DNA of 44,587 nucleotides, taken from contig JAIOIK010000043.1 of the NCBI GenBank assembly GCA_019912545.1, positions 1 through 44,587 of the forward strand, read 5' to 3'. Of this stretch, positions 1 to 44,587 are shown one piece after another. The DNA comes from Ignavibacteria bacterium (GTDB taxonomy: Bacteria; Bacteroidota; Ignavibacteria; Tepidaquicellales; OLB5). Made by a program: the position numbers and the translations under genes. Every line of letters begins with the position of its first letter. Position 1 is the stretch's first letter. The notes beneath the pieces are model-generated. The model worked only from the letters and a program-made list of their open reading frames with translations. It was not told where the DNA came from and ran no database searches.

Positions 1-57
1 GGTTTTGATCAGCCCTCACACCAACAACAATAAATAAATCAAGAAACAGTAAAACTA

Positions 58-90
58 TAGAGACAAAAGTCTAAAAGACTTCTGTCTCTA
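58..90 (-). terminator. Hairpin downstream of the T9SS peptidase-like gene
   Basis: An inverted repeat has arms at 58-71 and 77-90 (TAGAGAC pairs with GTCTCTA; one internal mismatch) and a five-base loop. It lies just past the stop of the minus-strand gene at 104-2530 and is followed on that strand by TAGTTTTAC, a weak T-rich tail. Its inner core, AAAGTC..GACTT, resembles the perfect hairpin at 4441-4471. It probably acts as a terminator. Bases 1-57 hold nothing I can identify. Confidence 0.5.
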
Positions 91-103
91 TATAAACCTC
101 TAC

Positions 104-2530
104 TTATTTCAGCAATACCATTTTCTTAACATCCTTGTAAATACCTGCATCAATTGTATAGAAATAAATCCCGCTTGCAAGACCGGTACCGTCAAAATCA
201 ACATCATATTGCCCTGCAATCCTGTATTCATTATTTACAAGTGTGACAACAAGTTGACCCACAGCATTATATACTCTCAAGGTTATGAAAGTATTCTGCG
301 GAATGCTGAATGAAATCTGTGTTGATGGATTAAAAGGATTTGGATAGTTTTGTTTTAAACTGAATTCCCGCGGGTTGTTACCCGGAATTCCCATATTATC
401 CGGCTCGCTTATCCAGGAACCCTTTATGGCAACAAAATCTGACTTAACAGATTCATCATCATATTTATCCACTGCAACTATTTTGTATCTGAAATAAGTG
501 TCATCGCTTCCGCCTCCTTCTTCACTGCACTGAACAGTTACCCCATTATACGGGTCATTATCAATATAATTTGCCGTATCGTTTGGTGTATAGTCGTCAT
601 ACACGCCTATATAAGTGTAGTTGTATGGAGCTACTGAGCTATAAGACGAAGATGCCCTGTAAACCTTATACCTTTTGAAAGTTACATCATCTCCTCTAAT
701 CATATCAGGCTCTAAATTATTATCCCATGTAATTCTTGGATATGCGAAAGTGCCATTGCAATTATAAAGCTCTATAGCCCTGAAAAGCATAGGCTTTGAA
801 GGAGGTGTTGCTTCAAGTATGTCATCTTCATCTTCTGTGTTCGCAGCCGCCTGGTAAATTTTTACTGTTGCAACATTACTTGAAAGTCCACTATAATATA
901 TAAAGATACCGGTCTGATTACCGCTTCTATCTTTGGTGTTTGGGCTTGAATACGGGCTGAACATAACATTATATTCCAATGCCCATGCATCCCACCTGTC
1001 ACCCTGATGTTCTCTTGCAGTCCAGTTTTCTTCTAAATTTGTGAAATTTCTGTCTGTCCCTTTTCTGCATGAAAGCTCGTTAATACATGTATGTCTTTTT
1101 CCAATTCCAAACCATTTTTGACCCCATGCAGGATAAGGATTGCTCGTCTGACTTACAACACTCAAGCCGTCACGGCTTGTTAATCTCGAGCCCTCACCGT
1201 AATAGGCAGTTGTTGGATTATCTTCGTTATAACCAACACCTGTTTTACCTAAGACTGCGAGTGTTTGAGTGGCATGCCAGTCTGGAGTTGAGGTGCCAAG
1301 ATGCTCCCAGTTCCATAAGCCGTCTGCACATTCAAGGTCAGCCCATGCTTGAAAATCATCTCCACCGGATACATGATAGATATACAATCCCTTGCTATAA
1401 TCTCCAAATTGCAGGTAAGGCAAGCCCATTGCAGTATCGCCTCCCATATTACAGTCCCAGGTATAAGGGCCTGTACCGGCAATTCTCCTACGGTTTGAAA
1501 CGAGAAAGTACTCTCCCGATGTTCCTGTTGGGACCTTCAGAATTTCGCCTGTTGTCTGCATATCATTGAGTGTATATGTTTCGGTTATACCCGCATTGAA
1601 TATAGTTACATCTGCCAGCCCTACTGTTATTAAATCCTGCGGTGAGTAGCCAAGCTCATAACCCATTATTGTTCTTTGACCATCCTGTCCTCCAATTGTG
1701 CTGTATGGCCTGTGGTCACCAAGCGTATAATGGGAATACTCATGCCTGAAATATCCTATTGCCGCACCAACAGGCATCTCCCAGCCGTTAATACCCATTA
1801 AACCTGAGCCTTCAAAACATAAGGCGCACCCTTTTATTTCTTTATTGAAGTTTAAAGTTGAGTAGTCTACGCCAAGGCTAGCGAACCCGCCAGATATCAT
1901 CCCGCAAAAATCTGACCGGCGGAACTGGACATAAATCATATCAACAATGCTGTCCTGAGAATTTTGGAATTCTTCTGCTACTCCGTTCCATTTCCATAAA
2001 TCATATCTTCTCCAGTCAGCTCTGTAATTTAAGTTACTGCTTGTATCCAAGGTTCTGAGAACGTCAAGCATAGCGTTTTGATAGCAGCCACCGCCGATGT
2101 AATCATCATATTCCTTATCTAAAATAATGTGCTTTACGTCTCCTATCATATCAAACTGATCATTAGAAATTTTATTAAAATAGTTGCTTATATAATAGTC
2201 TGAATAAGCGTTAATGCCTGTTGATTTTACAGGTGCAAAAAGGTCATCTGAATATACAGGCGGCTCCTGGTAAGGCCAGTATGTTTCACTCCATGCGTCA
2301 TCATTTTTAAACTCAACATATACAAGCAAAACCCTGATGTAAGCTGAAGTATCATTTGCCGGTAGAGTTTTCATTGGCTTAAACATTCCGGTACCAAACT
2401 GGGAAGACGTAGTTGGCCACTCTTCCTCCATTCCGCAATTTAAGTTATAAATCCACTGCGACTGTAAAGGTGATGAAAAAATGATAAATAGCAAAAACAG
2501 TGAAGCTAAGGTTGCTGTTATCCGTTTCAT
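104..2530 (-). CDS. Secreted zinc metallopeptidase-like protein with T9SS sorting domain
   Basis: 808 residues with an N-terminal signal peptide of about 24 residues (KRITATLASLFLLFIIF, ending near SPLQSQ). The putative catalytic site is HEYSHYTLGDH: His263, Glu264, His267 and a third possible ligand His273. Methionine 289 in TIMGYE follows and resembles a Met-turn. This is close to the metzincin/M6 pattern HExxHxxGxxH, but the glycine is shifted by one residue, so the family is not certain. The last 80 residues form a type A T9SS sorting domain with NYPNPFNPST and a GIYFYTID..KKMVLLK ending. The protein should be exported by Sec, carried across the outer membrane by T9SS and anchored or released there. 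Residues around 590-710 look like an Fn3-like or spacer region. It stands alone, with a hairpin after its stop. Confidence 0.8.
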   Translation of the reverse strand: MKRITATLASLFLLFIIFSSPLQSQWIYNLNCGMEEEWPTTSSQFGTGMFKPMKTLPANDTSAYIRVLLVYVEFKNDDAWSETYWPYQEPPVYSDDLFAPVKSTGINAYSDYYISNYFNKISNDQFDMIGDVKHIILDKEYDDYIGGGCYQNAMLDVLRTLDTSSNLNYRADWRRYDLWKWNGVAEEFQNSQDSIVDMIYVQFRRSDFCGMISGGFASLGVDYSTLNFNKEIKGCALCFEGSGLMGINGWEMPVGAAIGYFRHEYSHYTLGDHRPYSTIGGQDGQRTIMGYELGYSPQDLITVGLADVTIFNAGITETYTLNDMQTTGEILKVPTGTSGEYFLVSNRRRIAGTGPYTWDCNMGGDTAMGLPYLQFGDYSKGLYIYHVSGGDDFQAWADLECADGLWNWEHLGTSTPDWHATQTLAVLGKTGVGYNEDNPTTAYYGEGSRLTSRDGLSVVSQTSNPYPAWGQKWFGIGKRHTCINELSCRKGTDRNFTNLEENWTAREHQGDRWDAWALEYNVMFSPYSSPNTKDRSGNQTGIFIYYSGLSSNVATVKIYQAAANTEDEDDILEATPPSKPMLFRAIELYNCNGTFAYPRITWDNNLEPDMIRGDDVTFKRYKVYRASSSYSSVAPYNYTYIGVYDDYTPNDTANYIDNDPYNGVTVQCSEEGGGSDDTYFRYKIVAVDKYDDESVKSDFVAIKGSWISEPDNMGIPGNNPREFSLKQNYPNPFNPSTQISFSIPQNTFITLRVYNAVGQLVVTLVNNEYRIAGQYDVDFDGTGLASGIYFYTIDAGIYKDVKKMVLLK

Positions 2531-2615
2531 AGTGTTTAATTTTTTATGTGTTTTTAAATAGAAGCATTAGTTAAATTTGAAATGAAACAATAAAAAGGGC
2601 AATATAAAGGCAGGC

Positions 2616-2636
2616 AAAAAAGGAATTTCCTTTTTT
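2616..2636. terminator. Small A/T-flanked hairpin between the two T9SS genes
   Basis: AAAAAAGGAA, one base, then TTCCTTTTTT forms a perfect 10-bp stem with A and T runs on either side, so it could work in either direction. The real loop would be larger because one base cannot close it. It lies in the 274-base gap between two minus-strand genes, upstream of the peptidase-like gene. I see no open reading frame with a convincing start in this gap. Confidence 0.3.
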
Positions 2637-2804
2637 TAAAAAGTGGAATTTTGTATTTACGCGTCGAACGTGATATAACCTTTGGAGCCTGCCCTTTAAT
2701 TTATACTGACTTTCTGAAAAACATCAGCTCAAATTAATTTAGTTGCCGTAACATTCTTAATTGTTATGGGTTCTATTCAATTATTTTCATACAAGTTCTC
2801 CTTT

Positions 2805-4037
2805 CTATTTTATTAAATTCATTTTCTTAGTAAGTTTCATATTGTTTATTATAAGTGTATAGAAATATATGCCTGAACTCAGCTTATCTCCATTAAAGAT
2901 GGCTGTATATTTTCCTGCTTTAAGCTTTCTATCCATAATAGTTTCAATTTCTTTGCCTAAAATATCATATACAATTAACTTCACATTTTCTACTTTGGGT
3001 ATTTCAAATTCAATAGTAGTATTTGGATTGAAAGGATTCGGATAATTTTGATGTAAGATACAATTTTCAGGGATTTCATTACTTAGAGGGTTGATACCCA
3101 CAAACTCACCGCCACCGTTTGTTGTTTTTAATATTACAAAAACGTCAATTGCCCACCCAACAGTATCATTTACAAAATTTATGTCAGTAAAGAACCCGCC
3201 CATAACAGGAATAGTTTGTTGATAAAAATTCAAACCACCATTAGTTGTTTTATAAATATCACCATTATCTCCACCAGTCCACCCCGTCATACTATTTACA
3301 AAATTTATGCAAATCCCGGGTGTATTTGAAACTGTATCCCACTTGGTTCCGGCATTGGTTGTTCTGAAAACTTTATCATTAAAGCCAACAACCCAGCCTG
3401 TATTACTGTTTAAGAAAAATAAAGAATTGTAATAGTAATCTGAAAATGTGCCAAAAAACTGGAAATACCAGTTTAATCCTCCATTTGTTGTTTTTCTCAT
3501 ATATCCAACATCACCAACTACCCAGCCTGTCTGGGCGTTAATGAATTCTATATCTCTCAGCGGGCCCGAATTCCCTGTATTTAAGGAATCCCAATTTAAT
3601 CCCCCGTTTGTAGTTCTCCATATAATACCCAGAAAAGCGCAAACCCACCCTGTATTTTCATTAACAAAACTCATGGCATTCAGTGAACCATAATTTACCG
3701 AAGGACCTGTTAGTTGATTCCAATTAATGCCCCCGTTTGTTGTCTTCAAAAAAGTATTTGACCAGCCTACAATGTACCCTGTGTTTTCATCAAACATTTG
3801 AATATCATTTAGCTCTCTATTTGGAGGTAACGGCGAATCTTGTGTTATCCAATTAATTCCTCCATTTGTCGTCTTTAGTATTTTGCTTGCTGTACCAGTT
3901 ATCCAACCAGTATCAACATTCACAAACTCTAAGTTATACAAAGTAACAGTAGTACCACCTTCTTGCTGCACCCACTGACCAAAAGTGAATTGGTGGAATA
4001 GTGAGATAGTGAAAATAAAGTAAATTAATTTTTTCAT
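2805..4037 (-). CDS. YCF48/BNR-repeat secreted protein with T9SS sorting domain
   Basis: 410 residues. The signal peptide is MKKLIYFIFTISLFHQFTFG. The body holds about seven repeats of roughly 45 residues built around the phrases NxxTGW and KTTNGGxNW, typical of the photosystem II assembly factor YCF48/Hcf136-like beta-propeller (sialidase/BNR-like) family that is common as extracellular protein in Ignavibacteria. The C-terminal 80 residues are a T9SS sorting domain with NYPNPFNPNT and a SGIYFYTL..KKMNLIK end. No catalytic residues are visible, so a binding or structural surface role is most likely. The ATG start gives a normal signal peptide. The leader upstream carries two hairpins (4059-4101). 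Confidence 0.85.
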   Translation of the reverse strand: MKKLIYFIFTISLFHQFTFGQWVQQEGGTTVTLYNLEFVNVDTGWITGTASKILKTTNGGINWITQDSPLPPNRELNDIQMFDENTGYIVGWSNTFLKTTNGGINWNQLTGPSVNYGSLNAMSFVNENTGWVCAFLGIIWRTTNGGLNWDSLNTGNSGPLRDIEFINAQTGWVVGDVGYMRKTTNGGLNWYFQFFGTFSDYYYNSLFFLNSNTGWVVGFNDKVFRTTNAGTKWDTVSNTPGICINFVNSMTGWTGGDNGDIYKTTNGGLNFYQQTIPVMGGFFTDINFVNDTVGWAIDVFVILKTTNGGGEFVGINPLSNEIPENCILHQNYPNPFNPNTTIEFEIPKVENVKLIVYDILGKEIETIMDRKLKAGKYTAIFNGDKLSSGIYFYTLIINNMKLTKKMNLIK

Positions 4038-4058
4038 AACTTTTTATTTTATTATGCT

Positions 4059-4101
4059 TCCCGCTAAACGGGATTTCTGGTTAAGTAATTATTACTTAAC
4101 C
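4059..4101 (-). promoter_or_regulatory. Two hairpins in the leader of the YCF48-repeat gene
   Basis: 4079-4101 is a perfect 11-1-11 palindrome (GGTTAAGTAAT, T, ATTACTTAACC). Next to it, 4061-4077 holds CCCGC TAAA CGGGATT-type dyad DNA that recurs at 11759-11776 and 19860-19877. Both lie 22-64 bases upstream of the start codon at 4037. The A/T palindrome could be an operator, the second a repeat hairpin in the 5' leader. Function is inferred only from symmetry and position. Confidence 0.4.
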
Positions 4102-4440
4102 ATCAACATTTTTTATGCTCGCAAATATGCATAGCAAACCCCGGCCGGCTTTTTACGGCAAAAAAATAGAATCAGGGGGTTCTTCAGGGTTTTCATAAGC
4201 TATATTTAATTAATTCTTCTTGTAAGGTTTCTAGTCTGTGTGGTTGCCTTACAGGAGTTTTGGTAATTTAAAGATTATTGGGTAAATCTCCTTTTCAAAA
4301 AAATCAACAATACAAAAGTAATTCTCTAAACAAATATAACTATAAAAGTAAATTTCTATCACTCAAATATTCAGAACTAAAATATTTTGTTAAAAAATAT
4401 GAAAAAAAAACGAAACATTGCACTTTTTTGAAAACAAAAA
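4102..4440. other. AT-rich stretch without a gene
   Basis: No open reading frame with coding character is visible on either strand. A weak dyad GTAAGG..CCTTAC lies near 4221-4251. The rest is A/T-rich and may hold the promoter for the minus-strand gene starting at 4037. Confidence 0.5.
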
Positions 4441-4481
4441 GACTACAAAAGTCTTAAAGACTTTTGTAGTCTGATTTTTTT
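4441..4481. terminator. Bidirectional intrinsic terminator
   Basis: GACTACAAAAGTC (4441-4453), loop TTAAA, then GACTTTTGTAGTC (4459-4471) is a perfect 13-bp stem. A run of seven T follows at 4475-4481, and an A-rich run precedes it, so it can serve both strands. Its core is shared with the hairpin at 58-90. Confidence 0.6.
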
Positions 4482-4487
4482 GATTCT

Positions 4488-4515
4488 GGAACAAGGGGGC
4501 AAGCCCCCTTGTTCC
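4488..4515. repeat. REP-like palindrome, family B (variant)
   Basis: GGAACAAGGGGGC, AA, GCCCCCTTGTTCC: a perfect 13-2-13 palindrome. It matches the three copies at 41995-42020, 42374-42399 and 42623-42648 around the transposase at 42059-42598, differing at the centre (AA instead of AT). It lies just past a terminator in an intergenic gap, 37 kb from its presumed transposase. Confidence 0.8.
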
Positions 4516-4528
4516 ATTAAACAGCAAC

Positions 4529-4557
4529 AAAAAAACCTGCCAATAATCTGACAGGTT
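4529..4557 (-). terminator. Intrinsic terminator of the small gene at 4557-4649
   Basis: Read on the minus strand, AACCTGTCA, loop GATTAT, TGGCAGGTT (4557 to 4534) forms a 9-bp stem with one G-U pair, followed directly by a T run. The stem begins at the stop codon of the small gene, which supports that gene being a real transcription unit. Confidence 0.7.
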
Positions 4558-4649
4558 TATAAATTCATCCGATAATTATCATAAATAACTGCCTCTTCTT
4601 GATAATCATTGTTTGTTTTTTTAAATCTCTGTAATTTTGTCTTTACCAT
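4557..4649 (-). CDS. 30-residue small protein, unknown function
   Basis: Reads MVKTKLQRFKKTNN, DYQEEAVIYDNYRMNL: a basic N-terminal half and an acidic, tyrosine-rich C-terminal half, with no signal peptide or membrane segment. An AAAGGAG ribosome binding site lies seven bases before the ATG, and a good intrinsic terminator starts at the stop codon, so the unit has start signal, frame and end signal within about 140 bases. I recognise no family. The upstream leader (4653-4727) can pair with the ribosome binding site, suggesting translational control. It could instead be a small RNA that happens to contain a frame. Confidence 0.5.
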   Translation of the reverse strand: MVKTKLQRFKKTNNDYQEEAVIYDNYRMNL

Positions 4650-4652
4650 TTT

Positions 4653-4727
4653 GGGTCTCCTTTCTTTTTGAGATGTCTAATTTAAATACTTTTTTAGTAT
4701 TTATACACCTTAAAGGAAGTGAGACCC
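4653..4727 (-). promoter_or_regulatory. Leader that could sequester the ribosome binding site of the small gene
   Basis: On the minus-strand transcript, GGGTCTCACTTCCTTT (4727-4712) can pair with AAAGAAAGGAGACCC (4667-4653), which contains the ribosome binding site. This gives 7 bp, a one-base bulge, then a further stem with one mismatch. A nested perfect hairpin sits in the loop: TAAATACT, five bases, AGTATTTA (4683-4703). The arrangement could be a thermosensor, a ligand-binding leader or an autoregulatory site. No riboswitch class was recognised. This is inference from base pairing. Confidence 0.35.
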
Positions 4728-4736
4728 GTTTTCTAA

Positions 4737-5069
4737 TTTACCGACTTTGAAACATCGGACGTTTCGCTGGATTTCCAGTGCCATGCAAGGATAATGAATA
4801 TAATTGCAGCATATGAATCAGGCAATCCCGATTCTATCGAACATGCTTTAAGAAGTGCATATTATTTCCTCACGAAAAGAAATAAGGTTCACAAGTATGA
4901 GAAGAGCATACTGGAATACATTAGGAAGCCGTTCAGGGTAAGGTCCGAAGATGAGATAAATGAAACGCCTGTGTTTATGCATAGGGATTTTTTTTATATA
5001 CAGGACGACCCCTTTAAAGAAAATGCATTTGATACCTTTAATATTATTACGTGAATTGAAGAGAAGATT
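4737..5069 (+). pseudogene. Decayed 3' end of a hypothetical gene
   Basis: An in-frame peptide runs from just after a stop at 4734-4736, through an internal ATG at 4794, to TGA at 5052-5054. The reading upstream of the ATG (TDFETSDVSLDFQCHARI) looks coding, so the ATG is probably not a true start and the 5' part of the gene is lost. After the TGA the frame continues IEEKI and then TAG at 5067-5069, as if a tryptophan codon TGG had become TGA. The peptide resembles the C-terminal helical part of uncharacterised Bacteroidota proteins (ARIMNIIAAYE.., HALRSAYYFLTKRNKVHKYE, ..SILEYIRK), recognised only from memory. The alternative is a short functional 86-residue protein from the ATG. Confidence 0.5.
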
Positions 5070-5260
5070 TAGGAAAGGAACTACTCTTACATTTAGAAAT
5101 CATAGTTACTTACATGTTATGAACAAACTAACGGACGGAACAAGTCTTTCTATAATTTGAATCCCGGAATTATTGCATTTAAAAATAAAAACTCAGTACA
5201 CGATACTAAAAGTGCAATAAACAATAGAAAATCGCATGCTCAATATGTATTTTTTTATTG

Positions 5261-5328
5261 TGCCGTCAGGTATTTACCAGACCTGTCTGATACAGGCAGA
5301 CGTGCGTCAGTTGAGTATCTGGGGCCAC
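5261..5328. repeat. Degenerate family A REP-like element
   Basis: Contains CCGTCAGGTATTTACCAGAC and GTGCGTCAGTTGAGTATCTGG, recognisable but mutated versions of the GTCAGGTATTCACCTGAC units at 6394-6432 and 29711-30395. No convincing gene lies in 5070-5630. Confidence 0.45.
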
Positions 5329-5543
5329 AAAACAAAGATTATATTCTTTATTCATAATGTTAAGAGAATTTCAGAATTAAATCCTAATTGAGATATCTCA
5401 TTCATCTTCTTTAGTGTCGTGTACTTAAAAATAAAAGAGTGTAAAAATTTTTCTCTTTGGTGCTCCGGCAGTCATACAAAAACATGCCTGATATCCTATT
5501 AAAATACTTGTTTAGGTTTTTAAATTGATTAAAAAGTATAGAT

Positions 5544-5600
5544 TAATTTTGCCAGTTAAAAAATTTATATGGCAATTATGATAAAATTTTCATAATTTTG
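5544..5600 (+). promoter_or_regulatory. Candidate Bacteroidota-type promoter boxes before actA
   Basis: Two copies of TAATTTTG (5544-5551 and 5593-5600) match the Bacteroidota -7 consensus TAnnTTTG. The first has an ATTG at about 5524-5527 that could serve as the -33 element, with somewhat short spacing. Either would start a transcript upstream of the actA ATG at 5631, the first gene of the respiratory cluster. Judged by eye only. Confidence 0.3.
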
Positions 5601-5630
5601 CACTCTGTATTTTACTGTTTAATAAACTGA

Positions 5631-6224
5631 ATGAAAAAATTTCTTCTTGATTACGGCATAAAGGTGCGGATTCCTATAATCCTCTTTGCCGCCGCAGCAT
5701 CGTTTGCACTAACATACTATATAACATACGCCGAGCGGACCGGAATCGGATACCAGCCCGAGCAGCCTATTGCTTTTTCGCATAAGCTGCATGCAGGCGA
5801 TATGCAGATTGACTGCCAATATTGTCATGTTGGGGTCGAAAAATCACGAGTTGCAAGCGTCCCAGCCTTAAATGTTTGTATGGGATGCCACTCACTTGCC
5901 AGAGTTGATAAGCCTGAAATTCAGAAACTTACCCAATATTATAACGAAAATAAGCCATTGCCGTGGAAAAGAGTCCATAGGGTGCCGGATTTTGCATATT
6001 TTAATCACAGCGTACATGTAAATAAAAATATTAGCTGTCAAAGCTGTCACGGTGAAGTACAGAATATGGATACGGTTGCCAATAATAAATTTAAATCAAT
6101 AGGGCAGGTTAACTCATTTACAATGGGTGCATGCCTTGATTGCCACCGTACGGCTCACGAAAAATTCCCAACCCTTCCTAATTTGAACAAAGGCCCGGAA
6201 AACTGCTCAGCGTGTCATAGGTAA
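5631..6224 (+). CDS. actA: Alternative Complex III subunit A, pentahaem cytochrome c
   Basis: 197 residues with an N-terminal membrane anchor (about 13-33) and five CxxCH haem c sites: CQYCH 62-66, CMGCH 83-87, CQSCH 136-140, CLDCH 168-172 and CSACH 192-196. Extra histidines (HKLH 51-54, HSVH 126-129) are likely distal ligands. This is the length and haem count expected of ActA, the periplasmic pentahaem subunit of the quinol:electron acceptor oxidoreductase ACIII, which replaces the bc1 complex. It is the first gene of the cluster, followed by a 278-base repeat-filled spacer and then the actB pair. Promoter-like boxes lie upstream. The identification is firm because actB, actC, actD/E and actF follow in the usual order. 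Confidence 0.95.
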   Translation: MKKFLLDYGIKVRIPIILFAAAASFALTYYITYAERTGIGYQPEQPIAFSHKLHAGDMQIDCQYCHVGVEKSRVASVPALNVCMGCHSLARVDKPEIQKLTQYYNENKPLPWKRVHRVPDFAYFNHSVHVNKNISCQSCHGEVQNMDTVANNKFKSIGQVNSFTMGACLDCHRTAHEKFPTLPNLNKGPENCSACHR

Positions 6225-6283
6225 AAGTGTATTGAGTGTATTGAGTTTGTAGAGTGTGTTGAGTGTACAGATTGAATTGAGTG
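6225..6283. repeat. GAGTGTATT-type tandem low-complexity repeat after actA
   Basis: Immediately after the actA stop, the sequence repeats units such as GTGTATTGA and GTGTGTTGA about six times. Similar runs directly follow actB (9934-9984) and actF (15044-15080). The shared position, right after stop codons, is unusual. Confidence 0.6.
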
Positions 6284-6305
6284 ATTTACAATTTTGGATT
6301 GCGCC

Positions 6306-6372
6306 GGCCTGCAGCAGGCAGGGATTTGAGATTTCGGATTAAACAGGTTGTAAGGCACGCATCTTAAGAATT
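6306..6372. repeat. Palindrome and solitary family D arm
   Basis: GCCTGCAGCAGGC (6307-6319) recurs at 19831-19850 and 22600-22618. It is followed by GATTTCGGATTAA filler, also present after actB, actC and the cytochrome gene, and by GTAAGGCACGCATCTTAAGAATT (about 6350-6372). This last stretch matches the left end of the family D elements at 15079-15174 and 16496-16592 but lacks a matching right arm. Confidence 0.45.
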
Positions 6373-6393
6373 GTTTTGTCTTGAGACATAAGC

Positions 6394-6432
6394 GGTGTCA
6401 GGTATTCACCTGACACGCGTCAGGTTACAAAC
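6394..6432. repeat. Family A REP-like element
   Basis: GGTGTCAGGTATTCACCTGA followed by CACGCGTCAGGTTACAAAC: one complete GTCAGG..CCTGAC hairpin plus half of a second. It belongs to the family that surrounds the transposase at 30414-30989, here placed between actA and the small gene before actB. Confidence 0.75.
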
Positions 6433-6502
6433 ATGAAGCCACTAATCAGTTTAGAGAAGTAAAAATAGATTAACCTATATTATAGTATAGAAATTACAGC
6501 AG

Positions 6503-6733
6503 ATGAATTCCAATAATTCAGAGATAGTGAGTAACAGCAAAAAAAATACGTTAAAGATTAAGCGCAGAAATTTTTTCTACTACCTTGGCGCGGGTGCGGC
6601 GGGAGTGTATGCATTAACACAAATGCCATTTAAGATATTTCAGCAGAAAATTAAAGCTGAAACGAGCATTAAAGTTAAGCCGAATCCATATGCAGTAAAA
6701 AGAGAACCGAAGGGCGGCGTGAAGAATGGATAA
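6503..6733 (+). CDS. Small Tat-like membrane-anchored protein preceding actB
   Basis: 76 residues. A basic start ends in the twin-arginine segment KRRNFFYYLGAGAAG (about 20-34) and a short hydrophobic stretch, followed by a polar tail rich in lysine and proline. There is no cofactor motif. The stop overlaps the actB start by eight bases, so the two are translationally coupled. It looks like a Tat signal/anchor segment without a cargo domain: either a small accessory subunit of ACIII or an anchor that helps ActB, which carries its own RR signal. I do not recognise it as a named Act subunit; it is not ActG as far as I can tell. Confidence 0.7.
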   Translation: MNSNNSEIVSNSKKNTLKIKRRNFFYYLGAGAAGVYALTQMPFKIFQQKIKAETSIKVKPNPYAVKREPKGGVKNG

Positions 6734-9700
6734 GAATACTGAGAATGTGAACGAGAATGAAATGAGCATGGGTAGAAAGCCTTCAAACATGCAGGATAAC
6801 ATGAGCGAAAAGGACGAGTTCGCAAAGACCGTAAAAGAGACGGAAGATAAAACATACTGGCGCAGCTTCAGGGAATTATATAAAGACCCGGCATTCAACG
6901 CTGAGTTAAAAAATGAATTTGGAAAAGAATCAGCTACAACTCCGGACCTTGCAAAGCTCTCAACAGTATCAAGAAGGAAATTCCTGGCGCTGCTGAGTGC
7001 ATCAGCCGCAGTTGCCGCAACAGGCTGTAATAGCTACCAGGATCGCGGTGTAATTGTACCCTACAATCAAAAACCGGAAGAAATAACGCTTGGCCTGCCT
7101 AATTATTATGCTTCGACCTGCACAGGCTGCACAAGTGTATGCGGAATTTTAGTTAAGACACGCGAAGGACGCCCGATCAAAGTTGACGGCAACCCCGATC
7201 ACCCTGTAAACAAAGGGAAGATCTGCACAAAGGGACAGGCAAGCATTATGAACCTTTACAATCCCGAGCGCTTAAAGGAACCAATGTTCAATAAAGGGCA
7301 GACTGCATGGAATGAAGCAAATAAAAATATTGTCGCTTCACTTGGTTCTGCGGCAGCTTCAGGAAAAGAAATTGCAATTGTAACTCATAGAATACTCTCA
7401 CCCACACTCAAAAAAATAATTGACGAGTTTAAAGTTGTTTACCCAACAACTAAAATTTATTCATACGAAGTATTCAGCGATTCAGCCAGGCGCAGCGCAT
7501 GGCAGAAATCATACGGCAAACGTAATATGCCGGCATTGCAGCTTGATAAGGCAAAGATAATTCTTGCGCTTGAATCTGATTTCCTCGGAAATGATTCAAA
7601 CCAGTTGGAATATACAAGGCTTTTTATGCAGAATCGTGATGTTATTAACGGTAATGAATTCAACCGCCTGTATGCTGTTGAGGGCGCAGTTACTATTACA
7701 GGTATGAATGCTGATTACAGGCTGAGGCTTAAGTCCGACGCTGTTGAAGAGTTTGTAATGTGCCTGCTGAACGAGTTTGTAAATAAAAAGAAGCTATCGG
7801 GATTTGCAGCAGACGGAAAAGTAAACCAGGTTTTCGCTTCAAATAATATTGATCAGTTTGCGGCTAAGTACAATCTTGACGCAAAGGCAATTAAGAATCT
7901 TATTGAGGATCTTGCAAAGAACCAGGGCAGTGCAATTGTGATGGCGGGAGATAAACTGCCGGAATCAACGCACATTGCAGTCAATTTATTAAATGATGTA
8001 CTTGGCAGTAATAAATTGTATTCGCAGGATGCCGATAATATCGAGTTGATGCCGCTTAGCACTCCTGCAGAAATGGAGAGCCTTACAGAAAACATGTCAG
8101 TGGGAAAAGTTGCAGCGGTTATTCATTTTGATACTAATCCCGTTTACAATCTTTCGCCAGAGTTTGGTTATGCAGCTGCTCTTGCAAAAGTACCGGTCTC
8201 AGTTACGCTTACGGAAATGGTTTCCGAGACCTCGGAACTTTCAAATTACGTTCTGCCGGTCAATAGCCAGTATGAATCATGGGGCGATTTCAAAACGCGC
8301 ACGGGATTTTACAGTTTGCAGCAGCCGATAATTGCGCCGCTGTTTAACACACGCCAGAAGGAAGCCGTTCTTCTTAACTGGAAGGATACTAAAGAGTATA
8401 ACGAAAATCTTTACAAAGATTATTTAACCGAGAACTGGGAAAAGAATGTTTACGCCTCTATGGGCGCGGCTGTTCCGTTCAAGAAATTCTGGAATTCGGT
8501 ATTGCATGACGGAGTAGCGCTGTTTAACGAGAAGCCTGAAGCCGCCGGTACAGCATTCAATGCCGACGCATTTGCCGGTTCAGCAAGAATGAAGCCGTCA
8601 AATGACTTCGCTATATTACTACAGAACAATAACGGCGTTGGCGACGGGAGATTTGCCTCAAACGGCTGGCTGCAGGAGTTACCTAATGCAGTTACAAAAA
8701 TAGTTTGGGATAATTACGCTGCGATCTCGGTTCACTCAGCAAGCGAGCTGGGAGTTAACAGCAACGATATGGTTGATATATCCATCGGCGGACGCAAGCA
8801 GTCATTCCCTGCTTACATTCAGCCCGGACTTGCAGATAAAGTAATAGAAATTTCGCTTGGCTACGGCAGAACTGCTGCGGGAGTTGTAGGCACAGGTGTT
8901 GGCGTAAATGCAAATGTGCTGATAGCAAAATCACCCGCGCTTACTGAAAGACTCTATAATAATGCACAAGTTACAAGAGGAAGCGGAACGTATGAGCTGA
9001 TCTCGACGCAGGAGCATTTCCCGATAGACAGTGATCCGTTACTTAAAGATATTCAGTTCAGAAGAGGAATTATAAGACAGGGTACTTATGATGAATATAA
9101 GAAAAATCCCAAATTCTTAAAGCATGAGAGCCATTTGAATATGGAGCCGATCAACACCCCACCTGTTTACGATAGAGAAGGATTTACAGGTTACAAATGG
9201 GGTATGAGTGTTGACTTAAACAAGTGTACCGGATGCGCAGCATGTATAACAGCATGTAACGTTGAAAATAATATTCCGATAGTTGGCAAAGACCAGGTTA
9301 AAGATAACCGTGAAATGATGTGGCTTAGGATTGACAGATATTACTATGGCACGCCAGATGCGCCGGCGGCAAACTTCCAGCCGATGCTTTGCCAGCACTG
9401 CGATTATGCGCCGTGTGAAAACGTCTGCCCCGTTGCAGCAACAACACACAGCGATGACGGACTTAACTCTATGGCTTATAATAGGTGTGTTGGTACAAGA
9501 TACTGCTCCAATAACTGTCCGTATAAAGTAAGAAGGTTTAATTATTTCGATTGGCGCGACAGGTTCCATGACGGCGTTCAGTATGCCGAGCCGCTTGACC
9601 TGATGGCAAATCCGGAAGTTACAGTAAGAAGCCGCGGCGTGATGGAAAAGTGTACTTTCTGCCTGCAGAGGATAATGAAGGAAAGACAGGATGCGATCCA

Positions 9701-9932
9701 GGAGAACAGGGGAGTTATCGGCAGCAACGTTAAGACGGCATGCCAGGAAGCGTGCCCTGCATATGCAATTGAGTTCGGCAATTATATGGATAAAGAATCA
9801 GAGATAGCTAAGTATAGAGAGCATCCGCTTGGTTACGGTGTACTTGAGGAAATAAAAGTACTGCCTAATGTAACCTATATAGCGAAGCTGAGAAATGTGA
9901 ATGAGCCGATGCACAAAACAGAAGAGCATTAG
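6726..9932 (+). CDS. actB: Alternative Complex III subunit B, molybdopterin-like plus iron-sulfur domains
   Basis: 1068 residues. An N-terminal cytoplasmic extension includes TYWRSFRELYKDP (about 43-55), typical of ActB. A Tat signal (RR 83-84) ends in a possible lipobox AATGC at Cys101. The B1 domain (about 110-790) has the molybdopterin oxidoreductase fold, which in ActB binds no molybdenum cofactor. The B2 domain (about 820-1050) has ferredoxin-type cysteine clusters: CTGCAACITAC from Cys834, CQHCDYAPCENVC, CVGTRYCSNNC and CTFCLQ..CQEAC. These match the three [4Fe-4S] and one [3Fe-4S] clusters known for ActB. Unusually, B1 keeps C132-x2-C135-x3-C139-x27-C167, the pattern that holds FS0 in true molybdoenzymes. 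It lies between the small Tat-like gene (8-base overlap) and actC. Confidence 0.95.
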   Translation: MDKNTENVNENEMSMGRKPSNMQDNMSEKDEFAKTVKETEDKTYWRSFRELYKDPAFNAELKNEFGKESATTPDLAKLSTVSRRKFLALLSASAAVAATGCNSYQDRGVIVPYNQKPEEITLGLPNYYASTCTGCTSVCGILVKTREGRPIKVDGNPDHPVNKGKICTKGQASIMNLYNPERLKEPMFNKGQTAWNEANKNIVASLGSAAASGKEIAIVTHRILSPTLKKIIDEFKVVYPTTKIYSYEVFSDSARRSAWQKSYGKRNMPALQLDKAKIILALESDFLGNDSNQLEYTRLFMQNRDVINGNEFNRLYAVEGAVTITGMNADYRLRLKSDAVEEFVMCLLNEFVNKKKLSGFAADGKVNQVFASNNIDQFAAKYNLDAKAIKNLIEDLAKNQGSAIVMAGDKLPESTHIAVNLLNDVLGSNKLYSQDADNIELMPLSTPAEMESLTENMSVGKVAAVIHFDTNPVYNLSPEFGYAAALAKVPVSVTLTEMVSETSELSNYVLPVNSQYESWGDFKTRTGFYSLQQPIIAPLFNTRQKEAVLLNWKDTKEYNENLYKDYLTENWEKNVYASMGAAVPFKKFWNSVLHDGVALFNEKPEAAGTAFNADAFAGSARMKPSNDFAILLQNNNGVGDGRFASNGWLQELPNAVTKIVWDNYAAISVHSASELGVNSNDMVDISIGGRKQSFPAYIQPGLADKVIEISLGYGRTAAGVVGTGVGVNANVLIAKSPALTERLYNNAQVTRGSGTYELISTQEHFPIDSDPLLKDIQFRRGIIRQGTYDEYKKNPKFLKHESHLNMEPINTPPVYDREGFTGYKWGMSVDLNKCTGCAACITACNVENNIPIVGKDQVKDNREMMWLRIDRYYYGTPDAPAANFQPMLCQHCDYAPCENVCPVAATTHSDDGLNSMAYNRCVGTRYCSNNCPYKVRRFNYFDWRDRFHDGVQYAEPLDLMANPEVTVRSRGVMEKCTFCLQRIMKERQDAIQENRGVIGSNVKTACQEACPAYAIEFGNYMDKESEIAKYREHPLGYGVLEEIKVLPNVTYIAKLRNVNEPMHKTEEH

Positions 9933-10020
9933 TAGAGTGTGTACAGTGTGTAGAGTGTTTAGTGTGTATTGAGTGTGTTGAGTTGAGATTGCGGATTTCG
10001 AATTGGTGATTTCGGATTTA
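9933..10020. repeat. GTGTAGAGTGTTT-type tandem repeat and GATTTCGGATT filler after actB
   Basis: Directly after the stop codon come degenerate GAGTGTGT units (about 9934-9984), followed by GATTGCGGATTTCGAATTGG and GATTTCGGATTTAG. The same two-part arrangement follows actA and, in part, actC. It has no coding character. Confidence 0.55.
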
Positions 10021-10062
10021 GAAGCAGAAATATTTTTTAGAAAAAGAATTGTGGATGTATTA

Positions 10063-10130
10063 GTAGGTCAAAGGCATGCCTTTGACTGTTTGAAAAATGA
10101 CGGAATGTCAAACGCATGCGTTTGACCTAC
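10063..10130. repeat. Family C REP-like pair with GTAG ends
   Basis: GTAGGTCAAAGGCATGCC..TTTGAC (10063-10086) and GTCAAACGCATGCG..TTTGACCTAC (10107-10130) are two 20-bp palindromes in inverted order, so both outer ends read GTAG inward. The GTAG tetranucleotide next to a hairpin is the hallmark of bacterial REP elements. It sits between actB and actC. The same family occurs at 11706-11816, 22466-22493 and 43846-43869. Confidence 0.8.
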
Positions 10131-10180
10131 ATTAAAATACTGGAAATTTGAAATTATATACAGAAAATATATTATAATAA

Positions 10181-11593
10181 ATGAGTCTTGACGCTACATA
10201 TACACGCGAGTTACCTTTAGTAGAAGGAAGAAGCTCGTTTAAAGAGATCGATGATGTAATAGCGAAGCCGACTGAGACGAAGCCAACTATTAAATGGTGG
10301 ATCGCAATTGGAATTAGCTCAACAGCCTTAATGATAGGCGCGGTTTGCCTCGGCTTAACATTCTGGTACGGGATCGGGCTTTGGGGTAACAATCAGCCTG
10401 TTGGTTGGGCGTTTGATATTATCAACTTCGTATTCTGGATCGGTATCGGTCACGCAGGTACGCTTATTTCTGCAATACTGTTTTTGTTCCGCCAGAAATG
10501 GAGAACGGGTATTGCGCGCTTTGCCGAGGGCATGACAATTTTTGCAGTAATGACGGCAGGTATTTTCCCCGCTATTCACACGGGTCGCCCCTGGCTTGAC
10601 GGTTATTTATTTCCATATCCAAATCAGCATGGCCTATGGGTTAACTTTACATCACCACTGCTATGGGATGTGTTTGCAGTTTCAACATACTTCACAGTAT
10701 CGTTTGTGTTCTGGTTCATCGGGCTTGTGCCTGATTTTGCAACTCTAAGAGACAGGACAACAAGCGGCATAAAGAAAGCTGCTTACACGGTATTAAGCCT
10801 GGGGTGGAGAGGCTCTAACCGCCACTGGCAGCATTATGAAAGAGTTTACTTAATACTTGCCGGACTTTCTACACCTCTTGTATTATCGGTTCATACAATT
10901 GTGAGCTTTGACTTCGCGGTCTCGGTAATACCGGGATGGCATACAACTATATTCCCGCCATACTTTGTAGCAGGCGCTATATTTTCGGGGTTTGGTATGG
11001 TATCAACTGTGCTAATAATAGTGCGTAAGGTTTTTGATATGGAGCATATCATCACAAAGAACACGCTTGAGAAGATGAATAAGATACTTCTTGCAACAGG
11101 CACGATGGTTGGCTATGCCTATTCAATGGAATTCTTCATAGCATGGTACAGCGGAAATCCGATTGAGCAGTTTACATTTATCAACAGGGCATTCGGCCCC
11201 TATGCATGGGCTTACTGGATCATGTTCAGCTGCAACGTATTTTTCCCGCAGCTATTCTGGTTTAAAAAGATAAGAAGAAATATTCCCATAACATTTGTGC
11301 TGGTTCTGCTTGTGAATGTTGGTATGTGGTTTGAAAGATATGTGATTATTGTAACATCGCTGACCAGAGATTACCTTCCATCAAGCTGGGGAATGTACTT
11401 CCCGACGATGTATGATTTCGGAATTCTGCTTGGAAGTTTCGGGCTGTTCTTTACGCTGGTGCTGCTGTTTGCAAAAACAATGCCGGTTGTGGCAATGAGC
11501 GAAATTAAAGCAGTTACTCCGGGTGCGCAGCCAACTCATTTACATCATAAAGATAACGAGGAAGAAGAGATAGATTACAGGACGCAGTTTTAA
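10181..11593 (+). CDS. actC: Alternative Complex III subunit C, NrfD-like quinol-binding membrane protein
   Basis: 470 residues with about ten hydrophobic segments. The N-terminal 40 residues and the C-terminal tail ([18 protein letters not shown]) are cytoplasmic. Recognisable ActC/NrfD features are [20 protein letters not shown] (about 87-106), a following [14 protein letters not shown] and [20 protein letters not shown]. In ACIII, ActC carries the quinol site near the periplasmic face and passes electrons to the ActB [3Fe-4S] cluster; a proton path has been proposed. The ATG gives the standard N-terminus. The gene is flanked by repeat-filled spacers of 248 and 267 bases but clearly belongs to the operon. 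Confidence 0.95.
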
Positions 11594-11860
11594 ATAGTGA
11601 TTTTGTGAAATAGTGAGATAGTGAATTAATTTGATTGCGGATTTCGAATTGTGGATTTCGGATTAACGGCAAAAAGTGTAAGTGGTTTGAATAGAGTCAA
11701 ATGAAGCAGGTCAAAGGCACGCCTTTGACTGATAAAGTAGCAATAGAAGAACCAAACGTCCCGCTATGCGGGATTCCATAAGCCGAAGCGGCCAAATCAA
11801 CATGCGTTTGACCTGCAATTAAATAAGAGTTTGGGCTTTATAAGATACAAATAATAAATT
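11594..11860. repeat. Spacer after actC with composite family C element
   Basis: After degenerate GTGATTTTGTGAAATAGTGA and GATTTCGGATTAAC filler, 11706-11816 is a family C pair. The left half GCAGGTCAAAGGCACGCC..TTTGACT and the right half CAACATGCG..TTTGACCTGC are inverted. Between them lies a separate dyad, CCCGCTATGCGGGATTCC (11760-11777), shared with 4061-4077 and 19860-19877. It looks like a REP pair into which another hairpin family has been placed. Confidence 0.65.
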
Positions 11861-13060
11861 ATGATCGGTAAAATATTAAAGAAATTTGACGATAAGTTTT
11901 TAGCCAGCGAGCCGAGGACGGGCGAGATTTATGCCGTTGCGGCATTGTTTGATAAACCCGACCAGATCATCCATGCTGCGGAAAAAGTCTCAGGGGCAGG
12001 ATATAAGAAGTTTGATGTGCTTACTCCCTACCCGCTGCACGGAATGGATGACGCCATGAAGCTGAATCAAAGCCGAATTGGATGGATTGGTCTCTTAGGC
12101 GGAATTAGCGGAACTATTCTTTCGTTCTTAATGATATGGTGGATGGTAGGTATTAACTATCCAACCATTTTCGGCGGAAAGCCTGCTTTCAATTTACCTC
12201 CATCGATCCCCATAATGTTTGAAATAACAGTTCTGCTTGCAGCACTTTCGCTTGCGGGGGCAATGTTAACGATATTTAACAAGCTGCCTGCAAATGCAAA
12301 TCCGTTAATGGATACGGCTTTTATTAAAAGAGTTACAAGCGACAAGTTTGGCATTTATATAGAAGCAAAAGATGCGAAGTTCAATCAGGATGAAATAAGG
12401 GCATTATTTGAAGAGCTTGGCTCAAAAGATATAAGCAATATTCATTACCCGGTTTATGATGAAGGCAAGACGAAAAACCCGCTCACCGATATTAAATTCA
12501 TGGGTAATGTTGCCGGAGTAGCTTTTGTCACAGCTATTGTAACGTACTTCGTGCTGAATGTGCTGTTATTTTTACCGCCTTTTAACTGGATGCACCACCA
12601 GCCGAGAGTAATGCCGCAGACAGAAAGTAAATTTTTCAAGGACGGATATTCAATGCGCAAACCGGTTGAAGGAACAGTGGCGCGCGGATTTATGCCGTAT
12701 GAATTCAAAGGCATGCCGGATTCTACTATTGTTATTACTCCGAATCCGCTGCCGGTTACACAAAAAAGCATAGATCTTGGGAAGAAAAGATATGATACGT
12801 TCTGCTCGCCCTGCCATGGCTTTTACGGCAAAGGCGATAGCAGGCTTAAGGGACAGTTCCCAGTGCCGCCAACTTTGCTTTCGCAAAAGGTTATGAACTG
12901 GAAAGATGCTAATATTTATCATGTAATTACCAACGGACAGAATGTTATGCCGAGCTATGATCGCTCCATAAGCCGTGATGACCGGTGGGCTATTATACAT
13001 TACATGCGAGTATTGCAGAGATCGCAGAATGCGCCTGATAGTGATGTGGAAGGCAAATAA
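11861..13060 (+). CDS. actDE: Fused Alternative Complex III subunits D and E (DUF3341 plus monohaem cytochrome c)
   Basis: 399 residues. Residues 1-200 are ActD (DUF3341): a cytoplasmic domain with YKKFDVLTPYPLHGMDDAM, two membrane helices (about 72-98 and 120-143) and a cytoplasmic tail ending near DISNIHYP. A third helix (about 218-240) then leads into an ActE-like region with MPQTESKFFKDGYSMRKPVEG, one haem site CSPCH (315-319) and a likely methionine ligand M363 in NVMPSYD. Helix count and domain order agree: two helices return the chain to the cytoplasm and the third takes the haem domain to the periplasm. In well-known ACIIIs the two are separate genes and ActE is a lipoprotein; here a transmembrane helix replaces the lipid anchor. 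No stop or frameshift lies at the junction. Confidence 0.93.
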   Translation: MIGKILKKFDDKFLASEPRTGEIYAVAALFDKPDQIIHAAEKVSGAGYKKFDVLTPYPLHGMDDAMKLNQSRIGWIGLLGGISGTILSFLMIWWMVGINYPTIFGGKPAFNLPPSIPIMFEITVLLAALSLAGAMLTIFNKLPANANPLMDTAFIKRVTSDKFGIYIEAKDAKFNQDEIRALFEELGSKDISNIHYPVYDEGKTKNPLTDIKFMGNVAGVAFVTAIVTYFVLNVLLFLPPFNWMHHQPRVMPQTESKFFKDGYSMRKPVEGTVARGFMPYEFKGMPDSTIVITPNPLPVTQKSIDLGKKRYDTFCSPCHGFYGKGDSRLKGQFPVPPTLLSQKVMNWKDANIYHVITNGQNVMPSYDRSISRDDRWAIIHYMRVLQRSQNAPDSDVEGK

Positions 13061-13125
13061 TAAAGATCTAATAGTAAATAATAATAAAGCTTATCTCCGT
13101 GAAGACAGGGGTTAAAAAATAAGAA

Positions 13126-13476
13126 TTGGAAACAAGTACTCATATTCCGGAAACAGAGCTTGAGTATCATAACAAGTGGCTTGCAATAGCAAAAGAGATC
13201 GTTCTAAAAAATACAGATAGAAGCAAATTTGCAGTATTTTTGTATGGCTCTATGGTCATCGAGCCAATGGAAGCATATGATATGGATATTGGATTTCTTG
13301 GAGATGAAAATGTGCCGTTAGATTCAATGGAGAATATCAGGGAACAGCTGGATGAATCAATAGTTCCGTTCAGGTACGACTTAATAGATTTTAAGGATGC
13401 AGATGAAACTTTTAAAAAGTTTGCATTAAACGAGATAGAAATTTGGAACAAGCCGGATTATATAGAGCTAAAGTAG
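13126..13476 (+). CDS. MNT-family minimal nucleotidyltransferase (antitoxin of HEPN/MNT pair)
   Basis: 116 residues. The nucleotidyltransferase signature is YGS (Gly41-Ser42) followed nine residues later by DMD (Asp52, Asp54), with Asp85 in RYDLIDF as the likely third carboxylate. Known MNT antitoxins of the HI0073/MntA type add AMP to the tyrosine of the partner HEPN RNase and so neutralise it. The frame opens with TTG at 13126 without a strong ribosome binding site; no internal ATG before the GS motif is better. It overlaps the HEPN gene by 34 bases. Its place between actDE and actF, all on one strand, means it should be transcribed with the respiratory genes. Confidence 0.85.
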   Translation: METSTHIPETELEYHNKWLAIAKEIVLKNTDRSKFAVFLYGSMVIEPMEAYDMDIGFLGDENVPLDSMENIREQLDESIVPFRYDLIDFKDADETFKKFALNEIEIWNKPDYIELK

Positions 13477-13868
13477 AAAAGTACAAGAAAGCGTTAACCG
13501 GTTTTAACAGGCTCTTTGAACATGATATGGCATTATTCGATCCCGTAATAACGGATGCAATAATGAACGGGCAGCTTCAGAAATTTGAGTACTGCTCTGA
13601 GTTGATGTGGAAAGCTATCAGGCTGCTGATCAGGCAGAGAAACAAGATCTCTCCAAAATCGCCAAGAGATGCAGTCAAGGAATTTTTTAACTGCGGATAT
13701 ATTAACTCCTCGCAGTATGAAACGATGATACAGATACTTGATGACAGGAATAAACTGAGCCATGTTTACAATGAAGATGTATTTACGGAAGTTTATTCAC
13801 GGATTGGCGAATTCAAAGTTGTAATGAATGATGTTTTAACAATTTTAGAAAAAGTTTCAATTGATTAG
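13443..13868 (+). CDS. HEPN-domain putative RNase toxin (HI0074-like)
   Basis: 141 residues, all-helical. It carries RNKLSHVY (Arg102, His107, Tyr109), the complete RX4HXY motif of HEPN toxins in HEPN/MNT systems, where Arg and His cut RNA and Tyr is the residue modified by the MNT partner. FEYCSELMWKAIR (48-60) and SPRDAVKEFF (73-82) match the HI0074 'nucleotidyltransferase substrate binding' family. The start is TTG at 13443 inside the MNT gene, so translation is coupled. The stop is only four bases before the actF ATG. All catalytic residues are present, so it is likely active, although a housekeeping role with its partner cannot be excluded. Confidence 0.85.
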   Translation: MEQAGLYRAKVEKYKKALTGFNRLFEHDMALFDPVITDAIMNGQLQKFEYCSELMWKAIRLLIRQRNKISPKSPRDAVKEFFNCGYINSSQYETMIQILDDRNKLSHVYNEDVFTEVYSRIGEFKVVMNDVLTILEKVSID

Positions 13869-13872
13869 TTAA

Positions 13873-15042
13873 ATGGATTATATTAAAAAACAATTACCGG
13901 ATTCACTGACAAAAACCGGCGGCGTAATGCTTCTTGCGGGAATAATAATTCTTGCGCTGGCGTTTGTGTTCACACCCCAGCGCGCATTTTTTGATTATTT
14001 ATGGATATACCTGTTCATGGTATCAATATCGGTCGGCTCGCTTGCGCTTGTAGCTTTGGAGTATCTGGTTGGAGCAACATGGAGCACACCTTTCCGCCGG
14101 ATAACAGAAATACTTGCAAGTATGACGCCCGTGCTGATTATTCTTGCAATACCGCTTTTTTTCGGGCTTCATGACCTGTTCCACTGGACTCACACCGAAG
14201 TTGTACAGAATGACGCTATCCTGAAATCAAAATCTTCGTATCTTAATGTCGAGTTCTTTTCAGCAAGAACGGCATTTTGTTTGCTCGCCTGGTTCTTGTT
14301 TTATTTCTTTATAACGCGCAACTCTGAAAGACAGGATGAGAACGGCGACCCGAAATACACAAAGAGGAATGTAACACTATCAACAATATTTGCGCCGCTG
14401 TTTGTGGTTTCAATAACAATCACTGCAGTTGACTGGGCAATGAGCCTTGAGCCACACTGGTTTTCAACAATGTTTGGCGTGTATTATTTCGCAGGGACTG
14501 TTGTGGCTGCGTTTGCGGCAACAACTCTTGTCAGCGTTCAACTAAAGATAAAAGGTTATCTTGACCCCAGAATTAAAAACAACAGTTTCTACAGCCTTGG
14601 TACTTTGATATTTGGTTTCAATGTATTCTGGGCATACATTGCGTTCTCACAATTTTTGTTAATTTGGTACGCTGATCTTCCGGAAGAAACATTCTGGTTA
14701 ATTCACAGATGGGAAGGAAGCTGGAAGTATGTATCAATAGCGCTTATATTCTTCCATTTCGTACTTCCGTTCTTAATACTTGTTGGAAGAAATGCGAAAA
14801 CAAACATAGGGCTGCTGAAATTCATGGCGCCGTGGATGCTTGCTGCCCATGCGCTTGATCTTTACTGGCTGATCTTCCCGACTCTTTTCAAAGGGAATGC
14901 CTCTTTCGGCTGGCAGGAACTGAGCTTTCCGCTTATAGTAGTTGGATTGACGATGGTAGTATTCAAAATAAGTGCAGATAAGAAAAATCTGATCCCGGTC
15001 AAGGATCCGAAGCTTCAGGCAGGGTTGGATTTTCATTTATAA
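13873..15042 (+). CDS. actF: Alternative Complex III subunit F, second NrfD-like membrane subunit
   Basis: 389 residues with about ten membrane segments. Features of ActF include FTPQRAFFDYLWIYLFMVS (about 33-51), GLHDLFHWTH (about 97-106), TAVDWAMSLEPHWFSTMFG (about 183-201) and the polar/aromatic segment LPEETFWLIHRWEGSWK (about 263-279). ActF is the paralogue of ActC, probably with a structural or proton-conducting role and no cofactor. Its ATG follows the HEPN stop by four bases, so actF may be translationally coupled to the toxin gene rather than to actDE, which is odd for a core respiratory subunit. Confidence 0.93.
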   Translation: MDYIKKQLPDSLTKTGGVMLLAGIIILALAFVFTPQRAFFDYLWIYLFMVSISVGSLALVALEYLVGATWSTPFRRITEILASMTPVLIILAIPLFFGLHDLFHWTHTEVVQNDAILKSKSSYLNVEFFSARTAFCLLAWFLFYFFITRNSERQDENGDPKYTKRNVTLSTIFAPLFVVSITITAVDWAMSLEPHWFSTMFGVYYFAGTVVAAFAATTLVSVQLKIKGYLDPRIKNNSFYSLGTLIFGFNVFWAYIAFSQFLLIWYADLPEETFWLIHRWEGSWKYVSIALIFFHFVLPFLILVGRNAKTNIGLLKFMAPWMLAAHALDLYWLIFPTLFKGNASFGWQELSFPLIVVGLTMVVFKISADKKNLIPVKDPKLQAGLDFHL

Positions 15043-15080
15043 GTGCATTGAGTGTATAGAGTGTGTTGAGTGCATTGAGT
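15043..15080. repeat. GTGTATAGA-type tandem repeat after actF
   Basis: GTGCATTGAGTGTATAGAGT followed by GTGTTGAGTGCATTGAG starts at the actF stop. It is the same repeat type as after actA and actB. Confidence 0.55.
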
Positions 15081-15174
15081 AGGGAACGCATCTTAACGAT
15101 TTACTAACTTCAGAAGTATTGTTCTATTAAAATTTCTTTTCAGGTAAGGATGATCGCAGAGATGCGTTCCTTAC
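15079..15174. repeat. Family D 96-bp element with inverted GTAG/GTAA ends
   Basis: The left end GTAGGGAACGCATCTTAACG and right end AGAGATGCGTTCCTTAC are inverted repeats of about 15 bp enclosing some 60 bases. A homologous element of nearly the same length lies at 16496-16592, with conserved inner sequence TTGTTCTAT. The GTAG outer ends match REP elements. It could be a miniature mobile unit moved by a transposase outside this window. Confidence 0.75.
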
Positions 15175-15202
15175 AGTGTTGAATTGATAGAGACGATAAA
15201 AG

Positions 15203-15256
15203 TGTGGCGTCAGGTTTGTAACCTGACGCGTGTCAGGTGAATACCTGACACCACAA
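15203..15256. repeat. Family A REP pair
   Basis: TGTGGCGTCAGGTTTGTAACC..TGACGC followed by GTGTCAGGTGAATACC..TGACACCAC: two inverted hairpins with GTGG at both outer ends. This is the same unit as in the array around the transposase at 30414-30989, here between actF and the cytochrome c gene. Confidence 0.8.
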
Positions 15257-15270
15257 AAAGTGCTGGCTTG

Positions 15271-15324
15271 ATTGTCCTTCGACGGAGTTTATCCCGTACT
15301 TACTACGGGACTCAGGACGACAGT
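15271..15324. repeat. Nested dyad repeat with ends ATTGTCCT..AGGACGACA
   Basis: ATTGTCCTTCGACGGAG is followed by the inner hairpin TCCCGTACTTACTACGGGA and closed by CTCAGGACGACAGT. Related sequences with CTCAGGACGACAA ends are at 16271-16362, and diverged forms are at 22339-22378 and 22588-22634. A nested hairpin of unknown role. Confidence 0.55.
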
Positions 15325-15352
15325 AAAACGAGTTTAAAATTTTAAAATTATA

Positions 15353-16267
15353 ATGAAACAGTATTTAAAATATTACGCATCAATATATGTGATCTTTCTT
15401 ATCGCAATTGTGGTAATGGGGACGATGTATATTAACGATCTTCCAAATGTGATGCAAGAGAAAATCGGCGGTTTCCCTGTTGTTACAAAAGATACGGCTA
15501 AAGATATCACAAATGCTGCGGCGGATCTGCCGATGATAAAAGGTACACTTTCTCCCCCGGTTGATGTGATGAAGTATCTTAACCCAACTCCGGACCTAGT
15601 TGATAAGGGCAAATCAATTTTTACCATGAACTGCGTAAGCTGTCATGGCGATCAAGGCAAGGGTGATGGCGTTGCGGGAGCGAGCCTGAATCCGAAACCG
15701 AGAAATTTTCAGGATCTGGCAGGATGGACAAACGGCCCTTCGATTACTATGTTGTATAAGACTTTGCATGAAGGTATTACAAACAGGGGAATGGCAAGTT
15801 ATGCGAACCTTCCGCCTGAAGACAGGCTTGATATGATTGCGTATATCAGAACGCTGAATCCCGGTTATCCGCCAATAACAAAGGTGCAGCTTGATTCAAT
15901 AGATGTGCTGTACAGCCTTACAAAAGGCGTAAAACTGCCAAACCAGATTCCCGTTAAGCTGGCAACTGAAAAGATAATTCAGCAAAGTGCCGGATTGGAT
16001 GCGAAAGTTCAGGCAATGGTGAATGTTGTTAACGCTAATAAATCAGATACAGGCGCTGTAGTGTTAAAGAGTATAACAAATAATCTGACGAAGGCTTTCA
16101 CGGTACTGGCTAAAGATACAACTTGGAGTAATAATGAATCTGCACTAGTAAAGATATTTGCGAATGATCCTGTACAAAATGGGTTCAGAGCAAGTGCATC
16201 ATATATGCTTACCGCTCAGCAGCTGAATGTTGTGCATGCATATTTGAGAAAGCTGTTTTTGATGTAA
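15353..16267 (+). CDS. Membrane-anchored monohaem cytochrome c
   Basis: 304 residues: one N-terminal membrane helix (about 8-28), a linker, and a class I cytochrome c domain with CVSCHGDQGKGDG (haem 94-98) and likely methionine ligand M147 in NRGMASY. A non-haem tail of about 130 residues (170-304) has helical, low-complexity character (NVVNANKSDTG.., HAYLRKLFLM) and no second haem. It resembles ActE-type cytochromes and sits exactly between the ACIII genes and the oxidase, so it probably carries electrons from ACIII to subunit II. It could instead be a free-standing second ActE. The ATG start and hydrophobic anchor are clear. Confidence 0.85.
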   Translation: MKQYLKYYASIYVIFLIAIVVMGTMYINDLPNVMQEKIGGFPVVTKDTAKDITNAAADLPMIKGTLSPPVDVMKYLNPTPDLVDKGKSIFTMNCVSCHGDQGKGDGVAGASLNPKPRNFQDLAGWTNGPSITMLYKTLHEGITNRGMASYANLPPEDRLDMIAYIRTLNPGYPPITKVQLDSIDVLYSLTKGVKLPNQIPVKLATEKIIQQSAGLDAKVQAMVNVVNANKSDTGAVVLKSITNNLTKAFTVLAKDTTWSNNESALVKIFANDPVQNGFRASASYMLTAQQLNVVHAYLRKLFLM

Positions 16268-16270
16268 CGA

Positions 16271-16362
16271 GTTTGTTGTCCCGCCAGGGGCTGGATTTCG
16301 TCCGGTAAACCGGACTCAAAGTGCGTTGGATGTGCCCTTCAACTCCGCTCAGGACGACAAGA
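16271..16362. repeat. Nested dyad repeat with ends TTGTC..GACAA
   Basis: Begins GTTTGTTGTCCCGCCAGG, contains the inner dyad GTCCGGTAAACCGGAC and ends CTCCGCTCAGGACGACAAGA. It shares its outer parts with 15271-15324. The rest of the 369-base gap before SCO holds filler (GGATTTCGG) and the family D element at 16496-16592. Confidence 0.5.
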
Positions 16363-16495
16363 GTTGAGTGTTTGGAAAATTTTGGATTTCGGAATGTTAA
16401 TTTCGGATTAAAAGGCAGAAACAGTATCAGTTTTTTTGCGAGGCGATTTTTTTGGCGCGTGTCCGTACACTGACGGAAAGCAATCTTAGAAGTTA

Positions 16496-16592
16496 GTAGG
16501 GAACGCATCTTAGCGATTAACGCAGATTCGGATTTGTTGTTCTATCAAGATTTTTTTTCGAGCATGGGTGAACGCGGAGATGCGTTCCCTAC
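16496..16592. repeat. Family D 97-bp element with inverted GTAG ends
   Basis: GTAGGGAACGCATCTTAGCG at the left and GAGATGCGTTCCCTAC at the right form perfect GTAG-bounded inverted ends. The interior, including TTGTTCTATCAAGATTTTTT, aligns with the copy at 15079-15174. It lies between the cytochrome c gene and the SCO gene. Confidence 0.78.
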
Positions 16593-16636
16593 AACAAAAG
16601 GTGAATTGAGCAAGTTCGATTCAAAACAAATATAAA

Positions 16637-17467
16637 TTGAATAACATATATAAAATATTAGCAGTCCTTCTTTTTGTATCTTCTCTTGGCCTGAATGTGC
16701 GCTCTGAGGATACGAGCAAATTTGATGTCGGGATTGACGAAAAACTTGGCGAGACTATTCCGCTTGATCTTTCGTTTTTGGATGAGTACGGCAAGCCGGT
16801 AACTTTAAGAAGCCTGTTTACGAAACCAACATTATTAACTCTAGTTTATTACAAGTGTCCCGGGATATGCTCTCCCTTGCTGAACGGCGTAAGCGATGTT
16901 GTTGACAAAATGGATATGGAAGCCGGAAGAGATTTCAATATTGTAACAATCAGTTTCTCTCCAAAAGAAGATTATATTATGGCAGCGGGCAAGAAGAAGA
17001 ATTACACAGAGCTGATGAAGAAGAAAATTCCGGATGCGAGCTGGAGTTTTTTGACCGGTGACAGCGCAAGTATTGCAAAGATCACAAATGCCGTGGGTTT
17101 CCGCTACCAGAAGCAGGGTGAGGATTACATGCACGGCGCAGTTGTTACGGTACTTTCGCCTGAGGGGAAAATATCACGCTACCTCTACGGTACAGATTAT
17201 CTTCCATTGGATGTTAAGCTTGCTTTGACAGAAGCTGCCGAAGGGAAATCAGTACCCGCTATCAATAAGCTGCTTAAGCTGTGTTACAGCTATGACCCCG
17301 ATGGAAGAAAATACGTGCTGAATTTTACAAGGATAGTTGGCGGCATTATGATAGTTCTGATTGCCGGGTTTGTGCTTGTTTTAACTATGAAGAAGAAGAA
17401 AAACAATAATAACATACCCGTTAATTCTGATTATTTGAACGGGAAAGGAAACATAAAAAATGGCTAA
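16637..17467 (+). CDS. SCO1/SenC copper chaperone for cytochrome oxidase
   Basis: 276 residues. A signal peptide or anchor (1-23) starts at TTG 16637; this start gives a normal length. The thioredoxin-like domain carries the copper motif KCPGICSP (Cys74, Cys78) and the third ligand His166 in YMHGAVV. A C-terminal hydrophobic helix (about 233-251) and a charged tail suggest it is anchored facing the periplasm. SCO proteins deliver copper to the CuA site of subunit II, which agrees with the neighbouring oxidase genes. The stop overlaps the start of subunit I by eight bases, so the two are co-translated. Confidence 0.92.
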   Translation: MNNIYKILAVLLFVSSLGLNVRSEDTSKFDVGIDEKLGETIPLDLSFLDEYGKPVTLRSLFTKPTLLTLVYYKCPGICSPLLNGVSDVVDKMDMEAGRDFNIVTISFSPKEDYIMAAGKKKNYTELMKKKIPDASWSFLTGDSASIAKITNAVGFRYQKQGEDYMHGAVVTVLSPEGKISRYLYGTDYLPLDVKLALTEAAEGKSVPAINKLLKLCYSYDPDGRKYVLNFTRIVGGIMIVLIAGFVLVLTMKKKKNNNNIPVNSDYLNGKGNIKNG

Positions 17468-19151
17468 TGGATCATTAGCAAACGAAGTAAGTTATTTAGA
17501 ATACCAGGGCAAGCACAAGGGTATTGCCGGCTGGCTGCTGACGGTAGATCACAAGCGCATTGGGCTTATGTACCTGATGGCTATTATGGTCTTCTTTTTT
17601 GTAGCTATGACGCTGGGTGTACTGATGAGACTTGAGATGTTATCACCAGGTCAAACCATCATGAAGCCTCAGACATATAATTCCGTTTTCACGCTTCACG
17701 GTGTCATCATGGTATTTCTTTTTATCATACCTGCCATACCGGCAGTGTTCGGCAATTTTATTCTGCCAATACAATTAGGCGCGAAGGATGTTGCTTTCCC
17801 CAGGCTGAATTTATTTACATGGTATTTATATATGACAGGCGCAACGCTTGCAATAGTTTCTTTATTCACTGGCGGCGGCGCTGCTGATACAGGCTGGACA
17901 TTTTATGTGCCGTACAGTATACGCTCTGCACAGAATGTTACGATGACAACACTTGCGGCATTTATACTGGGGTTTTCAACTATTGTAACGGGTTTGAATT
18001 TTATAGTAACAATTCATCGTTTAAGGGCACCCGGAATGACATGGTTCCGCATGCCGCTGTTTGCATGGGGCCTGTACGCTACAAGCTGGATACAGGTACT
18101 CGCAACCCCTGTAATCGGTATAACACTTGTGCTTATTATGCTTGAAAGATTTTTGGGGATCGGAGTGTTCGATCCTGCCTTAGGCGGAGACCCTATTCTA
18201 TACCAGCATTTATTCTGGATATATTCGCATCCTGCGGTTTATATTATGATATTGCCTGCGATGGGCATTGTTTCAGAAATACTCCCGACATTTGCAAGAA
18301 AAGATATTTTCGGGTACAAACAGATCGCGATTTCTTCGCTTGGTATCGCATTAATAGGATACCTTGTATGGGGACATCATATGTTCGTAAGCGGAATGAG
18401 CGATACATCAAGAATAATTTTTTCACTTTTAACTTTTTTGGTTGCTATACCAACAGGCGTAAAGATATTTAACTGGGTGGCTACTTTATATAAAGGTTCA
18501 ATTAAATTCAGTGCGCCGTTATATTATGTACTGGCATTTATTTTTATATTTTCTATAGGCGGATTAACAGGCCTTGTTCTTGGGGCGCTTGCTACGGATA
18601 TTCACGTTACTGATACTTACTTTGTCGTGGCGCATTTCCACTATGTAATGTTTGGAGGGATGGGGTTGATGTTCTTTGCGACAATGCACTACTGGTTCCC
18701 CAAAATGTTCGGCAAGATGTATAATGAAAAGGTCGCAGTAATAGCATGCACGGTAATTGTTATAGGATTTAACATGCTTTATTTCCCGTTTTTTATTTTG
18801 GGCTACATGGGAATGCCGAGAAGGTATTATGATTACCTTCCGCAATTCCAGGGCTGGCACGTGCTGTCAACAGTCGGTTCATGGATACTTGTGGGCGGAA
18901 TAGTTTTTATGTTCGGAAACCTGTTGTATGCTCTACTTAAGGGTCCAAAGGCTTCTATGAATCCATGGGGCGGTACAACGCTGGAGTGGAAAGTACCTTC
19001 ACCGCCGCCTCTTGAGAACTTTGACGAAATACCAATTGTAACCGGCGGGCCGTATGTACATGATAAATCAACATATATAATGCATCCAAGCCGCGAAAAG
19101 ATACATACTAACGGCGGAGCGAAATCAGCAAAAGAGGAGGCAGCACTGTGA
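17460..19151 (+). CDS. coxA: Cytochrome c oxidase subunit I, A2-type
   Basis: 563 residues, about twelve helices. Low-spin haem ligands are H80 (TLHGVIMVF) and H394; CuB ligands are H257, H306 and H307; the high-spin haem ligand is H392 in VAHFHYVMFGG. The D-channel motif reads YSHPAVY (255-261): alanine replaces the glutamate of HPEVY and the preceding Tyr-Ser takes its place. This marks A2-type enzymes such as the Rhodothermus and Thermus caa3 oxidases. The protein reduces oxygen to water and pumps protons. It overlaps the SCO gene upstream (8 bases) and subunit III downstream (4 bases). Confidence 0.97.
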   Translation: MANGSLANEVSYLEYQGKHKGIAGWLLTVDHKRIGLMYLMAIMVFFFVAMTLGVLMRLEMLSPGQTIMKPQTYNSVFTLHGVIMVFLFIIPAIPAVFGNFILPIQLGAKDVAFPRLNLFTWYLYMTGATLAIVSLFTGGGAADTGWTFYVPYSIRSAQNVTMTTLAAFILGFSTIVTGLNFIVTIHRLRAPGMTWFRMPLFAWGLYATSWIQVLATPVIGITLVLIMLERFLGIGVFDPALGGDPILYQHLFWIYSHPAVYIMILPAMGIVSEILPTFARKDIFGYKQIAISSLGIALIGYLVWGHHMFVSGMSDTSRIIFSLLTFLVAIPTGVKIFNWVATLYKGSIKFSAPLYYVLAFIFIFSIGGLTGLVLGALATDIHVTDTYFVVAHFHYVMFGGMGLMFFATMHYWFPKMFGKMYNEKVAVIACTVIVIGFNMLYFPFFILGYMGMPRRYYDYLPQFQGWHVLSTVGSWILVGGIVFMFGNLLYALLKGPKASMNPWGGTTLEWKVPSPPPLENFDEIPIVTGGPYVHDKSTYIMHPSREKIHTNGGAKSAKEEAAL

Positions 19152-19786
19152 CAGAGCACAGCGAGATAGTGGAACACGCTCACGAAGCCGGTCACGTTCA
19201 CCGTGACGATGAAGCTTCAAAGATGGCTATGTGGCTGTTCTTATTCACTGAATTACTGTTATTCGGCGGTTTGTTTCTTTTGTATGGGGCATACAGGTTT
19301 GAATATGCCGATGGTTTTAAAGTTGCTGCGGCTGATATGAATTCATTTATCGGCGCTGTGAACACTATAATACTTCTCACAAGCAGCCTATCGGTAGCGC
19401 TTTCTATTGCCGCTATACAAAGAAATCAGAAAAAGCTTTGCCTGGGAATGCTTTGGTTCACAATACTCTGCGGACTGGCATTTTTGGTTAATAAATATTT
19501 TGAGTGGAGCCATGAAATTCATAACGGAATATATCCCGGCGGGCCCGCTCTTGAAAATATGTCTAATGGTGAAGTGCTGTACTTTGGATTGTATTATGTG
19601 ATGACAGGTCTCCACGGATTGCACGTAATAGTTGGACTCATATTTATTGGATTTGTTATGGTATTTATTTCACGCGATAAGATAACCAGCACGAATTTCC
19701 AGAAGCTTGAAAACTCAGGGCTTTACTGGCATTTAGTTGATATTATCTGGATATTTCTGTTCCCGCTGTTTTATTTGCTCCATTAA
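19148..19786 (+). CDS. coxC: Cytochrome c oxidase subunit III
   Basis: 212 residues, starting at GTG 19148, which overlaps the subunit I stop (GTGA). A strong AGGAGG ribosome binding site lies six bases upstream, inside coxA. About five membrane helices are visible (from MAMWLFLFTELLLFGGLFLL), with the family features YYVMTGLHGLHVIVGL and YWHLVDIIWIFLFPLFYLLH at the C-terminus. This is the short five-helix form. Histidines near the N-terminus (HSEIVEHAHEAGHVH) could bind metal but may simply be a polar leader. Confidence 0.94.
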   Translation: MTEHSEIVEHAHEAGHVHRDDEASKMAMWLFLFTELLLFGGLFLLYGAYRFEYADGFKVAAADMNSFIGAVNTIILLTSSLSVALSIAAIQRNQKKLCLGMLWFTILCGLAFLVNKYFEWSHEIHNGIYPGGPALENMSNGEVLYFGLYYVMTGLHGLHVIVGLIFIGFVMVFISRDKITSTNFQKLENSGLYWHLVDIIWIFLFPLFYLLH

Positions 19787-19822
19787 TCAGAAGTAAGAAG
19801 AAAAAAAGCAAAAACAGTTTTA

Positions 19823-19911
19823 ACCTCACCCCTGCCTGCAGCAGGCAGGCCCAGCACCTCTTCCCGCAAGCGGGATTGTAAGCATGCAAGAAGAGGGAGC
19901 AAGGCGGGAAG
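19823..19911. repeat. Composite nested hairpin between subunits III and IV
   Basis: Outer arms CCTCACCCC and AAGGCGGGAAG enclose CCTGCCTGCAGCAGGCAGG (19831-19849), CCTCTTCCCGC..GCGGGA and AGAAGAGGGAGC. The plan is the same as at 21133-21182 and 26706-26752 (CCTCACCC..hairpin..AAGGTGGGA) but with other hairpins inserted, so it looks like repeats nested in repeats. Confidence 0.6.
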
Positions 19912-19973
19912 TTTCAAAAAAAATTGAAACAGTAAAATAAGGCAAAAGAGTTTATAATTTAGAGAATTTCATA

Positions 19974-20309
19974 ATGAGCGAATATTCAGAAAGCGTAAAT
20001 ACAGAAGCTGAGGCGCATTTAACAGAGGCGCATACACACGGACACCTGGTTGGCTATGGTACTTACATCATGGTTTGGCTTGGGCTGGTTGCACTGACTT
20101 CTATAACTGTTACTATAGCAGGTATACACCTTGGGAGCCTGACATTGATAGCGGCAATGCTAATTGCAGCCGTAAAGACTTCACTTGTTGGCTATCATTT
20201 CATGCATCTTAAGTTTGATAATATGATCATAAAGGTTTTTGTACTTGTTTGCCTTGTCATATTTTTGGCTTTCTGGATATTAACTTTCAGCGATCTTTCA
20301 TTCAGGTAA
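19974..20309 (+). CDS. coxD: Cytochrome c oxidase subunit IV (prokaryotic type)
   Basis: 111 residues. A polar, histidine-rich start (EAHLTEAHTHGH) is followed by three membrane helices, including YIMVWLGLVALTSITVTIAG, a short middle helix ending KTSLVGYHFMHLKF, and VFVLVCLVIFLAFWILTF. This matches the small prokaryotic COX4 subunit found in caa3-type operons. It lies four bases before subunit II. The role is assembly or stability, with no cofactor. Confidence 0.88.
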   Translation: MSEYSESVNTEAEAHLTEAHTHGHLVGYGTYIMVWLGLVALTSITVTIAGIHLGSLTLIAAMLIAAVKTSLVGYHFMHLKFDNMIIKVFVLVCLVIFLAFWILTFSDLSFR

Positions 20310-20313
20310 GAAA

Positions 20314-21078
20314 ATGAACCCAATAGTAGAATTAGTAGACGATTCTTTTATTTTCATTATGGCAATATCAGCGGTCCTGTTAATAGGTGTTACTGCTGCA
20401 ATGATCTATTTTGTTTTCCGCTACAGCGAGAAGAATAATCCTAAGCCGGATCAATCAATAACCGGCAGCACAACACTTGAAATATTATGGACGGTCATCC
20501 CGCTTATACTTGTGCTTGCAATGTTCTTTTACGGCTATGCAGGATTCAAAGAGATGAGAAATGTGCCGCCTGATGCTATGGTTGTTAAAGTAACGGGTAA
20601 AATGTGGTTCTGGCATTTTGAGTATGATAATAAAAGAACCAGTGATACACTTTTGTATCTGCCCGAAGGAAAAAATGTGAAGTTTTTGCTTGAATCCGCC
20701 GACGTTAATCACAGTTTTTATGTGCCTGCATTCAGGGTAAAAGAAGACTGCGTTCCCGGCAGAACAAATTACATGTGGTTCAATGCAACCAAGGCAGGTA
20801 CGTATGATATTGAGTGCGCTGAATATTGCGGAATGAATCACTCTTACATGCTAGGCAAAGTGATAATAGTGCCCGAAAAAGAATTTTTAGAATGGGTAAG
20901 CAAGGTTGAAAAAACCGATACTGTGAAAACTGCAGATTCGCTTAAATCGATCAATATTAAAACAGACTCGCTGAAAACGACACAGGTAAAGACAGATACT
21001 ACAAAGGCTCCGGTGAAGAAGGATTCAGTTAAGACAACGCCAAAAGATTCTTTGGATAGAGTGAAAAAACCGAAGTAA
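20314..21078 (+). CDS. coxB: Cytochrome c oxidase subunit II with CuA site and charged tail
   Basis: 254 residues. Two membrane helices (about 12-36 and 56-76) are followed by the cupredoxin domain. CuA ligands are H133, C168, C172, H176 and M179 in the phrases NHSFYVP and CAEYCGMNHSYM. The WFWHFEY segment (98-104) supplies the aromatic electron entry patch. There is no fused cytochrome c domain as in true caa3 subunit II; instead residues 200-254 form a Lys/Thr/Ser/Asp tail with imperfect repeats of KTDSLK/KTDTT. It probably takes electrons from the cytochrome c encoded at 15353-16267. Confidence 0.95.
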   Translation: MNPIVELVDDSFIFIMAISAVLLIGVTAAMIYFVFRYSEKNNPKPDQSITGSTTLEILWTVIPLILVLAMFFYGYAGFKEMRNVPPDAMVVKVTGKMWFWHFEYDNKRTSDTLLYLPEGKNVKFLLESADVNHSFYVPAFRVKEDCVPGRTNYMWFNATKAGTYDIECAEYCGMNHSYMLGKVIIVPEKEFLEWVSKVEKTDTVKTADSLKSINIKTDSLKTTQVKTDTTKAPVKKDSVKTTPKDSLDRVKKPK

Positions 21079-21132
21079 GAATGTGAAACGTTAAACGTGA
21101 AACGTAAGACGAAGAAGCAAAAAGAATTTGAA

Positions 21133-21182
21133 ACCTCACCCACAGCCCCTCTCCTGCAAGGAGAGGGGAGTAAGGTGGGAAG
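21133..21182 (+). repeat. CCTCACCC/GGTGGGA nested hairpin after subunit II
   Basis: The outer CCTCACCC pairs with GGTGGGA, and the inner CCCCTCTCCT, GCA, AGGAGAGGGG is a strong 10-bp hairpin. Related copies are at 26706-26752 (minus-strand context) and 19823-19911. It could attenuate transcription before ctaB or stabilise the upstream message. Confidence 0.65.
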
Positions 21183-21218
21183 ATTGAAGAATAAGAATTA
21201 ATTTAAACCAGATTCCAT

Positions 21219-22145
21219 TTGAAGAGAAGCAGCGCACATACGGGTATAATTGCACAAGAGCAAACATCACTATCTGTAAGAGAGTTTATGAAAGTGTTTA
21301 CTGAGCTCACGAAGTTCAGGATTACAGCGCTTGTATCGTTTACAACGGGTTTGGGTTATATACTCGGTGCCAGAGAGCTTAGCTTTACGCTTTTTTACGT
21401 GATTGCCGGAATATTCCTTCTTGCGGCGGCATCAAGCTCGCTGAATCATTGGCAGGAAAGACAGACCGATGCGCTGATGGAGCGGACCAAACACAGGCCG
21501 ATTCCTTCGGGTAGAATAGAGCCTTCGGTCGCGCTGTATCTTTCACTTGGCCTGCTCTTTAGCGGTTCAGTTGTGCTGCTTATGTCAACAAATTTTACGA
21601 CTTTTCTTGTTGGTATTTTTACGTTTTTATGGTATAACGGAGTTTACACTCCTTTAAAGCGCAAGACGGCATTTGCTATCATACCGGGCGCACTTGTTGG
21701 CGCACTTCCGCCTGTTGCCGGGTGGACTGCTGCAGGAGGAGATATAACAAACAGCGCAGTAATAATGATTGCCGCATATTTCTTCATCTGGCAGATACCG
21801 CACTTCTGGCTGCTGCTTATGCTCTATGGCAGTGATTATGAAAAAGGCGGCTTCCCGACACTGAACAGGATATTTTCTGCTGAACAGATAAAAAGAATTA
21901 CTTTCATGTGGCTTGTTGGTAATATATTAACGGCAATGTTAATACCGCTGTTTGTTTACATAAATTATATGGCAAGCTTTGTACTACTGGCAGTAATTTC
22001 AGCGTGGATGTTTTATGTTTCGGTAAGGTTCCTTAATTCACGGGGAGAAAGAAAAGATATACGCAACACATTTCTTGCAATAAATTTTTATACACTGCTG
22101 CTGATAACGATACTGGCAGCAGATAAATTAATAAAGGTATTCTGA
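21219..22145 (+). CDS. ctaB: Protohaem IX farnesyltransferase (haem O synthase)
   Basis: 308 residues from TTG 21219; an in-frame ATG at 21288 would give a protein 23 residues shorter that begins just before the conserved FTELTKFRIT, so the start is open. About eight membrane helices. Prenyltransferase motifs are NHWQERQTDALMERTKHRP (first aspartate-rich region) and YGSDYEKGGFP (second). It attaches farnesyl to haem B to make haem O, the step needed for this A-type oxidase; no ctaA (haem A synthase) is in the window. It is the last large gene of the cluster, followed by a terminator. Confidence 0.95.
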   Translation: MKRSSAHTGIIAQEQTSLSVREFMKVFTELTKFRITALVSFTTGLGYILGARELSFTLFYVIAGIFLLAAASSSLNHWQERQTDALMERTKHRPIPSGRIEPSVALYLSLGLLFSGSVVLLMSTNFTTFLVGIFTFLWYNGVYTPLKRKTAFAIIPGALVGALPPVAGWTAAGGDITNSAVIMIAAYFFIWQIPHFWLLLMLYGSDYEKGGFPTLNRIFSAEQIKRITFMWLVGNILTAMLIPLFVYINYMASFVLLAVISAWMFYVSVRFLNSRGERKDIRNTFLAINFYTLLLITILAADKLIKVF

Positions 22146-22210
22146 TGAACATATTTTCAATCTCAAAAAGATTGATGCAGCTTATCCCCCTATGCCTGAC
22201 CGGAGATTAA
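22145..22210 (+). CDS. Possible 21-residue peptide or remnant coupled to ctaB
   Basis: ATG at 22145 overlaps the last base of the ctaB stop (TGATG). The frame reads MNIFSISKRLMQ, LIPLCLTGD and ends TAA at 22208. Stop-start overlap is how downstream operon genes are coupled, so this may be the 5' end of a gene lost by deletion or a very short coupled peptide. There is no homology I can name. Confidence 0.25.
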   Translation: MNIFSISKRLMQLIPLCLTGD

Positions 22211-22310
22211 AGAAGAAAGAAGCCAATGCAATGGCTCAGTGGCCAATCGATAAAGTAGGGAAGAAGTGATCACTGATTAAACGGATTCGCGGATTAACGC
22301 AGATTTTTAA

Positions 22311-22338
22311 AAGCGCTCATGGAAATGGGCGCTTTTTT
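22311..22338 (+). terminator. Intrinsic terminator at the end of the respiratory cluster
   Basis: AAGCGCTCAT, loop GGAA, ATGGGCGCTT forms a 10-bp stem with one G-T pair and ends in six T (22333-22338). It is the strongest terminator seen on the plus strand and closes the act-cox-ctaB cluster. Confidence 0.85.
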
Positions 22339-22636
22339 GTTGTCATGCTGAGGAGCGGAGCGACGAAGAATCCAGACTTTTGATTGCTAGTTTCGCAGAA
22401 GTGTTTGACTATCGGGAGGTGTTTTTCACCAGTAATATGAAAGAATCATACCGCAATTCAGAATCAGTCAAAGGCATGCCTTTCACCTGCATCTTGATTC
22501 ACAAAAAAAAGCTTTGTGATTGCCTGGTTGCTGGTGTTCTTACCAACAACATGAAAAGTGTTCTTGTAAATCCATGTTTAAGAATGGATCTTTCGCTCCT
22601 GCCTGCAGCAGGCAGGTCGCTCAGGATGACAATCAA
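22339..22636. repeat. Repeat remnants between ctaB and the DUF423 gene
   Basis: Three recognisable pieces. 22339-22378 (GTTGTCATGCTGAGGAGC..GACGAAGAATCC) is a widespread intergenic repeat type. 22466-22493 is a family C half (CAGTCAAAGGCATGCCTTTC). 22588-22634 has CCTGCCTGCAGCAGGCAGG inside TCGCTC..GTCGCTCAGGATGACAA. An open frame over this stretch has no coding character. Confidence 0.5.
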
Positions 22637-23008
22637 TCATGATTTGTTTTTTGAAAGGGATATACCGCTGATGATAACAAGCAGCCAGCCGATGAGGAAG
22701 CTTATTCCGCCAAGTGGAGTGATCATTGCGAAAGTTTTGATTGAAGTGACAGAATAAATGTAAAGTGTAAATGAAAAGAGAATTATTCCCGCAGAAAAGA
22801 ATATTGCTGCTTTAAAAAATCGGCTGTTTGAGTAAAATCCAACAGCAAGAATAACTGCTGAGTGAACGAGATGATAAAATACGCCGGTTTTGAAAATCTC
22901 CATCATTTCGGGAGTGAGTGAATTTTTAAACTGGTGAGCGCCAAATGCTCCTAAAGCCACGCCTGAAAATCCGAAAATCCCTCCAATTGCGATCCAGTAA
23001 TTTTTCAA
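22637..23008 (-). CDS. DUF423 small membrane protein (YgdD/TMEM256-like)
   Basis: 123 residues, four membrane helices. The family signature GVALGAFGAHQFK (16-28) is clear, with FYHLVHSAVIL (44-54) and ITPLGGISFLIGW (95-107). The molecular function is unknown in all members. It starts with TTG, overlapping the stop of the serine protease gene by four bases (TTGA), so the two are translated together. This gives a possible link between an unknown membrane protein and an envelope protease. Confidence 0.9.
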   Translation of the reverse strand: MKNYWIAIGGIFGFSGVALGAFGAHQFKNSLTPEMMEIFKTGVFYHLVHSAVILAVGFYSNSRFFKAAIFFSAGIILFSFTLYIYSVTSIKTFAMITPLGGISFLIGWLLVIISGISLSKNKS

Positions 23009-23904
23009 TATCTCACTCTTACACTGCGTGGAGACGGCCTGAATGCCACAATATAAACAGTGATCAGGATTACCCCAAAAAATACAAATGCATAATAGAA
23101 AGTAACCAGGAAAATGAACATTACTGAATACTCTGAAATTATTTCTCCCTGCCTCTGGAAAACATATTCAACTCTCTGGCCAACTGTACGAAGCTTCTTT
23201 TCTTTCATTGTAAACTGCTTTTCGGTTACAACTGATTCATTGTAAGAAATATCATTTTGATTCAGAATTGAGATCAGTTCATTAACATGTATAGCATAGT
23301 TAAGAGAGTCACTGTAGAAGAACGTGTTAACGCCTATTACCTGCCCCTCGCTGTTTAGAAGCGGCCCGCCGCTGTTACCCGGACGTATCATAGCTGTATG
23401 CTGTATGACAAGAGCTTCATGGGTGTATTTTTCATCGCCATCGTAGTACCATGAGTCGTCATCAACTTTTTTGATCCTGCCAGCTGTTAAGTGGAAATAA
23501 TCCACATTCATATCTTCATCAGTTGGGTTTCCTATAGAGTAAACATTATCATTTTTATTAATGCGGATGCCTTCGCCAAGCTCGAGCACATTTTCACATT
23601 CATCTGATATCTGTACAATTGCCAGATCGCAGACTTTGCTTTCCATTATGACTTTTTTCACCCTGTAAACACGGTCATTCTTCATTTCAATCTTTGCAGA
23701 TTTCAGATCCAGGTCTTCGGTCACGTGGTGATTGGTTACAAAAGTGTTTTGATTGATGAAAAATCCGCTGGCAACTGCGCCTGTCTTATCGGTAATCAGT
23801 CCAATAGAAGCAATTGTTTGTTTATAGACTTCGCTTTCACCTTGCGAATAAACAAAGCCGCTTAAGATAAGGAAAACAATTATTATGCCGATCGGTTTTT
23901 TCAA
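23005..23904 (-). CDS. Membrane-anchored trypsin-like serine protease without PDZ domain
   Basis: 299 residues. Signal peptide 1-20 from TTG 23904. The trypsin-fold domain (about 30-215) has the triad His60 (TNHHV), Asp93 (CDLAI) and Ser178 (RPGNSGGP), the DegP/HtrA-like arrangement. The PDZ domains of DegP are missing; instead there is a linker and a C-terminal membrane helix (about 261-287) ending in an arginine-rich tail (RPSPRSVRVRY). It probably works in the periplasm, anchored to the inner membrane, in protein quality control or regulated cleavage. Coupled to DUF423 downstream. Confidence 0.88.
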   Translation of the reverse strand: MKKPIGIIIVFLILSGFVYSQGESEVYKQTIASIGLITDKTGAVASGFFINQNTFVTNHHVTEDLDLKSAKIEMKNDRVYRVKKVIMESKVCDLAIVQISDECENVLELGEGIRINKNDNVYSIGNPTDEDMNVDYFHLTAGRIKKVDDDSWYYDGDEKYTHEALVIQHTAMIRPGNSGGPLLNSEGQVIGVNTFFYSDSLNYAIHVNELISILNQNDISYNESVVTEKQFTMKEKKLRTVGQRVEYVFQRQGEIISEYSVMFIFLVTFYYAFVFFGVILITVYIVAFRPSPRSVRVRY

Positions 23905-24193
23905 ATCAAGCTTTTTATTTAGATTACAAATATCATCAAAACTGCGGGTGATTGTAAAGCCATTTCAACCGAAAGTTTTGTATTATTTTAACCTAAAGCG
24001 GGGGTGAATTGTTCCGATGAAAATGCCGAAAAATGGCTGAAAACAGCGATTTTATGGAGGTTCCAATGGTATATAACGAGGTTGTAAGAAGCAGAGCTAA
24101 TATTTGAGAGTTCAGTGTACTCCAAGAGGTTTTCGTTTGATAACACCTGAGGCTGCAATAGTGAATCAGTTTTGCTCAAAACTACTCAACATA
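23905..24193. other. Intergenic region between the serine protease and serS
   Basis: No convincing gene on either strand; the open frames here lack start signals and conserved features. The 5' region of the protease gene (minus) contains GATATTTG near 23926-23933, a weak match to the -7 box TAnnTTTG. The stretch ends in the repeat at 24194. Confidence 0.4.
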
Positions 24194-24280
24194 AGGTGTC
24201 AGGTCTGCGCAAAGCGCCCCTTCGGGGAGGACCCGCCTGTACGCCTGCCTGCTGAAGGCAGGGGCAGGCCTGACACAACA
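24194..24280. repeat. Family A hairpin interrupted by other palindromes
   Basis: The outer arms GGTGTCAGGTC and GGCCTGACACAAC form a family A REP. Inside are GCGCCCCTTCGGGG and CGCCTGCCTGCTGAAGGCAGG, i.e. two unrelated hairpins. It looks like a REP that received other repeat units. It lies just past the serS stop and may also end that transcript. Confidence 0.6.
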
Positions 24281-24328
24281 ATAATGAGCATTGATAGAAT
24301 TATTGCCTAATCCTGGCTTTATATCTGT

Positions 24329-25591
24329 CTATCCGATAACTTCGAATCCGGTATATTTATGCAGCGCTTTGGGTATAACTATTTTTCCTTCGGGAGTTTG
24401 GTTTGATTCTATCAAAGAAACATAAAGTCTTGAAGTAGCAAGCCCGCTGCCGTTGAGTATATGCAGGAATTCCGTCTTCTTATCACGCTTAAATCTTATC
24501 ATAGCGCGCCTGGACTGGAAATCAGTGCAGTTGCTCACGCTTGATGCTTCAAGCCATTTGTTTTCCGCCGGGCTCCATACTTCAATATCATACTGCTTGC
24601 TTGCAGCAAATCCCATATCACCCGTGCAGACATTAACAACGCGGTAGTGAACATTTAAAGCCTCAAGAATGCCGCACGCATGGTTCAGCATTTCTTCCAT
24701 TTGTGAATATGACTGTTCGGGAAGACAGAAATTGATCATCTCTACTTTATTGAACTGGTGCACTCTCAAAAATCCTTTGGTATCTTTGCCGTAACTTCCG
24801 GCTTCCCTTCTGAAGCACGCCGTATAGCCGCAGTATTTTACGGGAAGATCTTTCAGGTCGAGCACTTCATCTCTGTGAATGTTTACAATCGGTACTTCTG
24901 CAGTAGGTATTGCAAACAGATCGTCAGGATCGGTACGGTACATATCTTCTTCAAACTTTGGCACCTTTTCAGCGGCTTCCATCGATGCGCGGTTTACCAG
25001 GAAAGGCATAAAAACTTCAGTGTAGCCATTTAGCTTATGTGTATCAAGCATGAAATTTATCAGCGCGCGCTCTAACACCGCACCCCTGCCTTTGTAAAAA
25101 GGGAATCCGCTTCCGGAAATTTTTGCCCCGATGGAAAAATCGAGTATATCAAGTTTTTTGCCAAGTTCAACATGATCTAAATACTTAAAATCACCCGAAG
25201 CCTTTTCACCCCAAATGCGGAACCCAACATTGTCATCAGAGCTCTTTCCTTCAGGAACGGAATCCTCAGCAATATTGGGAATATCACGAAGCACTTCATC
25301 GATCATCTTTTCGGCTTCGGCAAGCCGCTCATCAATTGCTTTGATATCATCCGATACTTTCTTCATATCAGTGATCCTTGCAGATGCGTCTTTGCCTTCT
25401 TTTTTCATTACGGCAATTTCCTGTGAGACTGTATTGCGAAGGCTTTTGAGCTTTTCAACTTCACCTATGGATTCCCTGCGCTTTATATCAAGAGCAAGTA
25501 TTTTATCTACACTTTCCGTTTTCATGCCGCGGATCGTGAGCTTTTTCTTTATGTTATCGGGATTTTCCCGGATGAGTTTTATATCTAACAT
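24329..25591 (-). CDS. serS: Seryl-tRNA synthetase
   Basis: 420 residues, the usual length. An N-terminal antiparallel coiled-coil arm (about 30-100) binds the tRNA-Ser long arm. The class II core has motif 2 FRREAGSYGKDTKGFLRVHQF and motif 3 with GSGLATSRL near the C-terminus; TAEVPIVNIH and CTGDMGFAASKQYD are also typical. It charges tRNA-Ser (and serves selenocysteine tRNA where present). ATG start. A single gene, flanked by repeats on both sides. Confidence 0.98.
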   Translation of the reverse strand: MLDIKLIRENPDNIKKKLTIRGMKTESVDKILALDIKRRESIGEVEKLKSLRNTVSQEIAVMKKEGKDASARITDMKKVSDDIKAIDERLAEAEKMIDEVLRDIPNIAEDSVPEGKSSDDNVGFRIWGEKASGDFKYLDHVELGKKLDILDFSIGAKISGSGFPFYKGRGAVLERALINFMLDTHKLNGYTEVFMPFLVNRASMEAAEKVPKFEEDMYRTDPDDLFAIPTAEVPIVNIHRDEVLDLKDLPVKYCGYTACFRREAGSYGKDTKGFLRVHQFNKVEMINFCLPEQSYSQMEEMLNHACGILEALNVHYRVVNVCTGDMGFAASKQYDIEVWSPAENKWLEASSVSNCTDFQSRRAMIRFKRDKKTEFLHILNGSGLATSRLYVSLIESNQTPEGKIVIPKALHKYTGFEVIG

Positions 25592-25649
25592 TTTCTATTC
25601 AATTAAGAATTAGGAATTAAGAATTACGAATTAAAGATGGAATAAATAT

Positions 25650-25673
25650 GTGTCAGGTCTAAGGACCTGACAC
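25650..25673. repeat. Family A REP, single hairpin
   Basis: GTGTCAGGTCTAAGG..ACCTGACAC is a compact perfect hairpin of the GTCAGG/CCTGAC family, preceded by AATTAAGAATTACGAATTAA filler in the serS leader. Confidence 0.7.
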
Positions 25674-25700
25674 AACTGAAAATAAAAATCTAACAATCTT

Positions 25701-25773
25701 GACCCACCCCGTCTTTGCCTTCCGTCAGTGGCCGGACAGGTCGGCAAAGCCACCCCTCCGTAGGAGGGGAATA
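25701..25773. repeat. GACCCACCCC..CCACCCCTCC repeat with nested dyads
   Basis: CTTTGCCTTCC pairs loosely with GGTCGGCAAAG, followed by CCCCTCCGTAGGAGGGG (25753-25769). The small hairpin type also occurs at 41285-41303 and about 37540-37557. It is immediately downstream of the rmlD-like gene on the minus strand and could terminate it. Confidence 0.5.
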
Positions 25774-25784
25774 ATAATCTTATA

Positions 25785-26690
25785 CTACAGACCGAGCTGG
25801 ATCTTGAGCAGGCTTAAGCCCTCGGTTACATTGAGCGGTTTGATGCCAAGATCGGTTTCGGCTTTGAGTAATACAAAACTTGAATTCATAGGCCTCGCGG
25901 CTGCCTGGTTCAGGTCGCTGGTTTTAACCGGCATTACAAGGTTTTCATTAAGCCTGAAAACATTTGCGATCTTCACTGCAAACTCATAACGGCTCAGGTA
26001 TTCACTGCCGCAAATATTATATATACCGGATCTTTCCATATTAACAATTTTTACCAGTCCCCAACCAAGATCATCAATAATTGTAGGCATGCCAAACTGG
26101 TCATCAACAATTCTGACTGTATTTTTTTCGGCGAGCATATTTATCAGCCATGTGACAAAATTTGGCCGCAGGTTCCTGCCCGTGCCATAGAGAACCATTG
26201 TTCTTACTATGGCGAAATTGATGCCGCTTGTGATGAGTGCATTTTCTGCGGCAAGCTTACTTTTACCATAATAGCTTAAAGGATTAGGTTTTGAGGTTTC
26301 AGAATAATTTCCGGCTTTGCCGTCAAAAACATAATCGGTTGATATGTGTACAATTTTTGCAGAGTTTACTCTTGATGCAATAATAAAATGTTTCACAGCA
26401 TCAACATTAACTCTCCAGCTAAGCTCGCGCTCTGTTTCGCAGCCGTCAACATTTGTGTACGCAGCACAGTTAATAACTACCGAGGGCATGTATTTCTTAA
26501 CTGATTCCTTTACATCTTCCTTCTTGGTAATATCCATCGGGAAGTAATCATACCCGCGCGGTTCAAATGCGTTATCATGCAGATCGGTCAGGATAAGCTC
26601 GTGCGAAGTCTCATTGCGGAAAAGTTCGGTTACTTTTTGTCCAAGGAGTCCGTTTGCGCCGGTAAGTAATATTTTTTTAGATTGTATCAA
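25785..26690 (-). CDS. SDR-family sugar nucleotide reductase, RmlD-like (dTDP-4-dehydrorhamnose reductase)
   Basis: 301 residues. Rossmann NAD(P) motif TGANGLLGQ (10-18); YTNVDGCE and STDYVFDG (YVFDG is a strong RmlD mark); catalytic YYGKSK (Tyr-x3-Lys). It would reduce dTDP-4-keto-rhamnose to dTDP-rhamnose for surface polysaccharide, although the other rml genes are absent here, so it may be a related reductase. Start TTG 26690. It is the last gene of a minus-strand run with the PfkB kinase and aldo/keto reductase, separated from the kinase by a hairpin repeat. Confidence 0.82.
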   Translation of the reverse strand: MIQSKKILLTGANGLLGQKVTELFRNETSHELILTDLHDNAFEPRGYDYFPMDITKKEDVKESVKKYMPSVVINCAAYTNVDGCETERELSWRVNVDAVKHFIIASRVNSAKIVHISTDYVFDGKAGNYSETSKPNPLSYYGKSKLAAENALITSGINFAIVRTMVLYGTGRNLRPNFVTWLINMLAEKNTVRIVDDQFGMPTIIDDLGWGLVKIVNMERSGIYNICGSEYLSRYEFAVKIANVFRLNENLVMPVKTSDLNQAAARPMNSSFVLLKAETDLGIKPLNVTEGLSLLKIQLGL

Positions 26691-26705
26691 ATGTTTGTTT
26701 TCTTT

Positions 26706-26752
26706 ACCTCACCCCCCAGCCCCTCTCCTAAAAGAGAGGGGAGTGAAGGGGA
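26706..26752. repeat. CCTCACCC/GAAGGGGA nested hairpin
   Basis: CCTCACCCCC, then CCCCTCTCCTAAAAGAGAGGGG, then AGTGAAGGGG. The same plan as 21133-21182. It separates the PfkB kinase gene from the rmlD-like gene on the minus strand. Confidence 0.6.
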
Positions 26753-26762
26753 CAGGTTATTT

Positions 26763-27731
26763 TCATAAACTCAAGCCTCTTAGGTCTTCCACTCCGTGCA
26801 GAGATGCATTCAGGCTTGCCATATTATTGGCAAAATTGAGCGCTTCGGTGAAGTCCTTACATTTTAATTCAGCGTTTTTATAAAAAAATGATGATGCAAA
26901 AACATCGCCGCAGCCCGTAGAATCAACAAACTTCGGGCTATCAATAGAAGGAACATCAAGCCTGTGCAGATCGTAATAATTATCGGAGCCATCTATTTCA
27001 GTTTTCCGGGTGTACATAGTTACACCAGCCCTGCCGCGAGTAACTACAAGACATTTCACATTGCCTCCGGCAAGGATCTTTTCGGCAGTTTCATATTCTG
27101 TAACATTCTCTCCTGTAAATATTGCCATTTCGGATTCATTCATCTGCAGTGTATCGCATGAGTTTACCCATTGCTGCCAGTTATCCACAGGCATTTGCTT
27201 CCTTGTGCCGTCGGGGAAGGTCTGCATCACGAGATTATGAAGATCCATGTGAATATACCCATTGAAATTATCACGTATCATCAGCATAGTATCAAGCTCA
27301 AGATCGACTCCCGAAACAAGATTAATGAGTATTCCATTCAGGTCTTTTAAAAGACCTTTTATCTGTTCCAGCTTAACAGGCAGTGTCGGCTCGGTCGAGT
27401 TTTCCTCGCGGTCATATGTTTTCTTCGCAGATACATTCAGAACCGAAGCTTCATCTTTATAGAACAGGTTTACAATCCTGGTTTTGTGCGGCGTGCTGAA
27501 AATATGGCCCTGTTTAAGATTCGGGAATTTTGCGAGGAATCCGGAAACAGAACTAAACTCATCTTCGCCGAGATTCATAACCGGGTAAACATCAGCTTTG
27601 CCGGAGGAGATCACAGCCAGCGATACCGCAGAATACAGTATTCCGCCGAACTGCTTTTCGGTGGAACCGGTTCCGCGGTAGATATAATCCATGCAGGGTT
27701 CACCAATTACAGCAAGCTTAAGTTTAGGCAA
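26763..27731 (-). CDS. PfkB-family carbohydrate/nucleoside kinase
   Basis: 322 residues. The C-terminal PfkB signature reads DSTGCGDVFASSFF: the anion-hole GxGD with the catalytic aspartate, cysteine replacing the usual alanine. An N-terminal glycine-rich GGILYSAVSLA sits in the sugar-binding position. The C-terminal EALNFANNMASL is also family-typical. The substrate cannot be told; ribokinase-like sugars are likely. The TTG start overlaps the aldo/keto reductase stop by eight bases, so it is coupled to it. Together they suggest a small carbohydrate pathway. Confidence 0.85.
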   Translation of the reverse strand: MPKLKLAVIGEPCMDYIYRGTGSTEKQFGGILYSAVSLAVISSGKADVYPVMNLGEDEFSSVSGFLAKFPNLKQGHIFSTPHKTRIVNLFYKDEASVLNVSAKKTYDREENSTEPTLPVKLEQIKGLLKDLNGILINLVSGVDLELDTMLMIRDNFNGYIHMDLHNLVMQTFPDGTRKQMPVDNWQQWVNSCDTLQMNESEMAIFTGENVTEYETAEKILAGGNVKCLVVTRGRAGVTMYTRKTEIDGSDNYYDLHRLDVPSIDSPKFVDSTGCGDVFASSFFYKNAELKCKDFTEALNFANNMASLNASLHGVEDLRGLSL

Positions 27732-28683
27732 ATATTTCCTTTACCCTTTTCTCCATTTCGCGTGTGAACTCAATATCTGCCGCCGCACAGTTTTCTATTA
27801 TCTGTTCCGGCCGTGATGCGCTTGTGATTGCGCTGGTAATGTTACTTTTCCGGAGGCACCATGCAAGTGCAAGTTGTGTAGAGGTGTGGCCAAGACTCTC
27901 TGCATATTTCTTAAAATTATCAACTTTGGCAAGCAGCGCTTCATCCGTAACGGAATCCCTCATAAATGCACCCATTCCATCGTGAGCGGCGCGTGAATCT
28001 TTAGGAATAATTCCGCCCGAATATTTTCCGCTGAGCAGACCCTGGGCAATAGGCGACCAAACTACTTCGCCCATGCCGTGTTTTTCGCATGTTGCCATTA
28101 CCCCATCGGTTTCTATTTGAGGACGGATAATACTATACTGAGGCTGATTGCTCACAGGCCGGTGAAGATTATGTTTTTCGCAAACTGCAGCAGCATCATC
28201 AATATTTTCGGCTGACCATACACTCACTCCCCAATATAACAGCTTACCCTGCCTGATCAGATCGTCAAATGCGCGGCATATTTCTTCCATCGGTACACTG
28301 GGGTCATGGCGGTGGCACTGGTAGAGATCGATATAATCTGCCTTTAATCTTTTAAGCGAGGCATTAACTGACTCAACAATGTGCTTGCGCGAGAGTCCCT
28401 GGTTATTTGGGTTTGGCGACATTGGCCAAAAACACTTCGAGGCGAGTACAATATCTTCGCGCTTTACTTTCATTTCATCAAAAAGTATTTTGCCAAGCGA
28501 GGTTTCTGCACCACCTTTATTGTAAATATCTGCAGTATCAACAAAGATTATGCCGTGCTCTATTGCGGTAGAAATGCACTTTAGCGCGGTTTTATCATCA
28601 ATTCCCATTCCATACGTAAGCCAGCTTCCGATACCGATTACCGATAGCTTTACGCCGCTTTTTCCGAGTTGTCTGTATTTCAT
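27724..28683 (-). CDS. Aldo/keto reductase
   Basis: 319 residues, TIM-barrel AKR. Catalytic tetrad positions are seen in FVDTADIYNKGGAE (Asp, Tyr), LASKCF (Lys) and YQCHRHDP (His); the NADPH-binding end is TSAITSASRPEQIIEN. The pattern resembles the Kv-beta/YghZ branch. It reduces a carbonyl compound with NADPH; the substrate is unknown. The ATG start is preceded by promoter-like elements in the divergent gap to the acyltransferase. It begins the minus-strand run that continues into the PfkB kinase. Confidence 0.9.
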   Translation of the reverse strand: MKYRQLGKSGVKLSVIGIGSWLTYGMGIDDKTALKCISTAIEHGIIFVDTADIYNKGGAETSLGKILFDEMKVKREDIVLASKCFWPMSPNPNNQGLSRKHIVESVNASLKRLKADYIDLYQCHRHDPSVPMEEICRAFDDLIRQGKLLYWGVSVWSAENIDDAAAVCEKHNLHRPVSNQPQYSIIRPQIETDGVMATCEKHGMGEVVWSPIAQGLLSGKYSGGIIPKDSRAAHDGMGAFMRDSVTDEALLAKVDNFKKYAESLGHTSTQLALAWCLRKSNITSAITSASRPEQIIENCAAADIEFTREMEKRVKEIFA

Positions 28684-28705
28684 ATTATAATTGAGGTATA
28701 AGTTA

Positions 28706-28741
28706 CAAATATAGTAAAACGCCCTTGCTTAATATAGTCAA
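28706..28741 (-). promoter_or_regulatory. Candidate promoter for the aldo/keto reductase gene
   Basis: On the minus strand, TATATTTG (28713-28706) matches the Bacteroidota -7 consensus TAnnTTTG exactly. TTGACT (28741-28736) upstream could be the -33 element, with spacing a few bases longer than usual. It lies 23 bases before the ATG. Confidence 0.45.
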
Positions 28742-28788
28742 AGTGCTGGATATGCCATTGTAAAGGTATTAGCGAAACTAATTGATAT

Positions 28789-29685
28789 ATGAATGTTTTT
28801 TGGTTAGTTTTGAGAATGCATTTTGCTGTTTACATATTATTTCTGATCTTAAAGGTCATAGTTCCCATCTTACCCCTGCCATTGGTTAGATTTAACGCTA
28901 GAGTGATAGGCGCTTTCTTCTACTATCTCATACCCGTAAGGAAGTCAACTGCGCTTAGCAATCTCAAACTCGCTTTTCCCGAAAAAAGCAATAAAGAACT
29001 GAACCGGATCATAAAGGGATGTTACAGGAATGTCTTTACAGTTATCGGGGAGTTTTTGTGTATGCAGAGATTTTCGGATGAGGAGATGAACAAGATCATG
29101 CGGATAACAAATCCGGAACTGATCTACAGCAAGCTTAAAACCGGCAGAAGCCTTATACTTATCAGCGCGCATTTCGGTAACTGGGAACTGACGGCATACG
29201 GCTGTGCAAGAACACTGGGTAAGAAATTAAATGTTGTGGTAAAAGAGCAATCAAACAAGCGGCTTGATAAGGCCATTAATGAGATGCGTTCTTCTGCCGG
29301 GAATAAAATGATCGAAATGCGGGGTTCATTGAGGGGAATTTTAAACGCTCTGCATGGCGGGGAAATAGTTGCAATGCTGGGCGACCAGGCTGCACCAAAG
29401 GAAAACATCAGGATAAATTTCTTTGTTAATGATGTACCGGCATTTGAAGGAACAGCAAAGATCGCAATAAAAACCGGTGCAGCTGTTCTTTTCGGAGTTT
29501 CTGTGAGAAACGAAGAAGGGAACTATGAAGTTACAATGCAGGAAATAGATACTTCAAAATTTACAGAAGCAAGCGAAGAGAACGTGAAAGATCTAACGCA
29601 GATGCATATTGATCTGCTTGTTGAACAGATAAGAAAAAGGCCTGATCACTGGCTTTGGTTTCACAGGAGGTTTAAGAATGTATGA
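28789..29685 (+). CDS. Lipid A biosynthesis acyltransferase (LpxL/HtrB family)
   Basis: 298 residues. An N-terminal membrane anchor (about 8-28) is followed by a lysophospholipid acyltransferase domain with the catalytic HFGNWE (His-x4-Glu), then GDQAAPKENI and RRPDHWLWFHRRFK-like C-terminal residues, all typical of LpxL/LpxM. It adds a secondary acyl chain to lipid A at the inner membrane, showing that the organism makes lipopolysaccharide. The glycosyltransferase at 31280-32314, on the same strand, may once have followed it directly; a transposase and repeat arrays now fill the 1.6 kb between them. Confidence 0.9.
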   Translation: MNVFWLVLRMHFAVYILFLILKVIVPILPLPLVRFNARVIGAFFYYLIPVRKSTALSNLKLAFPEKSNKELNRIIKGCYRNVFTVIGEFLCMQRFSDEEMNKIMRITNPELIYSKLKTGRSLILISAHFGNWELTAYGCARTLGKKLNVVVKEQSNKRLDKAINEMRSSAGNKMIEMRGSLRGILNALHGGEIVAMLGDQAAPKENIRINFFVNDVPAFEGTAKIAIKTGAAVLFGVSVRNEEGNYEVTMQEIDTSKFTEASEENVKDLTQMHIDLLVEQIRKRPDHWLWFHRRFKNV

Positions 29686-29710
29686 AGTATGTTACCATAA
29701 ATAAAAATGT

Positions 29711-30410
29711 GGTGTCGGGTTTATGAACCGACACGCCGGCTCATTCAAAAGAGTTTCTGGAAAGCTTCGCTTTCCGCGTCAGGTGAATACCTGACGCCAC
29801 GGTTTTATGGTTTTTGTAAGCTTTGCTTTCTCGTCAGGTTTGTAACCTGACACGCCGGCTGTGCCGGCAGGATAAGCATTGATATAAAGCCAACGAAAAG
29901 AGGATTCTGGAAAGCTTCGCTTTCCGCGTCAGGTGAATACCTAACGCCACTGTTTGTTAGGTATTTTTTGCATTTGTGGTGTCAGGTTTGTAACCTGACA
30001 CACCGGCTGTGCCGGCAGAATAAGCATTGGTGATTTAAAGCCAATAGAAAGGGGATTTTGGAAAGCTTCGCTTTCCGCGTCAGGTAAATACCTGGCGCTA
30101 CGGTTTGTTTGATATTTTTTGCATTTGTGGTGTCAGGTTTGTAACCTGACACACAGCTTTTTTCAGGCAGAATATACATTGATGATTTAAAGCCAATAGA
30201 AAGAGGATTTTGGAAAGCTTCGCTTTCCGCGTCAGGTAAATACCTGACGCCGCTGTTTGCCGTGGTATTTTTGCATTTGTGGTGTCAGGTTTGTAACCTG
30301 ACACGCCAGCTGTGCCGGCAGTATAAGCATTGATGTAAAGCCAACGAAAAGAGGATTCTGAAAAGCTTCGCTTCCCGCGTCAGGTGAATACCTTAGTACA
30401 GTTTTTTTGA
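29711..30410. repeat. Tandem array of family A repeat units (about 150 bp each) upstream of the transposase
   Basis: Four to five units. Each unit holds GTGTCAGGTTTGTAACC..TGACAC, a GCCGGCTGTGCCGGC hairpin, the linker GCATTGAT..AAAGCCAA..GAAAAGAGGAT, the hairpin GGAAAGCTTCGCTTTCC, and CGTCAGGTGAATACC..TGACGCCAC. CATTTGTGGTGTCAGG starts at 29971, 30122 and 30274, periods of 151 and 152. The copies have diverged by point changes. The last unit is cut off after CGTCAGGTGAATACC, just before the transposase. The two GTCAGG hairpins are inverted and bounded by GTGG, i.e. a REP pair (BIME). Confidence 0.88.
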
Positions 30411-30413
30411 ATT

Positions 30414-30989
30414 GTGGTGTTTTTTGATGCTAGCAATAATTACAATAAATTGGGACTTAGAGGCAGAAAATATTATGATAAATTAGGTAATACTTATTTT
30501 ATTACCTCAACAATTCTTGGACATCTAAAAGTGTTCAAGTTAAATGATAAATATTGCGATATACTAGTTGATTCTTTAAAGTATCTTCTGATAGAACATT
30601 CTTCACATATTAATGCCTATGTTATTATGCCCAATCATATTCATTTTGTTTTAAAAATGCAAGACGGAGAGAGCATATCTGACTTCATGAGGGATTTCAA
30701 AAGACATACCTCAAAAGAGATTAAAAAATTACTTATTATGGAAAAGGAAATGAATATTATTGCAAAATTGACTAAATTGAGCGGTACTGGCAAGTATAAA
30801 TTATGGATGGATAGATTTGATGATGTAATTATTACAACAAGGAAGGTCCTGGATGTGAAGATCAATTATATTCACTATAATCCTGTGAGAGCCGGTTTAG
30901 TTGAGAAAGTAACGGATTGGAAGTATTCAAGTGCAAGAAATTATTATTGTGATGACGATTCCATAATAAAAGTAGAAAGAAACATTTGA
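30414..30989 (+). CDS. REP-associated tyrosine transposase (Y1/HUH family)
   Basis: 191 residues from GTG 30414; the GTG lies in the ATTGTGGTGT end of a repeat unit, so the real start could be TTG at 30450 (KLGLRG). The HUH motif is MPNHIHF (His75, His77). The nucleophile is Tyr152 in NYIHYNPVRAGLVEK, followed by WKYSSARNYY, the classic RAYT ending. The protein should nick and rejoin single-stranded DNA at the hairpins of its cognate palindromes. It is a single gene surrounded by family A units on both sides (29711-30410 and 31004-31254), without insertion-sequence ends of its own. Confidence 0.92.
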   Translation: MVFFDASNNYNKLGLRGRKYYDKLGNTYFITSTILGHLKVFKLNDKYCDILVDSLKYLLIEHSSHINAYVIMPNHIHFVLKMQDGESISDFMRDFKRHTSKEIKKLLIMEKEMNIIAKLTKLSGTGKYKLWMDRFDDVIITTRKVLDVKINYIHYNPVRAGLVEKVTDWKYSSARNYYCDDDSIIKVERNI

Positions 30990-31003
30990 TTCAATAACAT
31001 ATG

Positions 31004-31254
31004 CAGGAAAGCTTCGCTTTCCGCGTCAGGTGAATACCTGACGCCACTGTTCTAGGGTTTTTGTAAGCTTTGCTTTCTCGTCAGGTGGATACCTAACGCC
31101 ACGGTCTGCCATGGTGATTTCTCATATGTGGTGTCAGGTTTGTAACCTGACACATAGGCTTTGCCAGCAGAACAAACATGGTAATATTATGCCGTTGGAA
31201 AAAGTTTTTGGAATTCCTCGCTTTCTGCGTCAGATGAATACCTGACGCTACGGT
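31004..31254. repeat. Family A repeat units downstream of the transposase
   Basis: GGAAAGCTTCGCTTTCCGCG with GTCAGGTGAATACC..TGACGCC (31006-31046), a truncated CTTTGCTTTC..GTCAGGTGGATACCTAACGCCAC, then GTGGTGTCAGGTTTGTAACC..TGACAC (about 31129-31153) and a mutated last unit ending CAGATGAATACCTGACGC (about 31230-31248). Together with the upstream array this brackets the transposase. Confidence 0.85.
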
Positions 31255-31279
31255 TTTTGCAGTTACACTGGAAATCTAA

Positions 31280-32314
31280 ATGAACAACAAGAAAATATTA
31301 ATAATACAGACGGCGTTTTTGGGGGATGTGGTTCTTGCCCTGCCAATGGTGCAGACCTTGAAAAAGCATTTGCCTGATGCGATGATCGATTTTTTATGTA
31401 TTCCGGGAACTGAGGGCGTGCTCGCAAATCACCCGGATATAAGCAAAGTAATCCCTTATGATAAAAAAGGCGGAGATAAGCTGGATAAGTTCATAGAAAT
31501 TCTTTCCGAGATAAGAGAAGAAGAGTTTGATATAGTTATCTGCCCGCACCGCTATACCCGCAGCGCAATCTTAACTTATTACTCCGAATCTAAAGTGAGG
31601 ATTGGGTTTGACGAGAACTCTCTTGCATTTTTGCTTACAAATAAAGTACGGTACATTAAGGATAAGCATGAGATATACCGGAATCTAGACCTAGCCAAAG
31701 CCATTCCGGGGATTGAGTATGATGAAGGCAAAGTATCTCTCAAGCCGCAATTGTATCCTTCGGAAGAAGATATTAAAACGGTTAACCATTTGGTCAACAG
31801 ATCGAACCTGATAGCGTTTGCTCCATGCTCAAAGTGGTTTACAAAGCAATTGACTACCGAAAAGTCCGCTGAAATAGCCCGTAAACTATTGTTGGATGGG
31901 TATAATGTGGTTTTGATAGGCGGTGAAGATGACATAGATTATTGCATGGAGCTTGAGAGCAGATTAAATGATGATTCGCTCTTGAATCTATGCGGGAAGA
32001 CAACAGCGCTGCAATCTTACCTGGTTATATCCCGCTCAAAAGCACTGGTATCTGTTGATTCGGCGGCACAGCATCTTGGCGCCGCAAGTGATACACCGAT
32101 CATACTTATATACGGCTCGACAAATATCTCGTTCGGGTTTTACCCGCTTACATCAAAATATGCTATTGTTGAAAATGATAAGCTTGAGTGCAGGCCATGT
32201 ACGGATCATGGCAGGGATAAATGTCCATTGGGCCATTTTAAGTGTATAGTGGATTTGAGTGCTGATGAAATATCGAAGTCAGTTGAGGAATTAGTAAAAT
32301 TCAAGACAGGATAA
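31280..32314 (+). CDS. Glycosyltransferase family 9 (heptosyltransferase-like)
   Basis: 344 residues. The N-terminal IIQTAFLGDVVLALPMVQTL (about 8-27) is the acceptor-side motif of WaaC/WaaF. The C-terminal donor site has DSAAQHLGAASDTPIILIYGSTN. A cysteine-containing segment, CRPCTDHGRDKCPLGHFKC, follows, as often in family 9. It probably adds heptose or a related sugar to the lipopolysaccharide core, matching the lipid A acyltransferase upstream. The ATG lies 25 bases after the last repeat unit, so its promoter must lie inside the repeats or further up. Confidence 0.88.
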   Translation: MNNKKILIIQTAFLGDVVLALPMVQTLKKHLPDAMIDFLCIPGTEGVLANHPDISKVIPYDKKGGDKLDKFIEILSEIREEEFDIVICPHRYTRSAILTYYSESKVRIGFDENSLAFLLTNKVRYIKDKHEIYRNLDLAKAIPGIEYDEGKVSLKPQLYPSEEDIKTVNHLVNRSNLIAFAPCSKWFTKQLTTEKSAEIARKLLLDGYNVVLIGGEDDIDYCMELESRLNDDSLLNLCGKTTALQSYLVISRSKALVSVDSAAQHLGAASDTPIILIYGSTNISFGFYPLTSKYAIVENDKLECRPCTDHGRDKCPLGHFKCIVDLSADEISKSVEELVKFKTG

Positions 32315-32764
32315 GAAGCAAAAGAAAAACACAAAACGATTCTAAGTCTCAATTAAAGACAGAAGAAGAAGCAGAAGCAAAGGCAGAGGCAAAATCAAAA
32401 GCATTCACCGCAAAGACGCTAAGCCGCAAAGAAAAGCACAAGCCTTTTAACAACAGAGAGTCAGAGAAACAGAATTTGAAATAGAGGCAAAACCAAAGAC
32501 GACTCAAAGGCTCATAAACACAACGAAAAGCAAAGATAGAATTAGAACAAAAGCAGAATTAGAATCAAAGGCAAAAGCATTCACCGCAAAGACGCTAAGC
32601 CGCAAAGAAAAGCACAAGCTTTTTAACAACAGAGAGTCAGAGAAACAGAATTTGAAATAGAGGCAAAACCAAAGACGACTCAAAGGCTCAAAGACACAAA
32701 GAAAAGCAAAGATAGAATTAGAACAAAGGAAAATCAAAGCAAAGACAAAAGCAGAAGCGTAAAG
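32315..32764. repeat. Two-copy 176-bp direct repeat, A/G-rich
   Basis: 32395-32551 and 32571-32727 are nearly identical with a period of 176 bases, each containing GCATTCACCGCAAAGACGCT and CAGAGAGTCAGAGAAACAG. ACCGCAAAGACGC-type sequence is a common intergenic repeat in several phyla. One strand is very A/G-rich (GAAGCAGAAGCAAAGGCAGAG). It separates convergent genes (glycosyltransferase and uvrA), so no promoter is expected. Short EAEAKAEAK-like readings are products of the A/G-rich repeat. Confidence 0.75.
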
Positions 32765-35605
32765 TTATTTTAATTCAGGTTTAAGGTAGCGGGCGGTTTC
32801 TGAGGTTTTGATGAAATTCTTCACAATATCTTCTGGAGTGCCTGCTGCAAGTATCTTTCCGCCGGCATCGCCGCCTTCCGGGCCGAGATCAATTATCCAA
32901 TCCGCAGTTTTTATCACATCAAGGTTATGCTCAATTACAATAACAGTGTTGCCCTTATCAACAAGCTGGTTAAGGACTTTAAGAAGCATGCGGATATCTT
33001 CAAAATGCAGGCCGGTTGTTGGCTCATCAAGAATATAAATTGTTTTGCCTGTCTGTATCTTCGAGAGCTCCGTGGAAAGCTTAACTCTTTGCGCTTCGCC
33101 GCCGGAAAGAGTTACTGCAGATTGTCCCAGGCGGATATAACCCAATCCAACTTCATAAAGTGTTTCCAGTTTTCTTTTAAGCGAAGGGATCGCCGTGAAG
33201 AATGATACTGCTTCTTCTACGGTCATTTCCAGAACATCAGAAATATTTTTTCCTTTGTAGCGGACCTCAAGAGTCTCGCGGTTATATCTTTTGCCCCGGC
33301 ACACATCGCATGTTACGTAAACATCAGGCAGGAAATTCATTTCAATCTTTTTAAGTCCGCCGCCTTCGCATGTTTCACACCTGCCGCCTTTTACATTGAA
33401 GCTGAAACGGCCGACTTTATACCCGCGTATCTTCGCTTCAGGGAGCGTTGCGAACAGATCGCGGATGAATGTAAAAAGTCCGGTATAAGTTGCCGGATTA
33501 CTGCGCGGAGTTCTGCCAATTGGTGACTGGTCAACTTCAATAACTTTGTTTACATTCTTTAATCCTTCAATTGTATCGTATGGCAGAGGCGGCTCGGGCG
33601 ATTTAAAGAACTTCCTTGAAAGCACGCGGTACAGTGTTTCGTTTATAAGCGATGATTTTCCGGAACCGCTTACACCTGTAACACAAATGAACCTGCCAAG
33701 CGGAATCTCCAGATCTACTTTTTTCAGGTTATTGCCTGCTGCGCCTTTGAGCAAGAGCTTATGCCCGCTGCCTATTCTCCGCTTCTTTGGTATTTCAATA
33801 CATTTTTTCCCGGATATATACAAAGCGGTGAGGGAATCACCATTAAGGCTGTAGGGTTTGCCAATACCAACTATCTTTCCGCCATGCTCGCCTGCGCCCG
33901 GACCAAGATCTACAATGAAATCAGCTTCCTGCATCATTTGCTTATCATGCTCAACAACAATTACCGTATTGCCAATATCGCGCAGGTGTTTCAGAGATTT
34001 TATCAGCAGTTCGTTATCGCGCTGATGCAGGCCGATGCTTGGTTCATCAAGGATATACAGAACGCCCTGAAGCTGTGAGCCTATTTGTGTGGCAAGCTTT
34101 ATTCTTTGCCCTTCGCCGCCGGAAAGTGTGCGTGCATTTCTATCAAGGGTCAGGTAATCAAGTCCGACATTAAGCATGAACTCAAGCCGCATACGGATCT
34201 CTTTAAGTATTTGCCTGGAGATGAATTCCTGGCGGTCATTAAGTCTTAGGTCATCAAAAATGAGCCTTGCCTTTTTTATTGAAAGTTTGGAAATATCAAA
34301 AATGTTCAGCAGTCCCTTGGAAGAATCAACCTTTACAGCAAGGCTTGATGCTTTGAGCTTGCCGCCGCTGCATGTATCACACCGGTTGCTTGTCATGAAG
34401 CTTTCGGCCCAGTTGGAAATATATTCAGATGTCTGGTTGCGGTAGTAGTCGAGTATTATTTTCTTTATTCCAGCAAAACGGTGAGAGTATTCGCGCTCTA
34501 TTCCGCGTGAATCAACATACTTGTAATCGCGCTTTGCATTTTCTCCGTTCATTATGATGTTCAGGTGTTCTTTGGATATCTTCTTAAGCGGTGTATCAAA
34601 ATCATATCCCCATGACTCTATCAGCTGCTTAAGCACTGAAAATGTCCAGTTGCTGCGCGGCTTTCCCAGCGGAGCAATGCCGCCTTCAGCGATAGTTTGA
34701 TCGTAATCTGTAATAATAAGTCTTTCATCCAGCTCTTTGCGTGCTCCGAGTCCCATGCAGTCAGGGCACCAGCCGTAGGGTGAGTTGAATGAAAAAGAAT
34801 TCGGGGCAGGTTCATCAAACCCGATCCCGCAGCTTGAGCATGCAAGTTTTTCGCTGAATAGCCTGTCACCGGTACCTCCGCTATCAGACTCGGTAATAAT
34901 CACAATGCCGCCGCCAAAGCGAAGCGCAGTTTCAATTGATTCAGTCAGCCGGAGCGATGTTGCTTTTGTGACCATTATTCTATCTACAACAATTTCAATA
35001 TCATGAATTTTATAGCGGTCAAGCTTCATCTTAGGCGTGATATCTTTTATCTGCTTATCGATCCGCACTTTAGTGAAGCCGTCTTTTTCAATCTGTTCAA
35101 AAAGCTCGCGGTAATGTCCTTTGCGTCCTTTTACTACGGGAGCGAGAATGTTAATCCGTTTGCTATCAAGGTTTTCGCGTATGTGGTCAATGATCTGCCC
35201 AATGGTCTGCCTTTGTACTGCGCGCCCGCAATTTGTGCAGTACTGAGTGCCGCATTTTGCGAACAGGAGGCGAAGGAAGTCATAAATTTCAGTTACAGTA
35301 CCGACTGTTGAACGGGGATTATGCGAAATGGTTTTCTGCTCAATGGAAATTGAAGGGGATAACCCTTCGATCTTATCAACATCGGGACGCTCAATACCTC
35401 CGATGAACTGGCGTGCGTAGGCTGAGAGTGTTTCAACAAAACGGCGCTGGCCCTCGGCATAGATAGTATCAAATGCGAGAGATGATTTGCCCGAGCCTGA
35501 AATGCCTGTGATAACTACGAACTGGCCACGGGGTATATCAAGATCGATATTTTTAAGATTGTGGACGCGCGCGCCCTGTATGGAAATTTTATCTAAGAAG
35601 GACAA
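32765..35605 (-). CDS. uvrA: Excinuclease ABC subunit A
   Basis: 946 residues, the normal length. Two ABC modules: Walker A GISGSGKSSLAFDT (about 34-47) and GVSGSGKSSLINE; signature motifs LSGGEGQRIKLATQIG and LSGGEAQRVKLSTELS; Walker B ILDEPSIGLH and ILDEPTTGLH. Zinc-finger CxxC pairs are CTNCGR.., CSSCG.., CETCEGGG and CDVCRGKRY. UvrA finds bulky DNA damage with UvrB in nucleotide excision repair. The TTG start at 35605 gives MSFLDKISIQGARVHNLKN, the standard N-terminus, so TTG is surely used. No uvrB nearby. Confidence 0.98.
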   Translation of the reverse strand: MSFLDKISIQGARVHNLKNIDLDIPRGQFVVITGISGSGKSSLAFDTIYAEGQRRFVETLSAYARQFIGGIERPDVDKIEGLSPSISIEQKTISHNPRSTVGTVTEIYDFLRLLFAKCGTQYCTNCGRAVQRQTIGQIIDHIRENLDSKRINILAPVVKGRKGHYRELFEQIEKDGFTKVRIDKQIKDITPKMKLDRYKIHDIEIVVDRIMVTKATSLRLTESIETALRFGGGIVIITESDSGGTGDRLFSEKLACSSCGIGFDEPAPNSFSFNSPYGWCPDCMGLGARKELDERLIITDYDQTIAEGGIAPLGKPRSNWTFSVLKQLIESWGYDFDTPLKKISKEHLNIIMNGENAKRDYKYVDSRGIEREYSHRFAGIKKIILDYYRNQTSEYISNWAESFMTSNRCDTCSGGKLKASSLAVKVDSSKGLLNIFDISKLSIKKARLIFDDLRLNDRQEFISRQILKEIRMRLEFMLNVGLDYLTLDRNARTLSGGEGQRIKLATQIGSQLQGVLYILDEPSIGLHQRDNELLIKSLKHLRDIGNTVIVVEHDKQMMQEADFIVDLGPGAGEHGGKIVGIGKPYSLNGDSLTALYISGKKCIEIPKKRRIGSGHKLLLKGAAGNNLKKVDLEIPLGRFICVTGVSGSGKSSLINETLYRVLSRKFFKSPEPPLPYDTIEGLKNVNKVIEVDQSPIGRTPRSNPATYTGLFTFIRDLFATLPEAKIRGYKVGRFSFNVKGGRCETCEGGGLKKIEMNFLPDVYVTCDVCRGKRYNRETLEVRYKGKNISDVLEMTVEEAVSFFTAIPSLKRKLETLYEVGLGYIRLGQSAVTLSGGEAQRVKLSTELSKIQTGKTIYILDEPTTGLHFEDIRMLLKVLNQLVDKGNTVIVIEHNLDVIKTADWIIDLGPEGGDAGGKILAAGTPEDIVKNFIKTSETARYLKPELK

Positions 35606-35938
35606 ATTATTTATTATTCTAAAATTCAGGCAAAGGGTTAAACCCCTTGTTCGGTATAATGAAAAGGGTTATATCACCCTGTTCAGGGAAAACATATGGT
35701 AATTCTCTGGTTCCCCCAAACTTGATGTTCCAAATTGGAACCTCAAAATTTTCATCAAGACGGATAAGTTAACGGAAAAAGTTTGAAGAAAAAATGAATG
35801 AATTTGGCAGGAGGGGCAAGGCATTATAAATAGTGAGATGGTAAAATGGCGGGATAGTGAAACACAAGCATATAGAGTTTAATTCATTAAAAAACAGTCG
35901 TTTCAAAACACGCAACAATTATATACATTTTAACTAAC
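35606..35938. other. Intergenic region upstream of uvrA
   Basis: A 387-base divergent gap (to 35992) without a gene. Two small hairpins lie near uvrA: CAAAGGGTTAAACCCCTTG (35633-35651) and, at about 35659-35685, AAAGGGTTATATCACCCT. The first is distantly like family B. Further on the sequence is A/T-rich, ending in the palindrome at 35939-35959. Confidence 0.5.
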
Positions 35939-35959
35939 ATCAAAATATTATATTTTGAT
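35939..35959 (+). promoter_or_regulatory. 21-bp palindrome overlapping a promoter-like box
   Basis: ATCAAAATAT, T, ATATTTTGAT is a perfect 10-1-10 palindrome 34-54 bases before the ATG of the secreted propeller gene. Its right half contains TATATTTTG, close to the Bacteroidota -7 box (one base too long). It could be an operator that blocks the promoter, or a promoter alone. A GGAG ribosome binding site follows at 35981-35984. Confidence 0.45.
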
Positions 35960-35992
35960 ATACATTCTAATAACATAAATGGAGCCTTATTT

Positions 35993-37495
35993 ATGAAGAA
36001 ACACTGTACAATTTTGGCCTTAATACTTTTTACTTTTGTTCTCAGTATTTATTCATCACCAAGGGTAAGTTTTAAAGATCTGCTTGAGCAGGCGGAAACG
36101 AATCCGAATCTAACTGTTGAAGCAAGGAGCCTGGCGGTAAGACAAAATCTTCCGGTCAATATCATGACAACAACCAGGGTAATGATAGATGCAAAGATGA
36201 TAGAAGACGGGAAAGTAGTTTATGCCGTGTTCACAAATTTTGCCGATATATACAGCGGGGGATATGCAGTTTATGGAGAAGATATTGCAGGATTGTATGA
36301 CTTTCATTCAAGCCGGATAGATCTTGGGAGCGGAAGGGTAGTTGATAATACGGGCGGCATGTACGATCCTGCGATCAGCCAAAGATCTGCTGGAGAAAGA
36401 TATTTGATGGTAACCGATTGGACAGCCGACAAAGTATATCTGTTTAATGCTGCAAACGGAGATCTTGTGGATGTTGATTTTATTCCGACCACCGCTCCGC
36501 AGCTTCAAAGCCCAAGACATGCAGTACAGCATTTGAACGGAAAGCAGATAATTGTTTCAGATCAGCTATCGGATGTAGTTCAGCGCTTTGATACAAGCGG
36601 CGTATATCTTGGAATACTTGCTCCAAGCACGGGATTAAATAATGCGATTCTTGATAACATTCGCGGCATAGCATTCAGGCAAAACACTAACCTGCTGGTC
36701 ACAGTTGGAAGCGGTGCAAGCCAGAATAAAATACAGGAATTTGATTCAGGCGGTGTATTTATTGGTTCGTTTATTTCTTCAAATCTTAACAGCCCGTTTT
36801 TCATATTCTACAGGACAACTGACATGCTTATTTCCTGTTCGTCAGGTGATGATGTTGTAAGGTTTGATCATAACGGAACATTTCTATCAATTTTCAATAC
36901 CGGGACTGATATTTCTTTTGCCCAGCAGGTTTATCGGGTGGCGGGTGGAAGAATTACCGTTGCCAGTTTCAGTACTCCAAACTCGGGACTTACAATACTG
37001 GATTCCAATGGTCTCTTTGTGAACAGACTAACAACAATAACAGGGAACAGGGGTCAGTGGCTTCTTGGAAACGGGCATTACCTGGTAACAAACGGCGCGG
37101 GAGTTCATGAAATAGATTCCTCAACAGGTGTACTGATAAGGACTGTAACTGCAGGAGCAAATTTCCAGTTCATTTCGTTTTACAATCCCGAGTACCTGGT
37201 ATCAACAGGTAATAACAGCAGCATAGTGCCGGATAGATATGAATTATTTGCCAACTACCCGAATCCATTTAATCCTTCAACTGTTATAAAGTACCAGGTG
37301 CCGCAGGATGGTTTGGTAAAAATTACAGTATTTGATGCTTCGGGTAAAGAAATAAGAGCCCTTGTTAATGACAGCAGGACTGCCGGAACTTATGAAGTTA
37401 TATTTAACGGCGAAGGGCTTTCAACCGGAGTGTATTTCTGCAGAATGGAAAGCGGTACTTACAGCCAGACTATGAAAATGGCGATGATTAAGTAA
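35993..37495 (+). CDS. Secreted beta-propeller (NHL-like) protein with T9SS sorting domain
   Basis: 500 residues. Signal peptide 1-22. Residues about 90-400 contain repeated blades of the form xxVxRFDxxGxFLGxF (QRFDTSGVYLGIL, QEFDSGGVFIGSF, VRFDHNGTFLSIF), an NHL/SMP-30-like propeller. The last 80 residues are a T9SS sorting domain with NYPNPFNPST and a STGVYFCRMES..MKMAMIK end. Possible role: extracellular binding; no enzyme motif was seen. A good ribosome binding site (GGAG, 8 bases) and ATG. An operator-like palindrome lies upstream. Confidence 0.83.
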   Translation: MKKHCTILALILFTFVLSIYSSPRVSFKDLLEQAETNPNLTVEARSLAVRQNLPVNIMTTTRVMIDAKMIEDGKVVYAVFTNFADIYSGGYAVYGEDIAGLYDFHSSRIDLGSGRVVDNTGGMYDPAISQRSAGERYLMVTDWTADKVYLFNAANGDLVDVDFIPTTAPQLQSPRHAVQHLNGKQIIVSDQLSDVVQRFDTSGVYLGILAPSTGLNNAILDNIRGIAFRQNTNLLVTVGSGASQNKIQEFDSGGVFIGSFISSNLNSPFFIFYRTTDMLISCSSGDDVVRFDHNGTFLSIFNTGTDISFAQQVYRVAGGRITVASFSTPNSGLTILDSNGLFVNRLTTITGNRGQWLLGNGHYLVTNGAGVHEIDSSTGVLIRTVTAGANFQFISFYNPEYLVSTGNNSSIVPDRYELFANYPNPFNPSTVIKYQVPQDGLVKITVFDASGKEIRALVNDSRTAGTYEVIFNGEGLSTGVYFCRMESGTYSQTMKMAMIK

Positions 37496-37610
37496 AAAAG
37501 CATTTATGTAAAACGTGAAACCAGGAAATTGCAAAAGTTTCCTCCACAGGAGGGGAACAAAAGCAGAGGCAAAAAATAAGTGCCTAACTATGTTTGTTGT
37601 CTCAGTTGGA

Positions 37611-39152
37611 TTATATGTATTTCTTCACTGAATTCCAGATATCTTTTAATGGTTTCTTAGGTTTCCGCGTAAGGAACACAGCGAGGCCGCTTTCATATGG
37701 CATGCTGAACTCACTTTCAATAATATCAACCTGAGAGACTTCTTCAAAGACTTTTAAATGATCTTCAATTTTGCCGCCTATGATTATAAGTGTAGTCAAC
37801 GAATCAATTCCGGGCTTCCATAAAAAGTGATTATTATGCCCGCAAAGCGCTTGAGGCAGATTAAAGTTTTTTCCGTAATAGTTTATTGCCCCTGCCTCGC
37901 CGTAATTCTGAACATAGATGGCTGCATGTTTTTTCTCTTCATCGCCTAAAGAATTATACACGCCGGCAGCTTTTGATGTCATTTCTTTCCAACCGAACCT
38001 GTCCGCAAAATACTGTGGAAGTTTGCCGATCACCTGTTTTTCGCCTGACTCAGGCATTAACCCGATAGTTTTCAGATAGGCTGAGGTCTCCTGTGGAGAC
38101 AGCACTGGAATGACAGCAGGAAGCAAAACAGACATGCTTAATATCAGCAATACCCCGATAACAGGCTTCATAATTCCCATTTTTTTCTTTTCCAGGAACT
38201 CTGTTATAAAAACAACACCTGATGAAAGCAGCACTGGGTACGCCGGAACGAGGTAGTACGGTTTGCTGTTACTTAGTGCAAGAAAAATAAAAATGATGAT
38301 GTATACCAGCGCAATTACACTGTAAGGTTTCAGTTTAACTGAAAACAATAGTGCAGCAACACCGGTAAACCAAATCAGAAAATTCAACGGACCGGCTAGA
38401 AGCAATTGTTCTTTAGCAAAACCAATGGGCCCTATTCCTGCATTCTTGAATTCAGATGCGTTGCGGATAAACTCTAAAGTCGCAAATTCATTTTGCATAT
38501 TCCATATAACGTATGGAATGAACATAAATACAGCGATCACTCCACCAAGCCAGAAGAATTTATTCAAATACCATTTTCTTTCTCTTGTAAGCATCATTGC
38601 AGCAAAAATTCCCAATCCAAGATAACCGACACTTATCTTATTCATCAAACCCATGCCAGAGATAATTCCGAAAACTACCCATAACTTCTCATTTTCAGTA
38701 TTTATGATTCTGATCAATAAATAAAACATTGCAGCCCAAATAAGTATGTCAAAGGAATTCATGGAATAGAAGCTGTTCATAACCCAATATGCAGGGATGC
38801 AGAAGACGGAAATTGCCGCAAGGATCTGTGCCGGGCGGTTTCCACCAAGTGATTCTGTTAACATTCCGCACAGGAAAATAAGCAAAGCTCCGGATAAGGC
38901 GGGTAATACTCTTATGGAAATGAGGGAATCACCGAATATTGATTTCCAGATTGCAAGTATATAAATTGAAAGCGGGGGATGATCAACATAACCAAAAGAA
39001 AGATTATTTGCGCAATCTATATAGTAGAATTCATCCCGGAACACAGGGTAGTTTGAAGCGGTTATAAGCTGTATGAAAACGTAAAGCAGAGAAATGCCAA
39101 TAAGGTACGCGGAACTATTCGGTAATATGCGGCGTTTTTTGCTGTTTGACAA
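37611..39152 (-). CDS. GT39/PMT-like membrane glycosyltransferase
   Basis: 513 residues, about 10-11 membrane helices in the first 350 residues, then a soluble C-terminal domain (about 360-500). The key motif near the N-terminus is FRDEFYYIDCANNLSFGYVD followed by HPPLSIYILAIWKSIFG, typical of dolichyl/undecaprenyl-phosphate sugar transferases of the ArnT/PMT_2 type; the acidic DE pair is the likely catalytic site. It uses a lipid-linked sugar on the periplasmic side to glycosylate lipid A or protein. TTG start at 39152. The M1 peptidase gene upstream on the same strand ends 32 bases before, so they may be co-transcribed. Confidence 0.85.
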   Translation of the reverse strand: MSNSKKRRILPNSSAYLIGISLLYVFIQLITASNYPVFRDEFYYIDCANNLSFGYVDHPPLSIYILAIWKSIFGDSLISIRVLPALSGALLIFLCGMLTESLGGNRPAQILAAISVFCIPAYWVMNSFYSMNSFDILIWAAMFYLLIRIINTENEKLWVVFGIISGMGLMNKISVGYLGLGIFAAMMLTRERKWYLNKFFWLGGVIAVFMFIPYVIWNMQNEFATLEFIRNASEFKNAGIGPIGFAKEQLLLAGPLNFLIWFTGVAALLFSVKLKPYSVIALVYIIIFIFLALSNSKPYYLVPAYPVLLSSGVVFITEFLEKKKMGIMKPVIGVLLILSMSVLLPAVIPVLSPQETSAYLKTIGLMPESGEKQVIGKLPQYFADRFGWKEMTSKAAGVYNSLGDEEKKHAAIYVQNYGEAGAINYYGKNFNLPQALCGHNNHFLWKPGIDSLTTLIIIGGKIEDHLKVFEEVSQVDIIESEFSMPYESGLAVFLTRKPKKPLKDIWNSVKKYI

Positions 39153-39184
39153 TTTTTGTTTATTGCCTCTTGAGATTAATTTGT

Positions 39185-41062
39185 TTACTTAATATGCCAG
39201 AGGTTATTTGTAGAATCAACGTCCGGGATGTACTGGCTGCCGAGTTCTATTGAGGCAGGTTTTCTATCGATCTCCATCTCTATCCAAACATTGTCCTCAT
39301 CTTCAGATTTCCAAACTGCGGCAGAGCGGTATGAACGCTTTACAGAACCATCTTTGAACTTAACAGTGAGCGCAACAGGAACCGGAAGCGCCCCTTCTTT
39401 TGTGATCTGAATGTTAAGGATTTCATCTTTTACTGAAACGGAATCAATTGCAAGATCAGGATAGCCCTGGCTGAAGAACCACGGCTGGTAGAACCAGGAG
39501 TACTCATCATCGACGGCATCTTCGAATGTGAAGAAAAAATCATAAGGCGTTGGGTGCCTGCCTTGCCATCTTTTCATGTACTCCTGCAGCGCCTTTTTAA
39601 ACTGGACTTCACCCATGAAATCCTTCAAAATATTTAATGCATTTGCAGGGCGGAAATAAGCGTGGCTGCCATACATATCGCTTCTGATCAAAAATGAGGG
39701 GTACATCATCGGGACTTCATCGAACTGGCCTGCGTAATCAAGATAGCGTTTAACATTCCTAGTGCGGAAATCAATGGTTTTATCCAGCTCGTACTGGATG
39801 TACTCCGAAATCATTTGCGTAAACCCTTCATCCATCCATGCGTACTTTCGCTCGTTAATTCCCATTGCAAAGGGAAAATAGGAATGAACAGTTTCGTGCA
39901 CAGTTGTATGCACCATCCAGATCCGTTCCGAATTTGAACCCATGTTAACCATCATAGGAGATTCCATCCCGCCCCTGCCGTTGAAAACCGTCATTTTAGG
40001 ATACGGGAAGTGTATACCCGGAAGATCTTTCGAAAGCATTTCCACAGTCTTGGATGTTACTTCGCAAACTTCATAGAAGTCGAGCGAGGTTTCCAAGTAA
40101 GCAGAATTAACAAATACTTTTTTACCGGGGGCAATTTCTAAAGTTTTGCCGTCCCAAAGGTAGTCCGCAGCCGCTCCGAAAGTGAAATCGGGTACACCGC
40201 TGGCTGTAAAATACCACAAGTTTTCAACTGATGAATTATTATAAACAGGCGTTTCGGAATGCAGATCCTTGGGTGAAACAATGTTGATTACATCTGCGGA
40301 TGAATAAGCACTGTTGTATTTTTCCAGCACTGCGGGAGTCAAAACTTCAGAAGGATTTTGCAGAATGCCTGTTGCCCAGACCCCAAAATTATTCGGTACG
40401 GAAATTTTTACGTCGAAATTGTTGAAGTCATTATAGAACTCAGTCTGGCCGGTATATTCATTCATATCCCATCCGTCAATATCATCATAAACGGCGACCT
40501 GCGGATACCAGTAAGCGATGAAGAACCTTGTTGAATCATATTGCCCCATTCGGACAGGCTTAATTCGCGGTATCTTGAAATCCCAGGTTACATTAATTAT
40601 CGCCTGCTTTCCCGGAAGTATCTTAATATCTTTTAGGATAAGGTTAGTGCCGTTATCTTCAACAGAATCAATTCCCGAAAGAGAATAAGTGCGTTTGTTA
40701 ACCGATAGCGAGCGGATCTTCATTCCTTCGGTGAAATCTTTCTCTTCAAGCTGAAAATCCTTCATGGTGCCGGGCTTAAAAAGATTCTGGTACAGCCTGA
40801 GTACAATTCTATCAAGTGTATCCGGGCTTGTGTTATGGTAAGTGATAGTACCAGAGCCGATGATCTCTGAGTTAGCCGGATCGAGAGTAACATTGAGCTT
40901 ATAGTCGGAGTGATTTTGCCAATATTCCGAACCGGGCTTTCCGTCAAGTGAGCGGGTGCCTTCTTCATACGCGTCCTGAAACTCCAATGGGATGTAAAGG
41001 CTTTGCGAATAGCCCGCAGATATCGAAAGGAATAAAATTACGAGGAATTTAATAGCTTTCAA
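39185..41062 (-). CDS. Secreted M1-family aminopeptidase
   Basis: 625 residues. Signal peptide 1-19 from TTG 41062. An N-terminal beta domain (about 50-250) precedes the catalytic domain with HETVH (His389, Glu390, His393) and, after 18 residues, Glu412 in WMDEGFTQ, the exact zinc spacing of gluzincins. The exopeptidase motif reads GGMESPMM instead of GAMEN. It probably trims peptides from the N-terminus in the periplasm or outside the cell. There is no T9SS domain and no C-terminal ERAP-like helical domain, so it is the short bacterial form. The start is TTG because no ATG fits the signal peptide. Confidence 0.88.
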   Translation of the reverse strand: MKAIKFLVILFLSISAGYSQSLYIPLEFQDAYEEGTRSLDGKPGSEYWQNHSDYKLNVTLDPANSEIIGSGTITYHNTSPDTLDRIVLRLYQNLFKPGTMKDFQLEEKDFTEGMKIRSLSVNKRTYSLSGIDSVEDNGTNLILKDIKILPGKQAIINVTWDFKIPRIKPVRMGQYDSTRFFIAYWYPQVAVYDDIDGWDMNEYTGQTEFYNDFNNFDVKISVPNNFGVWATGILQNPSEVLTPAVLEKYNSAYSSADVINIVSPKDLHSETPVYNNSSVENLWYFTASGVPDFTFGAAADYLWDGKTLEIAPGKKVFVNSAYLETSLDFYEVCEVTSKTVEMLSKDLPGIHFPYPKMTVFNGRGGMESPMMVNMGSNSERIWMVHTTVHETVHSYFPFAMGINERKYAWMDEGFTQMISEYIQYELDKTIDFRTRNVKRYLDYAGQFDEVPMMYPSFLIRSDMYGSHAYFRPANALNILKDFMGEVQFKKALQEYMKRWQGRHPTPYDFFFTFEDAVDDEYSWFYQPWFFSQGYPDLAIDSVSVKDEILNIQITKEGALPVPVALTVKFKDGSVKRSYRSAAVWKSEDEDNVWIEMEIDRKPASIELGSQYIPDVDSTNNLWHIK

Positions 41063-41284
41063 ACAATAGTAGAATTAATTAGGTAATTATAAATAAAAGC
41101 CATGTGATATAAAAGGGAAAATTAGGGAAAATACGGCAAAGTAATCAGATAAACTTCCTTCAATTATAGTATTATTAATGTGTTCTCTGGATAAATGGTT
41201 TCAAAATACAGCACTTTTTGTTTACCAATTTCCAAAAAAGACGGAAGCAATTGTATCAGCATAATTACCTGCGAGATAAATTGG

Positions 41285-41303
41285 TCCCCTCCACCGGAGG
41301 GGA
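41285..41303. repeat. Small CCCCTCC/GGAGGGG hairpin in the 41063-41334 gap
   Basis: TCCCCTCC, ACC, GGAGGGGA is a strong short hairpin followed by ATAATGG. The same type occurs at 25753-25769 and 37540-37557. It is downstream of the outer-membrane protein gene on the minus strand, so it may end that transcript. The rest of the 272-base gap is A/T-rich without genes. Confidence 0.5.
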
Positions 41304-41334
41304 ATAATGGCATAAGATAGTTGATTACTAATTC

Positions 41335-41892
41335 TTACCTGGAATAGAACCCGAAACCAACACCAAGAGATATGCTGAAGGCTCCGGGCTGGTTATTGTT
41401 CATAAATGTTTTGCGGAATTTTATGTTTGGGTGGATTGAAATTGCATCGCTGAATCCGGTCGATGCGAAAAGTCCGATAGCTAATTGAGCAAAGTACCCT
41501 TTTTGTGTGAAATCTGTATAATACCCTGCTCCGGGAGAGATCATAAAAAGAGACGGGTCATTGAAATTGCCGTTTAAGGGGATATCAAAATTGTAAGAGA
41601 GATTAACCATGTTAGTTCGCTCACTTCTGAAAACGTAAGTGTAATCAAGTTCTGCCCTGCCAAATGGAAATTTTCCGGCTGAGAACTCTTTAGATAAACC
41701 GAAACGGGTTTTGCCGCTTTCAATTACAAGAGTTGGGCTGATAGCAAGAATTGAGCCGAGTATTAAAGTATTGCCTGCATCAGAAGCTGAGCTGCTTTTG
41801 TGCAGAATATTTTTATTGTTAAAATTCAACTGCGAAAACGAGATTGAGGTAAAAAGAAAAGACAGGACAAGGATGCAAATAGACTTAATCAT
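41335..41892 (-). CDS. Small outer-membrane beta-barrel-like protein, unknown function
   Basis: 185 residues. Signal peptide 1-20 (KSICILVLSFLFTSISFS). The mature part shows alternating hydrophobic strands separated by short polar turns (FGRAELDYTYVF, MVNLSYNFDIPL, GYFAQLAIGLFAST) and a C-terminal aromatic strand GAFSISLGVGFGFYSR, as in eight-stranded barrels. No family is recognised. ATG start. No operon partner on its strand: the next minus-strand gene starts 273 bases downstream. Confidence 0.65.
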   Translation of the reverse strand: MIKSICILVLSFLFTSISFSQLNFNNKNILHKSSSASDAGNTLILGSILAISPTLVIESGKTRFGLSKEFSAGKFPFGRAELDYTYVFRSERTNMVNLSYNFDIPLNGNFNDPSLFMISPGAGYYTDFTQKGYFAQLAIGLFASTGFSDAISIHPNIKFRKTFMNNNQPGAFSISLGVGFGFYSR

Positions 41893-41994
41893 ATAACAAA
41901 TATAGCGATTTTGAGAATATTTAACTTAACCGTAATTATATTCATATTGAAGTATGTAATTGCTATTTTTGGAGGAAGCAATGCAGAATTTGAA

Positions 41995-42020
41995 GAACAA
42001 GGGGGCATGCCCCCTTGTTC
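41995..42020. repeat. REP-like palindrome family B, copy 1
   Basis: A perfect 26-bp palindrome with half GAACAAGGGGGCA centred on GCATGC. It is located 38 bases before the transposase ATG at 42059 and identical to the copies at 42374-42399 and 42623-42648. Confidence 0.9.
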
Positions 42021-42058
42021 CTGAGGATTCTGATTTCTAAGCTGATCAGCGGAATTGC

Positions 42059-42598
42059 ATGGAAGAGCAAAAACATATTTTTCACGTTACCTGGGTTACG
42101 CATAACAGCAGGACCAGTGAACGAATGAAGAAACTGAACATAGAACCCGGTTTGCCGGTTTTGTTATCAGGAAAAGATGAACTGGAGATTACCGGTTATA
42201 TTAATGAAACTGTTGATGCTGATGAATTAAAATTACTGGCTTTTAATATTTGCAGAGATCACGTGCACTTGCTTTTGGTTTGTATTGAAGAAGAACGTGA
42301 TAAAATAGTAAATAAATTGAAAGCAACATGTTCCAGGAAATTTAACATTGCGCATGGCTTGACGAAAATTGAAGAACAAGGGGGCATGCCCCCTTGTTCC
42401 AGGAAAAGGAGAGGCAAATCACAGAATACATTATGGGCTCAAAAGTATAATTGGTCGTATGTATTGGATGAAAGAGATTTACAGTCTAAATATACGTATG
42501 TAAAACATAACAGGATAAAACATAATTTGCCGAAGAGCTTAGAACTTGAAGAAATAATTGAAAGCATGCTTACATCTTATAATGGTTCAATGGAATAA
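42059..42598 (+). CDS. Y1/HUH transposase of REP-associated type, with a palindrome in its frame
   Basis: 179 residues. HUH motif DHVHLLLV (His68, His70). The nucleophile is probably Tyr147 in YTYVKHNRIKH, a YxxxNRxKH pattern of the single-domain Y1 transposase class. It differs clearly in sequence from the family A transposase at 30414 and has its own palindrome family. Codons 106-114 (EQGGMPPCS) are the 26-bp family B palindrome itself (42374-42399), inserted in frame before the basic segment RKRRGKSQNTLWAQKYN without breaking the gene. Copies of the same palindrome also lie 38 bases before the ATG and 25 bases after the stop. ATG start. Confidence 0.88.
   Translation: MEEQKHIFHVTWVTHNSRTSERMKKLNIEPGLPVLLSGKDELEITGYINETVDADELKLLAFNICRDHVHLLLVCIEEERDKIVNKLKATCSRKFNIAHGLTKIEEQGGMPPCSRKRRGKSQNTLWAQKYNWSYVLDERDLQSKYTYVKHNRIKHNLPKSLELEEIIESMLTSYNGSME
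42374..42399. repeat. REP-like palindrome family B, copy 2, inside the transposase gene
   Basis: The same 26-bp palindrome as copies 1 and 3, read in frame as EQGGMPPC plus part of a serine codon. The mRNA would carry a strong 13-bp hairpin in mid-gene. Confidence 0.92.
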
Positions 42599-42622
42599 TT
42601 GTCTCATTTTAAGTACCCAAAA

Positions 42623-42648
42623 GAACAAGGGGGCATGCCCCCTTGTTC
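42623..42648. repeat. REP-like palindrome family B, copy 3
   Basis: Identical 26-bp palindrome 25 bases after the transposase stop; the flank CCAGAGGACT resembles CCTGAGGATT after copy 1. It also lies just upstream of the GH5-like gene. Confidence 0.9.
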
Positions 42649-42686
42649 CAGAGGACTCATGAAATTAAATAGAAACTAAGCGAGCA

Positions 42687-43769
42687 GTGTCTGATTTTGT
42701 AAAAAACTTTGACGGGCAGTTCTCATTAAGCGGAAAGCGATTCCGCTTCATTGGTGCTAATGTGTATGAGCTGGCAAATGTACCGGCAGATATCACAAAA
42801 AGCATCATTGATGCCGCCGCCGGACAGGGATTTAACGCGCTTAGATTCTGGCTATTTGAAAATAGATCCCAAAAGGAGCAAATTAAGAAACTAAACGAGA
42901 TCTGTGATCTGGTAAATCCGTATGGATTGAAACTAATTGTTTCACTGGCTGATAAGTGGGGTTACCTGCAGAATTACAGAATTGATAATAAGTGGTACGT
43001 AGGCGCATATAAAAAGGGTTACATTGATTATATTAAAGGAATTACCGGCGCATGCAAAAACCGGGATGAAATTATGATCTGGGAGCTTATCAATGAGCCG
43101 GTCACAGATTCATTCAAGTTGTTTTATGATTTTGCAAAGCACTCAGGGGAAGTAATCAAAGCTGTCAATGAAAATCACTTGGTATCAATTGGAACAGTAG
43201 GCGGCGTTGGTGATAAATTTGGAGGTTTTTTTTCGGTGTTTAGAAGAAGTAATTTTGAGAAACTATACAGCCTGCCCTCGCTGGATGCAATATCGCTTCA
43301 TGATTACAGTTATGATTCGGGCATATTCGAAAGGCTTGATATATATTCCCGGTTGATGGAGAGGAGAAATCTTTCTCAACTGCTCGGGAAAACAGACAAT
43401 CTTCTGAATGCACTGTCTAACAAAATAGATAATTATTACCTGAAGAAGGGTAAACTTGTTCATATTCCGCTGACATTAAGACATTTGTGGAACGGGTATA
43501 ACAGGAAAAACCTTGAGTTTGCCCTGAAAATAAGTAAGCCTGTTTATATCGGAGAAGTTGGGTTTAAATCTGCACTTAAGCGTGAGCGCACAAAGATATT
43601 TGAGCTTGATGCAGGGAAGAAATTCACACAGGGAGTTGGAGGCTATGTGCTGTGGTTGTTTGAGGCATGCGGGTGGAATAGAGACGGGCATGGGTATGGA
43701 TTTAATGAGAAAGACGGATTTGGAGAAGTTGTCAAAAGATTGAAAGACGATTTTGAGATTGAGTTGTAA
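42687..43769 (+). CDS. Glycoside hydrolase, GH5/endo-mannanase-like
   Basis: 360 residues, TIM barrel. GKRFRFIGANVYEL near the N-terminus and FNALRFWLFE match the GH5 mannanase type. The acid/base glutamate is in IMIWELINEPV (about residue 137) and the nucleophile glutamate in PVYIGEVGFK (about 290). Residues around HDYSYDSG fit the substrate cleft. There is no signal peptide from GTG 42687, so it is either cytoplasmic or its true N-terminus was lost next to the repeat at 42623-42648. It could hydrolyse beta-mannan or a related oligosaccharide. Confidence 0.78.
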   Translation: MSDFVKNFDGQFSLSGKRFRFIGANVYELANVPADITKSIIDAAAGQGFNALRFWLFENRSQKEQIKKLNEICDLVNPYGLKLIVSLADKWGYLQNYRIDNKWYVGAYKKGYIDYIKGITGACKNRDEIMIWELINEPVTDSFKLFYDFAKHSGEVIKAVNENHLVSIGTVGGVGDKFGGFFSVFRRSNFEKLYSLPSLDAISLHDYSYDSGIFERLDIYSRLMERRNLSQLLGKTDNLLNALSNKIDNYYLKKGKLVHIPLTLRHLWNGYNRKNLEFALKISKPVYIGEVGFKSALKRERTKIFELDAGKKFTQGVGGYVLWLFEACGWNRDGHGYGFNEKDGFGEVVKRLKDDFEIEL

Positions 43770-43775
43770 GTTTTT

Positions 43776-43869
43776 GTGAGCTTCGCTCACATGTCAGAAC
43801 TTTGGACCTGACTTTAGGGCATGAACAGTTTTCTTTTTTGCAGAAGTCAAACGCTTGCGTTTGACCTAC
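43776..43869. repeat. Mixed REP remnants between GH5-like and GNAT genes
   Basis: GTGAGCTTCGCTCAC (43776-43790) is a short hairpin. GTCAGAACTTTGGACCTGAC (43793-43812) is a worn family A hairpin. GTCAAACGCTTGCG..TTTGACCTAC (43846-43869) is a family C palindrome ending in CTAC (GTAG reversed). Confidence 0.65.
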
Positions 43870-43907
43870 AGACACAGAAATTGAAATAATTAAATCACAC
43901 TACAAAT

Positions 43908-44405
43908 ATGATACTGGAAACCGAAAGACTTTACCTGCGTCCTCTCAACAAAGATGATCTTGATACACTTGCTAAAATGTACAGTGATATTGAAGTAATG
44001 CGTTTTATCGGTGATGGGAGAACATTTAACCGGGCGCAAGCAGAAAAATCGATTTACCGGTGGAATGAATACGAGGAACAGAAAGGATACTGCAACTGGG
44101 CAGTTGTAAGGAAGGATGACAAAGCATACATTGGTAACTGCGGATTCAACCGGCTGCCTGATGACAGCGATACTGAAATATCGTACTTGTTGGATGAACC
44201 ATACTGGGGCAAAGGGTATGCTTCGGAAATTTCAAAAGCAGCGCTTGATTATGGTTTTGAAAAACTGAATTTCAATAGAGTTGTTGCACTTGTTTACCCG
44301 CAAAACCGACCTTCGATCAGAGTAATTGAAAAGATGGGAATGAAGTATGAAAAGGAAGCTGAATATTGGGGAGTGAAGTTGTTGATGTTTGCGAAGGAAA
44401 AGTAG
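43908..44405 (+). CDS. GNAT N-acetyltransferase (RimJ/RimL-like)
   Basis: 165 residues. ETERLYLRPLNKDDLD at the N-terminus, EISYLLDEPYWGKGYASEIS (about 91-110) with the acetyl-CoA pyrophosphate loop WGKGYA, and RVVALVYPQNRPSIRVIEKMGM (about 123-144), all standard for the RimJ/RimL family that acetylates ribosomal protein N-termini or small molecules such as spermidine and antibiotics. ATG start; no operon partner in the window. Confidence 0.9.
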   Translation: MILETERLYLRPLNKDDLDTLAKMYSDIEVMRFIGDGRTFNRAQAEKSIYRWNEYEEQKGYCNWAVVRKDDKAYIGNCGFNRLPDDSDTEISYLLDEPYWGKGYASEISKAALDYGFEKLNFNRVVALVYPQNRPSIRVIEKMGMKYEKEAEYWGVKLLMFAKEK

Positions 44406-44560
44406 TGTACGGTATGAAAAAGTCAGTGTTCAAAATGAAATTAACATAGTTCAGAGATTTTACAGAAGGTACTTTTTGTCTTGGTATTCTGCATCAAACA
44501 TGGGAGACTTTGTGAAAACAAAAAAGATTAATGTTGTTTCAGAACTCAGATATGTATTCC

Positions 44561-44587
44561 AACCCACCCCGCCCCTTCGGGGCACCC
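44561..44587. repeat. Partial CCCACCCC/hairpin repeat at the window edge
   Basis: AACCCACCCC followed by the hairpin GCCCCTTCGGGGC (44571-44583) and CACCC, related to the start of the repeat at 25701-25773. It is cut by the end of the window. The 155 bases before it hold no gene. Confidence 0.5.

What the first reader, a model, noticed from the sequence alone, without database searches (positions are those of the whole stretch)
41995..42648. Transposase gene that carries its own recognition palindrome in frame and on both sides
Three identical 26-bp palindromes lie before, inside and after the Y1 transposase gene. The internal copy encodes EQGGMPPCS in frame (codons 106-114) without destroying the gene, just before a basic segment. 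If the palindrome is the enzyme's substrate, the gene can be targeted within its own coding sequence, and the protein has tolerated the insertion as a surface loop. This may give self-limitation (cleavage of its own gene, or a hairpin in its mRNA) or act as a minimal mobile unit of 650 bp.
Basis: seen in the sequence. Interest (0 to 1): 0.78.

Follow-up and report, generated by a model that had tools for sequence, protein, structure and literature searches.

The report
Transposase gene carrying its own repeats
This small bacterial transposase gene is flanked by, and carries in frame, the short palindrome it probably moves; its closest relatives mostly sit, palindromes included, in frame inside restriction-enzyme genes, so this mobile DNA seems able to live within working protein-coding genes.

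Summary
A fourth copy (1 mismatch) is at 4489-4514; the genome has 12 (up to 3 mismatches), all intergenic except the one in this gene. The internal palindrome lies in an extra, predicted-disordered loop between helix C and strand 4: homologues without a palindrome there have 35-38 residues between HUH and LWxQK, the window has 53. A sister species has one palindrome, and no gene, at exactly this site, so palindrome-gene-palindrome is a ~630-bp unit that came or went at palindrome boundaries. Of 80 relatives fetched, 72 sit in large ORFs, and the six checked are type IIG restriction-modification enzymes; 62 of 80 carry palindromes in the transposase stretch (81 seen, 0.45 expected), translated in all three frames. 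HUH, the tyrosine and the methylase motifs are invariant in 33 full-length embedded proteins. In-frame REPs inside tnpA genes are known (TnpA_REP subclass 2.4), but this clade differs in motifs, loop and palindrome type, and I found no report of its restriction-enzyme-embedded form. Self-limitation has no support; cleavage of the palindrome is inferred.

The parts
41995..42020 (.). upstream copy of the 26-bp perfect palindrome, 38 bp before the start codon
   Evidence: G006 has one palindrome at this point
42059..42598 (+). Y1/HUH transposase gene, 179 aa; H68 (42260-42262) and H70 (42266-42268) of the HUH motif, candidate catalytic tyrosine Y147 (42497-42499)
   Evidence: H68, H70 and Y147 invariant in 48 homologues; fold nearest TnpA ISDra2, RAYT 4er8, IS608
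42374..42399 (.). internal in-frame copy of the palindrome, codons 106-114 EQGGMPPCS, in the loop between helix C (77-98) and strand 126-134
42623..42648 (.). downstream copy of the palindrome, 24 bp after the stop codon
   Evidence: right flank aligns with the G006 right flank
41995..42648 (.). whole unit palindrome-gene-palindrome (654 bp; gene plus one palindrome is 628 bp) absent as a block from the sister genome G006, which keeps one palindrome
4489..4514 (.). dispersed intergenic copy of the palindrome with 1 mismatch (GCAAGC centre)

Best explanation
The window holds a solitary, single-copy, REPtron-like element: a Y1/HUH transposase gene with copies of the REP-type palindrome that it most likely recognises. 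By analogy with TnpA_REP and IS200/IS605 TnpA, the enzyme would bind the palindrome folded as a hairpin in single-stranded DNA, cut beside it with Y147 (5'-phosphotyrosine, HUH histidines holding the metal) and rejoin ends, spreading palindromes and sometimes the gene with a palindrome (inferred). The gene-plus-palindrome unit was gained next to, or lost from between, palindromes at this locus since the split from a sister species (shown: one palindrome there, two plus the gene here; direction not shown). The internal copy is an insertion into the enzyme's own gene, retained because it keeps the frame and falls in a surface loop between helix C and strand 4 (extra length, loop and frame shown; insertion event inferred). 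The same clade has gone further elsewhere: whole transposase domains with palindromes sit in frame inside type IIG restriction-modification enzymes with both active sites kept.
For: Exact copies, none in shuffles. All other genomic copies intergenic; the one intragenic copy is in this gene. Empty site with one palindrome in G006. Loop 35-38 residues without and 43-108 with a loop palindrome; 53 here. AF2 mean pLDDT 90.8 with the 99-125 loop low; DNA-bound TnpA structures are the best fold matches. 62 of 80 relatives have palindromes in the Y1 stretch: 81 seen, 0.45 in synonymous-codon shuffles. The palindrome core follows the Y1 tree: 27 changes against 48.9 shuffled, minimum 43. Flank-inside-flank anatomy recurs in G301/L078 inside an RM gene. 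The two other Y1 genes of the genome examined lack this palindrome; one has its own. Empty-site type IIG enzymes and invariant catalytic residues of both enzymes.
Against: No binding, cleavage or movement assay. G006 may reflect deletion by recombination between the flanking 26-bp repeats and not transposition. G006 and G012 hold this palindrome superfamily without a detectable clade member, so palindromes outlive or do without this enzyme, or another enzyme moves them. No GTAG/GTRG guide at any of the 12 copies, so cleavage-site choice must differ from known TnpA_REP. A palindrome inside a gene is inherited with the gene, so the core-to-tree match is only partly independent. The related G010 copy carries a TAG stop.
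Confidence: 0.74

Rival explanations
1. The internal palindrome is a selected control element: a hairpin in the mRNA or gene that pauses translation or lets the enzyme cut its own gene and so limits itself.
For: Strong predicted RNA hairpin, -27.3 kcal/mol against -14.6 +/- 2.9 in shuffles; the upstream palindrome lies before the start codon.
Against: Position varies among relatives (loop, C-terminal linker, N-terminal loop in G010, elsewhere in the host RM gene); all three frames are used; many relatives have none in the loop. A dedicated regulator should be better conserved in place.
Confidence: 0.1
2. The palindromes are general genomic repeats (terminator-like or moved by another enzyme) that happen to lie around and in this gene.
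For: Related palindromes occur in same-genus genomes without a clade member; other Y1 genes exist in the genome.
Against: Three exact copies in 654 bp against 12 copies in 3.66 Mb; the only intragenic copy is in this gene; the same association in 62 of 80 relatives across phyla; the other two Y1 genes lack it.
Confidence: 0.1
3. The solitary gene is an escapee from a restriction-enzyme-embedded ancestor and is now a decaying relic, not an active element.
For: Most of the clade is embedded; the window groups with embedded L078 and L087 plus solitary L108; the solitary G010 copy has a stop codon.
Against: Solitary forms also form deep groups with flanking palindromes (L086, L126, L146, L150), so direction is unresolved; the window gene is intact with an invariant active site. 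Long branches make placement unsure.
Confidence: 0.15
4. Assembly error at palindromes produced the arrangement.
For: Draft assembly in 206 contigs; short palindromes can mislead assemblers.
Against: Both outer flanks are syntenic with G006; the two halves of the transposase on either side of the internal copy are colinear with homologues; the same arrangement exists in independent assemblies.
Confidence: 0.03

Closest known systems
TnpA_REP subclass 2.4 / RAYT group 4 with REPs inside the tnpA gene (Quentin et al. 2018, PMC6006769)
   Same: Y1/HUH gene flanked by palindromes, with palindromes inserted in frame in the tnpA gene without breaking it, in a peripheral variable region.
   Different: Motif NHxH and YIxNNP there, DHVH and YVKHNRIKH here; variable region between beta3 and alphaC there, between alphaC and beta4 here; REPs there include types with GT[AG]G feet, here none; restriction-enzyme embedding not described (that study discarded unexpectedly long proteins).
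Rickettsia palindromic elements and intragenic GTAG/CGTC REPs (described or cited in PMC3733652)
   Same: Palindromic repeats tolerated in frame inside protein genes, often more than one per gene.
   Different: There the host genes are ordinary cellular genes; here the transposase's own gene, or a restriction enzyme that also contains the transposase.
IS200/IS605 transposases (IS608, ISDra2)
   Same: HUH/Y1 fold, best structural matches include 2xm3 and 2vjv; hairpin-bounded unit.
   Different: Single copy; below the IS200 model cut-off (27.8 against 55 bits); perfect symmetric palindromes, one inside the gene.
Type IIG restriction-modification enzymes (PADLOC PDLC03609, Pfam Eco57I/TaqI_C)
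   Same: Host of most relatives; empty-site homologues are 57-65% identical over the first 563 residues.
   Different: Relatives carry a Y1 insert of roughly 160-260 aa between EFPxIF and GGFDVVIGNPPY, with palindromes.

Membership tests
HUH/Y1 transposase superfamily | HUH motif, downstream catalytic tyrosine, Y1 fold | tested here: met
   Pfam PF01797 29.6 bits against cut-off 23; H68, H70, Y147 invariant; fold match to 2xm3, 4er8, 2vjv
REP-associated tyrosine transposase (NCBIfam NF047646) | score above the curated cut-off | tested here: not met
   best model but 47.6 bits against a cut-off of 80
REP-associated tyrosine transposase / REPtron | gene flanked by palindromes that are dispersed in the genome | tested here: met
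REP-associated tyrosine transposase / REPtron | GTAG/GTRG tetranucleotide at the palindrome foot | tested here: not met
   absent on both sides of all 12 copies
TnpA_REP subclass 2.4 | in-frame REP insertion inside tnpA | tested here: met
   criterion from PMC6006769
TnpA_REP subclass 2.4 | NH[IFV]H and YIxNNP motifs; insert between beta3 and alphaC | tested here: not met
   DHVH, YVKHNRIKH; insert between alphaC and beta4
IS200/IS605 | NF033573 above cut-off; multicopy IS | tested here: not met
   27.8 against 55 bits; one close copy in the genome
any TnpA that processes the palindrome | single-strand cleavage and joining at the palindrome | not testable with these tools
   needs purified protein

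The most novel reading that the evidence does not exclude
A clade of Y1 transposases lives as in-frame, self-carried inserts inside working genes, somewhat as inteins do but without splicing: the transposase domain and its own translated palindromes are retained within type IIG restriction-modification enzymes, exactly at the junction where the specificity half of these enzymes is exchanged, with both active sites conserved. The window's solitary unit would be the free form. Its single-strand nicking could promote exchange of specificity modules.
Probability: 0.25. Interest if true: 0.85.

Novelty: new variant of a known kind. Interest (0 to 1): 0.62.

Why it matters
In-frame REPs in tnpA genes were known as a peculiarity of one subclass. 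Here a separate clade combines three things: palindromes in its own gene, an empty/filled pair of sister loci showing that the gene-palindrome unit comes or goes as a block, and dozens of relatives kept in frame inside defence enzymes with both active sites conserved. That gives a concrete system in which to ask how REP elements move (still unsettled), how mobile DNA persists inside coding sequence, and why a single-strand nickase is kept inside a restriction enzyme.

Tried and rejected
Single-sequence search of genome contigs found nothing; the alignment search found 97. Viral contigs: none. Plasmids, with the single window protein only: none. Direct PDB sequence search weak, E about 0.5. Idea that the palindrome superfamily is restricted to genomes with this enzyme: rejected, G012, G002, G005 and G006 have 10-22 copies without a detectable clade member. 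Idea that the Y1 insert causes the exchange of restriction-enzyme specificity halves: not supported, because enzymes without the insert break at the same place. AF2 model of the 1190-aa embedded enzyme had pTM 0.40 and was not interpreted. Gain versus loss of palindromes at the other genomic sites compared with G006: some shared (L004, L011, L012 sites), the L003 site has no palindrome in G006, other alignments too poor to read. Literature searches combining Y1_Tnp with Eco57I, HUH endonuclease with type IIG, and related terms returned no report of the embedded form; only open-licence PMC papers were searchable.

Full report
OBSERVATION. The three palindromes are exact and where stated. The gene is ORF 42059-42598, 179 aa, Y1_Tnp. 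Codon 106 starts at 42374; the copy reads EQGGMPPCS. All three reading frames of the 26-mer are stop-free (NKGACPLV, TRGHAPLF, EQGGMPPCS; read directly from the sequence), which makes it easy to carry in coding DNA. A fourth copy with one mismatch lies at 4489-4514.

GENOME. Twelve copies with up to 3 mismatches in 3.66 Mb, reversed control 0; all others lie between genes. The looser form ACAAGGGGN6CCCCTTGT has 18 matches here and 0-22 in 12 other genomes of the genus, and is absent from nearly all other genomes of the class that were sampled. The window gene is the only close copy. Two other Y1 genes of the genome were examined: one (C39) has no palindromes, the other (C40) is flanked by its own, ACTACAAAAGTCTTAAAGACTTTTGTAGT. 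This is an internal control for the pairing of enzyme and palindrome.

EMPTY SITE. In G006, the nearest relative by the neighbouring GH5 protein (77%), the left flank is 86% identical up to and through one palindrome (GAACAAGAGGCATGCCCCCTTGTTC) and the right flank continues after it; the transposase gene and second palindrome are missing. In 10 of the other 11 genus members the sequence read upstream of GH5 (500 bp; 301 bp in one) shows no such palindrome; one could not be read because the anchoring motif was not found. So palindrome-gene-palindrome behaves as a block of gene plus one palindrome (628 bp). Gain next to a palindrome and loss by recombination between two palindromes both fit. In G010 a 54%-identical gene lies on the other side of the conserved GH5-acetyltransferase pair and has a different palindrome (TTACAA centre) upstream and inside, at another place in the protein; that copy carries a TAG stop.

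THE LOOP. Between HUH and xLWxQK, members without a loop palindrome mostly have 35-38 residues, those with one 43-108, the window 53. AF2 (48-sequence alignment, mean pLDDT 90.8, pTM 0.85) gives helix 77-98 and strand 126-134 with the stretch between at low confidence and no secondary structure; the palindrome peptide is 106-114. Best fold matches are ISDra2 TnpA, RAYT 4er8 and IS608 TnpA.

RELATIVES. An alignment search gave 97 relatives, 80 kept, across Bacteroidota, Ignavibacteriota, Chlorobiota, Balneolota, Spirochaetota and others. 72 of 80 lie in large ORFs; those scanned against family libraries are type IIG restriction-modification enzymes. The usual site is between EFPxIF and GGFDVVIGNPPY; enzymes without the insert read EFPDVF-AN-GGFDVVIGNPPY there. 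L078/G301, L088 and L153 lie in differing enzyme contexts. L078 has two in-frame palindromes on each side and one inside, the same plan as the window. 62 of 80 Y1 stretches contain at least one palindrome (81 in all, 0.45 expected). Translated frames include TRGHAPLS, NKGxxPLV and, as in the window, QGGMPPC; hence repeated acquisition, not one inherited insert. The core follows the Y1 tree (27 changes against 48.9 shuffled), with the caveat that a palindrome inside a gene is inherited with it. In 33 embedded proteins HUH, the tyrosine, DPACGSGAF and GNPPY are all invariant, and dN/dS in the insert is mostly 0.06-0.21, one pair 0.42, so the insert is under purifying selection.

MECHANISM. Shown: copies, positions, frame, loop, empty site, association across relatives. 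Inferred from TnpA_REP and IS200/IS605 biochemistry (PMC8266576): hairpin binding in single-stranded DNA, cutting beside it through the tyrosine, rejoining. Known TnpA_REPs use a GTAG guide; none of the 12 copies here has GTAG/GTGG nearby, so cut-site choice is unknown.

KNOWN. Quentin et al. 2018 describe in-frame REPs in tnpA genes of subclass 2.4, so that phenomenon is not new. This clade fails that subclass's tested motif, insert-position and foot criteria and scores below NCBI's RAYT cut-off (47.6 against 80). The restriction-enzyme-embedded form was not found in the papers searched, which is limited evidence of absence.

VERDICT. A real, well-supported new variant of a REPtron-like element; the self-limitation idea is unsupported; the wider finding is the clade's life inside type IIG enzymes.

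Noticed in passing
L078-L157; L030, L118, L147: 72 of 80 relatives of the window transposase are in frame inside large ORFs (type IIG restriction-modification enzymes in those checked), with translated palindromes and both active sites conserved.
   Followed up: yes
L118, L145/L152, L080/L082, L173-L182: In this type IIG family identity is high up to GGFDVVIGNPPY and then drops to about 30% in most pairs, with or without the Y1 insert: a module-exchange junction, exactly where the transposase is inserted.
   Followed up: partly
window 4440-4472; L250 (G000:C40): A second palindrome family, AGACTACAAAAGTCTTAAAGACTTTTGTAGTCT, lies close to the 4489 copy; a RAYT-like Y1 gene on contig C40 is flanked by that palindrome.
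   Followed up: partly
L249 (G000:C39), about 1905-2432: A third Y1 gene (DHTH, YVLNQEDHH, resembling the published subclass 1.2 motif) without flanking palindromes.
   Followed up: no
L242 (G012:C1:19500-25500): Seven ACAAGGGGTTGCAACCCCTTGT copies within about 2 kb, in no recognised gene.
   Followed up: no
L029 (G010) and window 42687-44405: The related transposase of G010 lies on the other side of the conserved GH5-acetyltransferase pair and has a TAG at the LW tryptophan position.
   Followed up: partly
L036 (G319), L153: Some embedded relatives carry an unrelated palindrome type (CAGACGGCTTCAGCCGTCTG and similar) in frame at several places in the restriction-enzyme gene.
   Followed up: no
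L162 (G302:C16): Two GGGGGCATGCCCCC palindromes 302 bp apart with no ORF of 90 aa or more between them; possible remnant of a similar unit.
   Followed up: no
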